From Pontibacter sp. G13 (GTDB lineage: Bacteria; Bacteroidota; Bacteroidia; J057): a stretch of 64,000 nt of DNA. The DNA lies in NCBI RefSeq assembly GCF_031851795.1, contig NZ_CP134696.1, positions 4,960,001 to 5,024,000 on the forward strand, read 5' to 3'. The first letter of the stretch is position 1, and each line of letters starts with the position of its first letter. The notes under the pieces were generated by a model. It saw nothing but the letters and a program-made list of their open reading frames with translations. It had not been told where the DNA came from and ran no database searches. Shown here one piece after another: positions 1 to 64,000 of the stretch. A program made the position numbers and the translations under genes.

Positions 1-356
1 TGGCTGGAGCAGGGCTTTATGGAAGTTATACGGAAGCACCAGCGGATTACGGTTTGTGGGAGACTATCCAGCGTCAAGAACAGATTGAGAAAGTCTTGTT
101 GTTCAATCTAGCACTCAACGGAACTTACATCATGACGGGCGCCTACTTGAATGAGCGAAGTAGGAGACCAGATGTATCGAATCCGGATCGGTTGAAGGGC
201 TACGGCCAGTCGTTGATGATGCAGGGGGGCTTTTTGCTACTTTTCGATGCGACCCAATATTTGCTCCATCACCATGGTGCGAATCCATCCTTCGAACGAT
301 GGATATCCACATTGACTTTTAATGGCCAATCGCTCGGGATTTCGGTCTGGATTTAG
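1..356 (+). CDS. Small membrane protein, 5'-truncated by window edge
   Basis: The reading frame is open from the first bases of the window (it reads AGAGLYGSYTEAP before residue W at base 57) and stops at 356, so the N-terminus lies outside. About 118 residues are visible. Two hydrophobic stretches (around NLALNGTYIMTGAYL and MMQGGFLLLFDATQYLL) suggest membrane segments, with a charged loop rich in Arg and Asp between them. It resembles small uncharacterised Bacteroidota membrane proteins of the DUF6992 kind, but I cannot confirm the family. No function can be given. The internal TTG at base 54 is not the true start. Confidence 0.6.
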   Translation, partial: AGAGLYGSYTEAPADYGLWETIQRQEQIEKVLLFNLALNGTYIMTGAYLNERSRRPDVSNPDRLKGYGQSLMMQGGFLLLFDATQYLLHHHGANPSFERWISTLTFNGQSLGISVWI

Positions 357-521
357 CGCAAGTAGTATGCTTAAATAGATCGGGAAAAGACGTGCATTCC
401 TTATCTCCCACTACTCAACTTCCTCGGCAAACTGGTATATTTGGCCTCGAATCGGTGGGGAATGCGCCCACTGTAGTAGCCGGGAATCAACCCCGTGCTG
501 GCTCAACCGTACCTGACCAAC

Positions 522-929
522 ATGAAGAAAGACATTCAAATCCGAAAAGTGAAGGACATTGGGGTGGCTATTCTGCCCCCGGAAGATGGGAATGAGGAGG
601 CGCAATGGGAAGTCTACCTGCTCAATCTCAAGGATGCAGCGATTGAAAATGTGCTGGTCTCTTCACGCGGATATGGCAAAATCGAGGATGAGGAAGTCAA
701 CACCTCTGTGCTGAGGCACTTCTTTGAACGTATCGATCCGCAGAGCTATACCAAAGTCGAATTGATCTCTCCAGAGGTATTTCCACTCAACAATGAATAC
801 TGGGTGAGTTTCTCTTTTGACAATTTCCTGTTTGACCAGAAGTACACATTTGTGCGTGATAGCATATCTGCCAAGATGTTTACCGAGATTCCTTTGCTGG
901 GGCGAAAAGGGGTGATGATTGGCAACTGA
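522..929 (+). CDS. Conserved Bacteroidota protein of unknown function
   Basis: 135 residues from the ATG at 522; a GTG nine codons earlier is less likely. There is no signal peptide or membrane segment, so it is probably cytoplasmic. The sequence begins MKKDIQIRKVKDIGVAI and contains LVSSRGYGKI and NNEYWVSFSFDNFLFDQKY. This pattern is widespread in Bacteroidota, where homologues are sometimes mislabelled as phenylalanyl-tRNA synthetase alpha subunit. It has no synthetase motif and is far too short for that enzyme. The gene converges on the histidine kinase gene and both end at the hairpin at 949-983. Confidence 0.75.
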   Translation: MKKDIQIRKVKDIGVAILPPEDGNEEAQWEVYLLNLKDAAIENVLVSSRGYGKIEDEEVNTSVLRHFFERIDPQSYTKVELISPEVFPLNNEYWVSFSFDNFLFDQKYTFVRDSISAKMFTEIPLLGRKGVMIGN

Positions 930-948
930 TCATTCGATATATAAAGCA

Positions 949-983
949 AGAAGGGCTGACCCAGTGATGGAGTCAGCCCTTCT
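949..983. terminator. Bidirectional terminator between convergent genes
   Basis: Perfect 12-bp inverted repeat (agaagggctgac / gtcagcccttct) with an 11-nt loop, 19 bases after one stop codon and 16 bases before the other. A tctctttt run follows on the plus strand. Confidence 0.8.
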
Positions 984-998
984 CTTTTGGGGAAATAA

Positions 999-3704
999 CT
1001 AGATTTCTTCTTGAATGGCTCCGCTTCTTTTCAGGACGAAATTGCCCCAGTGGACAATCGCCATTTCAAGGTCTTCCAGTTTGAATGGCTTGCTGATATA
1101 ATCATCCATACCCGCCTCCAGATATTCCTCTCGTACGCCACTCATCGCATTGGCAGTCATGGCGATAATGACAGGCCTGTGGTCATTACCGTAGATATTG
1201 ATGATTTCCTTGGTTGCAGAAAGTCCGTCCAATTCAGGCATCTGAATATCCATGAAGATCAAATCGATGGGCGTATCTTCCAGCGTATCGAGTACCTGCT
1301 GGCCATTCTCAACGATCTGTGCTTTGAAGCCCATTTTGCCGAGGATGCCGTCGATGACAATCTGATTGATCTTGTTGTCTTCGGCCACTAGAATATTGAT
1401 GGGGAATTGCTCCCCGAGAGTTTTGTCAAATTCGAAGCCAGCAGCTCCAAAAGCCTCACGATCACTGCGCGGGGCAATTTCCGTCTTAATGGAAAAACTG
1501 AAACAGGACCCTTGATCGACCTTGCTGGAAACATGGATATTGCCTCCCATGAGTTCTACCAGCTTGCGGGAAATGGCCAAGCCAAGCCCCACCCCTCCAA
1601 ATTTGCGGGAAACGGAGTTGTCTACCTGCTGGAAGGAGTCGAAAATGCTTTCCAGCTTTTCCTTGGGAATACCAATTCCAGAATCCTTGACTTCGAATTT
1701 CAGCTGGAAGGGTTCTCCTGATTTGCTAGGAACGGTTTGGTCATTGACCAACTGGCAGAAAATCTCAATGCTTCCCGAGGGGGTGAATTTCATGGCATTT
1801 CCGACCAGATTCACAAGTACTTGGCGAAGCCTTGTCGGGTCACTCTTGATGAAAGCCGGAACCTCCTGAGGAATGTGATACTTCAGTTCGATTCCTTTTT
1901 CATTGGCAGCTCCTCGGAACAGTGCGACCACCTCATGCAGCAATTCTTGAATCTTGATGGTGCGTATCTCCAAATCCAATTTGCCAGCCTCTACCCTCGA
2001 ATAGTCTAGGATATCATTCAGGATGGCATGGAGATTTTGGGAGGAGGTTGAGATCGTCTGGACATATTCTCGTTGTTTGTCATTGAGGAGGGTGTCCATG
2101 AGCAAACTCGTCATCCCGATGATCCCGTTCATTGGCGTCCGGATCTCATGACTCATGGTCGCGAGGAAGTTGGATTTTGCCACGGATGCTGCCTCTGCCT
2201 GCTTTTTGGCATCTTCGAGGCGCTGATTGATCTTGAGCAGCTGTCGGTTCTGGGTATTGATGACCTTATTCTGAATCGCCAACTGATCATTGACTTTCTG
2301 CTTGACCTTGGTCTGGTGGTACAGCACTGCCATGAGGATAATGATGAGAATCATCAGAATACTACCAGCAATGATCAAGGTCTCCTTGAATTTATTTTCG
2401 GCGCGTTCAATCTCGAGAATCCTTCTATTTTCTGCTTTTTGCTTTTCGAAGGTGACGCGTTCAATTTTTCTTTCGAGGTATTCGATCTCCTCTTTTTCCT
2501 GAATTCGAAACAAGGAATCGCTCAATCCCGAGGATTTTTTCAGGTAAAGAATCGCTTCTTCCTGCTTACCGATGGATGCATATACATCACTAAGCAGCTT
2601 ATAGCTATTGGTCAGGAAGGTATCTGGTTTGGCGGGATTGGAGAGTTGGATACAGATGTTGAGCCATTCTGCGGCAGACTCCCAGTCTTTGAGCTGTGCG
2701 GTAGTGAACCCAATTTTGTAGGCTGTCTCAACGCTCGTGTCATTGATGGCCGTCTGATTCATGAGGGATTCCCGGTAGTGAAATTCCGCCGCCTCATAAT
2801 CCATTTCCTTGAGATAGGTATCACCGATATGGAGCAGGGTATTGGCTCTGGCCTTTCGGTCCGGAAGGTCGTCCCGCATGATCAAGCCGGGATCAAAATA
2901 TTCTGCACGGGCTTTCTGGGGCTCGTTATTGGCGAGGTACACCAATCCGATATTGTCGTAGCTGTCGGCAATTCGGACGAGATTTCGATGTTTTTGGTCA
3001 ATCTTGAGGGCCTGCTGAAAATAGCGAATCGCTCCTTCTAGATTGCCTTGATTGAAGCAAATGCGTCCAAGATTGGTCAAATCCTTGGAGATGTAGATCG
3101 AATCTTTCAGGGCATTGGAGATTTCGTAGGACCTCTGGTAATGAAATCGCGCATCGTCCCATTTGTTGTCTAGCTCGAATAGTTTTCCGATAGCCTTGTG
3201 GGTACTCCCCATCAAATTGCTATCGAGCGATGCTGTCGCCAGCCTCAAGATTCCTTGCTGATACTGAACGGCCTCTACTTTGCGGTCGAGTGCCAAACAG
3301 ATATCGGTAAGCAATCGAAGCGTGGATTGAATTTCTTTGGGTTGGCCGTAGTCTCTGCGAATGCGGTATGCCTCCTGAAGGTGGGTAAGGGCATTTTCAT
3401 ATTCTCGCTTGAGGGAAAGGATGTAGCCCAAATCATGCTGGGCAGTGGCCAAAACGCGTGGGCTATTCCATCGCTGGGCACGATGAAGTCCTGCTTGTGC
3501 CCATGCAAGCGAGAGGTCAAATTCGAGATCCGTAGCGGCAACATGGACCATCCTGTGGATGAAATCCGGTTGTTGGCTTTTTGTAACGGCCTCCAATTTG
3601 GCCACCATGCTGTCAGGTAATTGCTGGGCATGTGCAGCCGAACTGGTCCATAACCAGATCGCTGTGCAGATACACAGGCTGAGAATGTGAAAACATCTAT
3701 GCAT
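999..3704 (-). CDS. TPR-containing hybrid histidine kinase / response regulator
   Basis: I place the start at the ATG at 3704 ([17 protein letters not shown]...AHAQ), because it gives a clean signal peptide; the open frame extends to 3833. The 901-residue product has an exported TPR region (about residues 32-397), a short coiled coil, one membrane helix (about 442-462) and a second coiled coil. A HisKA domain follows with [10 protein letters not shown] (phosphoacceptor His about 519). The HATPase domain has the N box (NLVGNAMKF), DSGIGIP and [11 protein letters not shown]-terminal receiver domain carries LIFMDIQMP (Asp about 819) and a conserved SKPF lysine. It probably senses an envelope signal through the TPR region and passes phosphate internally. 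No output regulator is adjacent. It follows the terminator of the efflux operon and is probably transcribed separately. Confidence 0.9.
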
Positions 3705-3838
3705 ACACCAGAATGCTGAAGCTGTGGCAGTGAGTCCCAAGATAAATATTTTACCCAATATTAGTAGCCAGCAGCGTGCCAATCGGGGGATTGTCTTCAA
3801 CCTTCCGTGGGTTTGTTGTACCAAATCATCCAAAATGA

Positions 3839-3868
3839 AAGCGTCTCGACAGATTTGACGAGACGCTT
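3839..3868 (-). terminator. Terminator of the MacAB-type efflux operon
   Basis: Inverted repeat aagcgtctcg / cgagacgctt with a 10-nt loop. On the minus strand a T-rich stretch follows. It lies 22 bases beyond the adaptor stop codon. Confidence 0.75.
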
Positions 3869-3890
3869 GGTATGAACTGTGGTGTTTCTG

Positions 3891-4985
3891 CTAGTTGTTT
3901 TCTCCAGAGTTGGGGTCTTTGATTTTTGTATCTGAATCGATTCCCGAGAGAATTTCGATATAGATTCCGTCTGATAATCCCGTTTCCACTTCCTTGCGCT
4001 CAAATTGTTGGGGCCCGGTTTCGATTTCCACAAAAGGCTGTCCATCATCAAATTGAAGGAGCTTTTCCGAAATGGCGAGGGTAGAATCTTTGCGCTCCAG
4101 CACGATGTCGGCATTGGCAGAATAGCCAGCACGGATAAACTGATTCTCTTTGAGATTGACAGAGGCACGTATCTCAAACTGAATGGCACCGTTTTCTTCG
4201 ACTCCCTTGGGGGAAATGTGTTCCAGAGTCGCATCAAAAGTTTCCTCGTCGATCGCCCCAATGGTCAGTAGGAGGTCCATGCCGGTTTTGAGTTTTCCCA
4301 CTTCGGACTCATCGACTTTTCCTTCGAAGATCATTTCACCCATATTGGCTACCGTCGCTAGCGTCGTACCATCATTGAAGGTATTGGCCTCAATGACGGA
4401 TCTTCCTTCCTCAACGGGCACGTCTAGCACCATGCCTTCGATGGTGGATCGGACCATTGTATTGTTGGCGTTTCCGGAACGGGAGGTTGAGCCTTTCCGA
4501 ATCAGATCCAGATTGTCCTGTGCAGCCTTGACCTCCTCTTGGGCATTTTGATAGTCAAGCGCAAACTGTTGGTAGGTGGCATCAGGAATCACCCCTTCAT
4601 CCAGCAGAGACTTGTTGCGATCAAATTCACGCTTGGCGTTTTTGAGGTTGATTTTGGCGCGATTCAGCCTGTTTTCGGCATTGTTGAGGGATACCATGTC
4701 TGGAATGATGGCCACCTTGGCGATGAGATCTCCCTTCTTCACCTTTTTGCCCGCTTCGGTGTAAAGCTTTTCCACAAGCCCAGAAACTTGAGGCTTGATC
4801 TCGACCTCCTTGCGAGGGTTGACCGCGCCCGTAGCAACTGTTTTTTTGATGATGTCCCGGTATTCCGGTTGCTCGGTTTGGTAGACAATTGGAGCTTCTT
4901 GGCCTTTGGAATAAAGGAAGTAGCCCGTACCTGCCACAGCGCCTATAGCGATGATAAGTATGAAAATGATCCAACCACGGTTCAT
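3891..4985 (-). CDS. Efflux periplasmic adaptor subunit (MacA/HlyD family)
   Basis: 364 residues. An N-terminal membrane anchor (about 5-25) is followed by a lipoyl-like hairpin half (VEIKPQVSGLVEKLY, GKKVKKGDLIAKV), a long alpha-helical hairpin rich in Asn, Lys and Glu (about 100-165), the second lipoyl half and beta-barrel domains. This is the membrane-fusion protein that links an inner-membrane ABC exporter to an outer-membrane channel. It is the last gene of a four-gene minus-strand operon, 39 bases after the second permease. No TolC-like outer-membrane channel is encoded in the window. The substrate is unknown. Confidence 0.9.
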   Translation of the reverse strand: MNRGWIIFILIIAIGAVAGTGYFLYSKGQEAPIVYQTEQPEYRDIIKKTVATGAVNPRKEVEIKPQVSGLVEKLYTEAGKKVKKGDLIAKVAIIPDMVSLNNAENRLNRAKINLKNAKREFDRNKSLLDEGVIPDATYQQFALDYQNAQEEVKAAQDNLDLIRKGSTSRSGNANNTMVRSTIEGMVLDVPVEEGRSVIEANTFNDGTTLATVANMGEMIFEGKVDESEVGKLKTGMDLLLTIGAIDEETFDATLEHISPKGVEENGAIQFEIRASVNLKENQFIRAGYSANADIVLERKDSTLAISEKLLQFDDGQPFVEIETGPQQFERKEVETGLSDGIYIEILSGIDSDTKIKDPNSGENN

Positions 4986-5024
4986 AACGATAGCAATGGT
5001 TTTGGTGAATGAATGCGTGTGAAG

Positions 5025-6287
5025 TTACTCGGCTCTCAATGCTTCGACCGGAGTAACAGAAAGTGCCCGGACAGCCGGCAGAATACCTGCCAATACGCCG
5101 GATATGATAAGGACGACCAACGCTTGGATGGCCAATTGTACGTCAATGTAAGGGGCTCCAAACATGCCCAGTTCTACGCCTTGCTCATTGATCGCGTAGG
5201 CTATGGATTCTATCAGGGAAAGCCCGACCACCAACCCGAGGTATCCAGCTACGCCTGTCAATACCACCGATTCCAGCACGATCTGGAAGAAAATTCCCGC
5301 TGGTTTTGCACCGATGGCCCGGCGAATTCCGAACTCCTTGGTCCGTTCTTTCACGATGACCAGCATGATATTGCTCACTCCAATGGCCCCGGCGATCAGC
5401 GTGAGTAGCCCCACAAACCATCCCAAGGTTCTGATCCCGAAAAAGACATTGGTGATTTGTTGGTACTCCTGTTCCAAGTTGAAGTGGCCGACAGCCCGGT
5501 TATCATCAGGGTGAACTTTATGTCTAGATTTGATGATTTCCACTGCGCGATCCTCCATAATTGAGGCGGGGAGCCCATCTTGCGAGGTCATGGCAAACCA
5601 TCCAATGCGATTGCCATTGTTGAACGCTTGCTGATAGGTGGTGAAAGGGATGTAAATATTTTGGGTGGATTCCTCTGCTTCATCTCCTTTCTTCTTGGTT
5701 TTGAAAACGCCGATCACCTTGAAGTAGACCCCTTGGATTCGGATATATTCGCCGATGGCCTCTTCGTCGGATTCAAACAGGAGTTCCTTCACGCGTTTCC
5801 CAATGACGCACGTTTTGCGCTTGTCTTGGATATCCATTTCGTTGATGAATCGGCCTTCCTCCAAAAGTAGGGATTCGATAGAGGCAATGATGGGCATATC
5901 ACCATAGACGCCAAAAGCCCCAGATTTACCCTTGCGCATTACATTCTCTCCGCCGCGATAGCCTCCCAACTGATTTCTGGGGGCAATGTACTTGGCTTCT
6001 GGAAGTTCTCGTTTGAGTGCTTCGTAATCTTCGGTAGTCATCCGGACACGTCTTCCTGCCTTGAGCCCTTGATAGGGCTTGGTGGTTTCACGGGACCACA
6101 TGAAGACGCTATTGGTCGCGCTTCCTGAAAACTGAGTGGTGGCTCCTGCCTCCAATCCATTGGCCGCACCGATCATGATGACAATCATGAAGATTGCCCA
6201 AAACACCCCGAAAGCCGTCAGGAAGGTCCGGAGCTTGTTTTGTGCCAATGATTGGAAGATTTCTTGCCATTTATCTAAATCAAACAT
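5025..6287 (-). CDS. MacB-type ABC transporter permease (second copy)
   Basis: 420 residues, with an N-terminal membrane helix, a large periplasmic MacB_PCD domain (about 50-270) and a C-terminal FtsX-type block of three helices with the conserved NIMLVIVKERTKEFGIRRAI segment. It begins MFDLDKWQEIF, the same eleven residues as the permease encoded just upstream. The two are tandem duplicates that probably form a heterodimer. MacB-type permeases move cargo by mechanotransmission rather than through a channel. There is a 19-base gap from the upstream permease stop. No ATPase domain is fused, unlike E. coli MacB; the ATPase is a separate gene. Confidence 0.9.
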   Translation of the reverse strand: MFDLDKWQEIFQSLAQNKLRTFLTAFGVFWAIFMIVIMIGAANGLEAGATTQFSGSATNSVFMWSRETTKPYQGLKAGRRVRMTTEDYEALKRELPEAKYIAPRNQLGGYRGGENVMRKGKSGAFGVYGDMPIIASIESLLLEEGRFINEMDIQDKRKTCVIGKRVKELLFESDEEAIGEYIRIQGVYFKVIGVFKTKKKGDEAEESTQNIYIPFTTYQQAFNNGNRIGWFAMTSQDGLPASIMEDRAVEIIKSRHKVHPDDNRAVGHFNLEQEYQQITNVFFGIRTLGWFVGLLTLIAGAIGVSNIMLVIVKERTKEFGIRRAIGAKPAGIFFQIVLESVVLTGVAGYLGLVVGLSLIESIAYAINEQGVELGMFGAPYIDVQLAIQALVVLIISGVLAGILPAVRALSVTPVEALRAE

Positions 6288-6306
6288 ACCGCTGGTAGTT
6301 GAATGA

Positions 6307-7542
6307 TTATTCGTCTCTCAAAGCTTCAATGGGTCGAATGCGAGCGGCCTTCAATGCTGGGAAGAATCCTGCAATAGCGCCGCTGATCACCAGCAACAAG
6401 GTCGCCCCCAATGCCACGGTGAGGTCTACGGAAGGTCTGGCAAAGATTTCCATCTTCTCGGGCATATTGGCACTGACCAATTCCAACAGACCTATTCCCA
6501 ACAGCAATCCCGTATATCCTGCCGTAGCGGTCAGGACGATGGATTCTTGGAGGACTAAGCTCAGCACCGAGGCTGGCGTCGCACCGAGTGCCTTTCTGAC
6601 CCCAATCTCCCGAGTTCGTTCTTTCACCACAATGATCATGATGTTGCTGACGCTGATAATCCCCGCCAACATAGAGAACAGACCAATCACGATGATGAAG
6701 ATCTTGATTCCCAGCATCACGTCCAGAAATTGCTGGAGTTGCTCTAGGGAGTTGCCGATATTCACAGCGCGCTCATCTTCAGGATCGAATCTGTGTTTTT
6801 CGGAAATCATCCGGAGGACATCTTCCTCAATTCGAAGGCTCTCATCCAACGTGATGTCTCCCAACGTAAACATGATCCGGCTGACCCGATTGGCGCCGCC
6901 GAAGGTACGCTGAGAGGTAGAAATGGGAAGATAGATCTTATCGTTTTCGCGCTCACTCCCTTCATCTTTGAAAACTCCCACCACGAGGAAAGGGACCCCA
7001 TTGACATGCAGGTATTCTCCAATAGGTTCCGTTTCTCCAAATAGCTCTTCTTGGACGTTGATTCCGATACAGGCCACCTTTCGATGATCTTCCACATCTA
7101 TGTCATTGATGAATCTCCCTTCGGAAATGATGCTCATTTCCAGGTGTTTGTGGTCGGGATGAACACATCGAATATCGAAGTTGCCGTATTCGGTTCCGTA
7201 ATTGATCACGACATTTCCGGGAATATAAAATCGGGAAGTGATGTACTCGATCTCAGGGATTTCCTGTTTGAAAAGCTCGTAATCCTCATTGGTGAACACA
7301 ATCCTTCTACCCGGTTGCATGCCTTTGTGGGGGAGGGTGGTGATACCGGGGGAAATCCAAAGGCTATTGGTGGCATCGTCTTTGAATTGATCACGGATAC
7401 CGTCTTCCAGGCCCTGACCCATTCCGAGGAGGACAATCAGAATGAAAATTCCCACTCCGACACTAAAGCTCGTCAGAAAAGATCTGAGCTTGTTGTGCCA
7501 GATTGTGAGGAAGATTTCTTGCCATTTATCCAAATCAAACAT
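6307..7542 (-). CDS. MacB-type ABC transporter permease (first copy)
   Basis: 411 residues with the same plan as its neighbour: MFDLDKWQEIF start, membrane helix, periplasmic MacB_PCD domain, then three C-terminal helices with the FtsX-type NIMIIVVKERTREIGVRKAL segment. The periplasmic halves have diverged more than the membrane halves, as expected if each contacts different partners. It lies 18 bases downstream of the ATPase gene and 19 upstream of the second permease, so the four genes are almost certainly one transcript. Confidence 0.9.
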   Translation of the reverse strand: MFDLDKWQEIFLTIWHNKLRSFLTSFSVGVGIFILIVLLGMGQGLEDGIRDQFKDDATNSLWISPGITTLPHKGMQPGRRIVFTNEDYELFKQEIPEIEYITSRFYIPGNVVINYGTEYGNFDIRCVHPDHKHLEMSIISEGRFINDIDVEDHRKVACIGINVQEELFGETEPIGEYLHVNGVPFLVVGVFKDEGSERENDKIYLPISTSQRTFGGANRVSRIMFTLGDITLDESLRIEEDVLRMISEKHRFDPEDERAVNIGNSLEQLQQFLDVMLGIKIFIIVIGLFSMLAGIISVSNIMIIVVKERTREIGVRKALGATPASVLSLVLQESIVLTATAGYTGLLLGIGLLELVSANMPEKMEIFARPSVDLTVALGATLLLVISGAIAGFFPALKAARIRPIEALRDE

Positions 7543-7560
7543 ATCCCGATGAATTGGAGG

Positions 7561-8262
7561 TTAGGAGGGGTTTTGCGGAATGGGCGGATTGTTTCGGTTC
7601 TCCCGCTCTATCAATCCATCTCTCAAGAAAATCGTCCGGTCGGTCATATCCGCGATATCATGTTCGTGGGTGACGATCACCACAGTGATTCCTGCCTGAT
7701 TGACCTCTTTGAGCAAATCCATGACTTCGTAGGAGGTTTTGGTATCCAAGGCGCCGGTGGGCTCATCCGCGAAAATCACACTGGGTTGGGAAATGAGGGC
7801 TCTTGCGATGGCGACTCGTTGCTTTTGTCCCCCAGACATCTCGTTGGGCATGTGTTCTGCCCAGTCCCGGAGTCCGACTTTTTCGAGGTATTCAAGGGCC
7901 AGCCGATTGCGCTTCCTTCTACTCACCTTTTGATAATATAGTGGCAGAGCGACATTTTCGACAGCATTTTTGAAGGAAATCAAGTTGAATGATTGGAAGA
8001 CAAATCCCAGAAATTGGTTGCGGTAAGCAGCAGCTTGGGTTTCATTCAACCCCTTGATCAGGGTCCCATCCAATCGATACTCCCCATAATCGTAGTTGTC
8101 CAAAATCCCAAGGATGTTCAACAGGGTGGATTTGCCAGAACCAGATGATCCCATGATGGAAACCAGTTCTCCTGTTTCAATTCGGAGATCAATGCCTTTC
8201 AGCACGTGCAGGTCATGTCTGCCTGTCCGATAGGTCTTGTGAATATTGGTGAGTTCAATCAT
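7561..8262 (-). CDS. ABC transporter ATP-binding protein (MacB/LolD type)
   Basis: 233 residues. Walker A is GSSGSGKST (about 38-46), the Q loop is FVFQSFNLI, the signature is MSGGQKQRV (about 142-150), Walker B with catalytic Glu is VIFADEP (about 162-168), and the switch His is in VTHEHD. It belongs to the family of ATPases that drive MacB, LolCDE and FtsEX permeases. As first gene of the operon it powers the two downstream permeases. It has its own upstream region of about 260 bases, in which I see no clear promoter match. Confidence 0.92.
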   Translation of the reverse strand: MIELTNIHKTYRTGRHDLHVLKGIDLRIETGELVSIMGSSGSGKSTLLNILGILDNYDYGEYRLDGTLIKGLNETQAAAYRNQFLGFVFQSFNLISFKNAVENVALPLYYQKVSRRKRNRLALEYLEKVGLRDWAEHMPNEMSGGQKQRVAIARALISQPSVIFADEPTGALDTKTSYEVMDLLKEVNQAGITVVIVTHEHDIADMTDRTIFLRDGLIERENRNNPPIPQNPS

Positions 8263-8520
8263 GACTCAGTTGAGATCTATGCTTGGGATGAGAACCCTGT
8301 GAATAGGCGTCTGGTTGCCAAATTCAACACAGCTGCTTTAGGGAAAGTGCCTATTTCTATGGAAAAGGCAAAAAGGATAGTTGTGCTTTCAATACTCCCA
8401 ATGACTATGGGAAGCCGCAAAGGACGGCTGGAAATATTCTAATCCCAAATTTAGCAATCCAACCCGCCAAGCCATGAAGCTTTGCAGACGGAAAGCCAAA
8501 TTTGGTAGAGCGTTCCTGCC

Positions 8521-9393
8521 TTAATGAATAGTGCCAAATCTTTTCCGATCCGTTGCATCAAACGTCCACTCTGGCGTACTGAGCATGGTTTCGGGCATTG
8601 AGTACCAAGGACTGTCATCCGTAGAGTTGGGGTTGCGGAGAATGTGAATGTCTTGCGCAGGCATATAGCTCTGGGCCAAGAGGAATCGCCGCTCTCCGGT
8701 TTCAGGATGTTCCACCACATCTATCACAACGACAGCATGCCCAGGAAATCCGCCCTGAATCCAGACATCTCCCACTTCTACGGGCACGTCTGATGGCACA
8801 GCTTCCAATTCCTTGGCCAGCGAATGGGTACCCGCATACGAAAAAATGGTTATCAGGTACTTTCGGAAATTGGCATACGAATCGTCGTATTGGGCCTTTT
8901 TGACCCATGAAACTCGATTCCCCTGAATGACTGGACGTATTCCTGAACGCCACGCCTCATACGTCGCTAGGTCCCCACTGGTGAAGTGAAATTGAATCTC
9001 CGAGAAGCGTCCGCATGCAAATAGATATTCCGCGCGAAGCCTCATGACCGCGTCTGCGCATTGTTGAAGGTCGCGCTTGCCCACGTCGATGTCGAGTACG
9101 GCTGCATGGGCGCCTTGGTAGGATTTGAGCTGACCATTGTAGAGTCGAACGGGAGCATCAGCAGGTTTGAGGGGTAAATGACGCATCCATTCAGTCAATT
9201 GCGGGTCTTCCCCGGCGATCCGATCAAACCCTGCTGGAGGCAGGACATTCAGATAAATGGATTGGTCTTCCGACAAGGTGCTGTCCCAAGGAAGTCCCAA
9301 CGGCTGGGCCCAGATAGTTGGTGAGATGAACCCCAGAAGGGAGATCACCAACAAGAATTGGCGAATAGGAGTAATTGGCTGATTTTGATCCAT
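8521..9393 (-). CDS. Secreted DUF4846 protein
   Basis: 290 residues with an N-terminal signal peptide ending near SPTIWAQ (about residue 29). The body matches the DUF4846 pattern: LPPAGFDRI, a TSGDLATYEAWRSGIRP-like segment, and GGFPGHAVVVIDVVE followed by LLAQSYMPAQDIHIL. The family is common in Bacteroidota and its biochemical role is not established. The conserved Gly-His-Ala and Gln-Ser-Tyr pattern recalls a papain-like fold, but I cannot assign a catalytic residue with confidence. It is monocistronic and divergent from the outer-membrane gene at 9619. Confidence 0.85.
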   Translation of the reverse strand: MDQNQPITPIRQFLLVISLLGFISPTIWAQPLGLPWDSTLSEDQSIYLNVLPPAGFDRIAGEDPQLTEWMRHLPLKPADAPVRLYNGQLKSYQGAHAAVLDIDVGKRDLQQCADAVMRLRAEYLFACGRFSEIQFHFTSGDLATYEAWRSGIRPVIQGNRVSWVKKAQYDDSYANFRKYLITIFSYAGTHSLAKELEAVPSDVPVEVGDVWIQGGFPGHAVVVIDVVEHPETGERRFLLAQSYMPAQDIHILRNPNSTDDSPWYSMPETMLSTPEWTFDATDRKRFGTIH

Positions 9394-9618
9394 TGAAAAG
9401 CTCGTTTGGAGTTGCTATATGCATAATTCTCAAAACCACGAAAAGTTACAGATGGCTTGATTCTGTGATGGTTCGAATATCAATGGTTCATTTTTACATA
9501 AAGTGAAAATCTTCCAATTAATGATTTGAATAGCTTGTTCGGTAACAGAAATTATGCGTTAATTCGCGACATAGCGGAGAGGTTCTCCGCATTGATACCA
9601 ATACTAATATAGTACAAC

Positions 9619-10329
9619 GTGAAAAACTTTTTTATCCTATGTGCGTGCCTGATCGCACTTCCTGCCACAATTTTCGCTCAAGATCATGTCGCCAAGTTTT
9701 ATCCTACCGCTTTGCTTAACCGCAACGTGGAGTTTGGATACGAGTACTTGATGGCTGGCAACAGCACCTTGAATTTCACAGCAGCTTTGAAGATTCCAAG
9801 TAACGTCAGTAGTATCGTGACTGCCCAGTTCGATGAGCAGCCAGCGACAATTACACAGTTGGAATCCAAAGCGACCGGTTTCAAATTGGGGGCTGAGTAT
9901 CGCTTTTATCCGGGCGACTATTCACCAGAAGGCTTCTACATTGGACCTTACCTGAACTTCAACCGCAACGCCATTTCTTTCGATAATTTGGGCGTAAATG
10001 AGGACATTGTTGATGCCAAGGGAGCTATCACCCATTTTGGAGGTGGTGCGATCATGGGCTACCAATGGATTTTGGGGGATGTCTTCACTTTGGATTGGAC
10101 ATTTTTCGGAATTGGGGTAAACAACTACGGATTGGGTCTGGATATCGAGCCTGTTGAAGGTGAGATTGATCTTGAAGGACTTGCTTCAGACATCACTACC
10201 GAGTTTGAGGATTTCCCAATTTTGGGTGATCGTATCGAATCCGAGGTCCAAGGAGACAAAGTACGGACCAAGACTGGGTTCCTCTTTGTACACTTTAGAA
10301 CACGTCTTGCCTTGGGATACTCCTTCTAA
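9619..10329 (+). CDS. Outer-membrane beta-barrel protein, PorT/DUF3575-like
   Basis: 236 residues from a GTG start. MKNFFILCACLIALPATIFAQ is a clear signal peptide. The mature part alternates aromatic and glycine-rich strands (FKLGAEYRFYPGD, GFYIGPYLNFNR, GAIMGYQWIL) and ends with an aromatic C-terminal strand (LALGYSF), typical of small Bacteroidota barrels. An acidic insertion near residues 178-205 may be an external loop. The specific role is unknown. A strong terminator follows 23 bases after the stop. Confidence 0.75.
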   Translation: MKNFFILCACLIALPATIFAQDHVAKFYPTALLNRNVEFGYEYLMAGNSTLNFTAALKIPSNVSSIVTAQFDEQPATITQLESKATGFKLGAEYRFYPGDYSPEGFYIGPYLNFNRNAISFDNLGVNEDIVDAKGAITHFGGGAIMGYQWILGDVFTLDWTFFGIGVNNYGLGLDIEPVEGEIDLEGLASDITTEFEDFPILGDRIESEVQGDKVRTKTGFLFVHFRTRLALGYSF

Positions 10330-10352
10330 GGAAGTTACATAAGACAATACCA

Positions 10353-10380
10353 AGAGGTCGTCCTGTTTTGGACGACCTCT
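10353..10380 (+). terminator. Rho-independent terminator of the beta-barrel gene
   Basis: Perfect 11-bp stem (agaggtcgtcc / ggacgacctct), 6-nt loop, followed by ttttgttt. Confidence 0.9.
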
Positions 10381-10483
10381 TTTTGTTTAATTGTTTTTTG
10401 AAAATATTTAACAAATTATGGTCAGATCGACAACTTTCAGTTCGGCAATAGGTTGAAATTGTGCGACTTCTAACCATACTCAA

Positions 10484-11947
10484 ATGAAAATACTCCTCAC
10501 AGGTGCTACGGGCTACATCGGTCGTCGGCTTTTACCGCTCCTCGTGGAAGAGGGGCATGATGTCTACTGTGCAGTTAGAGACCCTCAGCGCTTAGACTTC
10601 GACGTGTCGGCCTATCCCAATGCACACACCGTCCAAGCCGACCTGATGGACTTGGAGAGTCTGGAAGCTTTGCCGTCGGATATTGATGCGGCCTACTACC
10701 TCGTACACTCCATGACTGCACAAGATCAGGGATTTGGAACCTTGGAGGAGGTTTGTGCGCGAAACTTCCTGTCCTACCTGAACCGATCTCACGCTAAACA
10801 GGTCATCTATCTCAGCGGAATCAGCAATGACCACAATCTCTCTCCGCATCTGAAATCTCGCAAAGTCGTGGAAGACATTTTGGCTAGCGGGGAAGCATCT
10901 CTGACGGTACTCAGGGCGGCCATCATCATCGGATCGGGAAGTGCTTCGTTTGAAATTATTCGCGATTTGGTGGAAAAATTGCCGGTCATGGTGGCACCCA
11001 AATGGCTCAAAACTCGATGCCAGCCGATCGCCATCAGAAACGTACTCTACTATCTCAATGGAGCGTTGGGGGAAACCCAAATGTATGATGAGACCTTCGA
11101 CATTGGAGGACCGGATATCATGACCTACAAAGAGATCCTGTTGGCCTATGCCAAAGCCCGTGGATACAACCGCTGGATATTCACCTTGCCGGTATTGACG
11201 CCACGACTCTCAAGCTATTGGCTGTACTTCGTCACTTCGACCAGTTACCAATTGGCGCGGCACCTTGTCGATAGTATGCGCAATGAGGTGATCGCCCAAG
11301 ACAATCGAATCCGAGAAATTCTCCCGACACGACTTATCCCATTTGGGGAAGCGGTGAATCTGGCCTTCCAGAAGATCGAACAACACGCGGTCATTTCATC
11401 ATGGACAGATGCGATCAATGGAAATATGGACCGCCGAATGCTCAATCAGATTCAGATTCCCAAGCATGGAGTTTTTGTGGATGAGCGAGTGAGGTACTAC
11501 GATCGTGATCCGCATGAAGTGCTAGAAAATATATGGCACATCGGCGGAAATCGCGGATGGTATGCAGCCAATTTCCTCTGGAAGATCCGTGGGGTCATGG
11601 ACAAGATGGTGGGAGGTGTTGGTCTGCGAAGAGGTCGGAGATCTGACTCAGAGTTATTTCCTGGGGATGCGTTGGATTTTTGGCGGGTGATCTTGGCAGA
11701 TCGACAGCAAGGCCGATTGTTGTTGCATGCGGAGATGATCTTGCCGGGAGATGCTTGGCTGGAGTTCCGGATGGGAGAAGATGAGCAAGGGAAGTTTGTG
11801 TGCCAACGGGCCACCTTTCGACCCAGAGGTGTGATGGGAAGGCTGTATTGGTACAGTGTACTTCCTTTCCATGAGTTTATCTTCCCGACGATGCTCAAAA
11901 ATATGATCGAATACCGGGAGACAGGCCAGCTTAAATGGTCTGTGTAG
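10484..11947 (+). CDS. NAD(P)-binding SDR protein with C-terminal DUF2867
   Basis: 487 residues. An N-terminal Rossmann fold of the extended/atypical SDR type shows the cofactor loop GATGYIG (7-13), YYLVHSM and VIYLSGI. The C-terminal half (about 335-485) matches DUF2867, with VGLRRGRRSD, GDALDFWRV and the closing YWYSVLPFHEFIFPTML. This fusion is common in bacteria; it probably oxidises or reduces an unidentified small molecule. No classical YxxxK catalytic motif is obvious, as in NmrA-like members. It stands alone, preceded by the barrel terminator and followed by a structured repeat element. Confidence 0.85.
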   Translation: MKILLTGATGYIGRRLLPLLVEEGHDVYCAVRDPQRLDFDVSAYPNAHTVQADLMDLESLEALPSDIDAAYYLVHSMTAQDQGFGTLEEVCARNFLSYLNRSHAKQVIYLSGISNDHNLSPHLKSRKVVEDILASGEASLTVLRAAIIIGSGSASFEIIRDLVEKLPVMVAPKWLKTRCQPIAIRNVLYYLNGALGETQMYDETFDIGGPDIMTYKEILLAYAKARGYNRWIFTLPVLTPRLSSYWLYFVTSTSYQLARHLVDSMRNEVIAQDNRIREILPTRLIPFGEAVNLAFQKIEQHAVISSWTDAINGNMDRRMLNQIQIPKHGVFVDERVRYYDRDPHEVLENIWHIGGNRGWYAANFLWKIRGVMDKMVGGVGLRRGRRSDSELFPGDALDFWRVILADRQQGRLLLHAEMILPGDAWLEFRMGEDEQGKFVCQRATFRPRGVMGRLYWYSVLPFHEFIFPTMLKNMIEYRETGQLKWSV

Positions 11948-11960
11948 TCTTGATCTTCAT

Positions 11961-12148
11961 GTGCGGCTGATAGGTGCGGCGTAAAGTGCCTGGATGGTCC
12001 GAACTTGAGAGGAGTCCCCGAGCGCTGGGCGGCGATATATCGCCCAGTGTTCGGGGACCGAGCTTTGCGAGCCAGAAAGGGACTGACCCGGCGAAGTCCC
12101 TGCCAGAAGCTATTCGACCTGCCTAGCACGCCGGGATACGCCCCAATC
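11961..12148 (+). repeat. Structured intergenic repeat element, copy 1
   Basis: One of eight related elements. Leader gtgcggctga at 11961. Closing stem ggcgta (11978-11983) / tacgcc (12137-12142). 35-nt-loop stem cccggcg (12087-12093) / cgccggg (12129-12135). The middle holds a very strong hairpin: arms of 18 bp at 12014-12031 and 12041-12058 with two G-U pairs and a 9-nt loop. It replaces the GTCGGTGG/CCACCGAC stem of most other copies. The element lies between convergent genes, starting 13 bases after the SDR stop. Confidence 0.7.
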
Positions 12149-12162
12149 GACCTCCCAAAACC

Positions 12163-12194
12163 AAAGGCCCACCTCCATCTAGAAGTGGGCCTTT
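12163..12194. terminator. Terminator between convergent genes
   Basis: Stem aaaggcccac / gtgggccttt with a 12-nt loop. T runs follow on both strands. It serves the minus-strand gene ending at 12221 and can also act on the plus strand. Confidence 0.75.
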
Positions 12195-12220
12195 TTGTGA
12201 AGCGAAAGAAGATCTGCGCC

Positions 12221-13618
12221 TTACTCGGCGGATTGATCCAAGGCTTCGATGATCTCACGAAGAGACTGGCTCGGCGCGATGATATTGTATTCGTCCCAGA
12301 AGCTGTCGTTGTATTCACCGGAGAATTTTTCCAGCTCCTGATCCTTCTTAAGGCGTTCTGATTCTGGAATTTCCCCTCCTGGACTGACATCTCTGCTAGT
12401 GAATGCCAATTGGCGATTGTACCAATAGGTGCCTTCCATGTGTTTGGGATTCTCTTCCTTGAACTGCTTTTTGCGGGCTTTCTTGATCTTTTTCTTTTCG
12501 GCATCGGACATGCCTTCCATAGATTCGTCCTCCTCGTCCCAATCGTTCATCTCGTCCATGAATTTGGTGGGAATTTTGAGCCAGAATCGAGCTTCCTCCT
12601 GCGCATAGCTCATGTACCACTTCCCGTTTTCGATCTGGAAGGCCAATCTGCCGGAATGGTCCATCAGGTCGAAATCGAACCCAAACAAGAGCTTGGCCAA
12701 CGCAAGTGCCGCTCCTGCTCCCGCTCCGACATCATCGATCTGCTTGATGCGGAACTTTTTGCCATTGGTGGAGAAGTGCCAATCGATGGCAGCAAAGGCC
12801 CGGGTGGCAGCATCGATGTAGATGACCCCATCATACATCAGTTGGCGCTTTTTGCGGTCTTGCTGGAAGTGAATTTCGTAGACTTCGCGACCTTCGTAGA
12901 GGCTCCGGCCGACGAGCTCGTATTCGTAGTATTTGAAATTGGCAGAATCTAGAAAATGCTGGACGATCATCTCCCCGATGACCGGACGCCCTGAAATTTC
13001 GTGAGGGCCACCACCGCCCATGGCGAAATCATCGCCAAAGATAGATTGCTTACTGCCTTTGGAACGACCTTTCACCAGACGTACCTGGTTGTTGTTGCGC
13101 GCCTCCATACCCAAGGAAGTCTGATAGACATCGAGTACCGCTTCATTGAAGGTCACGTACTGCTCGTTTTCCTGCACAAGCTCCCGATAAAATCCACGGG
13201 ATAGGGAAGGGGAGTGCTGGTAGTTTTCCTCTACCTTGACCAAGGCTTGTTTGATGAGTTCTTGTGGGGTGAATGGCACGATGAGTACCGAATCAATGGA
13301 AAAAGAGGCCGTTTCCATCCGAATGTCCAGCTCCTCGCCAATCCCCATCGGGTCCATCGGCATGAGGATCGGTTCGTATCCGATGTAGGTGATCATGAGC
13401 GTATCGCCCTGAATATCCTTGCTTCTGAACCTGAGCAAAAAGTACCCATCGGCGTTGCTGACAGATCCCATCTTGGCATTCACGGCTCTAAGTTGCGCAA
13501 ATGCGAGGGGTTTACCCGTATTGGCATCGGTAACTTTGCCCGAAAAACTGATCGTTTGAGCTTGGGCCGGAATGGCGGCTAACAGTAAGAAGCCCAAGAG
13601 GAAATGGAAGAATCTCAT
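12221..13618 (-). CDS. Exported protein with carboxypeptidase-regulatory-like domain
   Basis: 465 residues from the ATG at 13618. Signal peptide MRFFHFLLGFLLLAAIPAQAQ. Residues about 22-105 are a CarboxypepD_reg-like beta sandwich (FSGKVTDANTGKPLAFAQLRAVN, then DGYFLLRF), common at the N-terminus of Bacteroidota surface proteins. The rest (LIKQALVKVEENYQHSPSLSRGFYRE, then a beta-rich region with YIDAATRAFAAIDW) resembles DUF5686/outer-membrane-associated proteins without a full barrel. A lysine-rich acidic stretch (about 375-410) is unusual for a secreted protein. Function unknown; it may act in surface protein folding or nutrient binding. Confidence 0.7.
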   Translation of the reverse strand: MRFFHFLLGFLLLAAIPAQAQTISFSGKVTDANTGKPLAFAQLRAVNAKMGSVSNADGYFLLRFRSKDIQGDTLMITYIGYEPILMPMDPMGIGEELDIRMETASFSIDSVLIVPFTPQELIKQALVKVEENYQHSPSLSRGFYRELVQENEQYVTFNEAVLDVYQTSLGMEARNNNQVRLVKGRSKGSKQSIFGDDFAMGGGGPHEISGRPVIGEMIVQHFLDSANFKYYEYELVGRSLYEGREVYEIHFQQDRKKRQLMYDGVIYIDAATRAFAAIDWHFSTNGKKFRIKQIDDVGAGAGAALALAKLLFGFDFDLMDHSGRLAFQIENGKWYMSYAQEEARFWLKIPTKFMDEMNDWDEEDESMEGMSDAEKKKIKKARKKQFKEENPKHMEGTYWYNRQLAFTSRDVSPGGEIPESERLKKDQELEKFSGEYNDSFWDEYNIIAPSQSLREIIEALDQSAE

Positions 13619-13846
13619 AGCTATCAATAGTTGAGGACAGGTGAGCTCCCGGAACGGTTTTCATTCATTCAAGGAGCAAATTAAATATCTCTATATCAGC
13701 TAAAAACGTGCATCTCGCTAGAATCAATATGCCTTTTTTTCTACAGGGCAATTCCTGTTTTCTGCGAAAGGGTCTTTCTATAAACCGAATCTGCTCGTTT
13801 TCACTGCTAATAATGAGTGACAAAAGCCTTGAACAGATTCAAGATG

Positions 13847-13877
13847 AAAACCCGAGCAAAGAGGTTGCTCGGGTTTT
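13847..13877 (-). terminator. Terminator of the ABC/M1-peptidase operon
   Basis: Perfect 13-bp stem (aaaacccgagcaa / ttgctcgggtttt) with a 5-nt loop, 28 bases beyond the minus-strand stop at 13905. Confidence 0.88.
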
Positions 13878-13904
13878 ACATGTTGGATGGAATTACGTGA
13901 ATGG

Positions 13905-16900
13905 TTATTCAGAGTCCCAAGAGACTTTTTTGCGGTTGTCGTCTGGGTTTCGGTCAATCAAGATATTGATCGGATCGATCCCTGCCTTGGTGGGCTTGGC
14001 GTCTACTTGGACTTGGATGGAGTGGCTACCTGTCTGAATCTTATGCTTTTTCAGGTACAGGAGGGAGTCTTTTCCTGCCTCAGTTTCCGTGTAGACTCCT
14101 ACGTCAATCCACTCATCGAATGGAACCTCAGTTTCGGCGCCAAGGCTATCCGCGTGATATTTGGTGGCTTCATATTGAATGTCGACGAGATATCCACCGT
14201 CGGGCAATTCTGTGCCGATGACCTCCTTGGTTCGATTTTCATACAAAGTGATCGTCTTGAAAAGGTCGTCGATCAGGTATTGAAGGGAGTCCGGCGTGAC
14301 TTCTTCGAAGTAATCGAGCAGGATGTCAGTCGTCACATATCGATCTGTCCGCCACGCCCAATCTTCCACGTACTGCTTGAGCGCTTGATTGATCTTGTCG
14401 TCTCCAATGTAATCTTGAAGCGCGTACATGACGAGCGATCCTTTGTTGTAGTGGATGTAGCCTTGGCTTTCCACAAGCTCCAGCGGCCGCTCCTTTTTGG
14501 ATTCAGAAGATCTGCCACGGAGGTAGCGGTCGAGCTCGTGCTCAAGGAACTTCTGCATCAGCTCAGGCCCATATTGCTCTTTCATGACCATGAGCGCAGA
14601 ATATTGGGACATGGATTCGGAGAGCATGGCATTGCCCCGAACTTGCGCCTCGGTCACTTGGTGGCCCCACCACTGGTGCGCCATTTCGTGGGCAGTCACA
14701 TAGTAGACCATGTCCACATCATCCTTGCCGATATTCAGCATGAAGCCGATTCCCTCTGAGAAGGGGACGGTATTGGCAAATGACTGCGCAAAGGTCGAAT
14801 ATCGCGGGAATTCCATGATCCGCATTTGACGATACTGGTACGGGCTGAAGTGCTCGCTGTAGTATTTCAGGGAATGCTTCATGGCATTCATCATCCGATC
14901 GAGGTTGTACTCGTGACCCTTGTGATAATAAATCTCCAAATCGATCTCCTTGCCATCTGGGAGGTTCATCTTGTCTCGCACGACTTCGTAGCGAGCTGAG
15001 ATCATGGAGTAGAAGTTGAACATCGGAGCATCCATCTTGTAGTGGTAGTACACCCGATCACCTTCCTCTCGCTTCTCCTGTAGATACCCGGGAGCAATGG
15101 CGATTTGGTCGGAAGAAGTACTCATCACGATCTCGAATCGGATATGGTCGGCATCGTCTCCTACTAGATTGATTTTATGACCGACTGAGTCTGCACGTGG
15201 TCTCATGCGCTCACGTTCCGGCAGGTCGTGGTCCTTCCGATCATCGTCATTCCCCATTTCGAAGCCGGGATCATATCCAATACCGGGGAAATAGGTGTTG
15301 TTGAAGAAGGTCCCATTGTACACGACACTCGTATTGGAGCCCCCTTGTTTGAATCCTACCGTTTTGTACTGAGCCTTGAAATCGAGCTGTAGGCTATCAC
15401 CCGGCATCATCGGGCGGGACAGTTCGAAGATGGTGTATTGGAAGTCTTCATAGAACGTGTCCACCTCCGCAGCTTTTCCTCCGATGGAATCTAACCAAGT
15501 CAGCTCGAACGTCATGTCCTTCATGTCACTCTCGGCGGGTTCCTGAATGTGAAGACGCTCAATGGGTACATCGGTCTTGTTTTTGAGAACATAGACTCCT
15601 GTCACATCGAAGCTCCGTTTTTCGGGGAATAGATCCACTTCCAGATTGGTCTCGACAATCCGAGGTTGCGGGATGTCCTGATAGACTTTGAGCTGCTTTT
15701 CGTAGTTCGCCTGCAACTCCTTCCGATCGTCTGAATGCACATATTCGTTGAGGACATTGGTATTGTAGAAAACGAAGCTTCCTGTCCCCACAAATACGAC
15801 AATGGCTGCGAATAAGAAGATCAACAGCGGTCGGGAGAATCTTCTGGTCAATAGCTTGATACGGTCAATGAAATACGTGTCGGTACCTCTCACAGACATC
15901 GAAACGGCGATAGCAAAGAGGACCATGCCAAATCCGACGAAGTACAATTCAAACCAAGAGAATGGCGATACATAATGCCCGTAGGAATTCATGTCGGAAT
16001 AGGTGCCCAAGCCTATCTGGCCGAATCGGAAGAGTCTATGCTCGATCCCGATATTCCCCATGATGATGAAGAAAAACACATACACGAGGATGACTAGGCC
16101 ATGTCCCAAAAATTTCTGGTTGACGACGCTGTGAATGAACATCGCCATCAGCGTGAAGAGCAGGAGGAATAGCAATTGATCCGTAAACAAACGGCTGATA
16201 TACAATCCAATCTCAAAACGGAAATAGCCATTCAAGGCCTGAGTCATTATGCCTACGAACATGAGGAGCGTAAGTAGCACGATGTGGACCCCTGCCATTC
16301 CGATGAACTTGGCAATGTATCCGGTGAAATTCGAAACGGGCAGCGCATCGAATATCTGGTTCATTTTCAGGTCGCGTTCCCGCCAGATCAATTCGCCTGA
16401 GTAAAACACGATGATGATCATGAAGAAGAGATTGAATCCACTCAGATTCTCCAAGATGGTGTAGGTCGTCGGATAGATGTCCGTGCCGTACATCCCAGAA
16501 GAGAATGAGGTAGAATTCAGAATGAGGATGAGCAATCCCATGAGTGAGATCGCCATGAATGGCACACTCAGGATGACTTCCCGGAAGTAGATTTTGCTCA
16601 AAACCCATACATCCTTCCATTGGATGCCAGTGGCTTTGGATGCGGAAACGGCAGGGATAGAGGCGCGGTCTTTAGTGATTTCCTCCGAGGAGGTCTTTTT
16701 CCCAGCTTTGCGCACCTTGGGCCCTTTGGGGAGAATGGAGAATTGCGTGAAGGTTAAGGTCAATGCCGCGATCCCAATCACCATCCAAATCAGACGATTC
16801 CACAGGACCATTCCCGACAATTGCACCAACTGGGTGTTTTTCTCAACAGCGGTCCAATATTGCGTCTCCAGATTTACCGTATTCAATCCCATCGGGTCGA

Positions 16901-17522
16901 GTAAGCCTCCCAAGAATTTGTTCTCCAGATCTCCCACCAATTCCGTGGTGATGAGGAAAGCCACTAGCAGGATGATGCCTTGCACGAATACCCAAGAGAA
17001 CCGCTTACTCAATGTCCCGCCCATGAAGAACAGGCAACCACTGATGATAGCATTGGGCATTACCCAGAGGAGATAGGGTTGAAGGTAGTTCCATGCTTCG
17101 AAAGCCTGAAAGCGATCTGGATCATTGAAGGAATCTAGCGTACCCAGCATCAGCCCAATGGGGATGGAGGAAAGGATCAGGAGGAGGATGGTCAATGACC
17201 CGATGAATCTTCCAATGAGGTACTGGTGCTTCTTCAATGGGGTCGTGAACATCAGGGTGATGGTCTTGTGCTCAAAATCTCGAAGCACAGGTACCCCCAT
17301 CACGGCGGAATTGATCAAAAGCCCGAAGGCCGCCAGTGCCGTCGTGTACATCGTCAGCATGAAGGGCGAATTGGCTTTTACCGGTCCGCCCGAAGTCCCA
17401 AACTGGAGAGCTTCCCAATAGATCCCCGCAAATGCAAAGAATCCCAGTAGCAGGAAATAGATCCACGTCGCAGGACGTGTCATCCGATATTTCCATTCGA
17501 ATTTGATGACATTCCAGATCAT
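13905..17522 (-). CDS. ABC-2 permease fused to M1-family aminopeptidase
   Basis: 1205 residues. The N-terminal half (about 1-600) is polytopic, with at least ten hydrophobic helices arranged as two ABC-2-type permease blocks. Between them is a charged linker (KGPKVRKAGKKTSSEEI). The C-terminal half is an M1 zinc metallopeptidase: HEMAHQWWGH supplies zinc ligands His945 and His949 with catalytic Glu946. The third ligand Glu is about 969 in AMLSESMSQYS, and the usual Tyr lies in GYIHYNKGSLVMY. The peptidase should face the periplasm. The architecture is known in Bacteroidota but its substrate is not. It lies 3 bases after its ATPase gene, so both are cotranscribed and probably form one complex. 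Confidence 0.9.
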   Translation of the reverse strand: MIWNVIKFEWKYRMTRPATWIYFLLLGFFAFAGIYWEALQFGTSGGPVKANSPFMLTMYTTALAAFGLLINSAVMGVPVLRDFEHKTITLMFTTPLKKHQYLIGRFIGSLTILLLILSSIPIGLMLGTLDSFNDPDRFQAFEAWNYLQPYLLWVMPNAIISGCLFFMGGTLSKRFSWVFVQGIILLVAFLITTELVGDLENKFLGGLLDPMGLNTVNLETQYWTAVEKNTQLVQLSGMVLWNRLIWMVIGIAALTLTFTQFSILPKGPKVRKAGKKTSSEEITKDRASIPAVSASKATGIQWKDVWVLSKIYFREVILSVPFMAISLMGLLILILNSTSFSSGMYGTDIYPTTYTILENLSGFNLFFMIIIVFYSGELIWRERDLKMNQIFDALPVSNFTGYIAKFIGMAGVHIVLLTLLMFVGIMTQALNGYFRFEIGLYISRLFTDQLLFLLLFTLMAMFIHSVVNQKFLGHGLVILVYVFFFIIMGNIGIEHRLFRFGQIGLGTYSDMNSYGHYVSPFSWFELYFVGFGMVLFAIAVSMSVRGTDTYFIDRIKLLTRRFSRPLLIFLFAAIVVFVGTGSFVFYNTNVLNEYVHSDDRKELQANYEKQLKVYQDIPQPRIVETNLEVDLFPEKRSFDVTGVYVLKNKTDVPIERLHIQEPAESDMKDMTFELTWLDSIGGKAAEVDTFYEDFQYTIFELSRPMMPGDSLQLDFKAQYKTVGFKQGGSNTSVVYNGTFFNNTYFPGIGYDPGFEMGNDDDRKDHDLPERERMRPRADSVGHKINLVGDDADHIRFEIVMSTSSDQIAIAPGYLQEKREEGDRVYYHYKMDAPMFNFYSMISARYEVVRDKMNLPDGKEIDLEIYYHKGHEYNLDRMMNAMKHSLKYYSEHFSPYQYRQMRIMEFPRYSTFAQSFANTVPFSEGIGFMLNIGKDDVDMVYYVTAHEMAHQWWGHQVTEAQVRGNAMLSESMSQYSALMVMKEQYGPELMQKFLEHELDRYLRGRSSESKKERPLELVESQGYIHYNKGSLVMYALQDYIGDDKINQALKQYVEDWAWRTDRYVTTDILLDYFEEVTPDSLQYLIDDLFKTITLYENRTKEVIGTELPDGGYLVDIQYEATKYHADSLGAETEVPFDEWIDVGVYTETEAGKDSLLYLKKHKIQTGSHSIQVQVDAKPTKAGIDPINILIDRNPDDNRKKVSWDSE

Positions 17523-17525
17523 GGG

Positions 17526-18434
17526 CTATGCGTTTTCGGGGGTTGAAACAGAAGCCATGACGGATGTATGGCGCTTGATGGTGGAGAAGTAGACATCCTC
17601 CAGATCAGCTTTTACGAGCTCAAATCCTTCCTCAGGCTGAGTATCGGCCAATACGTGGATTTGGGGCTGTCCCGCGATGAGCTTGTTGGAGATGACTTGG
17701 AAGTTGTCCTGATAACTCTTCAACTCCTCCTTGGCAATCCGCTTCTCCCAGACTTGTCCGTTGAGTTCCTCAATCGCTTCGAGTGGATTCGCAGTTTTGA
17801 GAATCTGACCCTTGTTGATGATGGCCATACTCGTACACAGCTCCTTGACATCCTCTACGATGTGGGTAGACAGAATGACGATGGCTTCTTGGCCCAATTC
17901 GGAGAGGAGGTTGTAGAATCGGTTTCGTTCTTCAGGATCGAGACCCGCGGTGGGCTCATCCACGATGATCAATTTGGGATTGGCCAGAAGTGCCTGTGCA
18001 ATTCCAAACCGTTGCTTCATGCCGCCGGAAAATCCCCCGAGGTTTTTCTTGCGAGCTTCCCAAAGGTTGGTGCGATGAAGGAGGGCTTCTACCACTTCGC
18101 GGCGCTGAGTGGCATTGCCGATGCCTTTGAGGACTGCGAGGTGATCGAGCAGCGTCAGGGCATTCACTTTGGGATAGACGCCAAATTCTTGGGGGAGGTA
18201 TCCGAGGATTTGACGGATTTGTTCAGGTTGGCGGAGTACGTCGATTCCATCGAAATCTACGGAACCCTCATCGGGAGATTGGAGGGTGGCGATCGTCCGC
18301 ATGAGGCTAGATTTTCCGGCGCCATTGGGCCCAAGCAGACCAAACATGCCCTGAGAAATGGTGAGGTCTACCTGATCTAGGGCGCGAACGCCGTTAGGGT
18401 AGGTTTTAGATAGGTTTCGGATGACAAGTTTCAT
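17526..18434 (-). CDS. ABC transporter ATP-binding protein (CcmA/NatA type)
   Basis: 302 residues. Walker A is GPNGAGKSS (about 36-44), the Q loop is YLPQEFGVYP, the signature is FSGGMKQRFGIAQALL, Walker B is LIIVDEPTAGLD, and the switch His is in ILSTHIVEDV. A C-terminal extension (about 225-300) is typical of ATPases that serve ABC-2 permeases. It is the first gene of a two-gene operon with the permease/M1-peptidase fusion; the genes are 3 bases apart. Confidence 0.92.
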   Translation of the reverse strand: MKLVIRNLSKTYPNGVRALDQVDLTISQGMFGLLGPNGAGKSSLMRTIATLQSPDEGSVDFDGIDVLRQPEQIRQILGYLPQEFGVYPKVNALTLLDHLAVLKGIGNATQRREVVEALLHRTNLWEARKKNLGGFSGGMKQRFGIAQALLANPKLIIVDEPTAGLDPEERNRFYNLLSELGQEAIVILSTHIVEDVKELCTSMAIINKGQILKTANPLEAIEELNGQVWEKRIAKEELKSYQDNFQVISNKLIAGQPQIHVLADTQPEEGFELVKADLEDVYFSTIKRHTSVMASVSTPENA

Positions 18435-18503
18435 GAAGCTTCAGTTTCTAATGGCTAGGAAATTCAGTCAATTCGCTGAGCAAAGGGTACATGCGTGTAA
18501 TGT

Positions 18504-18517
18504 AAAATGATCATTTT
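18504..18517. promoter_or_regulatory. Short perfect palindrome in divergent intergenic region
   Basis: Self-complementary aaaatgatcatttt lies between the divergent ABC ATPase (start 18434) and TolB-like gene (start 18653). It could be an operator, but AT-rich palindromes of this length can occur by chance. Confidence 0.3.
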
Positions 18518-18652
18518 CATGGAAAAATGACGCATTGGAAATTGCATCATCGACCAGCTAGTAGATTAATTCGCCCATTTGGTTGTATGGCCCTGTATGA
18601 TTCCCAGATTCGGACTATTTTCAAGGGTATGAAACCCTCAAAACTAGCTTGT

Positions 18653-19519
18653 ATGCGAAAACTGCTTTGGATCGTCCTGATCATGGGCCAAGTGTATGCC
18701 CAAGGTTCCACGGATTTGGTGGTCCTGAACCTGTCCCTATCACCAGAAGGCGCTCAAGTATCCAACCCCGTCCGAGTGACCGACCGAGCCGGCTACGACA
18801 ATCAGCCTTCCTTCACCCCAAATGGCAAGGCGCTCTTGTTTAGTTCCATCCGTGAAGGAGAACAAGCGGATGCCTATCGGTACAACCTCAAAAATGGCAA
18901 ACTGACCAATCTTACCCAGACGCCCACCACGAGCGAGTTTTCTCCCACAGTCATGCCAGATGGGAAGCATATTTCGGTTGTGATGGTGGAGGAGGATTCC
19001 AGTCAGCGCCTTTGGCAGTTTGGGATCAAGGGCGGCAATGGCAAGAGACTGACCCCCGGAATCGATCAGATTGGATACCACGCATGGCTGGATGTAAATC
19101 AACTTACATTTTTTATTCTCCCCGGACCGTTTACCTTGCAGCTAGGCGATCTCTCAAACCAATCGACCCGAGTATTGGATACGGGCATTGGGAGGTCGAT
19201 TCATATTGAACCGCTTTCTGGACATATTTCCTATGTGCTGAAAACTTCCGACACCCAATGGGAAATCTATACCATTGATCCAAAATCAGGCGAAAAACAC
19301 CTGATCGTGGAAACCTTGGAAGGACAGGAAGATTATGTCTGGGCTCCGGATGGAAGCCTGCTCATGGGCAAAGACACGGAGCTTTTCCAGTTTCGCCCAG
19401 GCGTGGATGTCAATTGGCGCAAGGTGGGAGATCTGAATGTAGGGCGGTTCTATCGATTGGCAGTGTCCCCCAAGGGGGATAAACTGGCGGTTGTGGTGTA
19501 TCGGAATGACACTGAATGA
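18653..19519 (+). CDS. TolB-like / WD40-like beta-propeller protein, exported
   Basis: 288 residues from the ATG at 18653, chosen because it gives a signal peptide (MRKLLWIVLIMGQVYAQ); the frame is open further upstream. Repeated PD40-type blades are visible: DNQPSFTPNGKALLFSS, EFSPTVMPDGKHISVV, DYVWAPDGSLLMG, RLAVSPKGDKLAVVVY. Such propellers mediate protein-protein contacts in the periplasm. It is probably monocistronic. It has no peptidase domain, unlike DPP-IV-type relatives. Confidence 0.8.
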   Translation: MRKLLWIVLIMGQVYAQGSTDLVVLNLSLSPEGAQVSNPVRVTDRAGYDNQPSFTPNGKALLFSSIREGEQADAYRYNLKNGKLTNLTQTPTTSEFSPTVMPDGKHISVVMVEEDSSQRLWQFGIKGGNGKRLTPGIDQIGYHAWLDVNQLTFFILPGPFTLQLGDLSNQSTRVLDTGIGRSIHIEPLSGHISYVLKTSDTQWEIYTIDPKSGEKHLIVETLEGQEDYVWAPDGSLLMGKDTELFQFRPGVDVNWRKVGDLNVGRFYRLAVSPKGDKLAVVVYRNDTE

Positions 19520-19672
19520 ATTATGGGTTGGAATATCCAAATTTGGTGGAATACGTAGATACTGGTACACCATCACCGGTCGCGTCCTAAACGGGCGTAC
19601 GCTTACCCCACATTCATACGGCTTTGTTCAACTACTTCCGCTTCATGAGAGGCGGCCCTTAGCGATATACCC

Positions 19673-20191
19673 ATGAAATCTCCATCTACCACAGACCTCA
19701 GATTAGAAGTCAACGGACGAATGGTCCGCTCAGCCACTCCATCGGATTTTCCGGCGATCAATGGATTGTTGGAACAGGTGGACGATCTACACGTCGGTTG
19801 GTACCCGGAATACTTTAGATCCGTGGACCCGCCCGCGAGGTCAGACAAGCACCTGACTTTCTGGCTTGAAGATCCAGCAAGGGAAGTGCTGCTGGCATTT
19901 GATGGGATTGGATTGGCAGGCTTGGCCATGTTGGTTCTGGAGCGCCCCAGCGGCATTCCCTTGCTGCAGGATTTTCCTTATGTGTTGATCGACAACCTCG
20001 TAGTGGATCAGTCTGCGAGAGGGAAAGGCATCGGAAAGGCTCTGGTGGAAGCCTCCCAACTGTGGGCCAAAGATCTCGGCGTCACACAGGTCCAACTCAA
20101 GGTCTATGACAAAAACCAAGGCGCCATGAAGTTCTATGACCATATCGGTTTTGAACCGCTGGCCCATCGGCTGAAGTTGGATCTAGAGTAA
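19673..20191 (+). CDS. GNAT-family N-acetyltransferase
   Basis: 172 residues. The acetyl-CoA-binding segment IDNLVVDQSARGKGIGKALVEAS (about 110-132) carries the R/Q-x-x-G-x-G/A loop as ARGKGIG. A C-terminal strand (VQLKVYDKNQGAMKFYDHIGFEPL) is typical of the fold. The substrate (amine or protein N-terminus) cannot be inferred. A stem-loop terminator follows. Confidence 0.85.
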   Translation: MKSPSTTDLRLEVNGRMVRSATPSDFPAINGLLEQVDDLHVGWYPEYFRSVDPPARSDKHLTFWLEDPAREVLLAFDGIGLAGLAMLVLERPSGIPLLQDFPYVLIDNLVVDQSARGKGIGKALVEASQLWAKDLGVTQVQLKVYDKNQGAMKFYDHIGFEPLAHRLKLDLE

Positions 20192-20232
20192 CCCAAAATC
20201 TCTGCACAAACACGGGGCTTATGGCCTCTCGC

Positions 20233-20277
20233 CTCGCATGAGAATCCCGATGCATTTCTTCGAGATTCTTATGCGAG
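20233..20277 (+). terminator. Terminator of the GNAT gene
   Basis: 14-bp stem (ctcgcatgagaatc / gattcttatgcgag, one G-U pair), loop of 17 nt, then a run of seven T shortly downstream at about 20286. Confidence 0.7.
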
Positions 20278-20307
20278 CTGCTCTATTTTTTTGGCTGGGT
20301 TGAAGCT

Positions 20308-20478
20308 GATTTGGGCGATCCCCGCGTGCAGGGCATAGTGGGGTTCGCTCGGCAATGGAGTCGCGGGGCCAGGCTGATCCGAGGGTCCGTTGGCACTCCC
20401 GTCCTCCGCTTGAGGCTCCGGACCTCGCCTAAAGGCTCGCCTCTCCCATCCTTATCGCCGCCGCAAGCCATCTGCACA
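20308..20478 (-). repeat. Structured intergenic repeat element, copy 2 (subtype II)
   Basis: Minus-strand copy. Closing stem, read on the minus strand: ggcgat (20459-20454) / atcgcc (20319-20314). Inner stem ggtccg / cggacc (plus-strand positions 20384-20389 and 20419-20424). 35-nt-loop stem ccccgcg / cgcgggg (20320-20326 and 20362-20368). Leader tgtgcagatggcttgcgg reads inward from 20478. It shares TAAGGATGGGAG-like and GGTCCG features with the copy near 27.7 kb, so these two form a subtype. Confidence 0.65.
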
Positions 20479-20561
20479 TTCAGTTGAAATTTTTCAGAGG
20501 TCAAGCTCTTGACCTCATTTCCGAAGAGCATATCATCTGTAACCGAAAAGATCCCATGAAA

Positions 20562-20798
20562 GGGGCGGCTGGCACGTGTGGCGTGAAGTGCCTGAAGGAG
20601 TAGGCGGTGGGCGACTCTTCCTCTTGGTCCGCGATGAAATCTTCGGAAATCCCCCCGTCTCATGACGCTAGTATATCCACCGACCGAAGCGTGAGCGGAG
20701 TCCGGAAGGGACCCTCGGATCGAGTCCGGGGCAAGTGGCCCCGCAACTCATTTACCTAGAAACGGGCATGATGCCCATCGCGCGGAGACACGCCCTCG
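20562..20798 (+). repeat. Structured intergenic repeat element, copy 3
   Basis: Plus-strand copy facing away from copy 2. Closing stem ggcgtg (20580-20585) / cacgcc (20789-20794). Variable insert of 66 nt held by gcggtgg (20604-20610) / ccaccg (20677-20682). An extra hairpin of the ggatcgagtccgg type near 20715-20731 is shared with the copy near 36.1 kb. The 35-nt-loop stem is weak here (ccgc/gcgg, 37-nt loop). It ends about 70 bases before the hydrolase ATG. Confidence 0.65.
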
Positions 20799-20867
20799 TC
20801 CTCCTGAAAAAATACTCCGTCGATCTTCCTAAATTGAAGCTTCATCCTACAACATCAACTTATCTGC

Positions 20868-21638
20868 ATGCTCAAGATCGGCGTATCCCCCTGTTTCATG
20901 TATCCCGATGTGGACCGAATCGTCTTTGGCCGGAAATCGCTGGCCTATGTCGAACAAGACATGGCTCGCTATCTCTCCCGTCCGGGGGTTTGGCCAATTT
21001 TGATTCCAGATCTTCCCGAAGCGGAACTGACAGGGATCGTGGAGGAATTGGATGGGCTGGTGCTTCAGGGAGGAACGGACCTCGCGCCGGAGACTTATGG
21101 GGAGTCACCGATTGGCAGATGGAAAGGCGATCCCATCCGGGACCGGGTTGAACTCGCGATCTTGTCCAAGGCGATGGAAAGAGCGATCCCGGTATTTGGA
21201 ATTTGTCGGGGATTCCAGCTCATGAATGCCTACTTCGGAGGCACGCTCTATCAGGACCTCGATACGCAGGATGCAACCTCCATCAAGCACCGGGATGCAG
21301 ATGCTTACGATCAAGTGAATCACGAAATCGAGATTGTCGCGGGAACTTGGTTTGCGGATTTGAATCAGGGAGAAGCGCTTCGCAGGGTGAATTCGGTCCA
21401 TCATCAGGCGGTCAAGACCTTGGGCGAGGACCTAGAGGTGTGGGCCACCAGTGCCGAGGACGGATTGATCGAAGCATTTGGGTGGAAAGGCGCTCCAGCT
21501 GGGAAAGTAATGGGAGTACAATGGCACCCAGAATTTTTTCATAATTCGCAGGTGCCATTGATGGATGCCGAGCGGTTGTACAGTGCTTGGCTAGATCATG
21601 TATCTCAGGATTCGAAAATCTCCTCTTCTTCAAAGTAG
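20868..21638 (+). CDS. Gamma-glutamyl-gamma-aminobutyrate hydrolase-like protein (peptidase C26)
   Basis: 256 residues of class-I glutamine-amidotransferase fold. The nucleophile Cys113 sits in FGICRGFQLMNAYFGG, and the His/Glu pair is in GVQWHPEFF (His220, Glu222). GLVLQGGTDLAP is the oxyanion-side loop. This is the PuuD/GATase1-like group, which cleaves gamma-glutamyl amides. The real substrate here is not shown by context, because no putrescine genes are adjacent. Its 3' end overlaps the convergent gene at 21605 by 34 bases. Confidence 0.88.
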   Translation: MLKIGVSPCFMYPDVDRIVFGRKSLAYVEQDMARYLSRPGVWPILIPDLPEAELTGIVEELDGLVLQGGTDLAPETYGESPIGRWKGDPIRDRVELAILSKAMERAIPVFGICRGFQLMNAYFGGTLYQDLDTQDATSIKHRDADAYDQVNHEIEIVAGTWFADLNQGEALRRVNSVHHQAVKTLGEDLEVWATSAEDGLIEAFGWKGAPAGKVMGVQWHPEFFHNSQVPLMDAERLYSAWLDHVSQDSKISSSSK

Positions 21639-21955
21639 GTGAGGACGTGCTCGCGGAGCAAATGGACTTGCGAGAACATATCGGTATGCGGAAGTGGCTT
21701 GAGCAATTTCCAATGTGGCCAACCGTCTTGATCCAGATGGTCCAATTCGTAGTAGCCGGATGCAGCCAATAGCCGACAGATCGCGATATGCATCAAATCC
21801 ACCTTTTCTTCCTTGGTAAACGGGCGTGGGCGTGAACCCAATTCGCGGACTCCAATGAGAAAAAGGATGGACTCCATCGTCATTTCTTTCCCGAATGATT
21901 CCTTTAGTTGAGTTTCCAACAAACTCCAACGGGTATTCAGATCAAGCTGCGTCAT
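21605..21955 (-). CDS. Conserved small Bacteroidota protein of unknown function
   Basis: 116 residues from the ATG at 21955 (MTQLDLNTRWSLLETQLKE); an upstream extension to 22063 is unlikely. The pattern ESILFLIGVRELG, then EEKVDLMHIAICRLLAASGYYEL and DGWPHWKLLKPLP is widely conserved in the phylum with no known role. It has no signal peptide and is mostly helical. It overlaps tail-to-tail with the hydrolase gene. Confidence 0.75.
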   Translation of the reverse strand: MTQLDLNTRWSLLETQLKESFGKEMTMESILFLIGVRELGSRPRPFTKEEKVDLMHIAICRLLAASGYYELDHLDQDGWPHWKLLKPLPHTDMFSQVHLLREHVLTYFEEEEIFES

Positions 21956-22070
21956 AGCCGCAAAAATAACGGATTCCTTGGTATTTGAAACGATTGGAAT
22001 CGGATAAGTCGCGCCATAAAACGATTGACCTCCCAGAAGACGATCTTTTCTCGCAGGCACCAACGAAAAT

Positions 22071-22099
22071 CGGACTGCTTTCGAAGGGAAAGCAGCCCG
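22071..22099 (-). terminator. Terminator of signal peptidase gene
   Basis: Stem cggactgctttc / gaaagcagcccg, one internal mismatch, loop of 5 nt, followed on the minus strand by atttt. It lies 26 bases beyond the lepB stop. Confidence 0.65.
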
Positions 22100-22124
22100 A
22101 TATGGGTTTTATATCAAGTGGCGA

Positions 22125-23633
22125 TTACTTCACTTTTTGTGGACCGATGCGGTCGAATCGCACACCAAATGCTTCCTCGTAGGAGAAGAAGATGAAGATC
22201 GGCTTACCGACGATGTGGTTTTCCGGTACAAATCCCCAGAAACGGCTGTCCTCGGAATTGTGGCGGTTGTCTCCCATCATCCAGTAGTAGTCCATTTCGA
22301 AGGTATAGGTCGTGGCCACCTCACCGTCAATGTAGATCTTTCCGCCTTTGCGCTCCAATTTGTGCCCTTCATAGGCCGTGATCGGGCGGTAGTAAAGCGC
22401 CAGATTCTTGGGAGTCAATTCTACGGTCATGCCCTTGGCGGGAATGACAATCGGACCATAGTTGTCTTCATTGAATTTGAAGAGCTTTCCAGCGCTGTTG
22501 CCATAGCTTGGATATACATAAGGCGCGAATTTGCCGGCTTGGCGATACACCTCATCCACCTTTTTGACAGTAGGCATGGAGCGAACTTCATTGGCGATAT
22601 GCTCTGGCATGAAGAATTGGTAGAGATTCTGCCCCTCCATACTGATGTTGTAGTTCTGGTTGTTGGCGGGATTGTTGCCTCGCACATAAACCTCGCGGAA
22701 TCCCAAATCCTTGCGTTGGCGCTTGTTCAGGAAGAACCCGTTGTCAGTCACCACTTGGTATTGCAACTGCATGTTGGGAGGATTCCAGCCCTCTTCGCCA
22801 TTGATGAAGACTTGCTGATCCCTGATTTCCAGGGTATCGCCTGCAACTCCCACGCAGCGTTTGATGTAGTTTTCCTTGGCAGAAACCGCAGATACGGTCC
22901 CTAGCCCATCGCTGAGCTCTTGGATATCATGTGCGGGGAAGTTGAAGACCACAATATCATTTCGCTCTACATCGGACAGTCCCGGTAGACGGAAGTAGGG
23001 CAACTCGATCGCATCGGTGAATGATGGATAGGTCTTGCCTTTGATGGTCAGTTTGTTGTGGAGGAATGGCAGCGATACGGGCAGCATCGGCATCCGCGTA
23101 CCGTAGTGGAATTTGGAGACAAAAAGGAAGTCTCCCGCCATCAAGGTGCGCTCCATGGAGCTGGTAGGGATCATGAACGCCTCGATGAAGCAGGTACGGA
23201 TGATCATGGCTGCAACGCCCGCAAATAGCAGGGCATCTCCCCACTCTCTCAGATTGGATTTTTTGGGGACTCGCTTGTGCTCAGCTGGAGGTCCGAGATA
23301 TTTGGTTGCTGGATCAAAGCCAATTTTGGGGAGGTAAATGAAGGGAATGAGCAATGCGCCCATGTGCTCTACCAATTTGTACTTGCCGTAAGACTTGACA
23401 AATTCAATCTGCATGGCCACTCCCACCAATACATTGGCTACTGGAATGAAGAGCAGGATCAACCACCAGATAGGCTTCCCGATCAATTGCAGCGTGATGT
23501 ATTCTGAATAGACGGGAATCAGCGCCTTCCACCCAGCTTGGCCAGCCTTCTCAAATAGCTTCCATCTCCCGACAGCACTAGCGCCGAAGAGGAGGAAAAC
23601 AACAATTCCGAAGAATATTCCAGCAAAATTCAT
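22125..23633 (-). CDS. lepB: Signal peptidase I
   Basis: 502 residues from the ATG at 23633; a TTG three codons earlier is the only alternative. It removes signal peptides from exported proteins at the inner membrane. The N-terminus is extended by about 130 residues with several hydrophobic helices (DUF5684-like), as usual in Bacteroidota. The Ser/Lys dyad is visible: MIPTSSMERTLMAGDFLFVSK (Ser about 159) and ENYIKRCVGVAGDTLEI (Lys about 258). The C-terminal box is MMGDNRHNSEDSRFWGFV. A long insertion between the Lys box and the last box (about 280-440) is characteristic of this phylum's enzyme. It is monocistronic and divergent from the nicotinamidase gene. Confidence 0.95.
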   Translation of the reverse strand: MNFAGIFFGIVVFLLFGASAVGRWKLFEKAGQAGWKALIPVYSEYITLQLIGKPIWWLILLFIPVANVLVGVAMQIEFVKSYGKYKLVEHMGALLIPFIYLPKIGFDPATKYLGPPAEHKRVPKKSNLREWGDALLFAGVAAMIIRTCFIEAFMIPTSSMERTLMAGDFLFVSKFHYGTRMPMLPVSLPFLHNKLTIKGKTYPSFTDAIELPYFRLPGLSDVERNDIVVFNFPAHDIQELSDGLGTVSAVSAKENYIKRCVGVAGDTLEIRDQQVFINGEEGWNPPNMQLQYQVVTDNGFFLNKRQRKDLGFREVYVRGNNPANNQNYNISMEGQNLYQFFMPEHIANEVRSMPTVKKVDEVYRQAGKFAPYVYPSYGNSAGKLFKFNEDNYGPIVIPAKGMTVELTPKNLALYYRPITAYEGHKLERKGGKIYIDGEVATTYTFEMDYYWMMGDNRHNSEDSRFWGFVPENHIVGKPIFIFFSYEEAFGVRFDRIGPQKVK

Positions 23634-23660
23634 GTAATCCAATTGTATGTGTTAGGTAGG

Positions 23661-23668
23661 CAAATATA
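23661..23668 (-). promoter_or_regulatory. Possible -7 box of lepB promoter
   Basis: TATATTTG on the minus strand fits the Bacteroidota -7 consensus TAnnTTTG, 28 bases before the lepB ATG. No well-spaced -33 TTTG was found. Confidence 0.3.
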
Positions 23669-23807
23669 TCAAGGAATCCCTAATGGTGTAGGGTCAATTC
23701 CCAATGCCGATAAAATATTTTTCGCTACAAAATGCCTGACGCCTCACGAGATTACAGACATTTCCCCCATCTGTTGCCATTGGCCCCAACTTATTACAGA
23801 TTGGATG

Positions 23808-23848
23808 GGAAATTATATTTGAGTATTTTGTACTCAAATATAATTTCC
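23808..23848. promoter_or_regulatory. Perfect 18-bp inverted repeat, likely operator
   Basis: Arms at 23808-23825 and 23831-23848 are exact reverse complements, with a 5-nt centre (ttttg). The site lies in the 316-base divergent region between lepB and the nicotinamidase gene, about 100 bases before the latter. Each arm carries TATATTTG on its own strand, a match to the Bacteroidota -7 box, so a bound protein could cover promoters in both directions. It is AT-rich and unlike the GC-rich terminators nearby. The remainder of 23634-23949 shows no gene. Confidence 0.65.
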
Positions 23849-23949
23849 AGCGCTTTTGGCGACATGTTTGCACAAATGAGCCATCCCAAGCTGCCAAAAA
23901 TTATGTAGAATCGCCCCCTCGATTCCTCAAATCCTCAATTCCCAGAAAG

Positions 23950-24585
23950 ATGGATGTATTGATCCTCGTAGACATTCAGAACGATTTCGTGCCCAATGGT
24001 GCGTTGGCAGTAGCCGAGGGCGATCAAATTGTACCAATCGTCAACGAACTTCAGGAACAATTCCCTTGGATCGTCGCCACTCAAGATTGGCACCCCGCAG
24101 ATCACGGGAGCTTTGCAGCCAATCATATCGACCAGACGCCCGGTCAGGTGATCGACCTTCACGGACTCTCTCAGGTGCTCTGGCCTGTCCATTGCGTTCA
24201 GGAGTCCTCCGGAGCTGAATTCGTGGAAGGATTGGACCGCTCCAGTTGGGATCAGGTATTCCAAAAAGGAACCGATCCCAAGATCGACAGCTACAGTGGA
24301 TTCTTTGACAATGGCCAGCGCAAATCCACAGGACTGGGCGAATACCTTCAGCGAGGTTCTGCCAAGCGGGTATTTGTCGTGGGACTAGCGACTGATTATT
24401 GCGTGAAATTCACCGCGCTGGATTCCCTGAAATTGGGGTTCGAGACCTTTGTGATTGAAGATGCAACTCGCTCCGTCAATCTTCAACCGGGCGATCATGA
24501 GGCGGCTTTGGCTGAAATTCGCGCTGCTGGCGGAAAGGTCATCCATTCATCGGAAGTTGCCAATATTCGATCCGTCCATTTGTAA
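23950..24585 (+). CDS. pncA: Nicotinamidase / pyrazinamidase
   Basis: 211 residues of the cysteine-hydrolase (isochorismatase-like) fold. It deamidates nicotinamide to nicotinate for NAD salvage in the cytoplasm. The catalytic triad is visible: Asp8 (LILVDIQNDF), Lys106 (VFQKGTDP) and Cys151 (GLATDYCVKFTALD). Metal ligands are supplied by TQDWHP (Asp46, His48) and a following His. GSGxEF-type and DSYSGFFDNG segments match PncA. The perfect inverted repeat about 100 bases upstream may control it; NAD-related operators of this form are known for NrtR in other bacteria, which is only an analogy here. Confidence 0.93.
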   Translation: MDVLILVDIQNDFVPNGALAVAEGDQIVPIVNELQEQFPWIVATQDWHPADHGSFAANHIDQTPGQVIDLHGLSQVLWPVHCVQESSGAEFVEGLDRSSWDQVFQKGTDPKIDSYSGFFDNGQRKSTGLGEYLQRGSAKRVFVVGLATDYCVKFTALDSLKLGFETFVIEDATRSVNLQPGDHEAALAEIRAAGGKVIHSSEVANIRSVHL

Positions 24586-24663
24586 ACAAATCAAAAACTC
24601 TGGCCAGATCCATTTTTCGACCCCTGTCATTTTCGTATTTTTGGCCCTCTGTAAATTAGCATC

Positions 24664-26397
24664 ATGAAGGGTTCAAGCAATATTTGGCAGGATCTCGTTG
24701 CGATCGTGTTCATCGGCCTCATTGGATTTGGGTTGTTCCTTGGAGCTGCCCCGCTATTTGATTGGGACGAAATCAATTTTGCCGAATCTGCCCGCGAAAT
24801 GCTCGTCACCGGGAATTTCTTCCAGGTTCAGATCAATTATCAACCCTTCTGGGAAAAACCCCCGTTGTTTTTCTGGATGCAAGCCCTGAGCATGAAGGTG
24901 TTCGGCGTCAATGAATTTGCCGCTCGATTCCCCAATGCGCTCGTCGGGGTAGTCACCCTGTTGGCCTTGTATTTCACGGGGCTCCGCTGGAAGGATCGAG
25001 CATTCGCCCGAATACTCGTGATGTTCTACACCGCGACGATGTTGCCCGTCGTGTACTTCAAATCCGGCATCATCGATCCCGCATTCAACCTGTTTATCTT
25101 CCTCGGCCTCGTCCAGATCTTCCAATATGATTCGAGCTGGATGGACGATCCCGACGCAGCCAAGCAATCAGCCGCTCCTTGGGGGGCTGGGGGATGGATA
25201 GGGATCGCCACCCTGACCAAAGGCCCAGTGGCTTTGCTCGTGGCCATGCTGGTCTATGCCGCCTACAAGTTGGTCTATCACCGATTTCGCCTTCCTTGGA
25301 TGGGCGTATTGAGGTTTTTCGTGGCTTGGGCGATTCCGGTCTTGGGGTGGTATGGCATCGAGACTTTTGTACATGGGTGGTGGTTTATCGACACCTTCAT
25401 CCAGTATCAGATCGAGTTATTCAGCCAAAACGTAGCGGGACACGCACAGCCTTTCTACTACCATATTCTGGTATTCCTGCCGGGATGCTTCCCGATGGCT
25501 GCCTTCGTTTTCCGTGGGATGCGTGAAAAGACCGACGATGTGGAGGAAACGCGGATGCGGACCTTCATGATGATCTGGTTTTGGGTCGTGCTGGTGCTGT
25601 TTTCTGTCGTCAAGACCAAGATTGTCCATTACGCTTCGCTGCTCTATTTTCCAGCGGTTTTTTTGGCGGGGCATTATGCCTACCAAGTCTGGAAATCAGA
25701 TCGCAAACTTCCTTGGGATGTTTGGCTGATTTTGGGACTCGGGATGCTGGTTTGGGGCGTCTTGCCTGCGTTCGTCAATACCTTCACCGGAAATCTGGAG
25801 GAGATTCGGGCGGCGATCACAGACCCACATGCCAAGGCTCTGTTAGGCGTGGATGCTGGCTGGTCGGGGCTGGAATGGATCATTGGAACGCTATTTCTAG
25901 CAGGGCTCCTGGTGAATATCTGGCTCCTTCGCTCCCGGCAATACGCCTATGCATTGGCACTCCAAGTGGGGCTCTCGCTGGCATTTATCAATGGACAATA
26001 CAAGGTCGTCGTGCCCAAGGTGGCTCAGCATACGCAAGGCGCCAATATGGAATTCTTCTCCCAGCTGGCGGGGCGCGATGTGTATCTCATGACCTTCAAG
26101 TACAAGAGCTATCTCCACTACTTTTATGGACAAGCCAAACCCTACGATCACCCGGAGGGATATGACCTCTGGTGGATGTGCAATGGCGAGGTGGACAAGG
26201 ATATTTATCTGTCCATCAAGCAGTCCAAACTGAACTCGGAATTGACAGATGTCGTATTTCACGACTTCGAACGACTATATGCAAAAGGAGGCTTTGTTTT
26301 CTTCCGAAGAAAAAAGTCGCAGACCTTACAGGCCGCAAGTCTTTCCACACCGGAGAACGTAAACATGTCCCGTGTCGTGGAGGTTACAGAACGGTAG
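24664..26397 (+). CDS. Glycosyltransferase family 39, ArnT/PMT-like integral membrane protein
   Basis: 577 residues with about 11-12 membrane helices. The first loop contains FDWDEINFAESAREML, where the Asp-Glu pair is the catalytic or metal-binding motif of GT39/GT-C enzymes. WEKPPLFFWMQALSMKVFGVNEFAARFPNAL follows, as in ArnT-like transferases. It should transfer a sugar from a polyprenyl-phosphate donor to lipid or protein on the periplasmic side. The next gene starts 56 bases later and encodes another polytopic protein, so the two probably share a transcript and pathway. Confidence 0.88.
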   Translation: MKGSSNIWQDLVAIVFIGLIGFGLFLGAAPLFDWDEINFAESAREMLVTGNFFQVQINYQPFWEKPPLFFWMQALSMKVFGVNEFAARFPNALVGVVTLLALYFTGLRWKDRAFARILVMFYTATMLPVVYFKSGIIDPAFNLFIFLGLVQIFQYDSSWMDDPDAAKQSAAPWGAGGWIGIATLTKGPVALLVAMLVYAAYKLVYHRFRLPWMGVLRFFVAWAIPVLGWYGIETFVHGWWFIDTFIQYQIELFSQNVAGHAQPFYYHILVFLPGCFPMAAFVFRGMREKTDDVEETRMRTFMMIWFWVVLVLFSVVKTKIVHYASLLYFPAVFLAGHYAYQVWKSDRKLPWDVWLILGLGMLVWGVLPAFVNTFTGNLEEIRAAITDPHAKALLGVDAGWSGLEWIIGTLFLAGLLVNIWLLRSRQYAYALALQVGLSLAFINGQYKVVVPKVAQHTQGANMEFFSQLAGRDVYLMTFKYKSYLHYFYGQAKPYDHPEGYDLWWMCNGEVDKDIYLSIKQSKLNSELTDVVFHDFERLYAKGGFVFFRRKKSQTLQAASLSTPENVNMSRVVEVTER

Positions 26398-26452
26398 CCG
26401 CTTTTCAATAACTTCGCTATTCACCGCTCATCCGCAAATTTCCCTGTCATTT

Positions 26453-27526
26453 ATGCCCGATACGAATCAAGATGAAGCCCTCAAGGAATTTAGGTCCACA
26501 CGGCTTATCTGGCCTATTTTGATTGGTGTTGCCATCTTGGGATACACGATTTACCAGTTGCGGCAAGACGGCATCAATCCCTTCACTGACATCGATTGGA
26601 ATCTTCACGTCTTCGGATGGATTGCGCTCGGGTTTGTGTGCATGGCCATCCGAGATATTGGATACATCTGGCGGATGCGCTTGCTCACCGATGAGAAGCT
26701 CAACTGGCGCAGCGCCATCGAGGTTACCCTGCTTTGGGAATTTGCCTCGGCACTTTCCCCCTCGATTGTGGGTGGTTCCGCCGTGGCCATCTTCATGCTC
26801 ATGCGGGAGAAGATCTCAGCTGGACGAAGTACCGCCATCGTCTTCATCACCATTTTCCTCGACGAGTTATTCTATATCGCCATTCTGCCCATCGTACTGC
26901 TCATCGTGGATCATCATCAGATCTTCGGTCCGGTCAATGGCGTGGAGGCAGGCACGAGATTCGGGACAGGACTGATCGTCGGCTTTTGGATCGCCTATTT
27001 CGTCCTGATGTCCTATACTTCCTTCCTAGCATTTGCACTGTTTTTCAATCCCGCTGGGACCAACCGCGTCCTCCGCAAAGTGGTGCACTGGAAGATCTTT
27101 TCACGCTGGCAGGAGTCCGGCGAGAAGATGGCTGATGAACTCATGATCGCTTCCCGGGAGTTTCGCTCCAAGTCATTTGGCTATTGGACCAAGGCGTGGA
27201 TCTCCACCTGTTTGGCGTGGCTCGGCCGCTACCTCGTACTCAATTGTGTGTTGGCGGCATTCAATCCCAACCTCAGTTTTCACGAACATGTGGTGGCGTT
27301 TGCGCGGCAGGCAGTCATGTTTGTGGTCATGATCGTCTCCCCCACACCCGGTAGTTCCGGCATTGCCGAGGGCGTATTTGGGCAGCTTTTCGCAGAATTC
27401 TCCCCCGATGGAGTGGTGCTCATTCTCGCCAATGTCTGGCGCCTGATCACCTATTATCCATACTTGTTCATCGGGATCATTGTCTTCCCGATTTGGCTCC
27501 GGAGAGTCATGCGACGCAAGAAATAG
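26453..27526 (+). CDS. Lysylphosphatidylglycerol-synthase-TM / UPF0104 family membrane protein
   Basis: 357 residues from the ATG at 26453 (MPDTNQDEALKEFRST). About eight membrane helices. Conserved features include LWEFASALSPSIVGGSAVAIFML and the late SPTPGSSGIAEGVFGQLF, typical of the AglD/MprF flippase-like fold. No aminoacyl-transfer domain is fused, so it is not MprF itself. Placed after a GT39 enzyme, it may move or present a lipid-linked substrate; this is inference. Confidence 0.85.
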   Translation: MPDTNQDEALKEFRSTRLIWPILIGVAILGYTIYQLRQDGINPFTDIDWNLHVFGWIALGFVCMAIRDIGYIWRMRLLTDEKLNWRSAIEVTLLWEFASALSPSIVGGSAVAIFMLMREKISAGRSTAIVFITIFLDELFYIAILPIVLLIVDHHQIFGPVNGVEAGTRFGTGLIVGFWIAYFVLMSYTSFLAFALFFNPAGTNRVLRKVVHWKIFSRWQESGEKMADELMIASREFRSKSFGYWTKAWISTCLAWLGRYLVLNCVLAAFNPNLSFHEHVVAFARQAVMFVVMIVSPTPGSSGIAEGVFGQLFAEFSPDGVVLILANVWRLITYYPYLFIGIIVFPIWLRRVMRRKK

Positions 27527-27547
27527 CGATTCTTTCCGCTGATGATA

Positions 27548-27774
27548 TTTTGGGCGCTCCCCCGGTGTTGGACATCGCGGGGAGCGCTTGACATGGAGGT
27601 CCGGGGTCAGGCTTTCCGGGGGTCCGCTTGCGCTCCCGTCCTCGGAGAGAAGGTCCTGCCGGATGCTTGGGAGAATGCCAGAAGAGTGGAGGACCAGACC
27701 ATTTCTCTTCATCCCTCGGACCTCGCTGGCGCTCGCCCCTCCTATCCTTAGCGCCGCACCAGCCAGCCGCACAA
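27548..27774 (-). repeat. Structured intergenic repeat element, copy 4 (subtype II)
   Basis: Minus-strand copy in the 466-base gap 27527-27992. Closing stem on the minus strand ggcgct (27755-27750) / agcgcc (27558-27553). Inner stem ggtccg/cggacc at plus positions 27621-27626 and 27717-27722, with a 90-nt insert. Stem ccccgg/ccgggg (27560-27565 and 27601-27606) with exactly 35 nt in the loop. Leader caccagccagccgcacaa reads inward from 27774. The rest of the gap (27775-27992) shows no gene. Confidence 0.65.
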
Positions 27775-27992
27775 GGAGCTGGTGGGTTCCAACGCTTGAA
27801 ACCTTTTGGCATTTATCCCCGAGCTACCCCACTCGGAAAATTCCATTTGATGGCTTCGGATTTTCCTGTATTTTGTGAGGTTGTTGGATCACCTTTCACA
27901 GACCGATGAAGGGGGAATGGCAAAATTCCCGTGGGGAAATGTCGAGCCTTCATTAGCTTTGATCGAATCCACATTCCGAGACCCTCGAATAC

Positions 27993-29654
27993 ATGCCCGT
28001 GAAAAGTAAAACCGTATACAAAGACACTGATATTACCTTCAACAAAAACGAGGACCACAACCGTGAACTCGCCTGGAAGTTGAAGCACAAGCTCTCAGTC
28101 GTCAAAGAAGGCGGTGGCGAAAAAGCCCACGCCAAACTCAAGAAAAAAGGAAAGCTCGGTGCCCGTCAGCGCATCGACCTGCTATTGGATAACAAGGACG
28201 AATTCATCGAAGTGGGCGCGCTCGCTGCCGATGGGATGTACCAAGAATATGGAGGATGTCCCTCCGCAGGCGTGGTCACAGGGATCGGTCGTGTATCGGG
28301 CCGCCTCTGTATGATCGTCGCCAACGATGCCACCGTAAAAGCTGGCGCATGGTTCCCGATGGCGGGAAAAAAGAATCTCCGTGCCCAGGAGATTGCCATG
28401 GAAAATCACCTTCCGATCATTTATCTCGTGGACAGTGCAGGGGTATTCCTGCCGATGCAGGACGAGATCTTTCCAGACAAGGAGCACTTTGGTCGCATCT
28501 TCCGCAACAATGCGGTCATGAGCAGCATGGGAATTCCCCAGTTGGCGGCGATCATGGGACCCTGTGTAGCGGGTGGAGCATATTTGCCCATCATGAGCGA
28601 TGAGGCCTTGATCGTGGATGGTACGGGTTCTGTATTCTTGGCGGGTCCTTATCTCGTCAAGTCCGCGATCGGTGAAGATGTCGGTGCAGAAGAGTTGGGA
28701 GGAGCGACCATGCATAGCGAGGTCTCTGGCGTGGTAGATTACAAAGTGGAAAACGACGAAGCCGCTATCGAGAAAATCCGTTCGCTCATCGACAAAATGG
28801 GGGACAAGCCCAAGGCGGGATTCAACCGAGTCGAGGCACGCAAGCCCAAATTCGAGCCCAAGGAGATCATGGGAATCCTCCCTGACGACCGCGCCAAGCC
28901 TTACGATATGATGGAGATCATCGAGCGTCTGGCAGATGCCGACTCCATCGATGAATACAAGGCCGGATATGGCCAGTCTATCCTGACCTGCTATGCACGG
29001 ATCGATGGCTGGGCAGTGGGAATCGTCGCCAATCAGCGCAAGCTCATTAAATCCGCCAAAGGCGAAATGCAATTTGGAGGGGTGATCTACTCCGATTCCG
29101 CAGACAAGGCCACCCGATTCATCCTGAATTGCAACCAGAAGCGCATCCCCTTGGTGTTCCTGCAAGATGTGACAGGCTTCATGGTAGGTTCACGCTCCGA
29201 GCAAGGAGGCATCATCAAGGACGGCGCCAAGATGGTCAATGCAGTGGCCAATTCGGTCGTACCGAAATTCACCATTGTAGTGGGCAACTCGTATGGTGCA
29301 GGCAACTACGCCATGTGCGGAAAGGCCTATGACCCGAGATTGATCTACGCTTGGCCTTCTGCGCGTATCGCAGTGATGGGCGGGGCACAGGCCGCCAAGA
29401 CCCTGCTACAGATTCAGGTTTCTGCCAAAAAGAAGAAAGGCGAGGAAGTGTCTCCCGAGGAAGAAGCAGCTCTGCTCACCAAGATCACCGATCGCTACAA
29501 TGAGCAAACCGAGCCATATTATGCGGCTGCAAGACTCTGGGTAGACGGGATTATTCATCCGCTAGAGACGCGCGACCTCATTTCCCGAGGAATAGAGGCT
29601 GCAAATGAAAATCCCAATTTCAGAGATTTTAATCCTGGGGTAATCCAAACCTAG
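27993..29654 (+). CDS. Acyl-CoA carboxylase beta subunit (carboxyltransferase)
   Basis: 553 residues, the usual length for the biotin-dependent propionyl-/methylcrotonyl-CoA carboxyltransferase subunit. It moves carboxyl from carboxybiotin to an acyl-CoA. Two crotonase-fold halves are visible. The first has LPIIYLVDSAGVFLPMQ and MGPCVAGGAYLPIMSD with the oxyanion Gly-Gly. The second has IPLVFLQDVTGFMVG and VGNSYGAGNYAMCGKAYDPR. The DSAGVFLP and QDVTGFM wording is closest to methylcrotonyl-CoA carboxylases, but substrate is not certain. The biotin carboxylase partner is not in the window. A strong terminator follows directly, so the gene is transcribed alone. Confidence 0.9.
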   Translation: MPVKSKTVYKDTDITFNKNEDHNRELAWKLKHKLSVVKEGGGEKAHAKLKKKGKLGARQRIDLLLDNKDEFIEVGALAADGMYQEYGGCPSAGVVTGIGRVSGRLCMIVANDATVKAGAWFPMAGKKNLRAQEIAMENHLPIIYLVDSAGVFLPMQDEIFPDKEHFGRIFRNNAVMSSMGIPQLAAIMGPCVAGGAYLPIMSDEALIVDGTGSVFLAGPYLVKSAIGEDVGAEELGGATMHSEVSGVVDYKVENDEAAIEKIRSLIDKMGDKPKAGFNRVEARKPKFEPKEIMGILPDDRAKPYDMMEIIERLADADSIDEYKAGYGQSILTCYARIDGWAVGIVANQRKLIKSAKGEMQFGGVIYSDSADKATRFILNCNQKRIPLVFLQDVTGFMVGSRSEQGGIIKDGAKMVNAVANSVVPKFTIVVGNSYGAGNYAMCGKAYDPRLIYAWPSARIAVMGGAQAAKTLLQIQVSAKKKKGEEVSPEEEAALLTKITDRYNEQTEPYYAAARLWVDGIIHPLETRDLISRGIEAANENPNFRDFNPGVIQT

Positions 29655-29681
29655 AAGAAATTGGAGGCAATTGTTCAAAAT

Positions 29682-29710
29682 GATGGCGCTTTCTGTCTGA
29701 AAGCGCCATC
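29682..29710 (+). terminator. Terminator of acyl-CoA carboxylase gene
   Basis: Perfect 12-bp stem gatggcgctttc / gaaagcgccatc, 5-nt loop, then attttt. Confidence 0.9.
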
Positions 29711-29817
29711 ATTTTTGATTTTCGCGGCATTTTGAATAAAATTGCAATTGCCTTTTACGAAAATATAAAATGATCACATTTCTGAATTTACAATAATTGA
29801 CAACTTGATATTCCCAC

Positions 29818-30591
29818 ATGAAGTCACCGTTTCTGGATTTGTTTGAAGAATTATTCCAGTCATATCCCATTGCACCCAGCCAGGAAGTACTCGCTCATAT
29901 CGAAAAGCTGAAAGAACTTGATGATTATTTTCCGCTTCATCAATCATTTTTGATCGTCTCCGACATGGCCAAGCGTCGGTTTCTTCATGTCAGTCAAAAT
30001 TTCGACCGGATCACGGGGATTGATTCGCAGAAGATGTTGGATGGGGGAATCCCTTATTGGCTGTCCTTGCATCACCCGGCGGATAAGCCTGTGATCTTCG
30101 AATTGTTGGCCGATTTGGTCAAAATGACCATAGCGGATTTTGCAGAAGCGGAACGTACGCGAATCCTTTACACCCTGAATTTTCGAATCCGAGTAGCAGA
30201 TGGTAGGTGGGCGAATATCGTACAGCATTTGAATCCCCTCCATTTTGACAAAAATGGGCGACCCATGATGGGCCTTTCTCATATCACTGTCATTGGGTTC
30301 GATGAGGATATGCCGATCAAGGGGTATCTCCAGATCCTGAATACATCCAATGTGTACGAGACGCGGTACTATCGAAACTACACCCAGAAGATGCTGATGG
30401 AACAGCTCACCAATCGAGAGCGGGACATTATCCGAGAATTGGCCTTGGGCAAATCCAGCAAGCAGATTGCCGAAGGGCTATTCTTGAGTCCGCACACCGT
30501 GGATACCCACAGGCGAAACATTCTCAAGAAATTGAAGATCTCCTCGACCGCCGAACTTCGCCTCTATTTCAAGGATCAAGGACTGGTTTAG
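29818..30591 (+). CDS. PAS-LuxR transcriptional regulator
   Basis: 257 residues. Residues about 40-165 form a PAS-like sensor (FLIVSDMAKRRFLHVSQNFDRITGI, then NFRIRVADGRWANIVQHLNPLHFD). Residues about 194-252 are a LuxR-type helix-turn-helix with LTNRERDIIRELALGKSSKQIA and LSPHTVDTHRRNILKKL. No receiver domain and no membrane segment, so it probably senses a small cytoplasmic ligand. Target genes are unknown; neighbours do not suggest one. This architecture is abundant in Bacteroidota. Confidence 0.88.
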   Translation: MKSPFLDLFEELFQSYPIAPSQEVLAHIEKLKELDDYFPLHQSFLIVSDMAKRRFLHVSQNFDRITGIDSQKMLDGGIPYWLSLHHPADKPVIFELLADLVKMTIADFAEAERTRILYTLNFRIRVADGRWANIVQHLNPLHFDKNGRPMMGLSHITVIGFDEDMPIKGYLQILNTSNVYETRYYRNYTQKMLMEQLTNRERDIIRELALGKSSKQIAEGLFLSPHTVDTHRRNILKKLKISSTAELRLYFKDQGLV

Positions 30592-30712
30592 GGGCATCGG
30601 GTAGGGGGATTGCCGGAGAATCGGTACCTTTCGCAGCCATTTACTCGGGTAGAGCCCTCCTCAATTTCGGGCCAAAGTAACCTCAACCGCCAATATCCAG
30701 TTAACGACTATC

Positions 30713-31549
30713 ATGAAGTCTTCCGAACTACAAGCCTTGATAAGTCTCCTTGATGATCACGATCCCATCGTCGAACAACATGTCCGCGAAAAGCTGCTCT
30801 CGCTCGGCGAAGAGGTGATTCCGACGTTGGAAGCCGCATGGGAGAACCAGACGATGAGTCATCTGCAAACTTATCTGGAAGACATCATCCACCTGATTCA
30901 ATCGGATGGCACCGTCAAATCCTTGGTTGCATGGAAACGATCAGGCGGCGAATCCCTGCTGGAAGGCTGGTTCTGGGTCACCAAATACCTGTATGCAGGT
31001 CTCGAGATGGATCGATTTCGGACGGAACTCACGCGTTTGACCAGTCGGATTTGGTTGGAAATGCGAAGTGGAATGTCCTTGATGGATCGTCTTGCGGTCG
31101 TGAATACCATGCTATTCAATCGAGAGCATTTTCGGACAGTTCGGAAGCAAGTGCCTGAACCTGTTCAGTTTCTGCTGAATGGTCTGTTTGACTCCAAGCG
31201 GGGAACTTCCTTGTCGGTGGGGATGCTATACCTGTTGGTTTGCCAAGACTTGGAGTTGCCAATTCAGGGGATTGTGCTGCCTGGGTATTTCATCTTGACA
31301 CATCAGGGGGTGGATGAGGAGTTTTTCATCGATGTCCACAACAAGGGTGCTTTCTTCCCGCGGAAGGACCTCACACGATTTCTCAAGGAATTGCGCATTC
31401 AGGATGAACCCCGCTACTATCAGCCATCTTCCCATCAGCAGATAATCTTGGGACTGATCCAATCCCTCTTGCGCATCTACCAGCACGGCCGCAAAGATCA
31501 GCGCGTCCGCCAATTCAACCAGCTCCTAGAGGCGTATGTAACCGATTAG
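30713..31549 (+). CDS. SirB1-like transglutaminase-fold protein
   Basis: 278 residues. The N-terminal 60 residues resemble a short HEAT-type repeat (DPIVEQHVREKLLSLGEEVIPTLEAAW). The rest matches the Transglut_core2/SirB1 family: SLMDRLAVVNTMLFNREHF, SKRGTSLSVGMLYLLVCQDLELPIQGIVLPGYF and EFFIDVHNKGAFF. The active-site Cys of true transglutaminases is absent, as is usual in this family; the stretch GTSLSVGMLY occupies that place. Function is unknown. It is encoded alone, 121 bases after the LuxR regulator. Confidence 0.8.
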   Translation: MKSSELQALISLLDDHDPIVEQHVREKLLSLGEEVIPTLEAAWENQTMSHLQTYLEDIIHLIQSDGTVKSLVAWKRSGGESLLEGWFWVTKYLYAGLEMDRFRTELTRLTSRIWLEMRSGMSLMDRLAVVNTMLFNREHFRTVRKQVPEPVQFLLNGLFDSKRGTSLSVGMLYLLVCQDLELPIQGIVLPGYFILTHQGVDEEFFIDVHNKGAFFPRKDLTRFLKELRIQDEPRYYQPSSHQQIILGLIQSLLRIYQHGRKDQRVRQFNQLLEAYVTD

Positions 31550-31684
31550 ATCATGGGGCAGTAGTGGATCAGTCGGTATTTTTTGCCGAAAAATCCCTAC
31601 ATTTGGAAGAATTGGAAAGCGGCTCTCGGGCCTCCAACCAACCATTATGACTTCCTATTGTCTTACAGGGAAAAAGCCGAAGAA

Positions 31685-32446
31685 ATGCTGAAAGCCGTCA
31701 TTGTCGAAGATGAAAAGAACAGTCAGGAACTCCTCAAGGAGATGGTCACTGAATACTGTGAAGGGGTCGAAATCATCGATATCGCGGGGAATGTCCGCAA
31801 CGGGGTAGATGCCCTCAATTCCTACAAGCCCGATCTTGTCTTCCTCGATATCGAATTGCCCGATGGCGATGGTTTCCAAGTACTGGAGAAAACAGAGCAC
31901 AGCAACTTCGAGGTGATCTTCACCACCGCCTACGACCAATATGCCATGAAGGCATTCAAGTTTTCGGCGACGGATTACCTCCTGAAGCCTGTAGACATCG
32001 ACGAATTGCAGGATGCGGTCGCCCGTGTGGTGGAAAAACGCACCTCCGATGAGCCTGTCGATCAATCCGAAAAGATTGCTGCTCTGATCGAAAACATCCG
32101 GAGCATGAACAAGCCTCTCAAGCGGATTGTGCTCCCTACGACCCACGGGTTTACGGTCGTCAATCCGGATGATATCTTGAGATGCGAATCCGATCGAAAC
32201 TATACCTTTATCTTCTTGACGGACAAAAGACGAATTCTCGTCTCCCGGACGATCAAGGAGTACGATGAGATGCTGCGCGATTACAATTTCTTCCGTATTC
32301 ACCAGTCTCACCTCATCAACCTGAAATACCTGAAAAACTACACCCGCGGCAGAGGCGGATATGTGGAACTCACCGATGGAAGCCAGCTGGATGTTTCCGC
32401 GCGCCGCAAATCCGAATTCCTCAAGCGAATGGCCGCGGATAGCTAG
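31685..32446 (+). CDS. LytTR-family response regulator
   Basis: 253 residues from the ATG at 31685 (MLKAVIVEDEKNSQELL); the frame is open upstream but that part has no receiver character. Receiver domain with acidic pair Glu8/Asp9, phosphoacceptor Asp55 (LVFLDIELPDGDGF) and Lys in YLLKPVDIDEL. A LytTR DNA-binding domain follows (about 148-250; VNPDDILRCESDRNYTFIF, FFRIHQSHLINLKYLKNY). In most Bacteroidota loci the partner is a membrane 7TM/His-kinase encoded next to it. None is present here, so it is an orphan in this window. A TACATTTG box at 31598-31605 may be part of its promoter. Confidence 0.9.
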   Translation: MLKAVIVEDEKNSQELLKEMVTEYCEGVEIIDIAGNVRNGVDALNSYKPDLVFLDIELPDGDGFQVLEKTEHSNFEVIFTTAYDQYAMKAFKFSATDYLLKPVDIDELQDAVARVVEKRTSDEPVDQSEKIAALIENIRSMNKPLKRIVLPTTHGFTVVNPDDILRCESDRNYTFIFLTDKRRILVSRTIKEYDEMLRDYNFFRIHQSHLINLKYLKNYTRGRGGYVELTDGSQLDVSARRKSEFLKRMAADS

Positions 32447-32471
32447 ATACACATGTGAACTTCACACTCTC

Positions 32472-32495
32472 AAGGGCTGCCAATTGGTGGCCCTT
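32472..32495 (+). terminator. Terminator of LytTR regulator gene
   Basis: aagggctgcc / ggtggccctt stem containing two G-U pairs, then attttttgg. It lies 25 bases after the stop codon. Confidence 0.65.
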
Positions 32496-32611
32496 ATTTT
32501 TTGGGGAAACGTCCTTTGTAGGTGTGGCTGGCTTGTAGGGCTTGTCAAGGGTGCAAGGATGGAATCCAAGGCATTTCTTATGCTAAACTCCTGCTATATT
32601 CCCCAGCGCAC

Positions 32612-33526
32612 TCACTCGATACCTAGCTCTTGCCGGAGATAGCTGTCGGATTTGCGGTTTTTTGTCCAGTAAGGAGATTGGATGGTTTTGATCAAGGTGG
32701 CTTCTGTTGTCAGTGATCCTCCACCAAATCCCCCCGAAGAGGTTTCTTTCCAGCCCAATATCCGATGTGGAAATGCCGTCTCGAACCGAATCTCCACGGT
32801 GCGAGGCAGATCTTGGTAGGCAATGGTGTAAGTGCTTTCCGTCTCTCCAGCTTCGAGGGTTAATTCTACTGCCTGCGGTTGCATGGGAATATGTTTCAAT
32901 CTGGAGAAGGTCATTGAAGGAATCAAGGTCTGATTTCCAGTGGGAAGCCCCTGAGGCTGAATGCGGATTCGGTTCCACAACTCATCTTCCAACAAGGCTA
33001 GGGGCAAATCTCTCGATTCCTCACCTTCGGATTCGAAGTAGGAATGCCCCGTCAGATGGTACCCCTTTTTGTCCAATTCCAACTGAGCAAATGTATGTCC
33101 ACACCATTCCTGCGAGCTGAAGGAGGTTTTGAGCATGTGGGGATACCGATCCATAGAGACTGGGCTGAAGATCGATTGCATGACCGAGTAGGGATAAATA
33201 CCGGTATTGAATTTCCTCGTGAAATTCAATTTCATGACCGTCACCTCATCTGTTCCCGCTCCGCCTGGGTTGTCGAGCTTCACCAGCTTGGATTGAGAAA
33301 AGGGCTCCGTTACGAAGATGAGTACAGCATGGCCTTCGTGAATCTCTCCGTATCTGGCTTGCTTCAATTCGTAGGAGGCTAGTTCTGCTTTACCTTGGTA
33401 CCAATAGCTCCCAAAATCATCATTCAGTTTGGGGGCGGAAAATGTCTCTTCGCTGGAAGGGTGGGGCTGGCTGCAAGCGCTCAAGAAGAGGACGAGACTG
33501 AATGAAAGAGAGATCGCATACTTCAT
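32612..33526 (-). CDS. Lipoprotein of unknown function
   Basis: 304 residues from the ATG at 33526. Lipoprotein signal MKYAISLSFSLVLFLSAC with Cys18 as the lipid-anchored residue. The body includes GSYWYQGKAELASYELKQARYGEIHEGHAVLIFVTEPFS and GIYPYSVMQSIFSPVSMDRYPHMLKTSFSSQEWCGHTFAQL. Homologues in the phylum are sometimes labelled Maf-like septum inhibitor, which is unsupported: there is no Maf motif and the protein is exported. Probably in the inner or outer membrane, facing the periplasm. Function unknown. Confidence 0.75.
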   Translation of the reverse strand: MKYAISLSFSLVLFLSACSQPHPSSEETFSAPKLNDDFGSYWYQGKAELASYELKQARYGEIHEGHAVLIFVTEPFSQSKLVKLDNPGGAGTDEVTVMKLNFTRKFNTGIYPYSVMQSIFSPVSMDRYPHMLKTSFSSQEWCGHTFAQLELDKKGYHLTGHSYFESEGEESRDLPLALLEDELWNRIRIQPQGLPTGNQTLIPSMTFSRLKHIPMQPQAVELTLEAGETESTYTIAYQDLPRTVEIRFETAFPHRILGWKETSSGGFGGGSLTTEATLIKTIQSPYWTKNRKSDSYLRQELGIE

Positions 33527-33800
33527 GTTCAGGTTCTTGGGTTGGATGGATAGGAAATTACTCAAATCCAATAACTCGCGGGAGCCAAGAATGGTTTTTT
33601 CGGAAGGAATGTTCTGAAAGGTGAGGGAACATGAATTTGACATCGTGCGAAATGGGCGCTAGAGGCTTGAAAAACAGGAGTATGTAAGGTTTTTGCCAAT
33701 TGAGACGATTAATCCTCCCAAACCGCCCGTTGATGTTTGGCAATCCAGCGGATCATCCCAAATGCCCCTGAATGAATGCGGATTTTGGGTAGATTCAATT

Positions 33801-34973
33801 ATGCACAATGGTCAAGCCTATGCACCCAAGCTCAAATGCGCTAAGTTGTATGTCGCGGCTACCAGCCAACATGTCGGCAAAACCACGACTACTCTGGGCC
33901 TGATTTCGGCCCTCCAGCTTCAAGGTCTGAATGTCGGGTATTGCAAGCCCGTCGGCCAGAAGTACGTGGAGATTCCCGGCGGGGATCGGGTGGACAAAGA
34001 CGCGCACCTCTTTTCTGATTTCATGGGATTCCAGCTTGTCCCCGAACTCCATAGCCCAGTCATCCTTGGGCCCGGAGCGGTGACGGGATATCTCGACAAT
34101 CCCGAAAAGACCAATTACCCCCAGCAAATCCAGCAAGCGGCATGTGTCCTAGAGGGCATGCACGACGTGGTGGTCTATGAAGGAACGGGCCACCCCGGGG
34201 TTGGAGGGGTAGTCGATGTCTCCAATGCCGATGTCGCCCAGATGCTTGGCGCGGGAGTGATCATGGTCGTGGAAGCAGGAATCGGAAGCACCATCGACGA
34301 ATTGCTGCTCAATCTGGCATTGTTCCAATCTCGTGGTGTCGAAGTGGTCGGAGTCATCATCAACAAGACACGCCCCGAGAAGATGGAGAAGGTACAGCAC
34401 TATGTCGGAAAGAAACTCGAAAAGCTGGGGATTCCGATTCTGGGGACCATCCCGTATGCGTCCGAATTGGGCATGCCATTGATGCGGACCGTTCAGCGCG
34501 CAGTCAAGGGCGATATCTTGGCGCATCCGGAGCGTATGAACAATTTTGTGGCGGGGATCTTGGCGGGATCATTGATCGACACCACCAATTTCAAAGGCTG
34601 CAAAGGACTTCTCCTGATGGTGTCCAGCGCTCGTCTGGGTGATTCGCTCCAAAAGCTGAGGAAGATCGGTGAAAGAAAAGAGATTGAGCATTCTCTGCTC
34701 TCAGGATTACTCGTCACGGGTCAGCCCAATATCAAGCCCGAAGACTGGGAATACATCAACCATTTCAAGATACCGGTCATTCATGCACCTATGGATACCT
34801 ATGAAGCGGTGCTTGAATTCAGCCGAATCGAGGTCAAAATCAATACCCAGACGCCTTGGAAAGTAGCCAAGGCAGTAGAGTTGTTCCAGCAGCAGATTGA
34901 CCAAGACAAGCTGATGGGCCTCCTCAAACCGCAATCTACTCCTTATTCCCCCAAGTGGCGACGTGTGGTGTAG
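33801..34973 (+). CDS. BioD-like ATPase with DRTGG domain
   Basis: About 390 residues from the ATG at 33801; ATG 33762 or TTG 33693 would add 13 or 36 residues with no extra motif. The N-terminal part is an AAA_26 / dethiobiotin-synthetase-like P-loop domain (VAATSQHVGKTTTTLGLISAL, then YCKPVGQKYVE and VVYEGTGHPGVGGVVDVSNAD). The C-terminal part (about 215-360) matches the DRTGG domain. This pair is normally the N-terminal half of long phosphate acetyltransferases. Here it stands alone with no acetyltransferase domain, suggesting a regulatory or separate role. It overlaps the convergent gene by 31 bases. Confidence 0.75.
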   Translation: MHNGQAYAPKLKCAKLYVAATSQHVGKTTTTLGLISALQLQGLNVGYCKPVGQKYVEIPGGDRVDKDAHLFSDFMGFQLVPELHSPVILGPGAVTGYLDNPEKTNYPQQIQQAACVLEGMHDVVVYEGTGHPGVGGVVDVSNADVAQMLGAGVIMVVEAGIGSTIDELLLNLALFQSRGVEVVGVIINKTRPEKMEKVQHYVGKKLEKLGIPILGTIPYASELGMPLMRTVQRAVKGDILAHPERMNNFVAGILAGSLIDTTNFKGCKGLLLMVSSARLGDSLQKLRKIGERKEIEHSLLSGLLVTGQPNIKPEDWEYINHFKIPVIHAPMDTYEAVLEFSRIEVKINTQTPWKVAKAVELFQQQIDQDKLMGLLKPQSTPYSPKWRRVV

Positions 34974-35890
34974 GCACTGTCTGCACGCAATAGGATGTGA
35001 TCCGTCCCGGCTGGAATAGGTAGCTTCAACCGGGCAAATCCCTTCTCCCAAGTATCTGCCTGGGACTCCTCTGCACGCACCAACTCGAAGAGCATACCTC
35101 CACGGAAATAATGGACCTGAATCGGTATGCGCACATCCGTCGATCCTTGAATTCCATGATGAAGGTCCAAGTAGAGATTCAAGGTGTCGTATTCAGCCAG
35201 GGCATAACAGAATAGGCTGTCTTGCCCGCCGTGCGGATTGGAGACAATAAACAGATCCTCATACTCGGAGTCCAAGGTGATGAAGGACCGATCCGGGGTG
35301 ACAGGTGCCTTGCGGTGAGGAGGAATCGTAACGGTCTCTGCCTCAAAGGGAATGAAAACATGCGTTAGGCATAATAACAGTGCTATAGTAAATGCACCTA
35401 TGCCGAGTCTTTTCCCCCAATTGGGGCGATCGGATACGATAGCAGAACTGTCCTGTGGGGATTGTCTGCCCAATCTGGCCATCCATTCATACCCCAGTGG
35501 ATCTTCAGGAGCCAGTTGGATCAGATGTTCTGCCAGTCTGAGCGTGGAGTCCGCATCTGTCTGGGACCGGAATTTCCTCCACCGTTCAAAATAGGCAGTT
35601 CCCAATGCCTTCACGGTAGCTGGATCAAACGGATTCAACTCCCACAATTGGGACCATTCTTCGATCGAGGCATCCCAGTTTCCCGCCTTCCAATGCCCTT
35701 CTGCGCGCATTTTGTGGGCAGCTTTCTTCCGTTCCAGCACAGCCAGATCTTCCGCTGATAACCCCATTTCTACAGCCAACTTATCCAGATCAGCTTGACT
35801 CATGGGCTTGACCTCATGAGGCGCGTCCAGATATTCGATCAGTCGCTGCAGATAAGCCGCAAGGGCAGCATGTTGGGAGGATTCTGACAT
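34943..35890 (-). CDS. TPR-containing single-pass membrane protein
   Basis: 315 residues. No signal peptide. The cytoplasmic N-terminal region (about 1-150) contains TPR-like helices (AEGHWKAGNWDASIEEWSQLWELNPFDPATVKALGTAYFERW, then RLAEHLIQLAPEDPLGYEWMARL). One membrane helix follows (about 164-182, LGIGAFTIALLLCLTHVFI). A beta-rich outer domain ends the protein (residues about 200-315). I do not recognise the family. The topology suggests a protein linking cytoplasmic partners to an envelope domain. Confidence 0.7.
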   Translation of the reverse strand: MSESSQHAALAAYLQRLIEYLDAPHEVKPMSQADLDKLAVEMGLSAEDLAVLERKKAAHKMRAEGHWKAGNWDASIEEWSQLWELNPFDPATVKALGTAYFERWRKFRSQTDADSTLRLAEHLIQLAPEDPLGYEWMARLGRQSPQDSSAIVSDRPNWGKRLGIGAFTIALLLCLTHVFIPFEAETVTIPPHRKAPVTPDRSFITLDSEYEDLFIVSNPHGGQDSLFCYALAEYDTLNLYLDLHHGIQGSTDVRIPIQVHYFRGGMLFELVRAEESQADTWEKGFARLKLPIPAGTDHILLRADSAYTTRRHLGE

Positions 35891-36030
35891 GGTACGGAGA
35901 ATGTTTGATCACTTCACCCAAAGCGTCGTGAATGCATGTTCGGCAGATTCTTTACGCCTTCGCATCAATCGAAAATAAAAAAAATCAGATGGATTCAAAT
36001 CATGCTTTTGTCGGGTAGTTCAGCTTGGGA

Positions 36031-36270
36031 GATTTGGGCGTGCTCCAGCGTGTTCAGAATTTCTTCATCGCTGGGCAGACTGGGCGCTGGGTCACTTGCC
36101 CGGACTAGATCCGGGGGGCCTTTACGGATTCGCTGATCGCTCAGTCGGTGATGGAAAAGAGCCCAAGACCTGTAAAGACGCTTTCCGGAGGATGATCTGG
36201 ATGAGATCGGTTCCCCGCACCGACTACTCCTTCAGGCAATTCACGCTCGTAAAGACAGCCTCACGCCACC
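36031..36270 (-). repeat. Structured intergenic repeat element, copy 5
   Basis: Minus-strand copy in the 445-base gap 35891-36335. Closing stem ggcgtg/cacgcc at plus positions 36037-36042 and 36262-36267. Perfect 8-bp stem agtcggtg/caccgact at 36143-36150 and 36218-36225, holding a 67-nt insert. Stem ccagcg/cgctgg at 36045-36050 and 36085-36090 with a 34-nt loop. Extra hairpin cccgga/tccggg at 36099-36115. A gcgtga motif is duplicated near the leader. The remaining part of the gap holds the SusD terminator. Confidence 0.7.
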
Positions 36271-36286
36271 CCCACAAAACACAAAA

Positions 36287-36310
36287 GGGGCCACCCAATC
36301 AGGCGGCCCC
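36287..36310 (-). terminator. Terminator of first SusCD operon
   Basis: Stem ggggccgcc / ggtggcccc on the minus strand with one G-U pair and a short loop, then ttttgtgtttt. It lies 26 bases beyond the SusD stop. Confidence 0.8.
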
Positions 36311-36335
36311 AAGCATCAAAATTGGCTTGCACGTA

Positions 36336-37682
36336 CTATTCGGTATCCCAATCCACCCGATCAAAGATGGTTACCCCGGTGGGTGCATTGGTGTTGAAGT
36401 TGATCTCTTGCTCCGGATAGGGAAGACGACGAGGAATCTGTGATCCTGAGTTGGGCGTCAACTCGGGAATATTGGTTCTCCGCCAGTCATTGAATACCTC
36501 CGGATCGGTGAACATCGCGATGTACTTCTGAGTCATGATCTGCTCCAAAGTCAAGTTGCCCGCAGGATCTACCCCCGTCTGAGACAGGTAGAAGTTCAAG
36601 GAATCGCTGATGGCAGTACCTGCCTGAGCATCTACAAACTCAAAGCTGGCAGTGATCCCTTCGGTGTATGCAGCTTCGGCAGCAGCTCCACCAGAAGTTT
36701 GGAACAGACACTCCGCCTCGATGAACTTGGCCTCGGCATAAGACGCCAACAACACGAATTGCTCTTGCTGGAACAATGGGTGCTCCGTATCCAATGTGCG
36801 ACCATACACCGAATCACGTGGATCATTGAGACTGGAAAGAAGCGCCACGTAGTTCGCGCCTACGTCAATATCTCCACGTTGATCATTGAACTGGTACCAA
36901 GGGGCAGCAGTTGTCGGAGAGTTTGTGAACTGGAAACCTGCATTGTCTGCATTGGATTCGAAGCTCTGCTGGACAGCCGTCAAGGCATCCGAGTAGGCAC
37001 TAGAATTGATTTTGGCACGGTGAAGGTGTGCACGTGCTTCGATCAGATAGGAGAATTTCTCCCATTTGTCCAGATTGTCCGGCAGACTGGTCGAGTAGAT
37101 CAAGTCATTGGCCAGAGCATTCAGGCCTGCATCTCTTTCTAGATTGGCACGGCCTTCGGACAACAAACTAAAAACCTGCGTGTAGATCTGATCTTGGGTA
37201 TCATACACGGGGGAGAGTTGGTCCCTTCCTTGCCAAGCATCGCTGTATGGAGCATCGTTGAAGTTGTCCGTGATGAACAGCATCGTATATGCTTCCAAAA
37301 TCTGAGCAACTCCCAAAAAGTGGTTGTTGCCGTTTTCTACCGCCAGATCCTTGACAATTTGGATATCGTTCAGGACACCGGCGTAGAGGCTAAATCCCCA
37401 GAGGTTGTTCACATCTACCCCTTGGATTCCATAGTCTTGGTAGACCGCAAACTGGCGGCTGATTCCATCCACATGTTGCGTGTAGACAGAGATGTATCGG
37501 GTCGCATCACCTCCAATCGCGTAGACCAATCGACCCTCGATTTGGCCCAGCATAGAGGCTTCGGAAGCAGTGGGAGGGTTGTTGGGGTTTTCATTGACAT
37601 CCCCAAAGTAATCCTCACAGGAACTGAATCCGACAACTAGCACAATCGCCAGTAGGGTATGTATCAGTTTGATGGGTTTCAT
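36336..37682 (-). CDS. SusD/RagB-like outer-membrane lipoprotein (SusD-like_2 type)
   Basis: 448 residues. Lipoprotein signal MKPIKLIHTLLAIVLVVGFSSC with Cys22 anchored. The start of the mature part, EDYFGDVNENPNNPPTAS, is the hallmark of the SusD-like_2 (PF12771) group. Late motifs EQIMTQKYIAMFTDPEVFNDWRRTNIPEL fit this group, which closes over the SusC barrel to capture nutrients. It follows its SusC partner by 48 bases. Its ligand is unknown: no glycoside hydrolase, sulfatase, peptidase or anti-sigma factor lies beside it. Confidence 0.92.
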   Translation of the reverse strand: MKPIKLIHTLLAIVLVVGFSSCEDYFGDVNENPNNPPTASEASMLGQIEGRLVYAIGGDATRYISVYTQHVDGISRQFAVYQDYGIQGVDVNNLWGFSLYAGVLNDIQIVKDLAVENGNNHFLGVAQILEAYTMLFITDNFNDAPYSDAWQGRDQLSPVYDTQDQIYTQVFSLLSEGRANLERDAGLNALANDLIYSTSLPDNLDKWEKFSYLIEARAHLHRAKINSSAYSDALTAVQQSFESNADNAGFQFTNSPTTAAPWYQFNDQRGDIDVGANYVALLSSLNDPRDSVYGRTLDTEHPLFQQEQFVLLASYAEAKFIEAECLFQTSGGAAAEAAYTEGITASFEFVDAQAGTAISDSLNFYLSQTGVDPAGNLTLEQIMTQKYIAMFTDPEVFNDWRRTNIPELTPNSGSQIPRRLPYPEQEINFNTNAPTGVTIFDRVDWDTE

Positions 37683-37730
37683 ATCGATTTGAAATTTCTT
37701 TGTTCGTCAACAATCAGCTGAAGCATCGGA

Positions 37731-40700
37731 TTAGAAGGACAATCCGATTCCCACGGCATAGCTTCGGGTGCTCGGCATGTTGAAGTACTCTAGGCCCTGT
37801 GCGTTACTGGAAGCTCCAGTCAAGTTGGTCTCTGGGTCGATCCCTGAATAATCGGTGATCAAGGCGAGGTTACGACCTGTGAAGGTGATGCTCATGCCTT
37901 TGAAAGGGCTTTTCTCCAACCAAGACACTGGCACACGATAGGCCAAGCTCACGAGACGCAACCGGTAGAAAGAGGCATCCTCCACGAAGTGCTCATCTAC
38001 ACTACCGAATCCACCACCGTTTCCGAGATACCAGTCTTGCGTTCTCGCGACCAAGATGTCATTGGCATCGCCATTGGATTCCTTGACTCCTTCGAAGAGG
38101 AAGTCAGGCTCGTCGCCCAATGCTGCACGATCTTCGGTGATATCAGACATTCCGAAGAAGGTCAAAGCACCTTTGGTACCATTCCACATTTCACTTCCCT
38201 GACGGATATCAAACAACACATCCAAGGTCAAGCCTTTCCAAGTCAGGCTGGAGTTGATCCCCATCAACCAATCTGGGTTGGGGTTTCCGATGATCTGTGG
38301 CAATGGATCTGCTTGTGGAAATCCAAATGTTGGGCTGTCTGGATCGTCGTCGATGATCAAAGCTCCGTCTGGATTGTATGGCAAGTCTGGGTCCCAAGAG
38401 GTTCCGTCGGGGGTATTGGCACGCAACCAAGCTCCTCCGAAGATCTGGCCGTATTCTTCACCTGGGATGTTGTAGATTCCTGTTCCGGTGAAACCATCGA
38501 GGAACTGCGTTTCCACCCCGTCTGCCAACTCCTTGATCTCAGTCTGGTAAGTCGTGAAGTTCACGCTCATGTTCCACTGCCAATCACGTTTGCGGAGGAT
38601 GTCCCAGTCGAAAATCAACTCCAATCCTTGGGTCTCCAGTTTTCCGGAGTTCAATACGATTTGGGTGTAACCGGTAGATCGGGCCACAGGTACAGGCAGG
38701 ATTTCGTCGAGTGATTGGCGCGTGTAGAGGGCCAAGTCAAATCCGATTCGGTTCTGCCAGAAGCGCATTTCCAATCCAACTTCGAAGTCCTCGGTGAATG
38801 CAGGGACCAAGTTGGGGTTACCCAATGTTACATCCTGTGTCAAACCCGGGGTACTGTTGAATGGGAATGAAATACCGTTGGTCCAGCCATCCGCGATGTT
38901 GATGGTACCTACTGCCGAACGGAAAACCGTGGAGGTCAAGTAGGGATTCGGAGCACCGTTACCAACCCGAGCGTAAGAGGCACGCAATTTCCCGTAGGTT
39001 ACTGCACTCGTCTCTACATCAAATAGCTCAGAGAATACCCATGAGACACTGACAGAAGGATATCCAAAGCTAATATCGCTACCGTTGAAATCTACGGTTG
39101 GGTCGATCAAGGTAGATACCCAGTCCTGACGGTAGGTCAATCCCAAGTACAGCATATTGCGCCATCCGATATCAGCACTTCCAAATACCGCAAAGGTTTT
39201 GTTGCGGGTCAGAATGCGTTCTGTCAACTGGGAGGCCGTATTGGAAAGTTCGGCAAATCCCGGCGCGTTCAATTGGTCACCCTGCACATACAGGTTCAAT
39301 AGGCTGTTGTTGAAGATGTTCACACCAGCGCGATAGTTTAGGGAGAACTGACTCTGGTTGAAGTCGGTATTCCCGCCCAACGTGAAGTAGGCATCGATCT
39401 GGTTGAAAGTAAATTGGTCTTCAATGACTTGTCCTGCAGGGAAGGCTCGTGAGTTGATTTCGTATTGCTGTTTCCGGACATCGCTCCAAGAGTCAGCTCC
39501 CACGTTGGCGATGATGGAGAGCCAATCAGTCAGATCGTATGTAGCTTGAATGTTACCGTATGTCCGGTTGGTCTGATCACGGAAAGGCGTCAGATTCGTC
39601 GTCCAGTATGGGTTGTCATATCCCAGACCTCCTCGGTAGTTACGCTGAGTTCCATCTGCAAAGAGATAGGCGTCCGGGTTGTTGACCGGATCATCGAGTC
39701 CGTTGGAGTTGTCAAAGGAAATCGGAGTTCGCAACAACCCGAGCATCAATCCGGAGATGTTCGATCCTTGCTGGATACGATTGGCCTTGGTATTGACATA
39801 GTTCAGGTTGGTCGACACATGTAGTCGATCATCAAACAAGTCGATAGTACCGTTGGCACCGATATTCACACGCTGAAACCAGTTGTTGGGGACGATACCG
39901 TCATCGTTCAAGTATCCTGCCGAGAGACGGAAGGTTGTATTGTCACCACCAGCGGATACAGAGACATTGCTCTGGGAGGATAATCCCGTCTTGAAGAATG
40001 TCCCCAAGTTGTCATAGGACTCGAAGTTCCGAGCAGCGGTAGGGTCATTTTGGCTGACGATACGGCCATTGCGGTCGTATTCGTAGTCAGATCCGTCCCA
40101 TGCTACGGTATCTTTCAATGGTCCCCAAGAGGTGGATGAACCCGTTTCGGGTGGATCCCAGATTCCGTCGAATCCTTGGATGAATCGGTCCTGCAATTCG
40201 GGGAGCTTGTTGGGCTCGCTGAACGTGATGTTGGTGGAGAAATCCACACTGATCGGGCGGTTCTTGCTGCCTTTCTTGGTGGTGATCACAATCACCCCAC
40301 GAGCGCCATCTACCCCGTACAGGGCTGTTGCCGCAGCGCCTTTCAGGACGTTCACACTCTCGATGTCATCGGGATTGATATCCATGACTCGGTTGGAGAG
40401 CGCAACCCCCGCAATCCGGTCCTCTGTGTTGGATTCGTTGTTATTGATCCGAACACCGTCCACGACGACTAGGGCCTCGTTGTTGCCATTCAAAGAAGTT
40501 TGACCCCGGATCACCATCCGAGAGGAACCGCCTGCGGCACCTGAGGAATTGATGACGTTTAGGCCCGCAACCTTACCGTTCATGGCGTCTACAACACTCA
40601 CGGTATTGGCTTCGACAAGATCATCACCACTGACTTCCTGTACCGCATACCCCACGGATTTCTTTTCCTTCGAAACCCCAAGTGCCGTTACGACGACCTC

Positions 40701-41006
40701 ATCCAGCATGACTTGGTCTTCATCAAGGGCGACGTCGATGGTGGTGCGGCCATCGATGGTCAATTCGACCGTCTTTCGACCTACAAAGGTGTACATCAAC
40801 GTGTTTTCGCCAGCAGGAACTTCCAATCGATAGTTTCCGTCGATATCCGTGAACATACCGATGGTGGTTCCCTTCACCACGACGGCTACCCCTTCGATCG
40901 GTACACCGTCCTCGCTTTTCGTTACCTTTCCTGATACAACCTGTTGGGCCCACACCGAAGTCGTGGAGAACAGTGCTGCCATCAGAAACCATAGAAATCT
41001 TTTCAT
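37731..41006 (-). CDS. SusC/RagA-family TonB-linked outer-membrane transporter
   Basis: 1091 residues from the ATG at 41006. Signal peptide MKRFLWFLMAALFSTTSVWAQ, CarboxypepD_reg-like domain (VVSGKVTKSEDGVPIEGVAVVV), then the plug with GLNVINSSGAAGGSSRMVIRG and the DIESVNVLKGAAATALYG segment typical of SusC. A large beta barrel ends in STRSYAVGIGLSF. It imports a captured ligand across the outer membrane with energy from TonB-ExbBD. It forms an operon with the downstream SusD-like gene. The repeated GVRIN-N plug wording and the SusD-like_2 partner place this pair in a different subgroup from the second pair. Confidence 0.95.
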   Translation of the reverse strand: MKRFLWFLMAALFSTTSVWAQQVVSGKVTKSEDGVPIEGVAVVVKGTTIGMFTDIDGNYRLEVPAGENTLMYTFVGRKTVELTIDGRTTIDVALDEDQVMLDEVVVTALGVSKEKKSVGYAVQEVSGDDLVEANTVSVVDAMNGKVAGLNVINSSGAAGGSSRMVIRGQTSLNGNNEALVVVDGVRINNNESNTEDRIAGVALSNRVMDINPDDIESVNVLKGAAATALYGVDGARGVIVITTKKGSKNRPISVDFSTNITFSEPNKLPELQDRFIQGFDGIWDPPETGSSTSWGPLKDTVAWDGSDYEYDRNGRIVSQNDPTAARNFESYDNLGTFFKTGLSSQSNVSVSAGGDNTTFRLSAGYLNDDGIVPNNWFQRVNIGANGTIDLFDDRLHVSTNLNYVNTKANRIQQGSNISGLMLGLLRTPISFDNSNGLDDPVNNPDAYLFADGTQRNYRGGLGYDNPYWTTNLTPFRDQTNRTYGNIQATYDLTDWLSIIANVGADSWSDVRKQQYEINSRAFPAGQVIEDQFTFNQIDAYFTLGGNTDFNQSQFSLNYRAGVNIFNNSLLNLYVQGDQLNAPGFAELSNTASQLTERILTRNKTFAVFGSADIGWRNMLYLGLTYRQDWVSTLIDPTVDFNGSDISFGYPSVSVSWVFSELFDVETSAVTYGKLRASYARVGNGAPNPYLTSTVFRSAVGTINIADGWTNGISFPFNSTPGLTQDVTLGNPNLVPAFTEDFEVGLEMRFWQNRIGFDLALYTRQSLDEILPVPVARSTGYTQIVLNSGKLETQGLELIFDWDILRKRDWQWNMSVNFTTYQTEIKELADGVETQFLDGFTGTGIYNIPGEEYGQIFGGAWLRANTPDGTSWDPDLPYNPDGALIIDDDPDSPTFGFPQADPLPQIIGNPNPDWLMGINSSLTWKGLTLDVLFDIRQGSEMWNGTKGALTFFGMSDITEDRAALGDEPDFLFEGVKESNGDANDILVARTQDWYLGNGGGFGSVDEHFVEDASFYRLRLVSLAYRVPVSWLEKSPFKGMSITFTGRNLALITDYSGIDPETNLTGASSNAQGLEYFNMPSTRSYAVGIGLSF

Positions 41007-41804
41007 AGATAAAAGCATTTAGGAAAATTGGGTGTATCCCCATTTGCAGCAGTTGAACAGCTTGTTCAGCGTGGATACACAGGTTGTGTCGGGGCACCTA
41101 GATGCCTCCGTTTCAAAAGGTTTAGATGGTTTAGACGTGCAAGCCGGTAATCTGGAGGGGAGCAATCGATCATGTCGTCTTCCTATTGGGTGAATAGGAG
41201 GGCGAACAATGAATGTGGCTAAGTAAATGAGGCCTATCAGATTTTGGATGTTTCAATTAGATAATCATCCAACATGGATAGCACTTTGGGGTGGATTGTG
41301 AGGGGGAAGGCGCCATTTGGCGGCAGCAGAAAATAAGGGTAGGTGTAATCAGTCAGGCATTTCCGAATCTATTCCGCAGGAGAAGATTTCCCTGATTGTA
41401 TACTTGAGAGGACGAATTTCCCCATTTATCATGACCCTACGCCTGATCGTCAATTGAATGCTGTGGGTTCTGAACCTTCTAAAAACACCTTGAGAATCAG
41501 CACTGGATATCTGATTCCCGTTTTTTCCTTTGCAAATGGACAAGAAGATAGGGTATGCATGCCAGAGGGGAAACTATCCCGATGAATGGAAAGAACTAAT
41601 CGGGTATGATTTTTATCCAGTAGGGGATGTGTTTCGTTGTGGGGAATCTTTCGTGGGGATGAGACGGTGTAATGATCCCCCAAAGGAAGCCGCCATTGGT
41701 AGGCAACTGGGCGGGTGACAGACAAATTTGAACGCTGAATTACGTTAGCCTCTATCCCAAGGCTTGGGGATGGGGACATCTGAGAGAACCTTCAACCAAA
41801 AAAA
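41007..41804. other. Non-coding gap between the two SusCD operons
   Basis: About 800 bases upstream of the first susC and downstream of the second susD terminator. Short frames exist on both strands, but none has a recognisable domain, a plausible start or good codon use. No GC-rich structured element, no transposase remnant and no regulator gene was seen. The promoter of the first SusCD operon must lie in its lower part, but I found no clear TAnnTTTG match on the minus strand. Confidence 0.5.
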
Positions 41805-41830
41805 TACCCGGACTACAGCAAGTCCGGGTA
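41805..41830 (-). terminator. Terminator of second SusCD operon
   Basis: Perfect 10-bp stem tacccggact / agtccgggta, 6-nt loop. On the minus strand a run of T follows (ttttttttgg region). Confidence 0.88.
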
Positions 41831-41874
41831 CCCTTTACTAACCAGGAAGGAGTGTGAAACACTCACTAAAGGTC

Positions 41875-41919
41875 TTATTGAAATCGAATTCCAATTCCGA
41901 TGGATCTACTGGTTGATCC
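41875..41919 (-). pseudogene. Possible remnant of a SusC C-terminus
   Basis: On the minus strand, just after the susD stop (41933), one frame reads GSTSRSIGIGIRFQ then TAA. This resembles the last strand of SusC barrels; the intact neighbour ends STRSYAVGIGLSF. It would be the tail of a lost susC copy left between susD and the terminator. At only 14 codons a chance match is possible. Confidence 0.35.
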
Positions 41920-41932
41920 CAGCAGGCAGGAA

Positions 41933-43234
41933 TTAGTAGCAGGGGTTCTGAGTCAAGTTCGGGTTACGGTCAAGGTCGCGCTGAGGCAAAGGCCACAGAT
42001 CATCGCATCCTTCCTCGTATCCGATTCCGCTCAATACTTCGAACGCTTTTCCACGACGGCGAAGGTCAAGCAGACGGTGAGCTCCTTCCATCGCCAATTC
42101 TACGAAACGCTCCTGTAGGATGGCATCTTCGAAGTTGGTCGCATCCAACGTGATATCACCCAAGCCAGCATCAGAACGCACCATGTTGATGTACTGAGAA
42201 GCAGTAGCGAAATCGCCTTGCTCAGCAGCAGCCTCAGCAACGATCAATTTCATCTCAGCAGCGCGGAAGAAGTAGATCGGGTCGGTTCCGTTGGCAATGT
42301 CCGTGTACTTGGTGCCAAAAGGCTGACCCGGTACAGTCGTGGTGTCGATAGAAGCGGCAAAACGAGCATCACCAGCTTCAAAAGCGTTGATCAATGCAGC
42401 ACTTGGGGCAACGATACGACGTCCACCCAATGCTCCTGGGTAGTAGTAGAATGCGTTGCTGTTGTTGTCCACGGAGGTAAACTGGAGGTACCAGATATCC
42501 TCACTTGTGGCAGCAGCCAAGGACGCTTCGGCAGCAGCCTGAGCTTCTTCCCAGTTGCCGAGGTACAAGTGCGTACGTGCTTTCAATGCAGCTACACTAG
42601 CGGCAGTCGCCCGGGTGTTGGCGTTACCGCCAATATTCGCTTCAGCGAAGGACAAGTCCGACAAAATCTGCGTGTAGATATCCGCCTGTGGGGTGTTGGG
42701 CACCTGAAGGGATTCTCCCAAATCATCCGCCTTGGTGGCTGCGAGTACCAATGGTACATCACCCCAGTAGTTGGTCAGGATGAAGTAGCAGTACGCACGT
42801 ACGAAACGAGCCTCAGCCAAGTGGCTGTTCATGTCTGCTTCGGTGTAGGCTGCGTCGTCAACCATAGGAAGACGCTCGATCAAGTTGTTTGCTACGTTCA
42901 CGACATCATAGAAGTCTGAGAATGCAGCTGCCATCGTGGAGTTCTCAGGGAAAACCGCCAACCGTCCGAATTCCGCACGTGTGGGGAACGTACCGGTGTG
43001 GTCCATTTCATCAGAGAACATTTGTGGCATTACCAAGAAGCCATCGATCACGAGATCTTCGTCTTGAAGCTCACTGTAAAGACCGGTAACGGCTGCGTTG
43101 GCAGAAGTTGCGTTGTTAATGGCTGTTGACTCGTCTACCGAATCGGTCGGAAGAACTTCCAGGGAATCCTTACAGCTTTGTACACCGAGGCCCATGGAGG
43201 CAAACAGACATGCAGTGAAAAATACTCTTTTCAT
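41933..43234 (-). CDS. SusD/RagB-family nutrient-binding lipoprotein
   Basis: 433 residues. Lipoprotein signal MKRVFFTACLFASMGLGVQSC with Cys21. The N-terminal part fits SusD-like_3 (DFYDVVNVANNLIERLP, HLAEARFVRAYCYFILTNYWGDVPLVL). The C-terminal part fits SusD proper (YFFRAAEMKLIVAEAAAEQGDFATASQYINMVRSDAGL, ILQERFVELAMEGAHRLLDLRRRGKAF). TPR-like helices AKAxAEAxL are present (LYLGNWEEAQAAAEASLAA). It binds ligand at the cell surface above SusC. It lies 126 bases after its SusC partner. Ligand unknown. Confidence 0.95.
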   Translation of the reverse strand: MKRVFFTACLFASMGLGVQSCKDSLEVLPTDSVDESTAINNATSANAAVTGLYSELQDEDLVIDGFLVMPQMFSDEMDHTGTFPTRAEFGRLAVFPENSTMAAAFSDFYDVVNVANNLIERLPMVDDAAYTEADMNSHLAEARFVRAYCYFILTNYWGDVPLVLAATKADDLGESLQVPNTPQADIYTQILSDLSFAEANIGGNANTRATAASVAALKARTHLYLGNWEEAQAAAEASLAAATSEDIWYLQFTSVDNNSNAFYYYPGALGGRRIVAPSAALINAFEAGDARFAASIDTTTVPGQPFGTKYTDIANGTDPIYFFRAAEMKLIVAEAAAEQGDFATASQYINMVRSDAGLGDITLDATNFEDAILQERFVELAMEGAHRLLDLRRRGKAFEVLSGIGYEEGCDDLWPLPQRDLDRNPNLTQNPCY

Positions 43235-43360
43235 TGCTGAAATTATGCTATTGGAAGGGTTTGCTGAGCGGAGCTAGGCCGCTCACCCTTGTTCAATCAA
43301 TTTGAAAATGGCGAGTGTCAGTCAGGGAATGTCCCGGAGGACATTCCTAGTTCACACGTC

Positions 43361-46342
43361 TTAGAAGTCGATGTTCACACCAGCAGTGTAGCTACGCGCT
43401 TGTGGGTAGGTCAAGAAGTCAGTACCCAATGCAGTGTTGCTACCATCGAATGTGTTCACCTCAGGGTCAAAGCCGCTGTAGTTGGTGAAGGTCAACAAGT
43501 TCTGACCTGTAACGAAGATGCGGATGCGATCCATGCCGATTTTGCTTACCGCAGACTTAGGCAAGGTGTAACCCAAGCTGGCAGTCTTCAGACGGAGGTA
43601 AGAGCCATCCTCTACGAAGCGGTCAGAATCACGACGGTTGTTGTTCGGGTCGCCCCATACCGCACGTGGCATGTCAGTATCGGTATTCTCTGGAGTCCAC
43701 GCGTCCAAGACTGCAGTAGTCTGGTTGAACACGGAGTTCATCCCCTCGGAGAATGCACGGTTGTTGTTGTAGATGTCGTTGCCAACGGAGAACTGGAAGA
43801 ATGCGCTCAAGTCGAATCCTTTGTAGCTCAAAGTGTTGGTCAAACCACCCATGAAGTCTGGCAATGCGTTACCGATGATCGTACGGTCGTCAGCGTTGAT
43901 GACGCCATCGCCGTTCAAGTCGGCAAACTGAATATCACCTGGGGCAGTTGCGTTGCTCTGGAATGGAGCGTTGGCTACCTCGTCAGCAGTCTGGAAGATG
44001 CCTACAACTTGGTATCCGAAGAAGGAACCGATAGACTCGCCTTCTTGTACACGGGAAGCAAATCCTACGTCCAATGGCTGACCATTGTACAGGGTAACCA
44101 CTTCGTTTTTCACTTGGGAAATGTTGAAGTTGGTAGTCCACTTGAATTCGCCATCGATGTTCAAGGTGTTGATGTTCAATTCCCATCCCACGTTGCGCAT
44201 TTCACCGATGTTCTCGATCACGGAAGTGAATCCAGAAGTGGTAGGCAATGGACGGTTGAGCAACAAGTCAGTGGTGTTTTTCACGAAGACATCAGCAGAA
44301 GCAGAGATGCGGTTGTTCAGCAAGCCGAAGTCCACACCCGCGTTGCTCTGGTAAGTAGTTTCCCACTTCAAGTCAGGGTTACCCAACTGAGTAGGAGCCA
44401 TACCTGGAGTATCTTCGTAGTTGGCGCCAGATCCGTACAAGGCACGTGCTCCGAAAGAGGAGATTCCATCTTGGTTACCGGTAGCACCGTATCCCACACG
44501 GAATTTCAAATCGGAGATCGCATTTGGGCTCACGTTGAAGAAGTCCTCATTGGAGATACGCCATGCACCGGATACCCCTGGGAATACCCCGTAGCGATTG
44601 TCGCCCAAGAACTTGGAAGAACCATCCGCACGAACTACACCGGTGATGATGTATTTGTCTGCGATGTTCAAGTTGGCATTGGCGAAGAAGGACTGGATAG
44701 CCCATCCGCTATACCCACTGCTTGCGTCAGCCACGGTAGATCCGGAGCCGATGTTGGTGAAGTCATCCGTAGGATAACCTGTCTTGGTGATGCTGGAGAA
44801 GTTGTTGTCGAACTTCTGGTAGGAAGTACCCAATACAGCAGCCAAGGTCGTACGATCGTTGAAGACTTTGTTGTAAGCCAACGTGGCTTCAGTCAACAAC
44901 AAGTTGGTGGTGCGGTTGCCCAAGAATCCAGAACCCTGAGATCCAGCCGCAGATTGCAAGATGGATGGCTCATAGATTTCCTCACGGAAGTTGGCGCGGT
45001 CGTCACCTACAGTCGCCTTCAAGACCAATCCGTCGATGATCTCCCAAGATGCGAATGCATTGGCGATGATCCGGTTGGTGTAGGCATAGTTGGAGTAATT
45101 CTCTACTGCATTTACTGGGTTTTCAAGTCCGTAAGCAGTGGCATAAGTTCCGTCTTCAAACTGAACAGGCAGGTTGGAAGGCAACAACAAAGCGGTGGAT
45201 ACAACCCCGTAGATGTTGTTGTCGTTTTGCTGACGCTGGATCTTGGAGTTGATGAAGTTGAAGTTCGCTCCGATTTTCAAGCGATCATTCACACGGTGAT
45301 CCAAGTTCAAGCGAGTGCTCAAACGCTCTTGTCCAGTAGACTTGACGATCCCTTCATTCAAGAAGTGAGATACAGACAGGTAGTACTTGGTCTTCTCGGT
45401 ACCTCCAGACAAAGCGACAGAGTTGTCGGAGATGAAGCCTGTACGGAAGATTTCGTCCTGCCAGTTGGTGTTACCCAAGGATGGGCCGAGGGCGTTGGAG
45501 TCTCCCAAAACCGTGTTGATGTACCCGTGGTATTCGTCAGAATCCAGCATGTCCATAGTGTTCCATGCTTCCTGAATACCGAAGGAAGACTTCAAGCTCA
45601 CTTTGGTCTTTCCTGCTTTACCTTTTTTGGTTGTGATCAATACAACCCCGTTTGCTCCACGTGCACCATAGATGGCCGCGGAGGAAGCGTCTTTCAATAC
45701 TTCGATAGAAGCAATGTCATTCGGGTCGATGTCGGCCAAGGCGTTGATTTCGCCACCACCCAAATCTGCTTGGGAGAATGATCCCTGCACGATGGGCACA
45801 CCGTCGACGATAAACAATGGAGAGTTGTTGCCGGAGATCGAAGTGGTACCCCGTACACGCACGTTCATCCCACCCCCTGGCGTACCAGAGTTGGCGATTA
45901 CAGTTACACCCGGAGCACGACCCTGAAGGGCGTTCTGTACGTTCACAACAGGTTGTGATTCGAGATCTTCAGCAGATACAGAAGATACTGCACCCGTGAT
46001 GTCTTTACGCTTTTGGGCGATGTAACCAGTTACAACTACCTCATCCAATTCGAAGTTGTCCTCTTTCATGACAACCTCCAGTACGTCGGAAGCTCCGAGG
46101 GGCATCTCCACAGTCTGATACCCTACGTACTTGAACACCAAGGTTCCGCCTTCTTCTGGTACTTCGAGGGAGAATTTCCCTTGCTCATCGGTGGCTACTC
46201 CGATGGTGGTACCCTTGAGGACCACAGCCACATAGTGGAGTGGGCCAGCCTTGTCGGTGACAGTTCCTGATACGGAGCGCTGAGCCATTGCCCACGGTGC
46301 CGCGCATAAGGTTACTGCCAATAACAACAGTAGTTTTTTCAT
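43361..46342 (-). CDS. SusC/RagA-family TonB-linked outer-membrane transporter
   Basis: 993 residues. Signal peptide MKKLLLLLAVTLCAAPWAMAQ, carboxypeptidase-like domain (SVSGTVTDKAGPLHYVAVVLKGTTIGVATDEQGKFSLEVP), then the VVTGYIAQKRKDITGAV linker. The plug has NALQGRAPGVTVIANSGTPGGGMNVRVRGTTSISGNN and DPNDIASIEVLKDASSAAIYGARGANGVVLITTKKG, textbook SusC signatures. The barrel ends in ARSYTAGVNIDF. It is upstream of its SusD partner and starts its operon. The roughly 500-base region before it is AT-rich and must contain the promoter. Confidence 0.95.
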   Translation of the reverse strand: MKKLLLLLAVTLCAAPWAMAQRSVSGTVTDKAGPLHYVAVVLKGTTIGVATDEQGKFSLEVPEEGGTLVFKYVGYQTVEMPLGASDVLEVVMKEDNFELDEVVVTGYIAQKRKDITGAVSSVSAEDLESQPVVNVQNALQGRAPGVTVIANSGTPGGGMNVRVRGTTSISGNNSPLFIVDGVPIVQGSFSQADLGGGEINALADIDPNDIASIEVLKDASSAAIYGARGANGVVLITTKKGKAGKTKVSLKSSFGIQEAWNTMDMLDSDEYHGYINTVLGDSNALGPSLGNTNWQDEIFRTGFISDNSVALSGGTEKTKYYLSVSHFLNEGIVKSTGQERLSTRLNLDHRVNDRLKIGANFNFINSKIQRQQNDNNIYGVVSTALLLPSNLPVQFEDGTYATAYGLENPVNAVENYSNYAYTNRIIANAFASWEIIDGLVLKATVGDDRANFREEIYEPSILQSAAGSQGSGFLGNRTTNLLLTEATLAYNKVFNDRTTLAAVLGTSYQKFDNNFSSITKTGYPTDDFTNIGSGSTVADASSGYSGWAIQSFFANANLNIADKYIITGVVRADGSSKFLGDNRYGVFPGVSGAWRISNEDFFNVSPNAISDLKFRVGYGATGNQDGISSFGARALYGSGANYEDTPGMAPTQLGNPDLKWETTYQSNAGVDFGLLNNRISASADVFVKNTTDLLLNRPLPTTSGFTSVIENIGEMRNVGWELNINTLNIDGEFKWTTNFNISQVKNEVVTLYNGQPLDVGFASRVQEGESIGSFFGYQVVGIFQTADEVANAPFQSNATAPGDIQFADLNGDGVINADDRTIIGNALPDFMGGLTNTLSYKGFDLSAFFQFSVGNDIYNNNRAFSEGMNSVFNQTTAVLDAWTPENTDTDMPRAVWGDPNNNRRDSDRFVEDGSYLRLKTASLGYTLPKSAVSKIGMDRIRIFVTGQNLLTFTNYSGFDPEVNTFDGSNTALGTDFLTYPQARSYTAGVNIDF

Positions 46343-46859
46343 AGATAAAAACAGATCGATTGAAGAATTCCGCTTGTGGCCTGAGTGCAGGCAGCAGGGC
46401 GAGTGAGAATATCTTGCGCGGAGGATGAGAGGTGTAGGGGGACCCGAACCGGTGATGGTTCATCCCCTTGAGAGAATTTGTATACGATTGAAGTGGTTTT
46501 CCCCGGTGGTTACAACTGTAAAGGACTCGATACGAATAGTGGATATTCTATCATTCTATATGTTATCCTTGTTGTAATATGTTGCTAATTTATTGTCCGG
46601 ATTGATAAAATACAAGGGGACCGATAAAAATATTAACAAATACTTAACTCAAATTTTGAGGCATTCGCAGCAAGGAATCCCACTCTAATCCCTTGAATCG
46701 CCGCTTTTTGAAAGAATTTGTCCCAAAAGATTTGCCCTACGACCCTGATAGATAGAAGTTGTGTACCTGTAGGTTATCCACCAAATATGCACACAATGGG
46801 CTCGCTGTTCGGATATCAGGCAGATATGACTATATTTGGATTGAGTTTAACACGAAGCT
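46343..46859. other. AT-rich divergent region between susC and accD
   Basis: No gene is seen in these 517 bases. The segment 46500-46670 is strongly AT-rich (aataaattagcaac and aaaatattaac-type stretches), as expected of promoter DNA. It serves the minus-strand SusCD operon and the plus-strand accD. Confidence 0.5.
46831..46838 (+). promoter_or_regulatory. Likely -7 box of accD promoter
   Basis: TATATTTG matches the Bacteroidota consensus TAnnTTTG, 21 bases before the accD ATG. The -33 element is weak (gttc). Confidence 0.35.
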
Positions 46860-47744
46860 ATGAGTTGGTTCAAACGTGTCAAGGACAATATCCTGACCAA
46901 AACCGAGGACAAGAACAACACTCCGGATGGCCTATGGAAGAAGTGTCCTGCCTGCAAGAAAGCTTTGCAGACCAAGGCTCTTCGAAAGAATTCATATGTC
47001 TGCCTACACTGCGACCATCACCTTCGCATTGGTAGTGAAGAGTATTTCGAGCTACTGTTTGACGATGGCCAATACTCCGAATTCGGAATGGAGGTCGTAT
47101 CAAGTGACCCGCTGGAGTTTACGGATACCAAGAAATATCCAGACCGCGTAAAGGCGATGCAAGCCAAAACCGGTCTTCGCGATGCTTTGCGCACCGCATA
47201 CGGCATGTGCCACGGCAAACCGCTGGTTGTCGCTGCAATGGACTTCCGGTTCATCGGCGGTTCCATGGGGTCTGTTGTTGGAGAAAAAATCGCCCGTGCC
47301 ATTGATTACGGATTGGAAAACCATGTCCCTGTGCTGGTTATTTCCAAATCTGGTGGTGCACGGATGATGGAAGGTGCCCTCAGTTTGATGCAGATGGCCA
47401 AGATCAGCGCCAAGCTGGCCTTGCTTTCGCAAAAGAAGATTCCATACGTATCGTTGCTGACCGATCCTACTACAGGTGGGGTGACTGCCAGTTTCGCGAT
47501 GTTGGGAGACTTGAACATTGCGGAACCAGATGCATTGATCGGATTCGCCGGACCACGTGTCATCAAGGAAACCATCGGACGGGATCTACCCGAAGGCTTC
47601 CAACGTTCAGAATTCGTTCTGGAACATGGATTCCTCGATTACATCGTCCATCGTGGAGAATTGAAAGATCGCCTCGCCCAAAGCCTGCGATTGCTCATGA
47701 AAAACCCTCCACTGGAAAAAGAAGAAGAAACTACACAAGAGTAG
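46860..47744 (+). CDS. accD: Acetyl-CoA carboxylase carboxyltransferase subunit beta
   Basis: 294 residues. It forms the carboxyltransferase with AccA and makes malonyl-CoA for fatty acid synthesis. The N-terminal zinc ribbon is complete: Cys29, Cys32, Cys48 and Cys51 in [10 protein letters not shown] and [10 protein letters not shown]. The crotonase-fold core shows [57 protein letters not shown] and [14 protein letters not shown]. Length and order match AccD throughout the bacteria. accA is not in the window. A terminator follows 41 bases after the stop. Confidence 0.96.
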
Positions 47745-47785
47745 GTACCCACCTACCACATTGTTACCCATTCTACAAAATAGCA

Positions 47786-47817
47786 CAAGGGAGCCGGCCA
47801 TTTGGTCAGCTCCCTTG
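47786..47817 (+). terminator. Terminator of accD
   Basis: 9-bp stem caagggagc / gctcccttg with a 14-nt loop, then ttggttt. It sits between convergent accD and trxA. Confidence 0.65.
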
Positions 47818-47960
47818 TTGGTTTAGATAGCTATGTATCGCTAATCGTGAATTCTTGCCAAGAGACTCATTGCAGGCAGTGGATCGTAAGATCCCACTTG
47901 GGATGCCAAGTAAGAATTTCCTTCTCCCTTTCTGTCAATCAGTCAAGCTCAAAATCGCAA

Positions 47961-48284
47961 TTAGGCGTGAGCTGCTACCTTGTTTTGGATCACGGATTTG
48001 GGGGCAATACCCACGTGCTTGTCTACCATCTCGCCGTTTTTGAATACCAACAAAGTTGGGATATTCATGACGCCATATTTCTGGGAAACGCCGGGATTAT
48101 TGTCTACGTCCAGTTTTCCGATTACCGCTTGGCCGTCCATTTCGGAAGCCAATTCCTCGATTACAGGAGCGATTGCGCGGCAAGGTCCACACCAAGTCGC
48201 CCAAAAGTCCACCAATACAGGTTTGTCGGATTTCAATACCAACTCCTCAAAATTGGCGTCGGTAAATTCAACGGGTTTTGCCAT
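47961..48284 (-). CDS. trxA: Thioredoxin
   Basis: 107 residues, the classic length. It reduces protein disulfides in the cytoplasm using the active site WCGPC (Cys32, Cys35). The cis-proline region is [15 protein letters not shown], and the buried Asp lies in [17 protein letters not shown]. No signal peptide. It is divergent from the oxyR gene, a pairing that fits oxidative-stress control. Confidence 0.96.
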
Positions 48285-48322
48285 GTTGATTCGATTTGAA
48301 GAAATTCTGCCCGAAAGGCAAG

Positions 48323-48353
48323 CAAAACTACAGCATTCTATCGGGTTCTACAA
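48323..48353 (-). promoter_or_regulatory. Likely trxA promoter
   Basis: On the minus strand TAGTTTTG (48330-48323) fits the -7 consensus TAnnTTTG and is preceded by TTG with a 20-base spacer. The box lies about 39 bases before the trxA ATG. Confidence 0.5.
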
Positions 48354-48366
48354 TCTGTTGCAACCT

Positions 48367-48413
48367 ACCACCATTTGCAATCCCTAGTTGTAAGGCGCCT
48401 GACAAATGGTGGT
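48367..48413. promoter_or_regulatory. 11-bp inverted repeat between trxA and oxyR
   Basis: Perfect arms accaccatttg (48367-48377) and caaatggtggt (48403-48413) with 25 nt between. The absence of a T run argues against a terminator. It sits upstream of both divergent promoters, so it may bind a regulator such as the adjacent OxyR; this is inference. Confidence 0.4.
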
Positions 48414-48517
48414 CATCGCAAAAGAACTGCCTGCTAAACGGGCTTGATCAGCTTAGGTTTTTCCATCATTGATCTGTGATTCAATTTAATCGATTTCTAC
48501 GGATTGTCTCTTGGACA

Positions 48518-48548
48518 TTTTTCCTCAACTCGCCTCCGTGTATATTTG
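48518..48548 (+). promoter_or_regulatory. Likely oxyR promoter
   Basis: TATATTTG at 48541-48548 fits TAnnTTTG. It is preceded by TTTT at 48518-48521 with a 19-base spacer, and the ATG lies 17 bases downstream. Confidence 0.45.
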
Positions 48549-48564
48549 CCCAAAATCGGAACAC

Positions 48565-49503
48565 ATGACTTTGACCCAATTTTCCTATGTGGTGGCGCTG
48601 GATACCTACCAGAATTTTGCGGATGCGGCCAGGCATTGCCATGTGACGCAGCCCACGCTGTCCACACAGATCAAGAAACTGGAGGAAGAATTGGGGGTTC
48701 TGCTATTTGACCGATCCAAAAAGCCCGTCATTGCCACATCGATCGGCCAACGGATCGTTCGGCAAGCCAAGCGAGTCCTAGAGGAAGCACAGCGAATTCC
48801 AGAGATGATTCAGGTGGAATCAGGATTATTTTCCGGGGATTTGAACGTGGGGATTATTCCGACCTTGAGTCCGTACCTGCTGCCTTTGTTTGTAACTCGG
48901 TTCATGGAGCAGTTTCCACATGTCAATCTCATTATCCATGAATTGATGACTCACCAGATCTTGGAGAAATTGGATAAGGGAATGCTGGATTTTGGCATTT
49001 TGGTGTCTCCACTCCCCAACCGAGAGCTCCGGATCGATCCGCTTTTTTACGAAGCATTTGTGGTGTATTTATCCGCCAATCACCCATTTACCCAAAAAGA
49101 TTCCCTATCCCTCTCGGAACTGGATGTGCAGGAAATGTGGCTACTCAAAGAAGGGCACTGCTTCCGAAATCAGAGTATGAGGATCTGTGCCAAACAGTCA
49201 TTTGACCAGCAGCGGCATCAACTTAAGTTTGAAAGTGGAAGTCTAGAAACGCTGAAGCGGATGGTAGACATGCAACATGGATACACCTTGCTCCCAGAAT
49301 TGGCGGTGCAGGAGTTGGACCCTAGTCGCCGAGCTTTGCTCAAGCCATTTGCCGAACCCAAGCCCGTGCGGGAAGTCAGCCTCGTCACGCGTAAAGATTA
49401 CCTCAAGGAAGAATTGCTGGATGCGTTTAAGCAGACCTTATTGGCATACATACCCGAAGAAATGCGTCAATCTCAGCGAGGAGAATTAATCCGATGGGAT
49501 TAG
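48565..49503 (+). CDS. oxyR: LysR-family hydrogen-peroxide sensor OxyR
   Basis: 312 residues from the ATG at 48565. The N-terminal winged helix-turn-helix is MTLTQFSYVVALDTYQNFADAARHCHVTQPTLSTQIKKLEEELG. In the effector domain, GHCFRNQSMRIC places two cysteines at residues 199 and 208, the same positions and spacing as the peroxide-sensing pair of E. coli OxyR. This supports a redox-sensing role rather than a generic LysR label. Target genes probably include the divergent trxA and stress genes elsewhere. It converges with the XRE-cupin regulator gene, with only 2 bases between stops. Confidence 0.9.
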   Translation: MTLTQFSYVVALDTYQNFADAARHCHVTQPTLSTQIKKLEEELGVLLFDRSKKPVIATSIGQRIVRQAKRVLEEAQRIPEMIQVESGLFSGDLNVGIIPTLSPYLLPLFVTRFMEQFPHVNLIIHELMTHQILEKLDKGMLDFGILVSPLPNRELRIDPLFYEAFVVYLSANHPFTQKDSLSLSELDVQEMWLLKEGHCFRNQSMRICAKQSFDQQRHQLKFESGSLETLKRMVDMQHGYTLLPELAVQELDPSRRALLKPFAEPKPVREVSLVTRKDYLKEELLDAFKQTLLAYIPEEMRQSQRGELIRWD

Positions 49504-49505
49504 CC

Positions 49506-50087
49506 CTAGTTTCCGCTTCCGCTGTCGAGGAATAGATACATCACCAACATGACTGCTGGCTCCTCGAAGTTGTTCTGGGGATTGTGGGGATGTCGCCCGT
49601 CGAAAAAGAGAGAGTCGCCCGGTCCGAGTTCCACCGCTTCCTCATCGATCAGGTAGGTGACCCGACCCGAGAGCATGTATTTGAATTCGAAGGCATCGGT
49701 TTGAGTCTTCTCGCGACTTGCACCGGGTTGAACGGTGAGAATGACCGCTTCCAATCCCACAGAAAGCAGGTTGCGGTTGTAGATCAATTGATAGGAGAAG
49801 CCCGCAGCATTTTCTCGCTCCAATTCCTTGAGATCTTCGCGACGGATTACGGTGTATTTCTGGAAGGTATCGCGCTCAATCCCCAAGAAAAATTCGCTGA
49901 GTTCTTCCTCCAGAGCGCCGACAAGATTGATGAGTACGGGCAGAGAAGGCAACGTACGGCCGTTTTCAATACGTGAAACCAAGCCCGCAGAAACACCAGC
50001 TTTTCCCGCTACGTTGCTGAGAGACAGTTTTTTGTCTTTTCGAATCTTCCTGAGTTTTCGGCCAATCCCGATGAGATATGCTTCCAT
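49506..50087 (-). CDS. XRE-family regulator with C-terminal cupin domain
   Basis: 193 residues. An N-terminal HTH_3 domain (GRKLRKIRKDKKLSLSNVAGKAGVSAGLVSRIENGRTLPSLPVL) is followed by a cupin sensor (about 110-185; VQPGASREKTQTDAFEFKYMLSGRVTYLIDEEAVELGPGDSLFFDGRHPHNPQN). Such regulators usually bind a small metabolite in the cupin barrel and control amino-acid or polyamine genes. The cupin keeps a His pair (RHPHNPQN) but the first metal motif is not obvious. Neighbours do not identify a target. Confidence 0.88.
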   Translation of the reverse strand: MEAYLIGIGRKLRKIRKDKKLSLSNVAGKAGVSAGLVSRIENGRTLPSLPVLINLVGALEEELSEFFLGIERDTFQKYTVIRREDLKELERENAAGFSYQLIYNRNLLSVGLEAVILTVQPGASREKTQTDAFEFKYMLSGRVTYLIDEEAVELGPGDSLFFDGRHPHNPQNNFEEPAVMLVMYLFLDSGSGN

Positions 50088-50265
50088 GAATGTCTGGGGA
50101 ATGTATTTGAGCGTGCTGCAAGCTAATCACCCCATCGGGCAACAACAACCATTCTGGCCATCGTTTGTCCGATCGGGTGAAATTGAAGGCTAAACATCCT
50201 GCACGAATCATCGTGATTGTTTGTACCAAGACCAAGCATGGAGATCTAGCTTTTTGGCCCTCCGC

Positions 50266-50307
50266 ATGAGCCTTTCCCTGACGCGGTATCCGCCCCAAAG
50301 ATCAAGC
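50266..50307. repeat. 42-nt repeat, copy A
   Basis: The 42 bases from atgagcctttccctgacgc onward recur at 54221-54262 with three mismatches. Both copies are intergenic. This one lies 11 bases past the mutS stop codon, between mutS and the XRE-cupin gene. Confidence 0.6.
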
Positions 50308-50318
50308 AAAAAACACGA

Positions 50319-52955
50319 TTAATCCATCAATGCCTGCTTAATCTCCTGAAGCTTTAATAAAGCTTCCACCGGTGTCATCCGATCGATATCCGAGCCCGCC
50401 AAAATGTTGCGGATCTTCAACGTATCCGCATCCTTCAACTCGAACATATTCAGCTGAACTGTAGGTTTGGAAGAAAACTTGACAGACTTAGCGGATTGCT
50501 TATCGTCGATCCGGTTTTGCTCGAAGTGCTTGAGAAGGTTCTTGGCGCGCTTGACCAATGTACTCGGCATACCGGCCATGGCAGCCACATTGATCCCGAA
50601 GGAGTGCTCGCTGCCTCCCGGTTTCAGCGTCCGGAGAAAGAGGATTTTGCCGTCGATTTCCTTCACCGATACATTAAAGTTTTTGACGCGCGGCAATCGA
50701 TTTTCCAGCTCATTCAGTTCGTGGTAGTGGGTAGCGAAGAGCGTTTTGGCCTGACAGCTGGGAGTTTCGTGCAGGTATTCCACTAGCGCCCATGCGATGG
50801 ATACCCCATCGTAGGTACTTGTTCCCCGTCCGATTTCATCTAGCAGAATCAAGCTCTTGCTCGTGGCATTGTTGGCGATCTGAGCAGTCTCGTTCATCTC
50901 GACCATGAAGGTGGATTCACCACTGGAGATATTGTCGGAGGCACCTACCCGTGTGAAGATTTTGTCTACAATACCGATCTGAGCAGCATCTGCCGGAACA
51001 AAGCATCCCATTTGAGCCATCAGGGTAATCAGGGCAGTTTGTCTCAGCAAAGCCGATTTACCCGCCATGTTGGGACCCGTGATGATAATGATCTGTTGGG
51101 ACTCATTGTCCAACTGAATATCGTTGGGGATGTAGGGGCTATCTGCCGGAAGAGTCGTTTCGATGACTGGGTGGCGCCCTTGCTTGATGTCGAGGGAGTC
51201 ATCGTCTTGGATGATGGGCTTGACATATTGGCGGGATTGAGCCACCCGCGCAAATCCCAAGAGCATATCCAATTCCGCAATCACCTTGGCATTGTGCTGC
51301 AAAGTGTGGAGGTGGAGCTGCATTTGGTGGAGGAACTGCTGATAGAGCTGCGTTTCCAACGTCTGGATGCGTTCCTCTGCGTTGAGGATTTTTTCCTCGT
51401 AGTCTTTGAGTTCTTCCGTGATATATCGCTCTGCGCTTGTGAGCGTCTGCTTGCGGGTCCATTCCACCGGAACTTTGTCCTTGTGGGCGTGAGTCACTTC
51501 GAGGTAGTACCCGAAAACCTTGTTGAACCCGATTTTAAGGCTTGTGATGCCCGTGCGTTCCACCTCACGCTGCTGCATGGCGAGTAGGAGATCCTTGCCA
51601 TTTCGCTTGATGGCACGGAGCTCATCCAATTCCTCCGAAACTCCCCCTCGGATGACCTGCCCATCCATCAGATTGGCACTGACTTCTTCGAGCAAGTATT
51701 TGTCCAAGACCGATAGGGCAGGGGTGGCATCGGAAAAAGAGTCGGCTTTTGAGGCAAGGATCGGGGCATCGAAACTCTGGAGCGTGTGCTGGATAGGAGC
51801 AATCTGCCGGAGAGAATCACGCAGGAGGGTGGATTCCCGAGGATTGATCCGCTGGGTGGCTACTTTGGAGGCCAACCGTTCCAAGTCTCCCAGTTGCTGG
51901 AAATGATCCACCAACTCATGGAGCTTGTTTTGATGTTTGAGGAAGGTCTCGACGGTATCCAGTCGTTTCTGGATTTGCTGAATATCTTTGAGTGGGAGCA
52001 GAATCGCCCGGCGAAGTCCCCTTGCACCCATTGGAGTCAGACATTGGTCGATGACATCTACCAGCGCCTTGCCATCTGGGTGGAGGGGATGTACCAATTC
52101 CAGATTGCGGATGGTAAACGGATCGAGCCAGACGAATTCAGAATCGTCAAATGGATAGATCCGCGAAATATGGCCAAGATTCTTTTGCTGCGTCTCATTG
52201 AGGTAATGGACGATTGAGCCCGCCGCGATGGTCCCGATTTTATCGTCTTCGATGCCAAATCCTTTCAGGGAGGTGGTTTGCAGCAGGTCGAGCAGTTTTT
52301 CCCGGGCGTAGTCATATTGATACACCCAGTCATCCAGCCTGCTCAGATAGAGCTTCTCACCGAAATGCTGGAGTACTTGGCGGAATTCACTCCGGCTGAC
52401 CAGTACCTCTGATGGTGAAAGCGTTTGGAGGACCTTTTCGGCGTATTCGAAGTTGCCAGAGAAACAGAAGAAATCCCCCGTAGAGACTTCCACAAATGCC
52501 ACGCCCACCTGCTTGGTGTTGTGGATATGGATGGAAGCCAGGTAGTTGTTGCGGTTGGAGTCGAGGACCTTGTCATTGAAGGTGACGCCAGGCGTGACCA
52601 GTTCTGTGACGCCCCGTTTGACGATTCCTTTGGCTTGCTTGGGGTCTTCCAATTGATCGCAGACCGCTACACGCTTGCCAGAGCGGACCAGTTTGGGAAG
52701 GTAGGTATCGAGCGAATGATGAGGAAATCCCGCCAATTCGATATGAGATGCTGCGCCATTGGCACGCTTGGTCAATACGATCCCGAGTACTTGGGAAACC
52801 TCCACTGCGTCCTCGCCAAATGTCTCGTAAAAATCCCCCACCCGAAACAGGAGAATCGTCCCGGGGTGTTGAGCCTTGATGGCGTAGTACTGCTTCATCA
52901 AGGGCGTTTCCTTCTTTCCGCTGGATTTCTTGCCGTCTTTTCTCGGTCTTGCCAT
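50319..52955 (-). CDS. mutS: DNA mismatch repair protein MutS
   Basis: 878 residues from the ATG at 52955 (MARPRKDGKKSSGKKETPLM); the frame extends upstream to 53012. Domain I has the mismatch-reading motif RVGDFYETFGEDA (Phe-x-Glu as FYE). The ATPase domain has Walker A TGPNMAGKSALLRQ, then SGESTFMVEM, Walker B LILLDEIGRGTSTYDGVSIAWAL and the ATHYHEL motif. The C-terminal region with PVEALLKLQEIKQALMD is typical of MutS. The Walker A has Ala where E. coli has Gly (GPNMGGKS), a common variation. It recognises base mismatches and recruits MutL. Confidence 0.96.
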   Translation of the reverse strand: MARPRKDGKKSSGKKETPLMKQYYAIKAQHPGTILLFRVGDFYETFGEDAVEVSQVLGIVLTKRANGAASHIELAGFPHHSLDTYLPKLVRSGKRVAVCDQLEDPKQAKGIVKRGVTELVTPGVTFNDKVLDSNRNNYLASIHIHNTKQVGVAFVEVSTGDFFCFSGNFEYAEKVLQTLSPSEVLVSRSEFRQVLQHFGEKLYLSRLDDWVYQYDYAREKLLDLLQTTSLKGFGIEDDKIGTIAAGSIVHYLNETQQKNLGHISRIYPFDDSEFVWLDPFTIRNLELVHPLHPDGKALVDVIDQCLTPMGARGLRRAILLPLKDIQQIQKRLDTVETFLKHQNKLHELVDHFQQLGDLERLASKVATQRINPRESTLLRDSLRQIAPIQHTLQSFDAPILASKADSFSDATPALSVLDKYLLEEVSANLMDGQVIRGGVSEELDELRAIKRNGKDLLLAMQQREVERTGITSLKIGFNKVFGYYLEVTHAHKDKVPVEWTRKQTLTSAERYITEELKDYEEKILNAEERIQTLETQLYQQFLHQMQLHLHTLQHNAKVIAELDMLLGFARVAQSRQYVKPIIQDDDSLDIKQGRHPVIETTLPADSPYIPNDIQLDNESQQIIIITGPNMAGKSALLRQTALITLMAQMGCFVPADAAQIGIVDKIFTRVGASDNISSGESTFMVEMNETAQIANNATSKSLILLDEIGRGTSTYDGVSIAWALVEYLHETPSCQAKTLFATHYHELNELENRLPRVKNFNVSVKEIDGKILFLRTLKPGGSEHSFGINVAAMAGMPSTLVKRAKNLLKHFEQNRIDDKQSAKSVKFSSKPTVQLNMFELKDADTLKIRNILAGSDIDRMTPVEALLKLQEIKQALMD

Positions 52956-53252
52956 AGATACAATGCGTGCTAGATGTGTCCCGTGATTGCCGGAGGCGCA
53001 ACAGCCAACCACCTGCTCGTGAGACCATTCGGCAGGGGAAATGTTGGATGTCGCGCAATAGATGCGACCGGGAAATCATGGGGAATGCGAATATAGCAAG
53101 ATTTGAGGTGTCGGCCGTCCGTGAAGATCAGAAAATGTCTTCCATGATTTCGAGAGAATGTAGAACTAGAACCCCGAAGATCTCCCTGTTTGGCACGAGG
53201 ATTTCAGCAGAGGATTCGCTTATTTCGTCCCAGCATTCTAAATCTGGCATTC

Positions 53253-53606
53253 ATGCAACAATTCTTCAACAGCCACCTCGGCAGATTCCGCCTCATCAGC
53301 CTAGTCGAAGGGATTTCCTACATCCTCCTTATGGGAGTCGGCATGCCGCTGAAATATATGTTCACTGACCATGCGGATTTGACAGAGCTGGGGACCTCAC
53401 TGGTCACCATGTTTGGCCGTGCACATGGCGGCTTGGTGGTCTTGTTCATTGTATTTGGAGCGTTGGCGGCCATGTCCCGCAAGTGGGATATCGAGAAGAT
53501 GGCCATTTTGTTTTTGGCCTCGCTGATTCCATTCGGCGCTTTTTGGGCGGAGAAGAAATATCTAGCACCAGAGGCCAAGGCCGAAGCAGCCCAAGCTACC
53601 GCCTAA
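53253..53606 (+). CDS. DUF3817 membrane protein
   Basis: 117 residues from the ATG at 53253 (MQQFFNSHLGRFRLISLVEG). Three membrane helices are visible, with the DUF3817 hallmarks FRLISLVEGISYILLMGVGMPLKYMF, GRAHGGLVVLFIVF and an alanine-rich C-terminus. The family is widespread and uncharacterised. It is monocistronic, and its stop is followed by only a weak stem-loop (gccc/gggc). Confidence 0.85.
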   Translation: MQQFFNSHLGRFRLISLVEGISYILLMGVGMPLKYMFTDHADLTELGTSLVTMFGRAHGGLVVLFIVFGALAAMSRKWDIEKMAILFLASLIPFGAFWAEKKYLAPEAKAEAAQATA

Positions 53607-53751
53607 CCCCGATATGATTGCCCTGCTTTGGGGCACTTTCTATGCTATTGGCCTGATCCCATTCCGGTTGATAAGCGGAGCATGCTGTTTTCCCTGATTT
53701 TGGGGTGCCGCGGCATGCTGGGTATCAGGTTTCTGTTGTGAGATAGGAGTT

Positions 53752-53910
53752 GCCGCGTCGGTCCCTTCCGGTCTACGCGGTCGCTCCGGTCGGTGGCTTC
53801 AAGATTCGCATGGCCAATGGTACCATCAATTGGCACATGTCACCCCGCAGAAGCCCTGATTCCACCGACTACACCTTCAGGCACCTCACCCCACACCAGC
53901 CATCCGCACC
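53752..53910 (-). repeat. Structured intergenic repeat element, copy 6 (degenerate)
   Basis: Minus-strand copy in the 668-base gap 53607-54274. The leader GTGCGGATGGCTGGTG and the stem gtcggtgg/ccaccgac (plus positions 53789-53796 and 53862-53869, 65-nt insert) are clear. The closing stem and the 35-nt-loop stem are missing or decayed beyond 53752, so this copy is truncated. Confidence 0.55.
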
Positions 53911-53965
53911 AGAGATCCAAGCTCACCCAGATTCGATCCAACCCCAAACTAGGCAGCCTCCCCCC

Positions 53966-54072
53966 CTTGATCGAAGATCAAGCCCATGGTCGAAGACCAA
54001 TTACCAAATGCCGTTAGCAATTGCTCGAAGAGCAATCAGACAAATTACATGGACAGTTGGTCGAAGACCAAC
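53966..54072. repeat. Array of four short hairpins with a common TC-GAA-GA core
   Basis: Four units at 53966-53982, 53987-53999, 54020-54036 and 54056-54072. Each is an inverted repeat of 5-7 bp around the triloop GAA: cttgatc-gaa-gatcaag, tggtc-gaa-gacca, attgctc-gaa-gagcaat and gttggtc-gaa-gaccaac. The variable position changes with its partner (A-T, G-C, C-G, G-C). The rest of the gap to 54274 contains the 42-nt repeat and a 13-bp inverted repeat. Confidence 0.6.
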
Positions 54073-54153
54073 CCCCGGCAATCGCGCGCCAGGAAAAAAT
54101 CCAAGTCGCCCATTCATCCAAGGAAACCCAAATCCCCAGGGCCACCCCCATGC

Positions 54154-54276
54154 GAATATTCGTTTTTGCGCCGAGATTTTGAGTGGAGACAAGGAAGGGA
54201 AATCGAGTTGGGTGTTCCCAATGAGACTTTCCCTGACGCAGTATCCGCCCAAAAGATCAAGCCAAAACGAATATTC
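54154..54276. repeat. 13-bp inverted repeat flanking the 42-nt repeat
   Basis: Arms gaatattcgtttt (54154-54166) and aaaacgaatattc (54264-54276) are exact reverse complements, 97 bases apart. The 42-nt repeat copy B ends 1 base before the right arm, which overlaps the stop of the convergent gene. Confidence 0.4.
54221..54262. repeat. 42-nt repeat, copy B
   Basis: 39 of 42 bases match 50266-50307 in the same orientation. Confidence 0.6.
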
Positions 54277-55222
54277 AGACGCCCCAGTGGTGGAGGACCA
54301 CCTTACCCCGCGCCCTTCGCGTCTCCAAATAAGACTGAGCCTGATCTGCTTCCGAGAAGGCAAAAGTCTTATCCACGATCGGTTTCAGCAGACCCGAATG
54401 CAGCCATTCTGCGAGTAGAGCAAGGTTTTCACGGTGAGATTTGACTACGACCACATGGACCTGTTGATTGCGGAAAGGATTGGTCAGGCCAGAGAGGAAA
54501 TTACCCGGAGTGGGGATGGTGGAGACATAGTGGCCTGCGGGGGAGAGCAGGTGTCGCGTTTTGGAATAGGATTGGTTCCCGAAAACATCGAAAAACACAT
54601 CATAGGTTCGAGGTTGTTCGAGGTAGTTGGTTTGCGTGTAGTCGATGACGAAATCGGCCCCCAGATCGCGCATACGATCCGTGTTGCGGTAGCTACAGAT
54701 GGCGGTCACTTCGGCACCGAGGATTTTGGCTATTTGGACGGCATGTACACCTACCCCTCCAGAGGCGCCATTGATGAGGACCGATTGCCCTTTGGCGAGT
54801 TGAGCTTGATCTCGCAGTCCCTGGAGGGCGGTGAGAGCTGCTAGTGGGATGGAGGCTGCATCTTCCCACGAGAGGGTATCTGGAACATGAGAGATTGTGG
54901 AGGCTGGGACGCTCACCACTTCTGCATAGGAGCCCCCTTTGAACACCTCTGTAAATCCGTACACCCGATCTCCCTTTTTGAAATCACCGATTTCGGGACT
55001 GGCCTGTACGACTTCTCCCGCAAAGTCTGAGCCCGGGATACGAGGAAATTTCCTGCCTGTCATGAATTTAAATCGCCCCTTACGGACTTCGCAGTCGATG
55101 GGGTTGAGGGCTGCGGCGTGAACATTGACGAGTACATATCCACGTTTGAGGGGAGGGGCAATTGTTTCGCCAAGGTGCAGCAACTCAGGCCCACCGTAAC
55201 GATCGTACAGGACAGCTTTCAT
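54275..55222 (-). CDS. Zinc-independent alcohol dehydrogenase / quinone oxidoreductase-like protein
   Basis: 315 residues from the ATG at 55222 (MKAVLYDRYGGPELLHLG). Medium-chain dehydrogenase/reductase. The N-terminal GroES-like domain shows NVHAAALNPIDCEVRKGRF, GSDFAGEV and GDRVYGFTEVF. The Rossmann domain has VLINGASGGVGVHAVQIAKILGAEVTAIC, then DLGADFVIDYTQ. There are no zinc-binding cysteines, so it is an NAD(P)H-dependent quinone or enone reductase type. It is monocistronic and divergent from the TonB receptor gene. Confidence 0.88.
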   Translation of the reverse strand: MKAVLYDRYGGPELLHLGETIAPPLKRGYVLVNVHAAALNPIDCEVRKGRFKFMTGRKFPRIPGSDFAGEVVQASPEIGDFKKGDRVYGFTEVFKGGSYAEVVSVPASTISHVPDTLSWEDAASIPLAALTALQGLRDQAQLAKGQSVLINGASGGVGVHAVQIAKILGAEVTAICSYRNTDRMRDLGADFVIDYTQTNYLEQPRTYDVFFDVFGNQSYSKTRHLLSPAGHYVSTIPTPGNFLSGLTNPFRNQQVHVVVVKSHRENLALLAEWLHSGLLKPIVDKTFAFSEADQAQSYLETRRARGKVVLHHWGV

Positions 55223-55500
55223 AATAGTAGTAACTTTCTCATTTCGAAGAGAAGTCCTCATGGGATTGAGAACCTCCTAAGATTGAAAATAATGGATTTT
55301 TCCAAATGAATTCATCCTACTGTAAACTTTTGGAAAATAGTTTTTCAGAATGCACATATGTATTACTTGCCATTACCTTTCGTGCGGCAAACACATTCTT
55401 AGGTCAACCGTTTGAAGGGTAGTTTTCAAAGATGTAAGGCCTCTGACCCTGAGAGGCAGGCACTACTTGCGATTTCTCCGCGGAATTCTACCTGACTTGC

Positions 55501-57849
55501 ATGAACTCAATTCGTACGATTTTGGGACTCGGCCTTTGGCTGTTTTCCTTTTCCATTCCTATCCAGGCCCAGTTCACCCTGAGTGGCACCCTCCGAGCCG
55601 TCGAAACAGGCGAGACCTTGATTGGCGCAACCATCGCGATCCCGGAGCTTGGCCTTGGAACCTACACCAACGACTTTGGATTTTACTCCCTCTCTGTGCC
55701 CGTTGCTGCCGACTCGGTGGAGGTGAAGATTGCCTATACCGGTTATCTGACAGTTTCCCGTATGTGGCTTCCCGAATCCGATCAGATTTGGGACATTGAG
55801 CTACAGGTGGCGAGTTTGGATGAAGTGGTGATTGAGGCCGAATCCTATCAAGAGCAATTGAAATCCACCCAGATGTCCGTCGAACGCGTCACCATTGAGG
55901 AAGCCAAAGCACTTCCGGCATTGTTTGGAGAGGTGGACATTATCAAGACCTTGCAGCTGAAACCGGGCGTTTCTGCGGGAAGTGAGGGCAGTTCGGGAAT
56001 ATTCGTCCGCGGGGGAGGTTCGGATCAAAACTTGGTCCTGCTGGACAATACGGTGGTCTACAATCCTTCCCATCTATTTGGCTTTTTCTCCACGTTCAAT
56101 TCCGATGCCGTGAAGGACGTGAAACTGTACAAAGGGGGGTTCCCTGCCAAATATGGAGGAAGACTTTCATCGGTCATCGACGTGAAGATGAAGGAGGGCA
56201 ATCGCAAGAAATTTTCAGGGGCAGGAGGACTCGGGCTCATTTCCTCCCGCCTGACGCTTGAGGGACCCATCGTCAAGGAAAAAGCCTCGTTTCTGATCTC
56301 TGGCCGACGTACGTACGTGGATTTGATCACTCGTCAGATCAACAGAGCCAATGAGGACAACGACGATTTTAACCCCATTCCCGACTATTTCTTTTGGGAC
56401 GGAAATGCCAAGGTGAATTGGCAGATCAACGATCGGAACTCCCTGTATTTGGGCGGTTATCTCGGCAAGGATGCCTTCAACTTCACCGATCTTGGATTTG
56501 ATTTCAATTTCAATTGGGGCAATGCCAATGCGACCCTTCGCTGGAATTACATCATGAACCCCAATCTTTTCCTCAATGTGTCCGCCTCCTTTGCGGATTA
56601 TGAATACATGATTACCAACAAGTTCGACATCTTTAGTTTCGAATTGAGCAGCCGGATCACCGATCAGGCACTTAGGGCAGATTTCACCTGGCAGCCCAAC
56701 AATCGCCATACCATTCGATTTGGGGGGAGTGGCATTCGACACGATTTTGACGTAGGTCGACTGGATGCAGGTTCTGAGGATGGCTCCTTCGATGTGGAGT
56801 CTGGGCAACGATTTGTGGGAACGGAAATCGGAGCATATTTATCGGATGATATCGAGGTATCCGAGAAGGTCCAGGCCAATGTCGGATTGCGTTTCTCGGG
56901 TTTTGCCAATGATTCGACGTTTTATGCAGGCGCAGAGCCTCGTGCTTCCCTCCGCTTTTTGGCCACCGATCGATTGTCTCTCAAGGCCAGCTATGCCATG
57001 ATGTTTCAATACCTGCATCTCGTGGCCAATTCTGGCGCAACCCTTCCCACAGATGTCTGGTACCCTTCCAATGCCACAGTAAAGCCTCAGCGGTCTCAAC
57101 AGTTGGCAGGTGGAATCAATTACGCCTTGGGTGAAAAATACCTGATGAGTATAGAAGGCTATTACAAATGGCTGGACAATCAGATCGACTTTCGGAATGG
57201 CGCTGAGCTATTCGTCAATCCCAATCTGGACGAGGAATTTGTATTCGGTGAAGGCTGGGCATATGGAACAGAACTCTACTTCGAAAAAAAGAAGGGGAGA
57301 TGGAAAGGATGGATCGGATACACGCTCGCGTGGTCTTGGCGGCAGTTTGATGGAACTTTCCGCACAGGGGAATTCGAAGTGTCGGATGCCATCAACAATG
57401 GCGAAGCATTCCCGGCAACCAGCGACAAGCGGCATGATATCACGGTTGTATCCATCTTTGAAGTAAATAAGCGCATTACGGTCAGCGGTAGTTGGGAATA
57501 CCGGAGCGGCACCCCGACGACCTTGGCACCCGGCTATTTCTTCCAATTGGGACAGGAGTTCGGCTCGGTAGGAAGTATCCCACTGCAAGTGCCGGATTTT
57601 GGGTTTAGGAACGACTTCCGACTCCCGGCCTACCATCGGATGGATTTGGGGGTGGTCTTCAAGTTTTTCCCGAAATGGGGCACTTCGGACATCACGGTTT
57701 CTGCCTACAATGCCTACAATCGCCGCAATCCCTATTTCATTTACATCGACACCGTAGACGACGATAACGGAGTTCCCATTCGCAATGTCGCCCAGCAAGT
57801 GGCCCTGTTTCCCATCATCCCATCAGTCACCTGGAATTTTGCCTTCTAA
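55501..57849 (+). CDS. TonB-dependent receptor with carboxypeptidase-like N-domain
   Basis: 782 residues. Signal peptide ends at MNSIRTILGLGLWLFSFSIPIQAQ; residues 25-105 form the regulatory-like domain (LSGTLRAVETGETLIGATIAI). The plug has MSVERVTIEEAKALPALFGEVDIIKTLQLKPGV and SGIFVRGGGSDQNLVLLDNTVVYNPSHLFGFFSTFN. The barrel ends in SVTWNFAF. This architecture is the usual partner of DUF4249 lipoproteins, and that gene starts 10 bases after. It is shorter than SusC and lacks SusC plug wording. It imports an unknown ligand. The first 24 residues contain no TonB-box-like motif I could identify. Confidence 0.92.
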   Translation: MNSIRTILGLGLWLFSFSIPIQAQFTLSGTLRAVETGETLIGATIAIPELGLGTYTNDFGFYSLSVPVAADSVEVKIAYTGYLTVSRMWLPESDQIWDIELQVASLDEVVIEAESYQEQLKSTQMSVERVTIEEAKALPALFGEVDIIKTLQLKPGVSAGSEGSSGIFVRGGGSDQNLVLLDNTVVYNPSHLFGFFSTFNSDAVKDVKLYKGGFPAKYGGRLSSVIDVKMKEGNRKKFSGAGGLGLISSRLTLEGPIVKEKASFLISGRRTYVDLITRQINRANEDNDDFNPIPDYFFWDGNAKVNWQINDRNSLYLGGYLGKDAFNFTDLGFDFNFNWGNANATLRWNYIMNPNLFLNVSASFADYEYMITNKFDIFSFELSSRITDQALRADFTWQPNNRHTIRFGGSGIRHDFDVGRLDAGSEDGSFDVESGQRFVGTEIGAYLSDDIEVSEKVQANVGLRFSGFANDSTFYAGAEPRASLRFLATDRLSLKASYAMMFQYLHLVANSGATLPTDVWYPSNATVKPQRSQQLAGGINYALGEKYLMSIEGYYKWLDNQIDFRNGAELFVNPNLDEEFVFGEGWAYGTELYFEKKKGRWKGWIGYTLAWSWRQFDGTFRTGEFEVSDAINNGEAFPATSDKRHDITVVSIFEVNKRITVSGSWEYRSGTPTTLAPGYFFQLGQEFGSVGSIPLQVPDFGFRNDFRLPAYHRMDLGVVFKFFPKWGTSDITVSAYNAYNRRNPYFIYIDTVDDDNGVPIRNVAQQVALFPIIPSVTWNFAF

Positions 57850-57859
57850 GCTACCTTTC

Positions 57860-58768
57860 ATGAAAAAGACCCTCTTATCCACCATGATTCTGGCGTTGCT
57901 CACGACCTACATGGGGTGTGACCTTCAGCAGGAAGTGGACCTCAACCTACCGGAATACGAGCCTCAGATTGTGGCTGAATCCTACCTGCAAGTCGGCCAA
58001 CCCCCTGTGATTACCTTGACGAGGAGTGCCAGCTTTTTCGAAGACATCCAATTGGAGTTTATCCGAGATGCAGAGGTGACCTTGGAGCATCGCGGGGAAA
58101 TTGACACGCTGGTCCCTTTTGAAATTGACTTCACGGACCCTGATCTTGGAGGCGTGATCGATTCAAACCTGATCATCCTGTTGGAACCCCTCTTTGGGAG
58201 CTCCCTCTACATTTACACCTCCCTTTCACCACTGCCGGAGGATTACAACTCCGAATATCGGTTGGGCGTGCGGACGCTGGAAGATGAGACCATCTCTGCA
58301 ACTACCTTCATTCCTCCTCCTGTACCGATTGACAGCATCGTGATCAAATTTGATGAGGACTCTATGGCGGCAGTTCAGACCTACTTTTTCGATCCCCCCG
58401 GAATTCGAAATTATTATCGCTATTCATTCCGGCGGAGAGTCACAGAGATCATTACCGATGGTTCCGGCAATACCGATACTGTGCGGACAGAAACCATTGA
58501 TCAGGATTTCTTTTTGGATGATGAGTTGACCGATGGAGAGACGATCGTGGTAGGAACCCTCTTCGAATATGAGCCCGAAGATAGCGTGATCATTGATCTG
58601 TATTCCGTGACAGAGGCGTATTTCGATTTTGGCGAAACCGTGCAGGATGCGATTACGGCGAATCTCAGCCCCTTTGGGCAGCCTACCCTGATCCAGTCCA
58701 ATGTGAATGGCGGAACGGGGATTTTTACCGGAGTATCTCAGACGCAGGAGCAGCGCGTCATTCCGTAG
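57860..58768 (+). CDS. DUF4249 lipoprotein
   Basis: 302 residues from the ATG at 57860. Lipoprotein signal MKKTLLSTMILALLTTYMGC (Cys20). The mature region begins DLQQEVDLNLPEYEPQIVAESYLQVGQPPVITLTRS, the pattern of DUF4249. These lipoproteins are found after TonB receptors of the preceding type and are thought to assist capture at the cell surface. Operon with the receptor (10-base gap). Confidence 0.9.
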   Translation: MKKTLLSTMILALLTTYMGCDLQQEVDLNLPEYEPQIVAESYLQVGQPPVITLTRSASFFEDIQLEFIRDAEVTLEHRGEIDTLVPFEIDFTDPDLGGVIDSNLIILLEPLFGSSLYIYTSLSPLPEDYNSEYRLGVRTLEDETISATTFIPPPVPIDSIVIKFDEDSMAAVQTYFFDPPGIRNYYRYSFRRRVTEIITDGSGNTDTVRTETIDQDFFLDDELTDGETIVVGTLFEYEPEDSVIIDLYSVTEAYFDFGETVQDAITANLSPFGQPTLIQSNVNGGTGIFTGVSQTQEQRVIP

Positions 58769-58879
58769 CAGTAGGACGAACTGTCACGATGTTGAATCGC
58801 TGGGGGTTGTAATCCCAGCTACTCAGGCATTTGCCTTTTGGGGTGAATGCCTGATCGCGTGTATTCAACAGACAAACAG

Positions 58880-59902
58880 ATGAAATCTTCGACTTATTGG
58901 ACCCTCAATGAAGGGACAGAATCCTCCGGGGTGGATCGCGGTCCTAGCGGAGACTTTGAATTATTGGATGCCTATTCACAGACTGTCGTAGGAGCAGTAG
59001 ATCAGGCGAGTCCGTCGGTGGTGCACATCGGGATTGAATCACCCAAAAGCAGTCGTCGAGGCAATCGCGGAGGCGGCACGGGATCGGGATTTGTGATTTC
59101 CTCGGATGGTTTTGTCGTGACCAACAGCCACGTCGTCAGCCAAGCCAGCAAGATCCGTGTGACGTTTGGGGATGGCAGCAGCCATGAGGCAAGAATTGTG
59201 GGAAATGATCCCGCCACAGACTTGGCCTTGCTCAAGGTGGAAGCAGGCAATTTGTCTGCGGTCTCCTTTGGGGATAGTGCCCGATTGCGCGCAGGCCAAA
59301 TCGCCATTGCCATCGGAAATCCATTGGGATTTGAGATGACCGTAACTGCAGGCGTCGTCAGTGCGCTGGGTCGGACCCTCCGATCCCAAACCGGGCGATT
59401 GATCGACAATATCATTCAGACAGACGCTTCCCTCAATCCGGGCAATTCGGGCGGACCATTGGTCAATAGTCAAGGGGAAGTCATCGGGGTCAATACCGCC
59501 ATCATCTTGCCCGCTCAAGGGATTTGCTTTGCGATCGCTGCGAATACTGCATCATTCATAATCGGCCATCTGATGCGAGATGGCGTGATCCGCAGGGCTT
59601 ATTTGGGGATCAGTGGACAGGACATCTCGCTCAGGGCGAGGACGCGGCAATTATTGGCACATGCTCCCAGCTCGGGCGTATTGGTCCGAGGCGTAGAAGC
59701 CGACGGTCATGCAGGCAATGAGCAAATCCGTACGGGAGATGTGATTTTGGAATTGGCGGGAGAATCCGTCGGAAGTATCGATGCCATGCACCGGATGTTG
59801 GATGCCGGAAAGATCGGTCGTCGAATTCCCGTGAAAGTCCTTCGCAGTGGCCAAATCCTCGAAGTGGAAGTCCGTCCAGGAGAATGGCGGGCCAAGGCCT
59901 GA
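58880..59902 (+). CDS. HtrA/DegP-like serine protease without visible export signal
   Basis: 340 residues from the ATG at 58880 (MKSSTYWTLNEGTESSG); a GTG... frame extends 11 codons upstream with no signal sequence. Trypsin-like protease domain with catalytic His84 (VVTNSHVVS), Asp114 (DPATDLALLKV) and Ser190 (NPGNSGGPLVN). A C-terminal PDZ domain follows (about 235-335; GVLVRGVEADGHAGNEQIRTGDVILELAGESV). HtrA proteins normally act in the envelope, yet neither a signal peptide nor a membrane anchor is present. Such cytoplasmic-looking S1C proteases occur in several phyla. Substrate unknown. Confidence 0.88.
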   Translation: MKSSTYWTLNEGTESSGVDRGPSGDFELLDAYSQTVVGAVDQASPSVVHIGIESPKSSRRGNRGGGTGSGFVISSDGFVVTNSHVVSQASKIRVTFGDGSSHEARIVGNDPATDLALLKVEAGNLSAVSFGDSARLRAGQIAIAIGNPLGFEMTVTAGVVSALGRTLRSQTGRLIDNIIQTDASLNPGNSGGPLVNSQGEVIGVNTAIILPAQGICFAIAANTASFIIGHLMRDGVIRRAYLGISGQDISLRARTRQLLAHAPSSGVLVRGVEADGHAGNEQIRTGDVILELAGESVGSIDAMHRMLDAGKIGRRIPVKVLRSGQILEVEVRPGEWRAKA

Positions 59903-59935
59903 TCGGGATTTTGGGGAGGGCCCGATTCTACTCAT

Positions 59936-60157
59936 GTGCGGATGGCCTGCGGAGGCGTGAAGGGCCTGGAGGATTCAGTCGGTGAGCCCACTTCTGTATT
60001 CCAAGGGGAGGAAACTGTGGCCCCGTGGTCGCTTTTGTCGGGCAAGGTCCCAAGCTCCCACCGACCGAGCGATCAGCGAGTCCGGAAGGGCCTGACCCGG
60101 CGACCTATTGGCCCAGCGTATGAACGCCTGCCAAGTTCGCCGGGGCACGCCCAAATC
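59936..60157 (+). repeat. Structured intergenic repeat element, copy 7 (best preserved)
   Basis: Plus-strand copy in the 359-base gap 59903-60261. Leader gtgcggatggcctgcg at 59936. Closing stem ggcgtg (59954-59959) / cacgcc (60146-60151). Stem gtcggtg (59978-59984) / caccgac (60059-60065) around a 74-nt variable insert. Conserved linker ccgagcgatcagcgagtccg, then stem cccggcg (60096-60102) / cgccggg (60138-60144) around exactly 35 nt. The 35-nt loop can fold further (ttggc/gccaa and gcgt/acgc). The 3' end is cacgcccaaatc. Confidence 0.75.
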
Positions 60158-60261
60158 TCTCCTCAAGATCCCCATCCAAGCTGAGGTAATATCTGGGAGA
60201 AATTGCATTGTCAGAATTTGAGGAATATTCCAATATTGAAATATCAGCTTTTTCAAGGAAT

Positions 60262-61761
60262 ATGAACCCTCGGACTCCGCTCCTTCGCTCCCTTCTCATC
60301 GGGATGGTGATCATGGCCATTTCCAGTTGCCAACTCATCACCGACCCCAACAAGATCATCCTTCCTGAATGGGATCCTATCATCGCCATTCCCATCATGC
60401 ATGATTCCTTGGGAATCTTCCAGATCGGGACCCGGGTAGATTCTTCTGTGCGACTACGCGCCGATGCAGATGGCCTGCTGAGTTTGGTCTATCAGGACAC
60501 CTTTACTTCCGGCTATCTGGAGGAATTTGTCCACATCGAAGATTTCGAAGTTTTGGCACCCCCAGTGGGCGCTACCGTCCCCTTTCCGGATGATCGATTT
60601 GGGAACATGTCTATCCGCCGCATGGTCCTTGAGGTCGAATATCGGCAGGACATAGATGAAGCGATGGAATTCACTTTTTTTGTGGGGAGCCTGACCAAGA
60701 ATGATATTCCGTATTCCGAGACGATTGTCGAGGCGGAAACAGGTACCGTTCGGCGAACCTACACGATCACCGATTACGAGTTTTCGCTGCCCGGCGGGAG
60801 AATCTTTTTTCAGTATCGAGCCAAGCGTATCAGCACGGGAGAGGAACTGACCATCCAACCGATTGTGCTGCGGTTTTCAGAAATCGACCTCTCCTATGTG
60901 GAGGGGAAGATGGGGGCTTATCGAGTGGCACTTGAGACGCAGCGGATCGATCTGGATATGTTCCAACGGATTCAGCCCGTGGGAATCAAGATGCTTGAGC
61001 CACGAATCAACTGCCGCGTGCGAAACACCTTTGGCCTTCCGCTTCTGATCAAAAGCCAGCTCATTCAAGCCCGTACTTTGGACGGTGACTCGATTGACCT
61101 CAATTCTGCTAGGCTAGAATCCGGAATCCCGCTCAATTTCCCCGCATTGGAAGCTGCTGGAGACGCGCGCACCACCTTGTTTGAGATCAACCGCAACAAC
61201 TCCAATCTCCCTGAACTGATCAATGCCGGTACTTCGTCCATGCTCTGGAGATTTGTGGGGGAAATCGCTGATTCAGATCAAGATACCTATGGATTTGTGC
61301 TGGATTCAAGCCGAGTTGATATCGAGATGGAAATCGATCTCCCGCTGTACGGGTCGTTTGAATCTATCACCCTCGACGAAGAATTTGAAATGGACCTGTC
61401 AGGCTTTGAGGATCTATGGCAGGAAGCCGAGCTGCGGATCGTCGCAGAAAATCAATATCCTATTGACCTCGAATTGCAGATCTATTTGCTCGACGCCAAT
61501 TTCCAGCAGATTGATTCCCTCTTCACCGATGTGCGAACCATTCTCAAGGCCGCCGAGGTGACCGAAGAAGGCAAACCCATCATTGCCAGTACCAAGGTGA
61601 CCGATCTGCCGATTTCTCCCAAACGCATACAGAATTTCGAGTTGACCCGAGCGATTAAGGTCGTCGCCAAAGTCGCCACCAATGAGGGCGGTACCATCCC
61701 CATCCAAGTGCTCGAACGCAATTATCTGAATGTCTCGATGGGCCTTGAAATTGATCGCTAA
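60262..61761 (+). CDS. Lipoprotein of unknown function, operon with DUF5723 gene
   Basis: 499 residues from the ATG at 60262 (MNPRTPLLRSLLIGMVIMAISSC, lipid-anchored Cys23). The mature part is beta-rich with no cysteine pair. Repeated stretches such as TNLPNLINAG-like and SSRVDIEMEIDLPLYGSFESITLDEEFEMDL suggest an immunoglobulin- or fibronectin-like surface protein. I do not recognise a family. It precedes the DUF5723 barrel gene by 24 bases, so the two are probably a surface complex. Confidence 0.75.
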   Translation: MNPRTPLLRSLLIGMVIMAISSCQLITDPNKIILPEWDPIIAIPIMHDSLGIFQIGTRVDSSVRLRADADGLLSLVYQDTFTSGYLEEFVHIEDFEVLAPPVGATVPFPDDRFGNMSIRRMVLEVEYRQDIDEAMEFTFFVGSLTKNDIPYSETIVEAETGTVRRTYTITDYEFSLPGGRIFFQYRAKRISTGEELTIQPIVLRFSEIDLSYVEGKMGAYRVALETQRIDLDMFQRIQPVGIKMLEPRINCRVRNTFGLPLLIKSQLIQARTLDGDSIDLNSARLESGIPLNFPALEAAGDARTTLFEINRNNSNLPELINAGTSSMLWRFVGEIADSDQDTYGFVLDSSRVDIEMEIDLPLYGSFESITLDEEFEMDLSGFEDLWQEAELRIVAENQYPIDLELQIYLLDANFQQIDSLFTDVRTILKAAEVTEEGKPIIASTKVTDLPISPKRIQNFELTRAIKVVAKVATNEGGTIPIQVLERNYLNVSMGLEIDR

Positions 61762-61785
61762 CCCACATTATCTCACGAATCTGCC

Positions 61786-63114
61786 ATGAATCTACGATAT
61801 CTATGTTTGGGGATCTGTCTGCTGATCAGTTGGGCATGTCCGGTGGAAATCGCCGCTCAACGTATGTTGGGGAGCCATTTTGTACAGCAAGGCTGGGCAG
61901 CATATCAGACCCGTCCCGCCTATCATTCACCCAATATCATTTCGGTGGGCTTGCTGAGAGGATATGGCAGCGCCACGCATTCGGGGTTTTCCTATGAGGA
62001 AGTGTTGATTCCCAAGCCAGAATCAGATTCATTCTATTTGGATCTCGATGGAGCGATCGAACAGATGGGAGCGCAAAACGCATTGGGCACTGACGCTCGG
62101 ATGGATTGGCTCACGGTGGGGATCAGTCCGCATAGCATGTTGGGCCTGTATGTTGGAGTTTCCACGCGCCAGCAAAATTACCTCACATATCCCAAGGCGC
62201 TGGTCGGGATGCTTTGGCAGGGCAATAGCCAATGGCTCGGAGATCGGTTTGCCATCGCTCCGGATTTTCGCAGTCTGATGTACCATGAGGTCGCCGCCGG
62301 ATTGAGCATCAAAACACTCTCGGAGGTGAGCTTCGGGTTCCGCGCCAAATACCTCAATGGGCTGTCCAATTTTGAATCGACCTACTCCGAATTGCTCGTT
62401 TCCACCGATCCTCAGACGTATGAGATTGGCTTTGAGGCAGACTATGCCGTCCGGAGTAGCATGATTCGATTCAATTCCGCAGACACCAGCTTTGGCTATA
62501 CATTCGCGCCCTTCACCAGCAATCACGGATTTGCAATGGACTTTGGGATTGAGGCACAATTGCCCAATGACGTTTCCATTTCCGCAGGATTTCTCGACTT
62601 GGGGTTCATCAATTGGAAGCAGGACGCACGATATTATCACGTCCATGGCTCCATGAACTTCAAGGGATTGACTGTCTCGGAACTCATCAATCAGGATTCG
62701 GCTACCGTCATGGAAATCGTGGATAGCCTGATCTCACAGATTGAGTTTGACGAGGGGACAGCTGTGTACACGACTTACACACAAGGCCAATTGTACGCGA
62801 GCATGAACCGCAAGATCAACGACTTTTTCACGGCAGGAGGTCTGGTGCATATCTTTCGGAGAGGGCCCCAAGTATCCCCAGCATTCGCCTTGAATGGGAC
62901 TTTTCACCTCAAGGATCGCCTCAATGTGGGCCTCACATACTCTATCCACGATCGGCGATATGATCACGTCGGCCTCAGTTTGCTGGTGATGGCAGGCCCG
63001 GTCCGGATGTTTGTCATGTCCGACGATGTGATCTCTTGGCTCGCTCCCTATCAGGCCCAGAGCGCCAATTTTCAGTTCGGACTGGAATTTGGATTCGGAG
63101 AGGTTCCCGATTGA
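61786..63114 (+). CDS. DUF5723 outer-membrane protein
   Basis: 442 residues with a signal peptide (MNLRYLCLGICLLISWACPVEIAAQ). The sequence opens MLGSHFVQQGWAAYQTRPAYHSPNIISVGLL and continues as alternating beta strands (VSFGFRAKYLNGLSNF, DFGIEAQLPNDVSISAGFLDLGFI, LNVGLTYSIHDRRYDHVGLSLLVM), closing with NFQFGLEFGFG. This matches the DUF5723 barrel-like family of Bacteroidota. Role unknown; probably works with the lipoprotein encoded just upstream. Confidence 0.82.
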   Translation: MNLRYLCLGICLLISWACPVEIAAQRMLGSHFVQQGWAAYQTRPAYHSPNIISVGLLRGYGSATHSGFSYEEVLIPKPESDSFYLDLDGAIEQMGAQNALGTDARMDWLTVGISPHSMLGLYVGVSTRQQNYLTYPKALVGMLWQGNSQWLGDRFAIAPDFRSLMYHEVAAGLSIKTLSEVSFGFRAKYLNGLSNFESTYSELLVSTDPQTYEIGFEADYAVRSSMIRFNSADTSFGYTFAPFTSNHGFAMDFGIEAQLPNDVSISAGFLDLGFINWKQDARYYHVHGSMNFKGLTVSELINQDSATVMEIVDSLISQIEFDEGTAVYTTYTQGQLYASMNRKINDFFTAGGLVHIFRRGPQVSPAFALNGTFHLKDRLNVGLTYSIHDRRYDHVGLSLLVMAGPVRMFVMSDDVISWLAPYQAQSANFQFGLEFGFGEVPD

Positions 63115-63167
63115 TGCGGTCGATGACGGACCACCATGAGATCCTGTTTATTCGTTTTCTCCCCGCG

Positions 63168-63380
63168 TATGTGGGCGTGCCCCAGCGTCTCCTGGCCAAA
63201 GGTTCTCTCCGATCATCTCGGTCGCTGGGTCGTGCCCTTCCAGGCTCGCTGATCGCTCGGTCGGTGGGCAGATAGATTCCAATCAGACTGGGATGGGACG
63301 ATTTTGTCAGCGCAGAGCGGGATCAAATCCCACCGACTGAACCTTCCAGACCACTCACGCCTCGCAAGCCATCCGCACCT
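63168..63380 (-). repeat. Structured intergenic repeat element, copy 8
   Basis: Minus-strand copy between convergent genes, in the 366-base gap 63115-63480. Closing stem ggcgtg/cacgcc at plus positions 63174-63179 and 63356-63361. Perfect 9-bp stem gtcggtggg/cccaccgac at 63260-63268 and 63329-63337 with a 60-nt insert. Stem cccagcg/cgctggg at 63181-63187 and 63223-63229 with exactly 35 nt inside. Leader ggtgcggatggcttgcg reads inward from 63380. The AGCG/CGCT change relative to copy 7 keeps pairing. Confidence 0.75.
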
Positions 63381-63409
63381 AGAGATTCATATCCTCTTCC
63401 ACCCCAAAA

Positions 63410-63440
63410 AGGCGGAAACACCCAGATTGGGGTTCCGCCT
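63410..63440 (-). terminator. Terminator of the thiolase gene
   Basis: 8-bp stem aggcggaa / ttccgcct, 15-nt loop that can pair internally (accc/gggg). On the minus strand ttttt follows. It lies 41 bases beyond the stop codon. Confidence 0.7.
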
Positions 63441-63480
63441 CTCATACAGCTTAAGTTGAAAAATTTCGTTGTCCAGCTGA

Positions 63481-64000
63481 TTACATCCGCTCTACGATCA
63501 GGGCAGAACCTTGGCCTACGCCTACGCACATGGTCGCAAGGCCGTATTTGGCGTCCGGACGTCGCTTCAATTCATGCACCAGAGTCGTGAGGATACGCGC
63601 ACCAGAACACCCCAATGGGTGCCCGATAGCGATAGATCCGCCATTGACATTGACGATGGATGGGTCCAATTCGAGATCCTGCATGCAAGCCAGGGCCTGC
63701 ACCGCAAATGCCTCGTTCAATTCGATCAAATCGAGATCTTGGACCGTAAGTCCTGCACGCTTGAGCGCCTTGCGGGTCGCAGGTACAGGACCGATTCCCA
63801 TGACTTCCGGAGCCACACCAGCTACCGCATGGGAGACGACCTTGGCGATTGGCTTCAACCCATAGGTATTGAGAGTCTCTTCGTCGCAAAGCATCAGCAT
63901 CGCTGCACCATCATTGATGCCCGAAGCATTGCCTGCCGTGACCGTTCCGCCTTCACGGAAAGCAGGCCGGAGCTTGGCGAGGATCTGAGGTTCGCTCAGT
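63481..64000 (-). CDS. Acetyl-CoA C-acyltransferase (thiolase), C-terminal part
   Basis: The frame runs into the right window edge, so about 173 C-terminal residues are seen. It reads [26 protein letters not shown], then the core motifs [29 protein letters not shown] (catalytic His) and the C-terminal Cys motif [16 protein letters not shown]. The enzyme joins or cleaves acyl-CoA and acetyl-CoA, in beta-oxidation or in polyester or ketone synthesis. The N-terminal nucleophile Cys lies outside the window. Confidence 0.93.

What the first reader, a model, noticed from the sequence alone, without database searches (positions are those of the whole stretch)
59936..60157. A family of eight dispersed intergenic elements with the same three-stem structure
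Eight segments (11961-12148, 20308-20478, 20562-20798, 27548-27774, 36031-36270, 53752-53910, 59936-60157, 63168-63380) share a leader like GTGCGGATGGCTTGCG, a 3' end like CGCCCAAATC, a closing stem GGCGnn/nnCGCC and two inner stems. The closing stem reads GGCGTG/CACGCC in four copies, GGCGTA/TACGCC in one, GGCGAT/ATCGCC in one and GGCGCT/AGCGCC in one: four different but always complementary pairs. Inner stems change in the same compensatory way (CCCGGCG/CGCCGGG, CCCAGCG/CGCTGGG, CCCCGCG/CGCGGGG, CCCCGG/CCGGGG). Such covariation argues that the folded form is under selection. About one copy per 8 kb implies hundreds of copies in the genome. I do not recognise the family among REP, BIME, MITE or RNA families I know.
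Basis: seen in the sequence. Interest (0 to 1): 0.88.

Follow-up and report, generated by a model that had tools for sequence, protein, structure and literature searches.

The report
Large folded mobile DNA repeats
The eight look-alike stretches belong to a family of several hundred small, jumping pieces of DNA that fold on themselves in a conserved shape and are scattered through genomes of many Bacteroidota; I found no description of the family, and what moves it is unknown.

Summary
All eight copies are real (covariance-model E ≤ 3e-9); five are in reverse orientation. The surrounding 864 kb holds 85 copies, so about 750 in the genome. Covariation is very strong: 370 double-change cells against 102 in shuffles. 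Relatives occur in several Bacteroidota families. They are mobile: near-identical copies end at the element with unrelated flanks, there is one empty site in a sister species, and copy number varies widely. No target duplication was found. The fold looks like DNA rather than RNA: stems have almost no G-T pairs, and ssDNA folding recovers the stems twice as well as RNA folding, unlike tRNA controls. In one genus the unit is an inverted doublet, and all eight Rpn-like nuclease genes examined there with both flanks readable lie inside one; Rpn genes are reported to lack inverted ends. REP-type transposases are undetectable in that genus, the most element-rich seen. Best reading: a new REP/REPIN-like family of large folded non-autonomous DNA elements, mobilizer unknown.

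The parts
59936..60157 (+). element copy used as the example: 5' leader GTGCGGATGGC.. to 3' end CGCCCAAATC
   Evidence: R1 match 143.5 bits; BLASTN seed of the family in the own genome
59954..59959 (+). P1 closing stem, 5' strand (GGCGTG)
   Evidence: alignments A3/A4; covaries with 60146-60151
60146..60151 (+). P1 closing stem, 3' strand (CACGCC)
59961..59966 (+). P2 5' strand (AGGGCC); fourth position usually a purine-purine mismatch
   Evidence: strongest covariation
60088..60093 (+). P2 3' strand (GGGCCT)
59971..59976 (+). P3 5' strand (GGATTC)
60078..60083 (+). P3 3' strand (GAGTCC)
59978..60066 (+). P4 hairpin (GTCGGTG..CCACCGACC) with variable apical region
   Evidence: alignment; subfamilies with other P4 sequences
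60067..60077 (+). conserved core GAGCGATCAGC between P4 and P3
   Evidence: mostly near-invariant columns in A3
60096..60144 (+). P5 hairpin CCCGGCG..CGCCGGG with variable loop
11961..12148 (+). element copy
   Evidence: R1 86.8 bits
20308..20477 (-). element copy; head-to-head doublet with 20563-20800
   Evidence: R1 56.3 bits
20563..20800 (+). element copy, second half of the doublet
   Evidence: R1 58.7 bits
27547..27772 (-). element copy
   Evidence: R1 49.4 bits
36031..36264 (-). element copy
   Evidence: R1 59.0 bits
   Evidence: R1 120.4 bits
63168..63378 (-). element copy
   Evidence: R1 134.9 bits

Best explanation
The segments are copies of a non-autonomous mobile DNA element of about 90-250 nt, present in many Bacteroidota. 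SHOWN: one fold kept by covariation; dispersed copies with precise ends, no target duplication found, and one empty site; intergenic location at gene 3' ends; in one genus, inverted head-to-head doublets, mostly with one of two spacer lengths, some holding an Rpn-like nuclease gene between them. INFERRED: the single-stranded DNA (the strand written GTGCGG...CGCCCAAAT) folds into the conserved branched structure; a nuclease or transposase acting in trans recognises that fold plus the conserved core and 3' end, cuts at the outer end (near CGCCC/AAAT) and, for single elements, at the 5' end, and copies or moves the piece into intergenic DNA, much as REP sequences and REPINs are thought to be moved by RAYT. 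NOT KNOWN: which enzyme does it.
For: Five pairs of copies, 92-97% identical, share only the element: homology starts within 15 nt of GTGCGG and ends within 2 nt of the element end, with unrelated flanks (three others of the 17 pairs listed are parts of longer duplications). Empty site: a copy in G059 (L378 626-732) lies between two reading frames that adjoin in the sister species G131 (judged by eye; this copy scores weakly with R2, E 0.0087, but carries the family's motifs throughout). Copy number differs strongly: 76, 136 and 25 matches in three species of one genus (150, 150 and 122 candidates scored), while 11 of 12 other genomes of the window's own family show none. No target duplication in 112 copies. 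Location: 42 of 85 between convergent genes against 41 of 231 gaps over 250 bp (Fisher p 5e-8); 2 of 85 between divergent genes against 62 of 231 (p 8e-8). DNA-level fold: helix cells in the own genome 15 G-T and 23 A-C of 2149 with three mismatch columns left out (31 and 41 of 2335 with them), in genus g56 9 and 4 of 2080 with one column left out (10 and 4 of 2196 with it), against 21 G-T of 390 pairs in 18 tRNAs. ssDNA energies recover 70% of comparative pairs (bottom strand 56%), RNA energies 37% (bottom 21%); tRNA control 78% and 80%. In 291 kb of mostly g56 DNA, close pairs are 45 head-to-head (-)(+), 1 (+)(-), 1 (++); 16 of the 45 spacers are 102-104 nt and 19 are 327-338 nt; in the own genome the counts are 9, 3 and 1.
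Against: No mobilizer is identified. Y1/HUH transposases, the enzymes of the closest analogue, are not detected (PF01797, E <= 10) in G059, G098, G131 and G020, and an element was found in 1 of the 27 Y1 loci that come from carrier genomes (0 of 13 from genomes without known elements). 84 of 85 matches span the whole model, though at least two are internally shortened, and only 3 isolated half-elements were seen: so few broken copies could also mean selection for a host function in place. No replichore strand bias for 146 copies on the main contig (p 0.63). Folding of the window copy alone is only modestly better than shuffles as DNA (z -2.07) and not as RNA (z -0.86). Only one pair of syntenic flanks was usable for the empty-site test.
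Confidence: 0.72

Rival explanations
1. The elements are the terminal sequences of transposons whose transposase is the Rpn-family PD-(D/E)XK nuclease; single elements and empty doublets are its MITE-like leftovers.
For: In G131 and G098, 8 of 8 fetched Rpn loci with both flanks readable are [inverted element]-rpn-[element]; a ninth has one element and then reaches a contig end. In 556 kb of G131, taken without regard to Rpn, all 4 open (-)(+) pairs (gaps 1067-1258 nt) hold an rpn gene; these four are the G131 half of the eight. Inner flanks of the rpn units carry sequences of the 103-nt and 333-nt spacers, as expected for internal-deletion derivatives. D10, D63, E81 and Q83 are invariant in nine aligned proteins. 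In the own genome a 1.9-kb rpn+element segment is duplicated at 94.8% identity with its right boundary within 4 nt of the element end.
Against: Carriers without a detectable Rpn gene exist: G160, G401, G402 (Chryseobacterium), G404 (Shiella), G406, G407, G409, though only one to five copies were counted in each. Of 25 other Rpn loci scanned, none of the 24 with usable flanks had an inverted element pair (three had the 10-nt end motif at up to two mismatches on both sides, without inverted homology). The duplicated own unit has no inverted element at its left end. One search lists 30 matches in G131 and G098; those without a fetched locus, many of them fragments at contig ends, were not examined. 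Zhong et al. argue that rpn genes are not autonomous transposons (PMC10327210, section 4 read).
Confidence: 0.17
2. [quoted passage not shown]
For: Same habit: intergenic, 3' of genes, high copy, inverted doublets, no target duplication. PMC6006769 (section 25 and passages seen) reports atypical structures at subclass 2.6 genes with copies elsewhere in the genome; its supplementary table of sequences was not seen, so identity with this family is not excluded. Own genome, G009, Schleiferia and Shiella encode Y1 proteins.
Against: No Y1 protein in three species of the most element-rich genus nor in G020 at E <= 10. An element near 1 of 27 Y1 loci of carrier genomes. No GTAG/CGTC foot; far larger and branched.
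Confidence: 0.15
3. A structured RNA kept at gene 3' ends, for example a bidirectional terminator or mRNA-stability element, that spreads by rare duplication.
For: Strong preference for convergent and gene-3' positions; few broken copies; avoiding G-U would also follow if both strands had to fold as RNA.
Against: RNA energies recover the structure poorly on either strand (37% and 21%). Conserved strand-specific core and ends are not needed by a terminator. Young copies with unrelated flanks and genus-specific bursts.
Confidence: 0.12
4. The compensatory changes are made by template-switch correction of imperfect palindromes during replication, not by selection.
For: Would explain Watson-Crick stems with few intermediates.
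Against: P1 and P2 pair across more than 100 nt with other helices nested inside, and mismatches are kept instead of being corrected (P2 purine-purine in 67 of 83 copies, P3 G-G or T-G in 44 of 55).
Confidence: 0.06

Closest known systems
REP sequences and REPINs (RAYT-associated)
   Same: intergenic, 3' of genes, hundreds of copies, folded DNA, inverted doublets, no target duplication, non-autonomous
   Different: about 90-250 nt with five helices and a conserved core instead of a 20-40 nt hairpin with a GTAG/CGTC foot; a Y1 gene near in only 1 of 27 loci of carriers; no Y1 gene detected in the richest genus
MITEs
   Same: short, non-autonomous; in genus g56 inverted ends and an internal-deletion relation to a gene-bearing unit
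   Different: no simple terminal inverted repeats on the single element, no target duplication found, no known transposase family
Rpn (YhgA-like) recombination-promoting nucleases
   Same: the gene found inside the open doublets of genus g56 belongs to this family (TIGR01784, below its curated cut-off)
   Different: Rpn genes elsewhere lack such ends (24 other loci here; also reported in PMC10327210)
Integron attC sites
   Same: sequence-variable, structure-conserved folded single strand (recalled)
   Different: conserved motifs differ from the R/L boxes (recalled, no test run)
ERIC / BOX elements
   Same: structured intergenic repeats of 100-200 nt of bacteria (recalled)
   Different: other phyla (recalled); no comparison was run

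Membership tests
REP/REPIN | 20-40 nt palindrome with GTAG or CGTC foot | tested here: not met
   ends are GTGCGG../GCGTGAGG.. and CGCCCAAAT; about 90-250 nt
REP/REPIN | intergenic, gene 3' ends, high copy | tested here: met
   85 in 864 kb; 83 of 85 not between divergent genes
REP/REPIN | inverted doublets as the unit | tested here: met
   45 of 47 close pairs in genus g56; 9 of 13 in the own genome; most own copies are single
REP/REPIN | flanks a RAYT gene / RAYT in the genome | tested here: not met
   an element in 1 of 27 Y1 loci of carrier genomes; no Y1 gene in G020, G059, G098, G131 at E <= 10
MITE | target-site duplication | tested here: not met
   112 copies, no excess of matching flanks
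MITE | shares ends with an autonomous transposon | tested here: inconclusive
   g56 doublets share spacer sequences with rpn-bearing units; whether Rpn transposes is unknown
Known structured RNA (Rfam 15) | covariance-model match | tested here: not met
Structured RNA in general | G-U pairs tolerated in stems; RNA energies support the fold | tested here: not met
Rpn transposon ends | inverted ends at both sides of rpn | tested here: inconclusive
   8 of 8 readable loci in G131/G098, 0 of 24 with usable flanks elsewhere
Rpn transposon ends | Rpn-dependent transposition | not testable with these tools
   needs an experiment
Integron attC | R/L box motifs and IntI | not tested
   motifs recalled only

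The most novel reading that the evidence does not exclude
The element is the folded end of a new class of transposon whose recombinase is an Rpn-family PD-(D/E)XK nuclease acting on single-stranded DNA; the scattered singles and doublets across Bacteroidota are its non-autonomous descendants. That would give the 'putative transposase' Rpn family its missing ends and an autonomous transposase of the PD-(D/E)XK fold, of which PMC10327210 says none is known.
Probability: 0.17. Interest if true: 0.92.

Novelty: new variant of a known kind. Interest (0 to 1): 0.74.

Why it matters
It is a widespread family of folded mobile DNA, in one genus as dense as one element per 7 kb in stretches taken by contig number (58 in 400 kb of G131), that I could not find in Rfam or in the papers searched. 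It offers hundreds of natural variants from which the structural code read by an unknown DNA-mobilising enzyme can be worked out. In one genus it ties the disputed Rpn nucleases to defined mobile ends, making the question 'transposase or hitch-hiker?' directly testable.

Tried and rejected
Rfam at gathering and permissive thresholds: nothing convincing. Exact own-type core pattern in genome contigs and in viral contigs: 0; a looser pattern of the 'GGATG' subfamily gave 33 stretches, all Bacteroidota by their titles, and 0 viral. Autonomous copies in the own genome: only 3 isolated half-elements in 864 kb, one of them next to a listed copy; of the four (-)(+) pairs there with gaps of 1-3 kb, three hold genes that look ordinary by reading their translations and the fourth spans a CRISPR-like array. 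RAYT/Y1 as mobilizer: not supported in genus g56. Rpn as universal mobilizer: not supported. Replichore strand bias: none. Target duplications: none. Syntenic filled/empty test between g56 species: one usable pair of flanks. Papers: by words and by sequence strings; I saw the listings (4-20 rows each) and none described this family. Supplementary tables were not read, among them that of PMC6006769 with the 'atypical' REP structures of Bacteroidetes; most subscription journals and preprints are not in that library.

Selections to know: R1 was built from 22 copies found by BLAST with one P4 subfamily; A6/R2 from 35 copies picked by hand from a fit that rewarded pairing, G-T included, so one search is biased towards paired cells; A4 (85 copies) was not picked that way but is aligned to R1. 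One search used 122 of 125 hits (three weakest left out). The 291 kb were chosen because they hold known hits, so their density (one per 2.3 kb) is an upper figure. One search used the 72 own copies, of 78 fitted, with at least 15 Watson-Crick comparative pairs of 18. The tRNA set comes from ARAGORN, which itself requires pairing, so its A-C count of 0 is not informative; its G-T count is. Genes were called by my own simple codon-usage script. Covariance-model genome searches scored at most 10-150 candidates per genome, so absence in a genome is weak. In one search the inverted-match test saw 7 of the 8 rpn units because the right element of L308 lay beyond the 900-nt flank; one search shows it. 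Four own Rpn places (near 0.64, 5.87, 6.15 and 7.40 Mb) were not fetched.

Full report
OBSERVATION. The eight segments exist at the stated places with small corrections, and no ninth is found in the window. Three are on the plus and five on the minus strand. A model built from 22 copies finds 85 copies in the 864 kb around and including the window, one per 10.2 kb; one search scored 150 of 2086 candidates in the whole genome and all 150 matched at E <= 1. The window lies at 4,960,001-5,024,000 of contig 1.

STRUCTURE. 5' leader GTGCGGMTGGC, then P1 (GGCGTG/CACGCC), P2 (six positions, the fourth a purine-purine mismatch in 67 of 83 copies), P3, a variable hairpin P4, the conserved core GAGCG..CAGCGAG, the return strands of P3 and P2, hairpin P5 (CCCGGCG/CGCCGGG, variable loop), the return strand of P1 and the 3' end CAAATC. 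On the 85 copies 28 of 35 pairs have double changes; 370 double-change cells against 101.8 in shuffles; sliding partners by 1-3 columns destroys it. Single-side changes are rare (17 cells by summing the table).

DNA, NOT RNA. If an RNA were selected, G-U would be common and A-C rare in the stems. In the own genome helix columns hold 15 G-T and 23 A-C of 2149 cells (three mismatch columns left out; 31 and 41 of 2335 with them); in genus g56 9 and 4 of 2080 (one column left out; 10 and 4 of 2196 with it). Eighteen tRNAs from the own 864 kb and the G131 stretches have 21 G-T in 390 pairs. Folding 72 copies, ssDNA energies recover 70% of the comparative pairs and RNA energies 37% (38 copies better as DNA, 3 worse, the rest equal, p 8e-7); tRNAs show no such difference (78% and 80%). 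The written strand does better than its complement as DNA (70% and 56%). Folding of both strands as RNA would also remove G-U, but RNA energies do badly on both (37% and 21%). The window copy alone folds only modestly better than shuffles as DNA (z -2.07), and not as RNA (z -0.86).

MOBILITY. All-against-all comparison of 130 copies with flanks lists 17 close pairs. Five of them, 92-97% identical, share the element only: homology starts within 15 nt of GTGCGG and stops within 2 nt of the element end. Three are parts of longer duplications, and 4727111/4730112 matches only in its first 136 nt. In G059 a copy sits between two reading frames that are neighbours in G131; that copy scores weakly with R2 (E 0.0087) but carries the family's motifs. 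No target duplication in 112 copies. Copies avoid promoter regions: 2 of 85 between divergent genes against 62 of 231 gaps over 250 bp; 42 of 85 between convergent genes against 41 of 231.

DISTRIBUTION. A general model (R2) finds the same architecture in 18 of 395 genomes of the class, own included, although only 10 candidates per genome were scored; within the window's family 11 of 12 other genomes show none. A DNA pattern found 33 stretches, all Bacteroidota by their titles: Schleiferia thermophila 19, Shiella aurantiaca 5, MAG J049 3 (apparently the same genome as G009, of the window's own family: identical Y1 places), Cyclobacteriaceae 2, Chryseobacterium 2, Chitinophagales 1, another Bacteroidetes MAG 1 (lineage of two looked up). 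In these loci the copies are single. Core of the other genomes: TGCGTGAGGGATG.GnAGGG..CCCGnAGCAGCCCGACC[hairpin]GGnCACGCCCAAA. Several subfamilies coexist in the window's genome, one of them ('GGATGG') matching the type of the distant genomes.

DOUBLETS AND RPN. In genus g56 (three species; 76 of 150, 136 of 150 and 25 of 122 scored candidates match) elements are dense: 125 hits in 291 kb chosen for known hits, 58 in 400 kb of G131 taken by contig number. Close pairs: 45 head-to-head (-)(+), 1 (+)(-), 1 (++); 16 of the 45 spacers are 102-104 nt, 19 are 327-338 nt, 10 have other lengths; near-identical doublets in G131 show a recent burst. One open pair encloses an ORF of 326 aa, NCBIfam TIGR01784 'Rpn family recombination-promoting nuclease/putative transposase', E 7.9e-9 but below the curated cut-off, no Pfam match over its cut-off. 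Searching for its relatives and then for elements around the 30 loci fetched: in G131 and G098, 8 of 8 loci with both flanks are [inverted element]-rpn-[element], units of 1262-2292 bp, whose inner flanks carry parts of the 103- and 333-nt spacers. In the 556 kb of G131 read, all four open (-)(+) pairs carry rpn (with 84 and 85); they are four of the eight. Other matches in these two genomes, many of them fragments, were not examined. Outside these two species 25 Rpn loci were scanned and none of the 24 with usable flanks has an inverted pair, those of the third g56 species G059 included. In the own genome three Rpn places have an element near in the expected orientation (two are one duplicated segment), one in the other orientation, two none, and four were not fetched; the density of elements could explain this. 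Schleiferia's one Rpn gene, interrupted by an in-frame stop, has an element some 270-310 bp downstream. D10, D63, E81 and Q83 are invariant in nine aligned proteins; Kingston et al. (PMC5350276, passages) mutated D11, D63, E82 and Q84 of RpnA; that they correspond is my reading. Zhong et al. (PMC10327210, section 4 read, further passages seen) state that rpn genes have no identifiable inverted ends and are unlikely to be transposases, and suggest hitch-hiking. The g56 units are therefore either Rpn transposons with ends or Rpn cargo carried by the doublets; carriers without detectable Rpn favour cargo, the lack of any other cargo favours the transposon.

MOBILIZER. The natural analogue is RAYT-driven REP. 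PMC6006769 (section 25 and passages) reports that subclass 2.6 RAYTs of Bacteroidetes are flanked by atypical structures with copies elsewhere; I did not see its table of those sequences. I tested the link: no Y1 protein at E <= 10 in G020, G059, G098, G131; an element in 1 of 27 Y1 loci of carrier genomes (two of the 27 are the same places fetched twice) and 0 of 13 others. So the mobilizer is not a detectable Y1 enzyme, at least in g56.

VERDICT. A real, widespread family of large folded mobile DNA repeats, close in behaviour to REP/REPINs but different in size, architecture and associated enzymes. I found no description in Rfam or in the paper listings named above. Mechanism beyond 'folded DNA, no target duplication found, acted on in trans' is inferred.

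Noticed in passing
L090:2842-4873 (G000:C1:5286842-5288873): A CRISPR-like array (repeat ..CAGACCCTTCTCCACTACAACAAGGATTAAGAC) lies between two of the elements, next to further repeated intergenic stretches.
   Followed up: no
L277-L284 (G098), spacers of doublets: The 333-nt spacers hold several tandem hairpins of the form CCTTGTAAGT..GAAAATGA..ACAAGGTAAA; the 103-nt spacers hold one related hairpin. Their role is unknown.
   Followed up: partly
window P2 and P3 of the copies, e.g. 59964 with 60090: Position 4 of P2 is a purine-purine mismatch in 67 of 83 own copies and one P3 position is G-G or T-G in 44 of 55; similar mismatches are seen in distant genomes: perhaps a recognition feature.
   Followed up: partly
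L324:2525-3068 and G000:C1:4890525-4890944: Two own-genome rpn genes carry a tandem duplication of their 3' part, which recalls the intragenic antitoxin RpnS described for E. coli.
   Followed up: no
L267, L269, L271, L272, L274, L350, L354, L361-L367: Many contigs of the G131 draft genome begin inside an element: the repeats break the assembly.
   Followed up: no
window 6216-6288 and 7471-7543; 50261-50312 and 54216-54267: Two pairs of direct repeats (79% and 88%) within predicted ORFs, probably paralogues.
   Followed up: no
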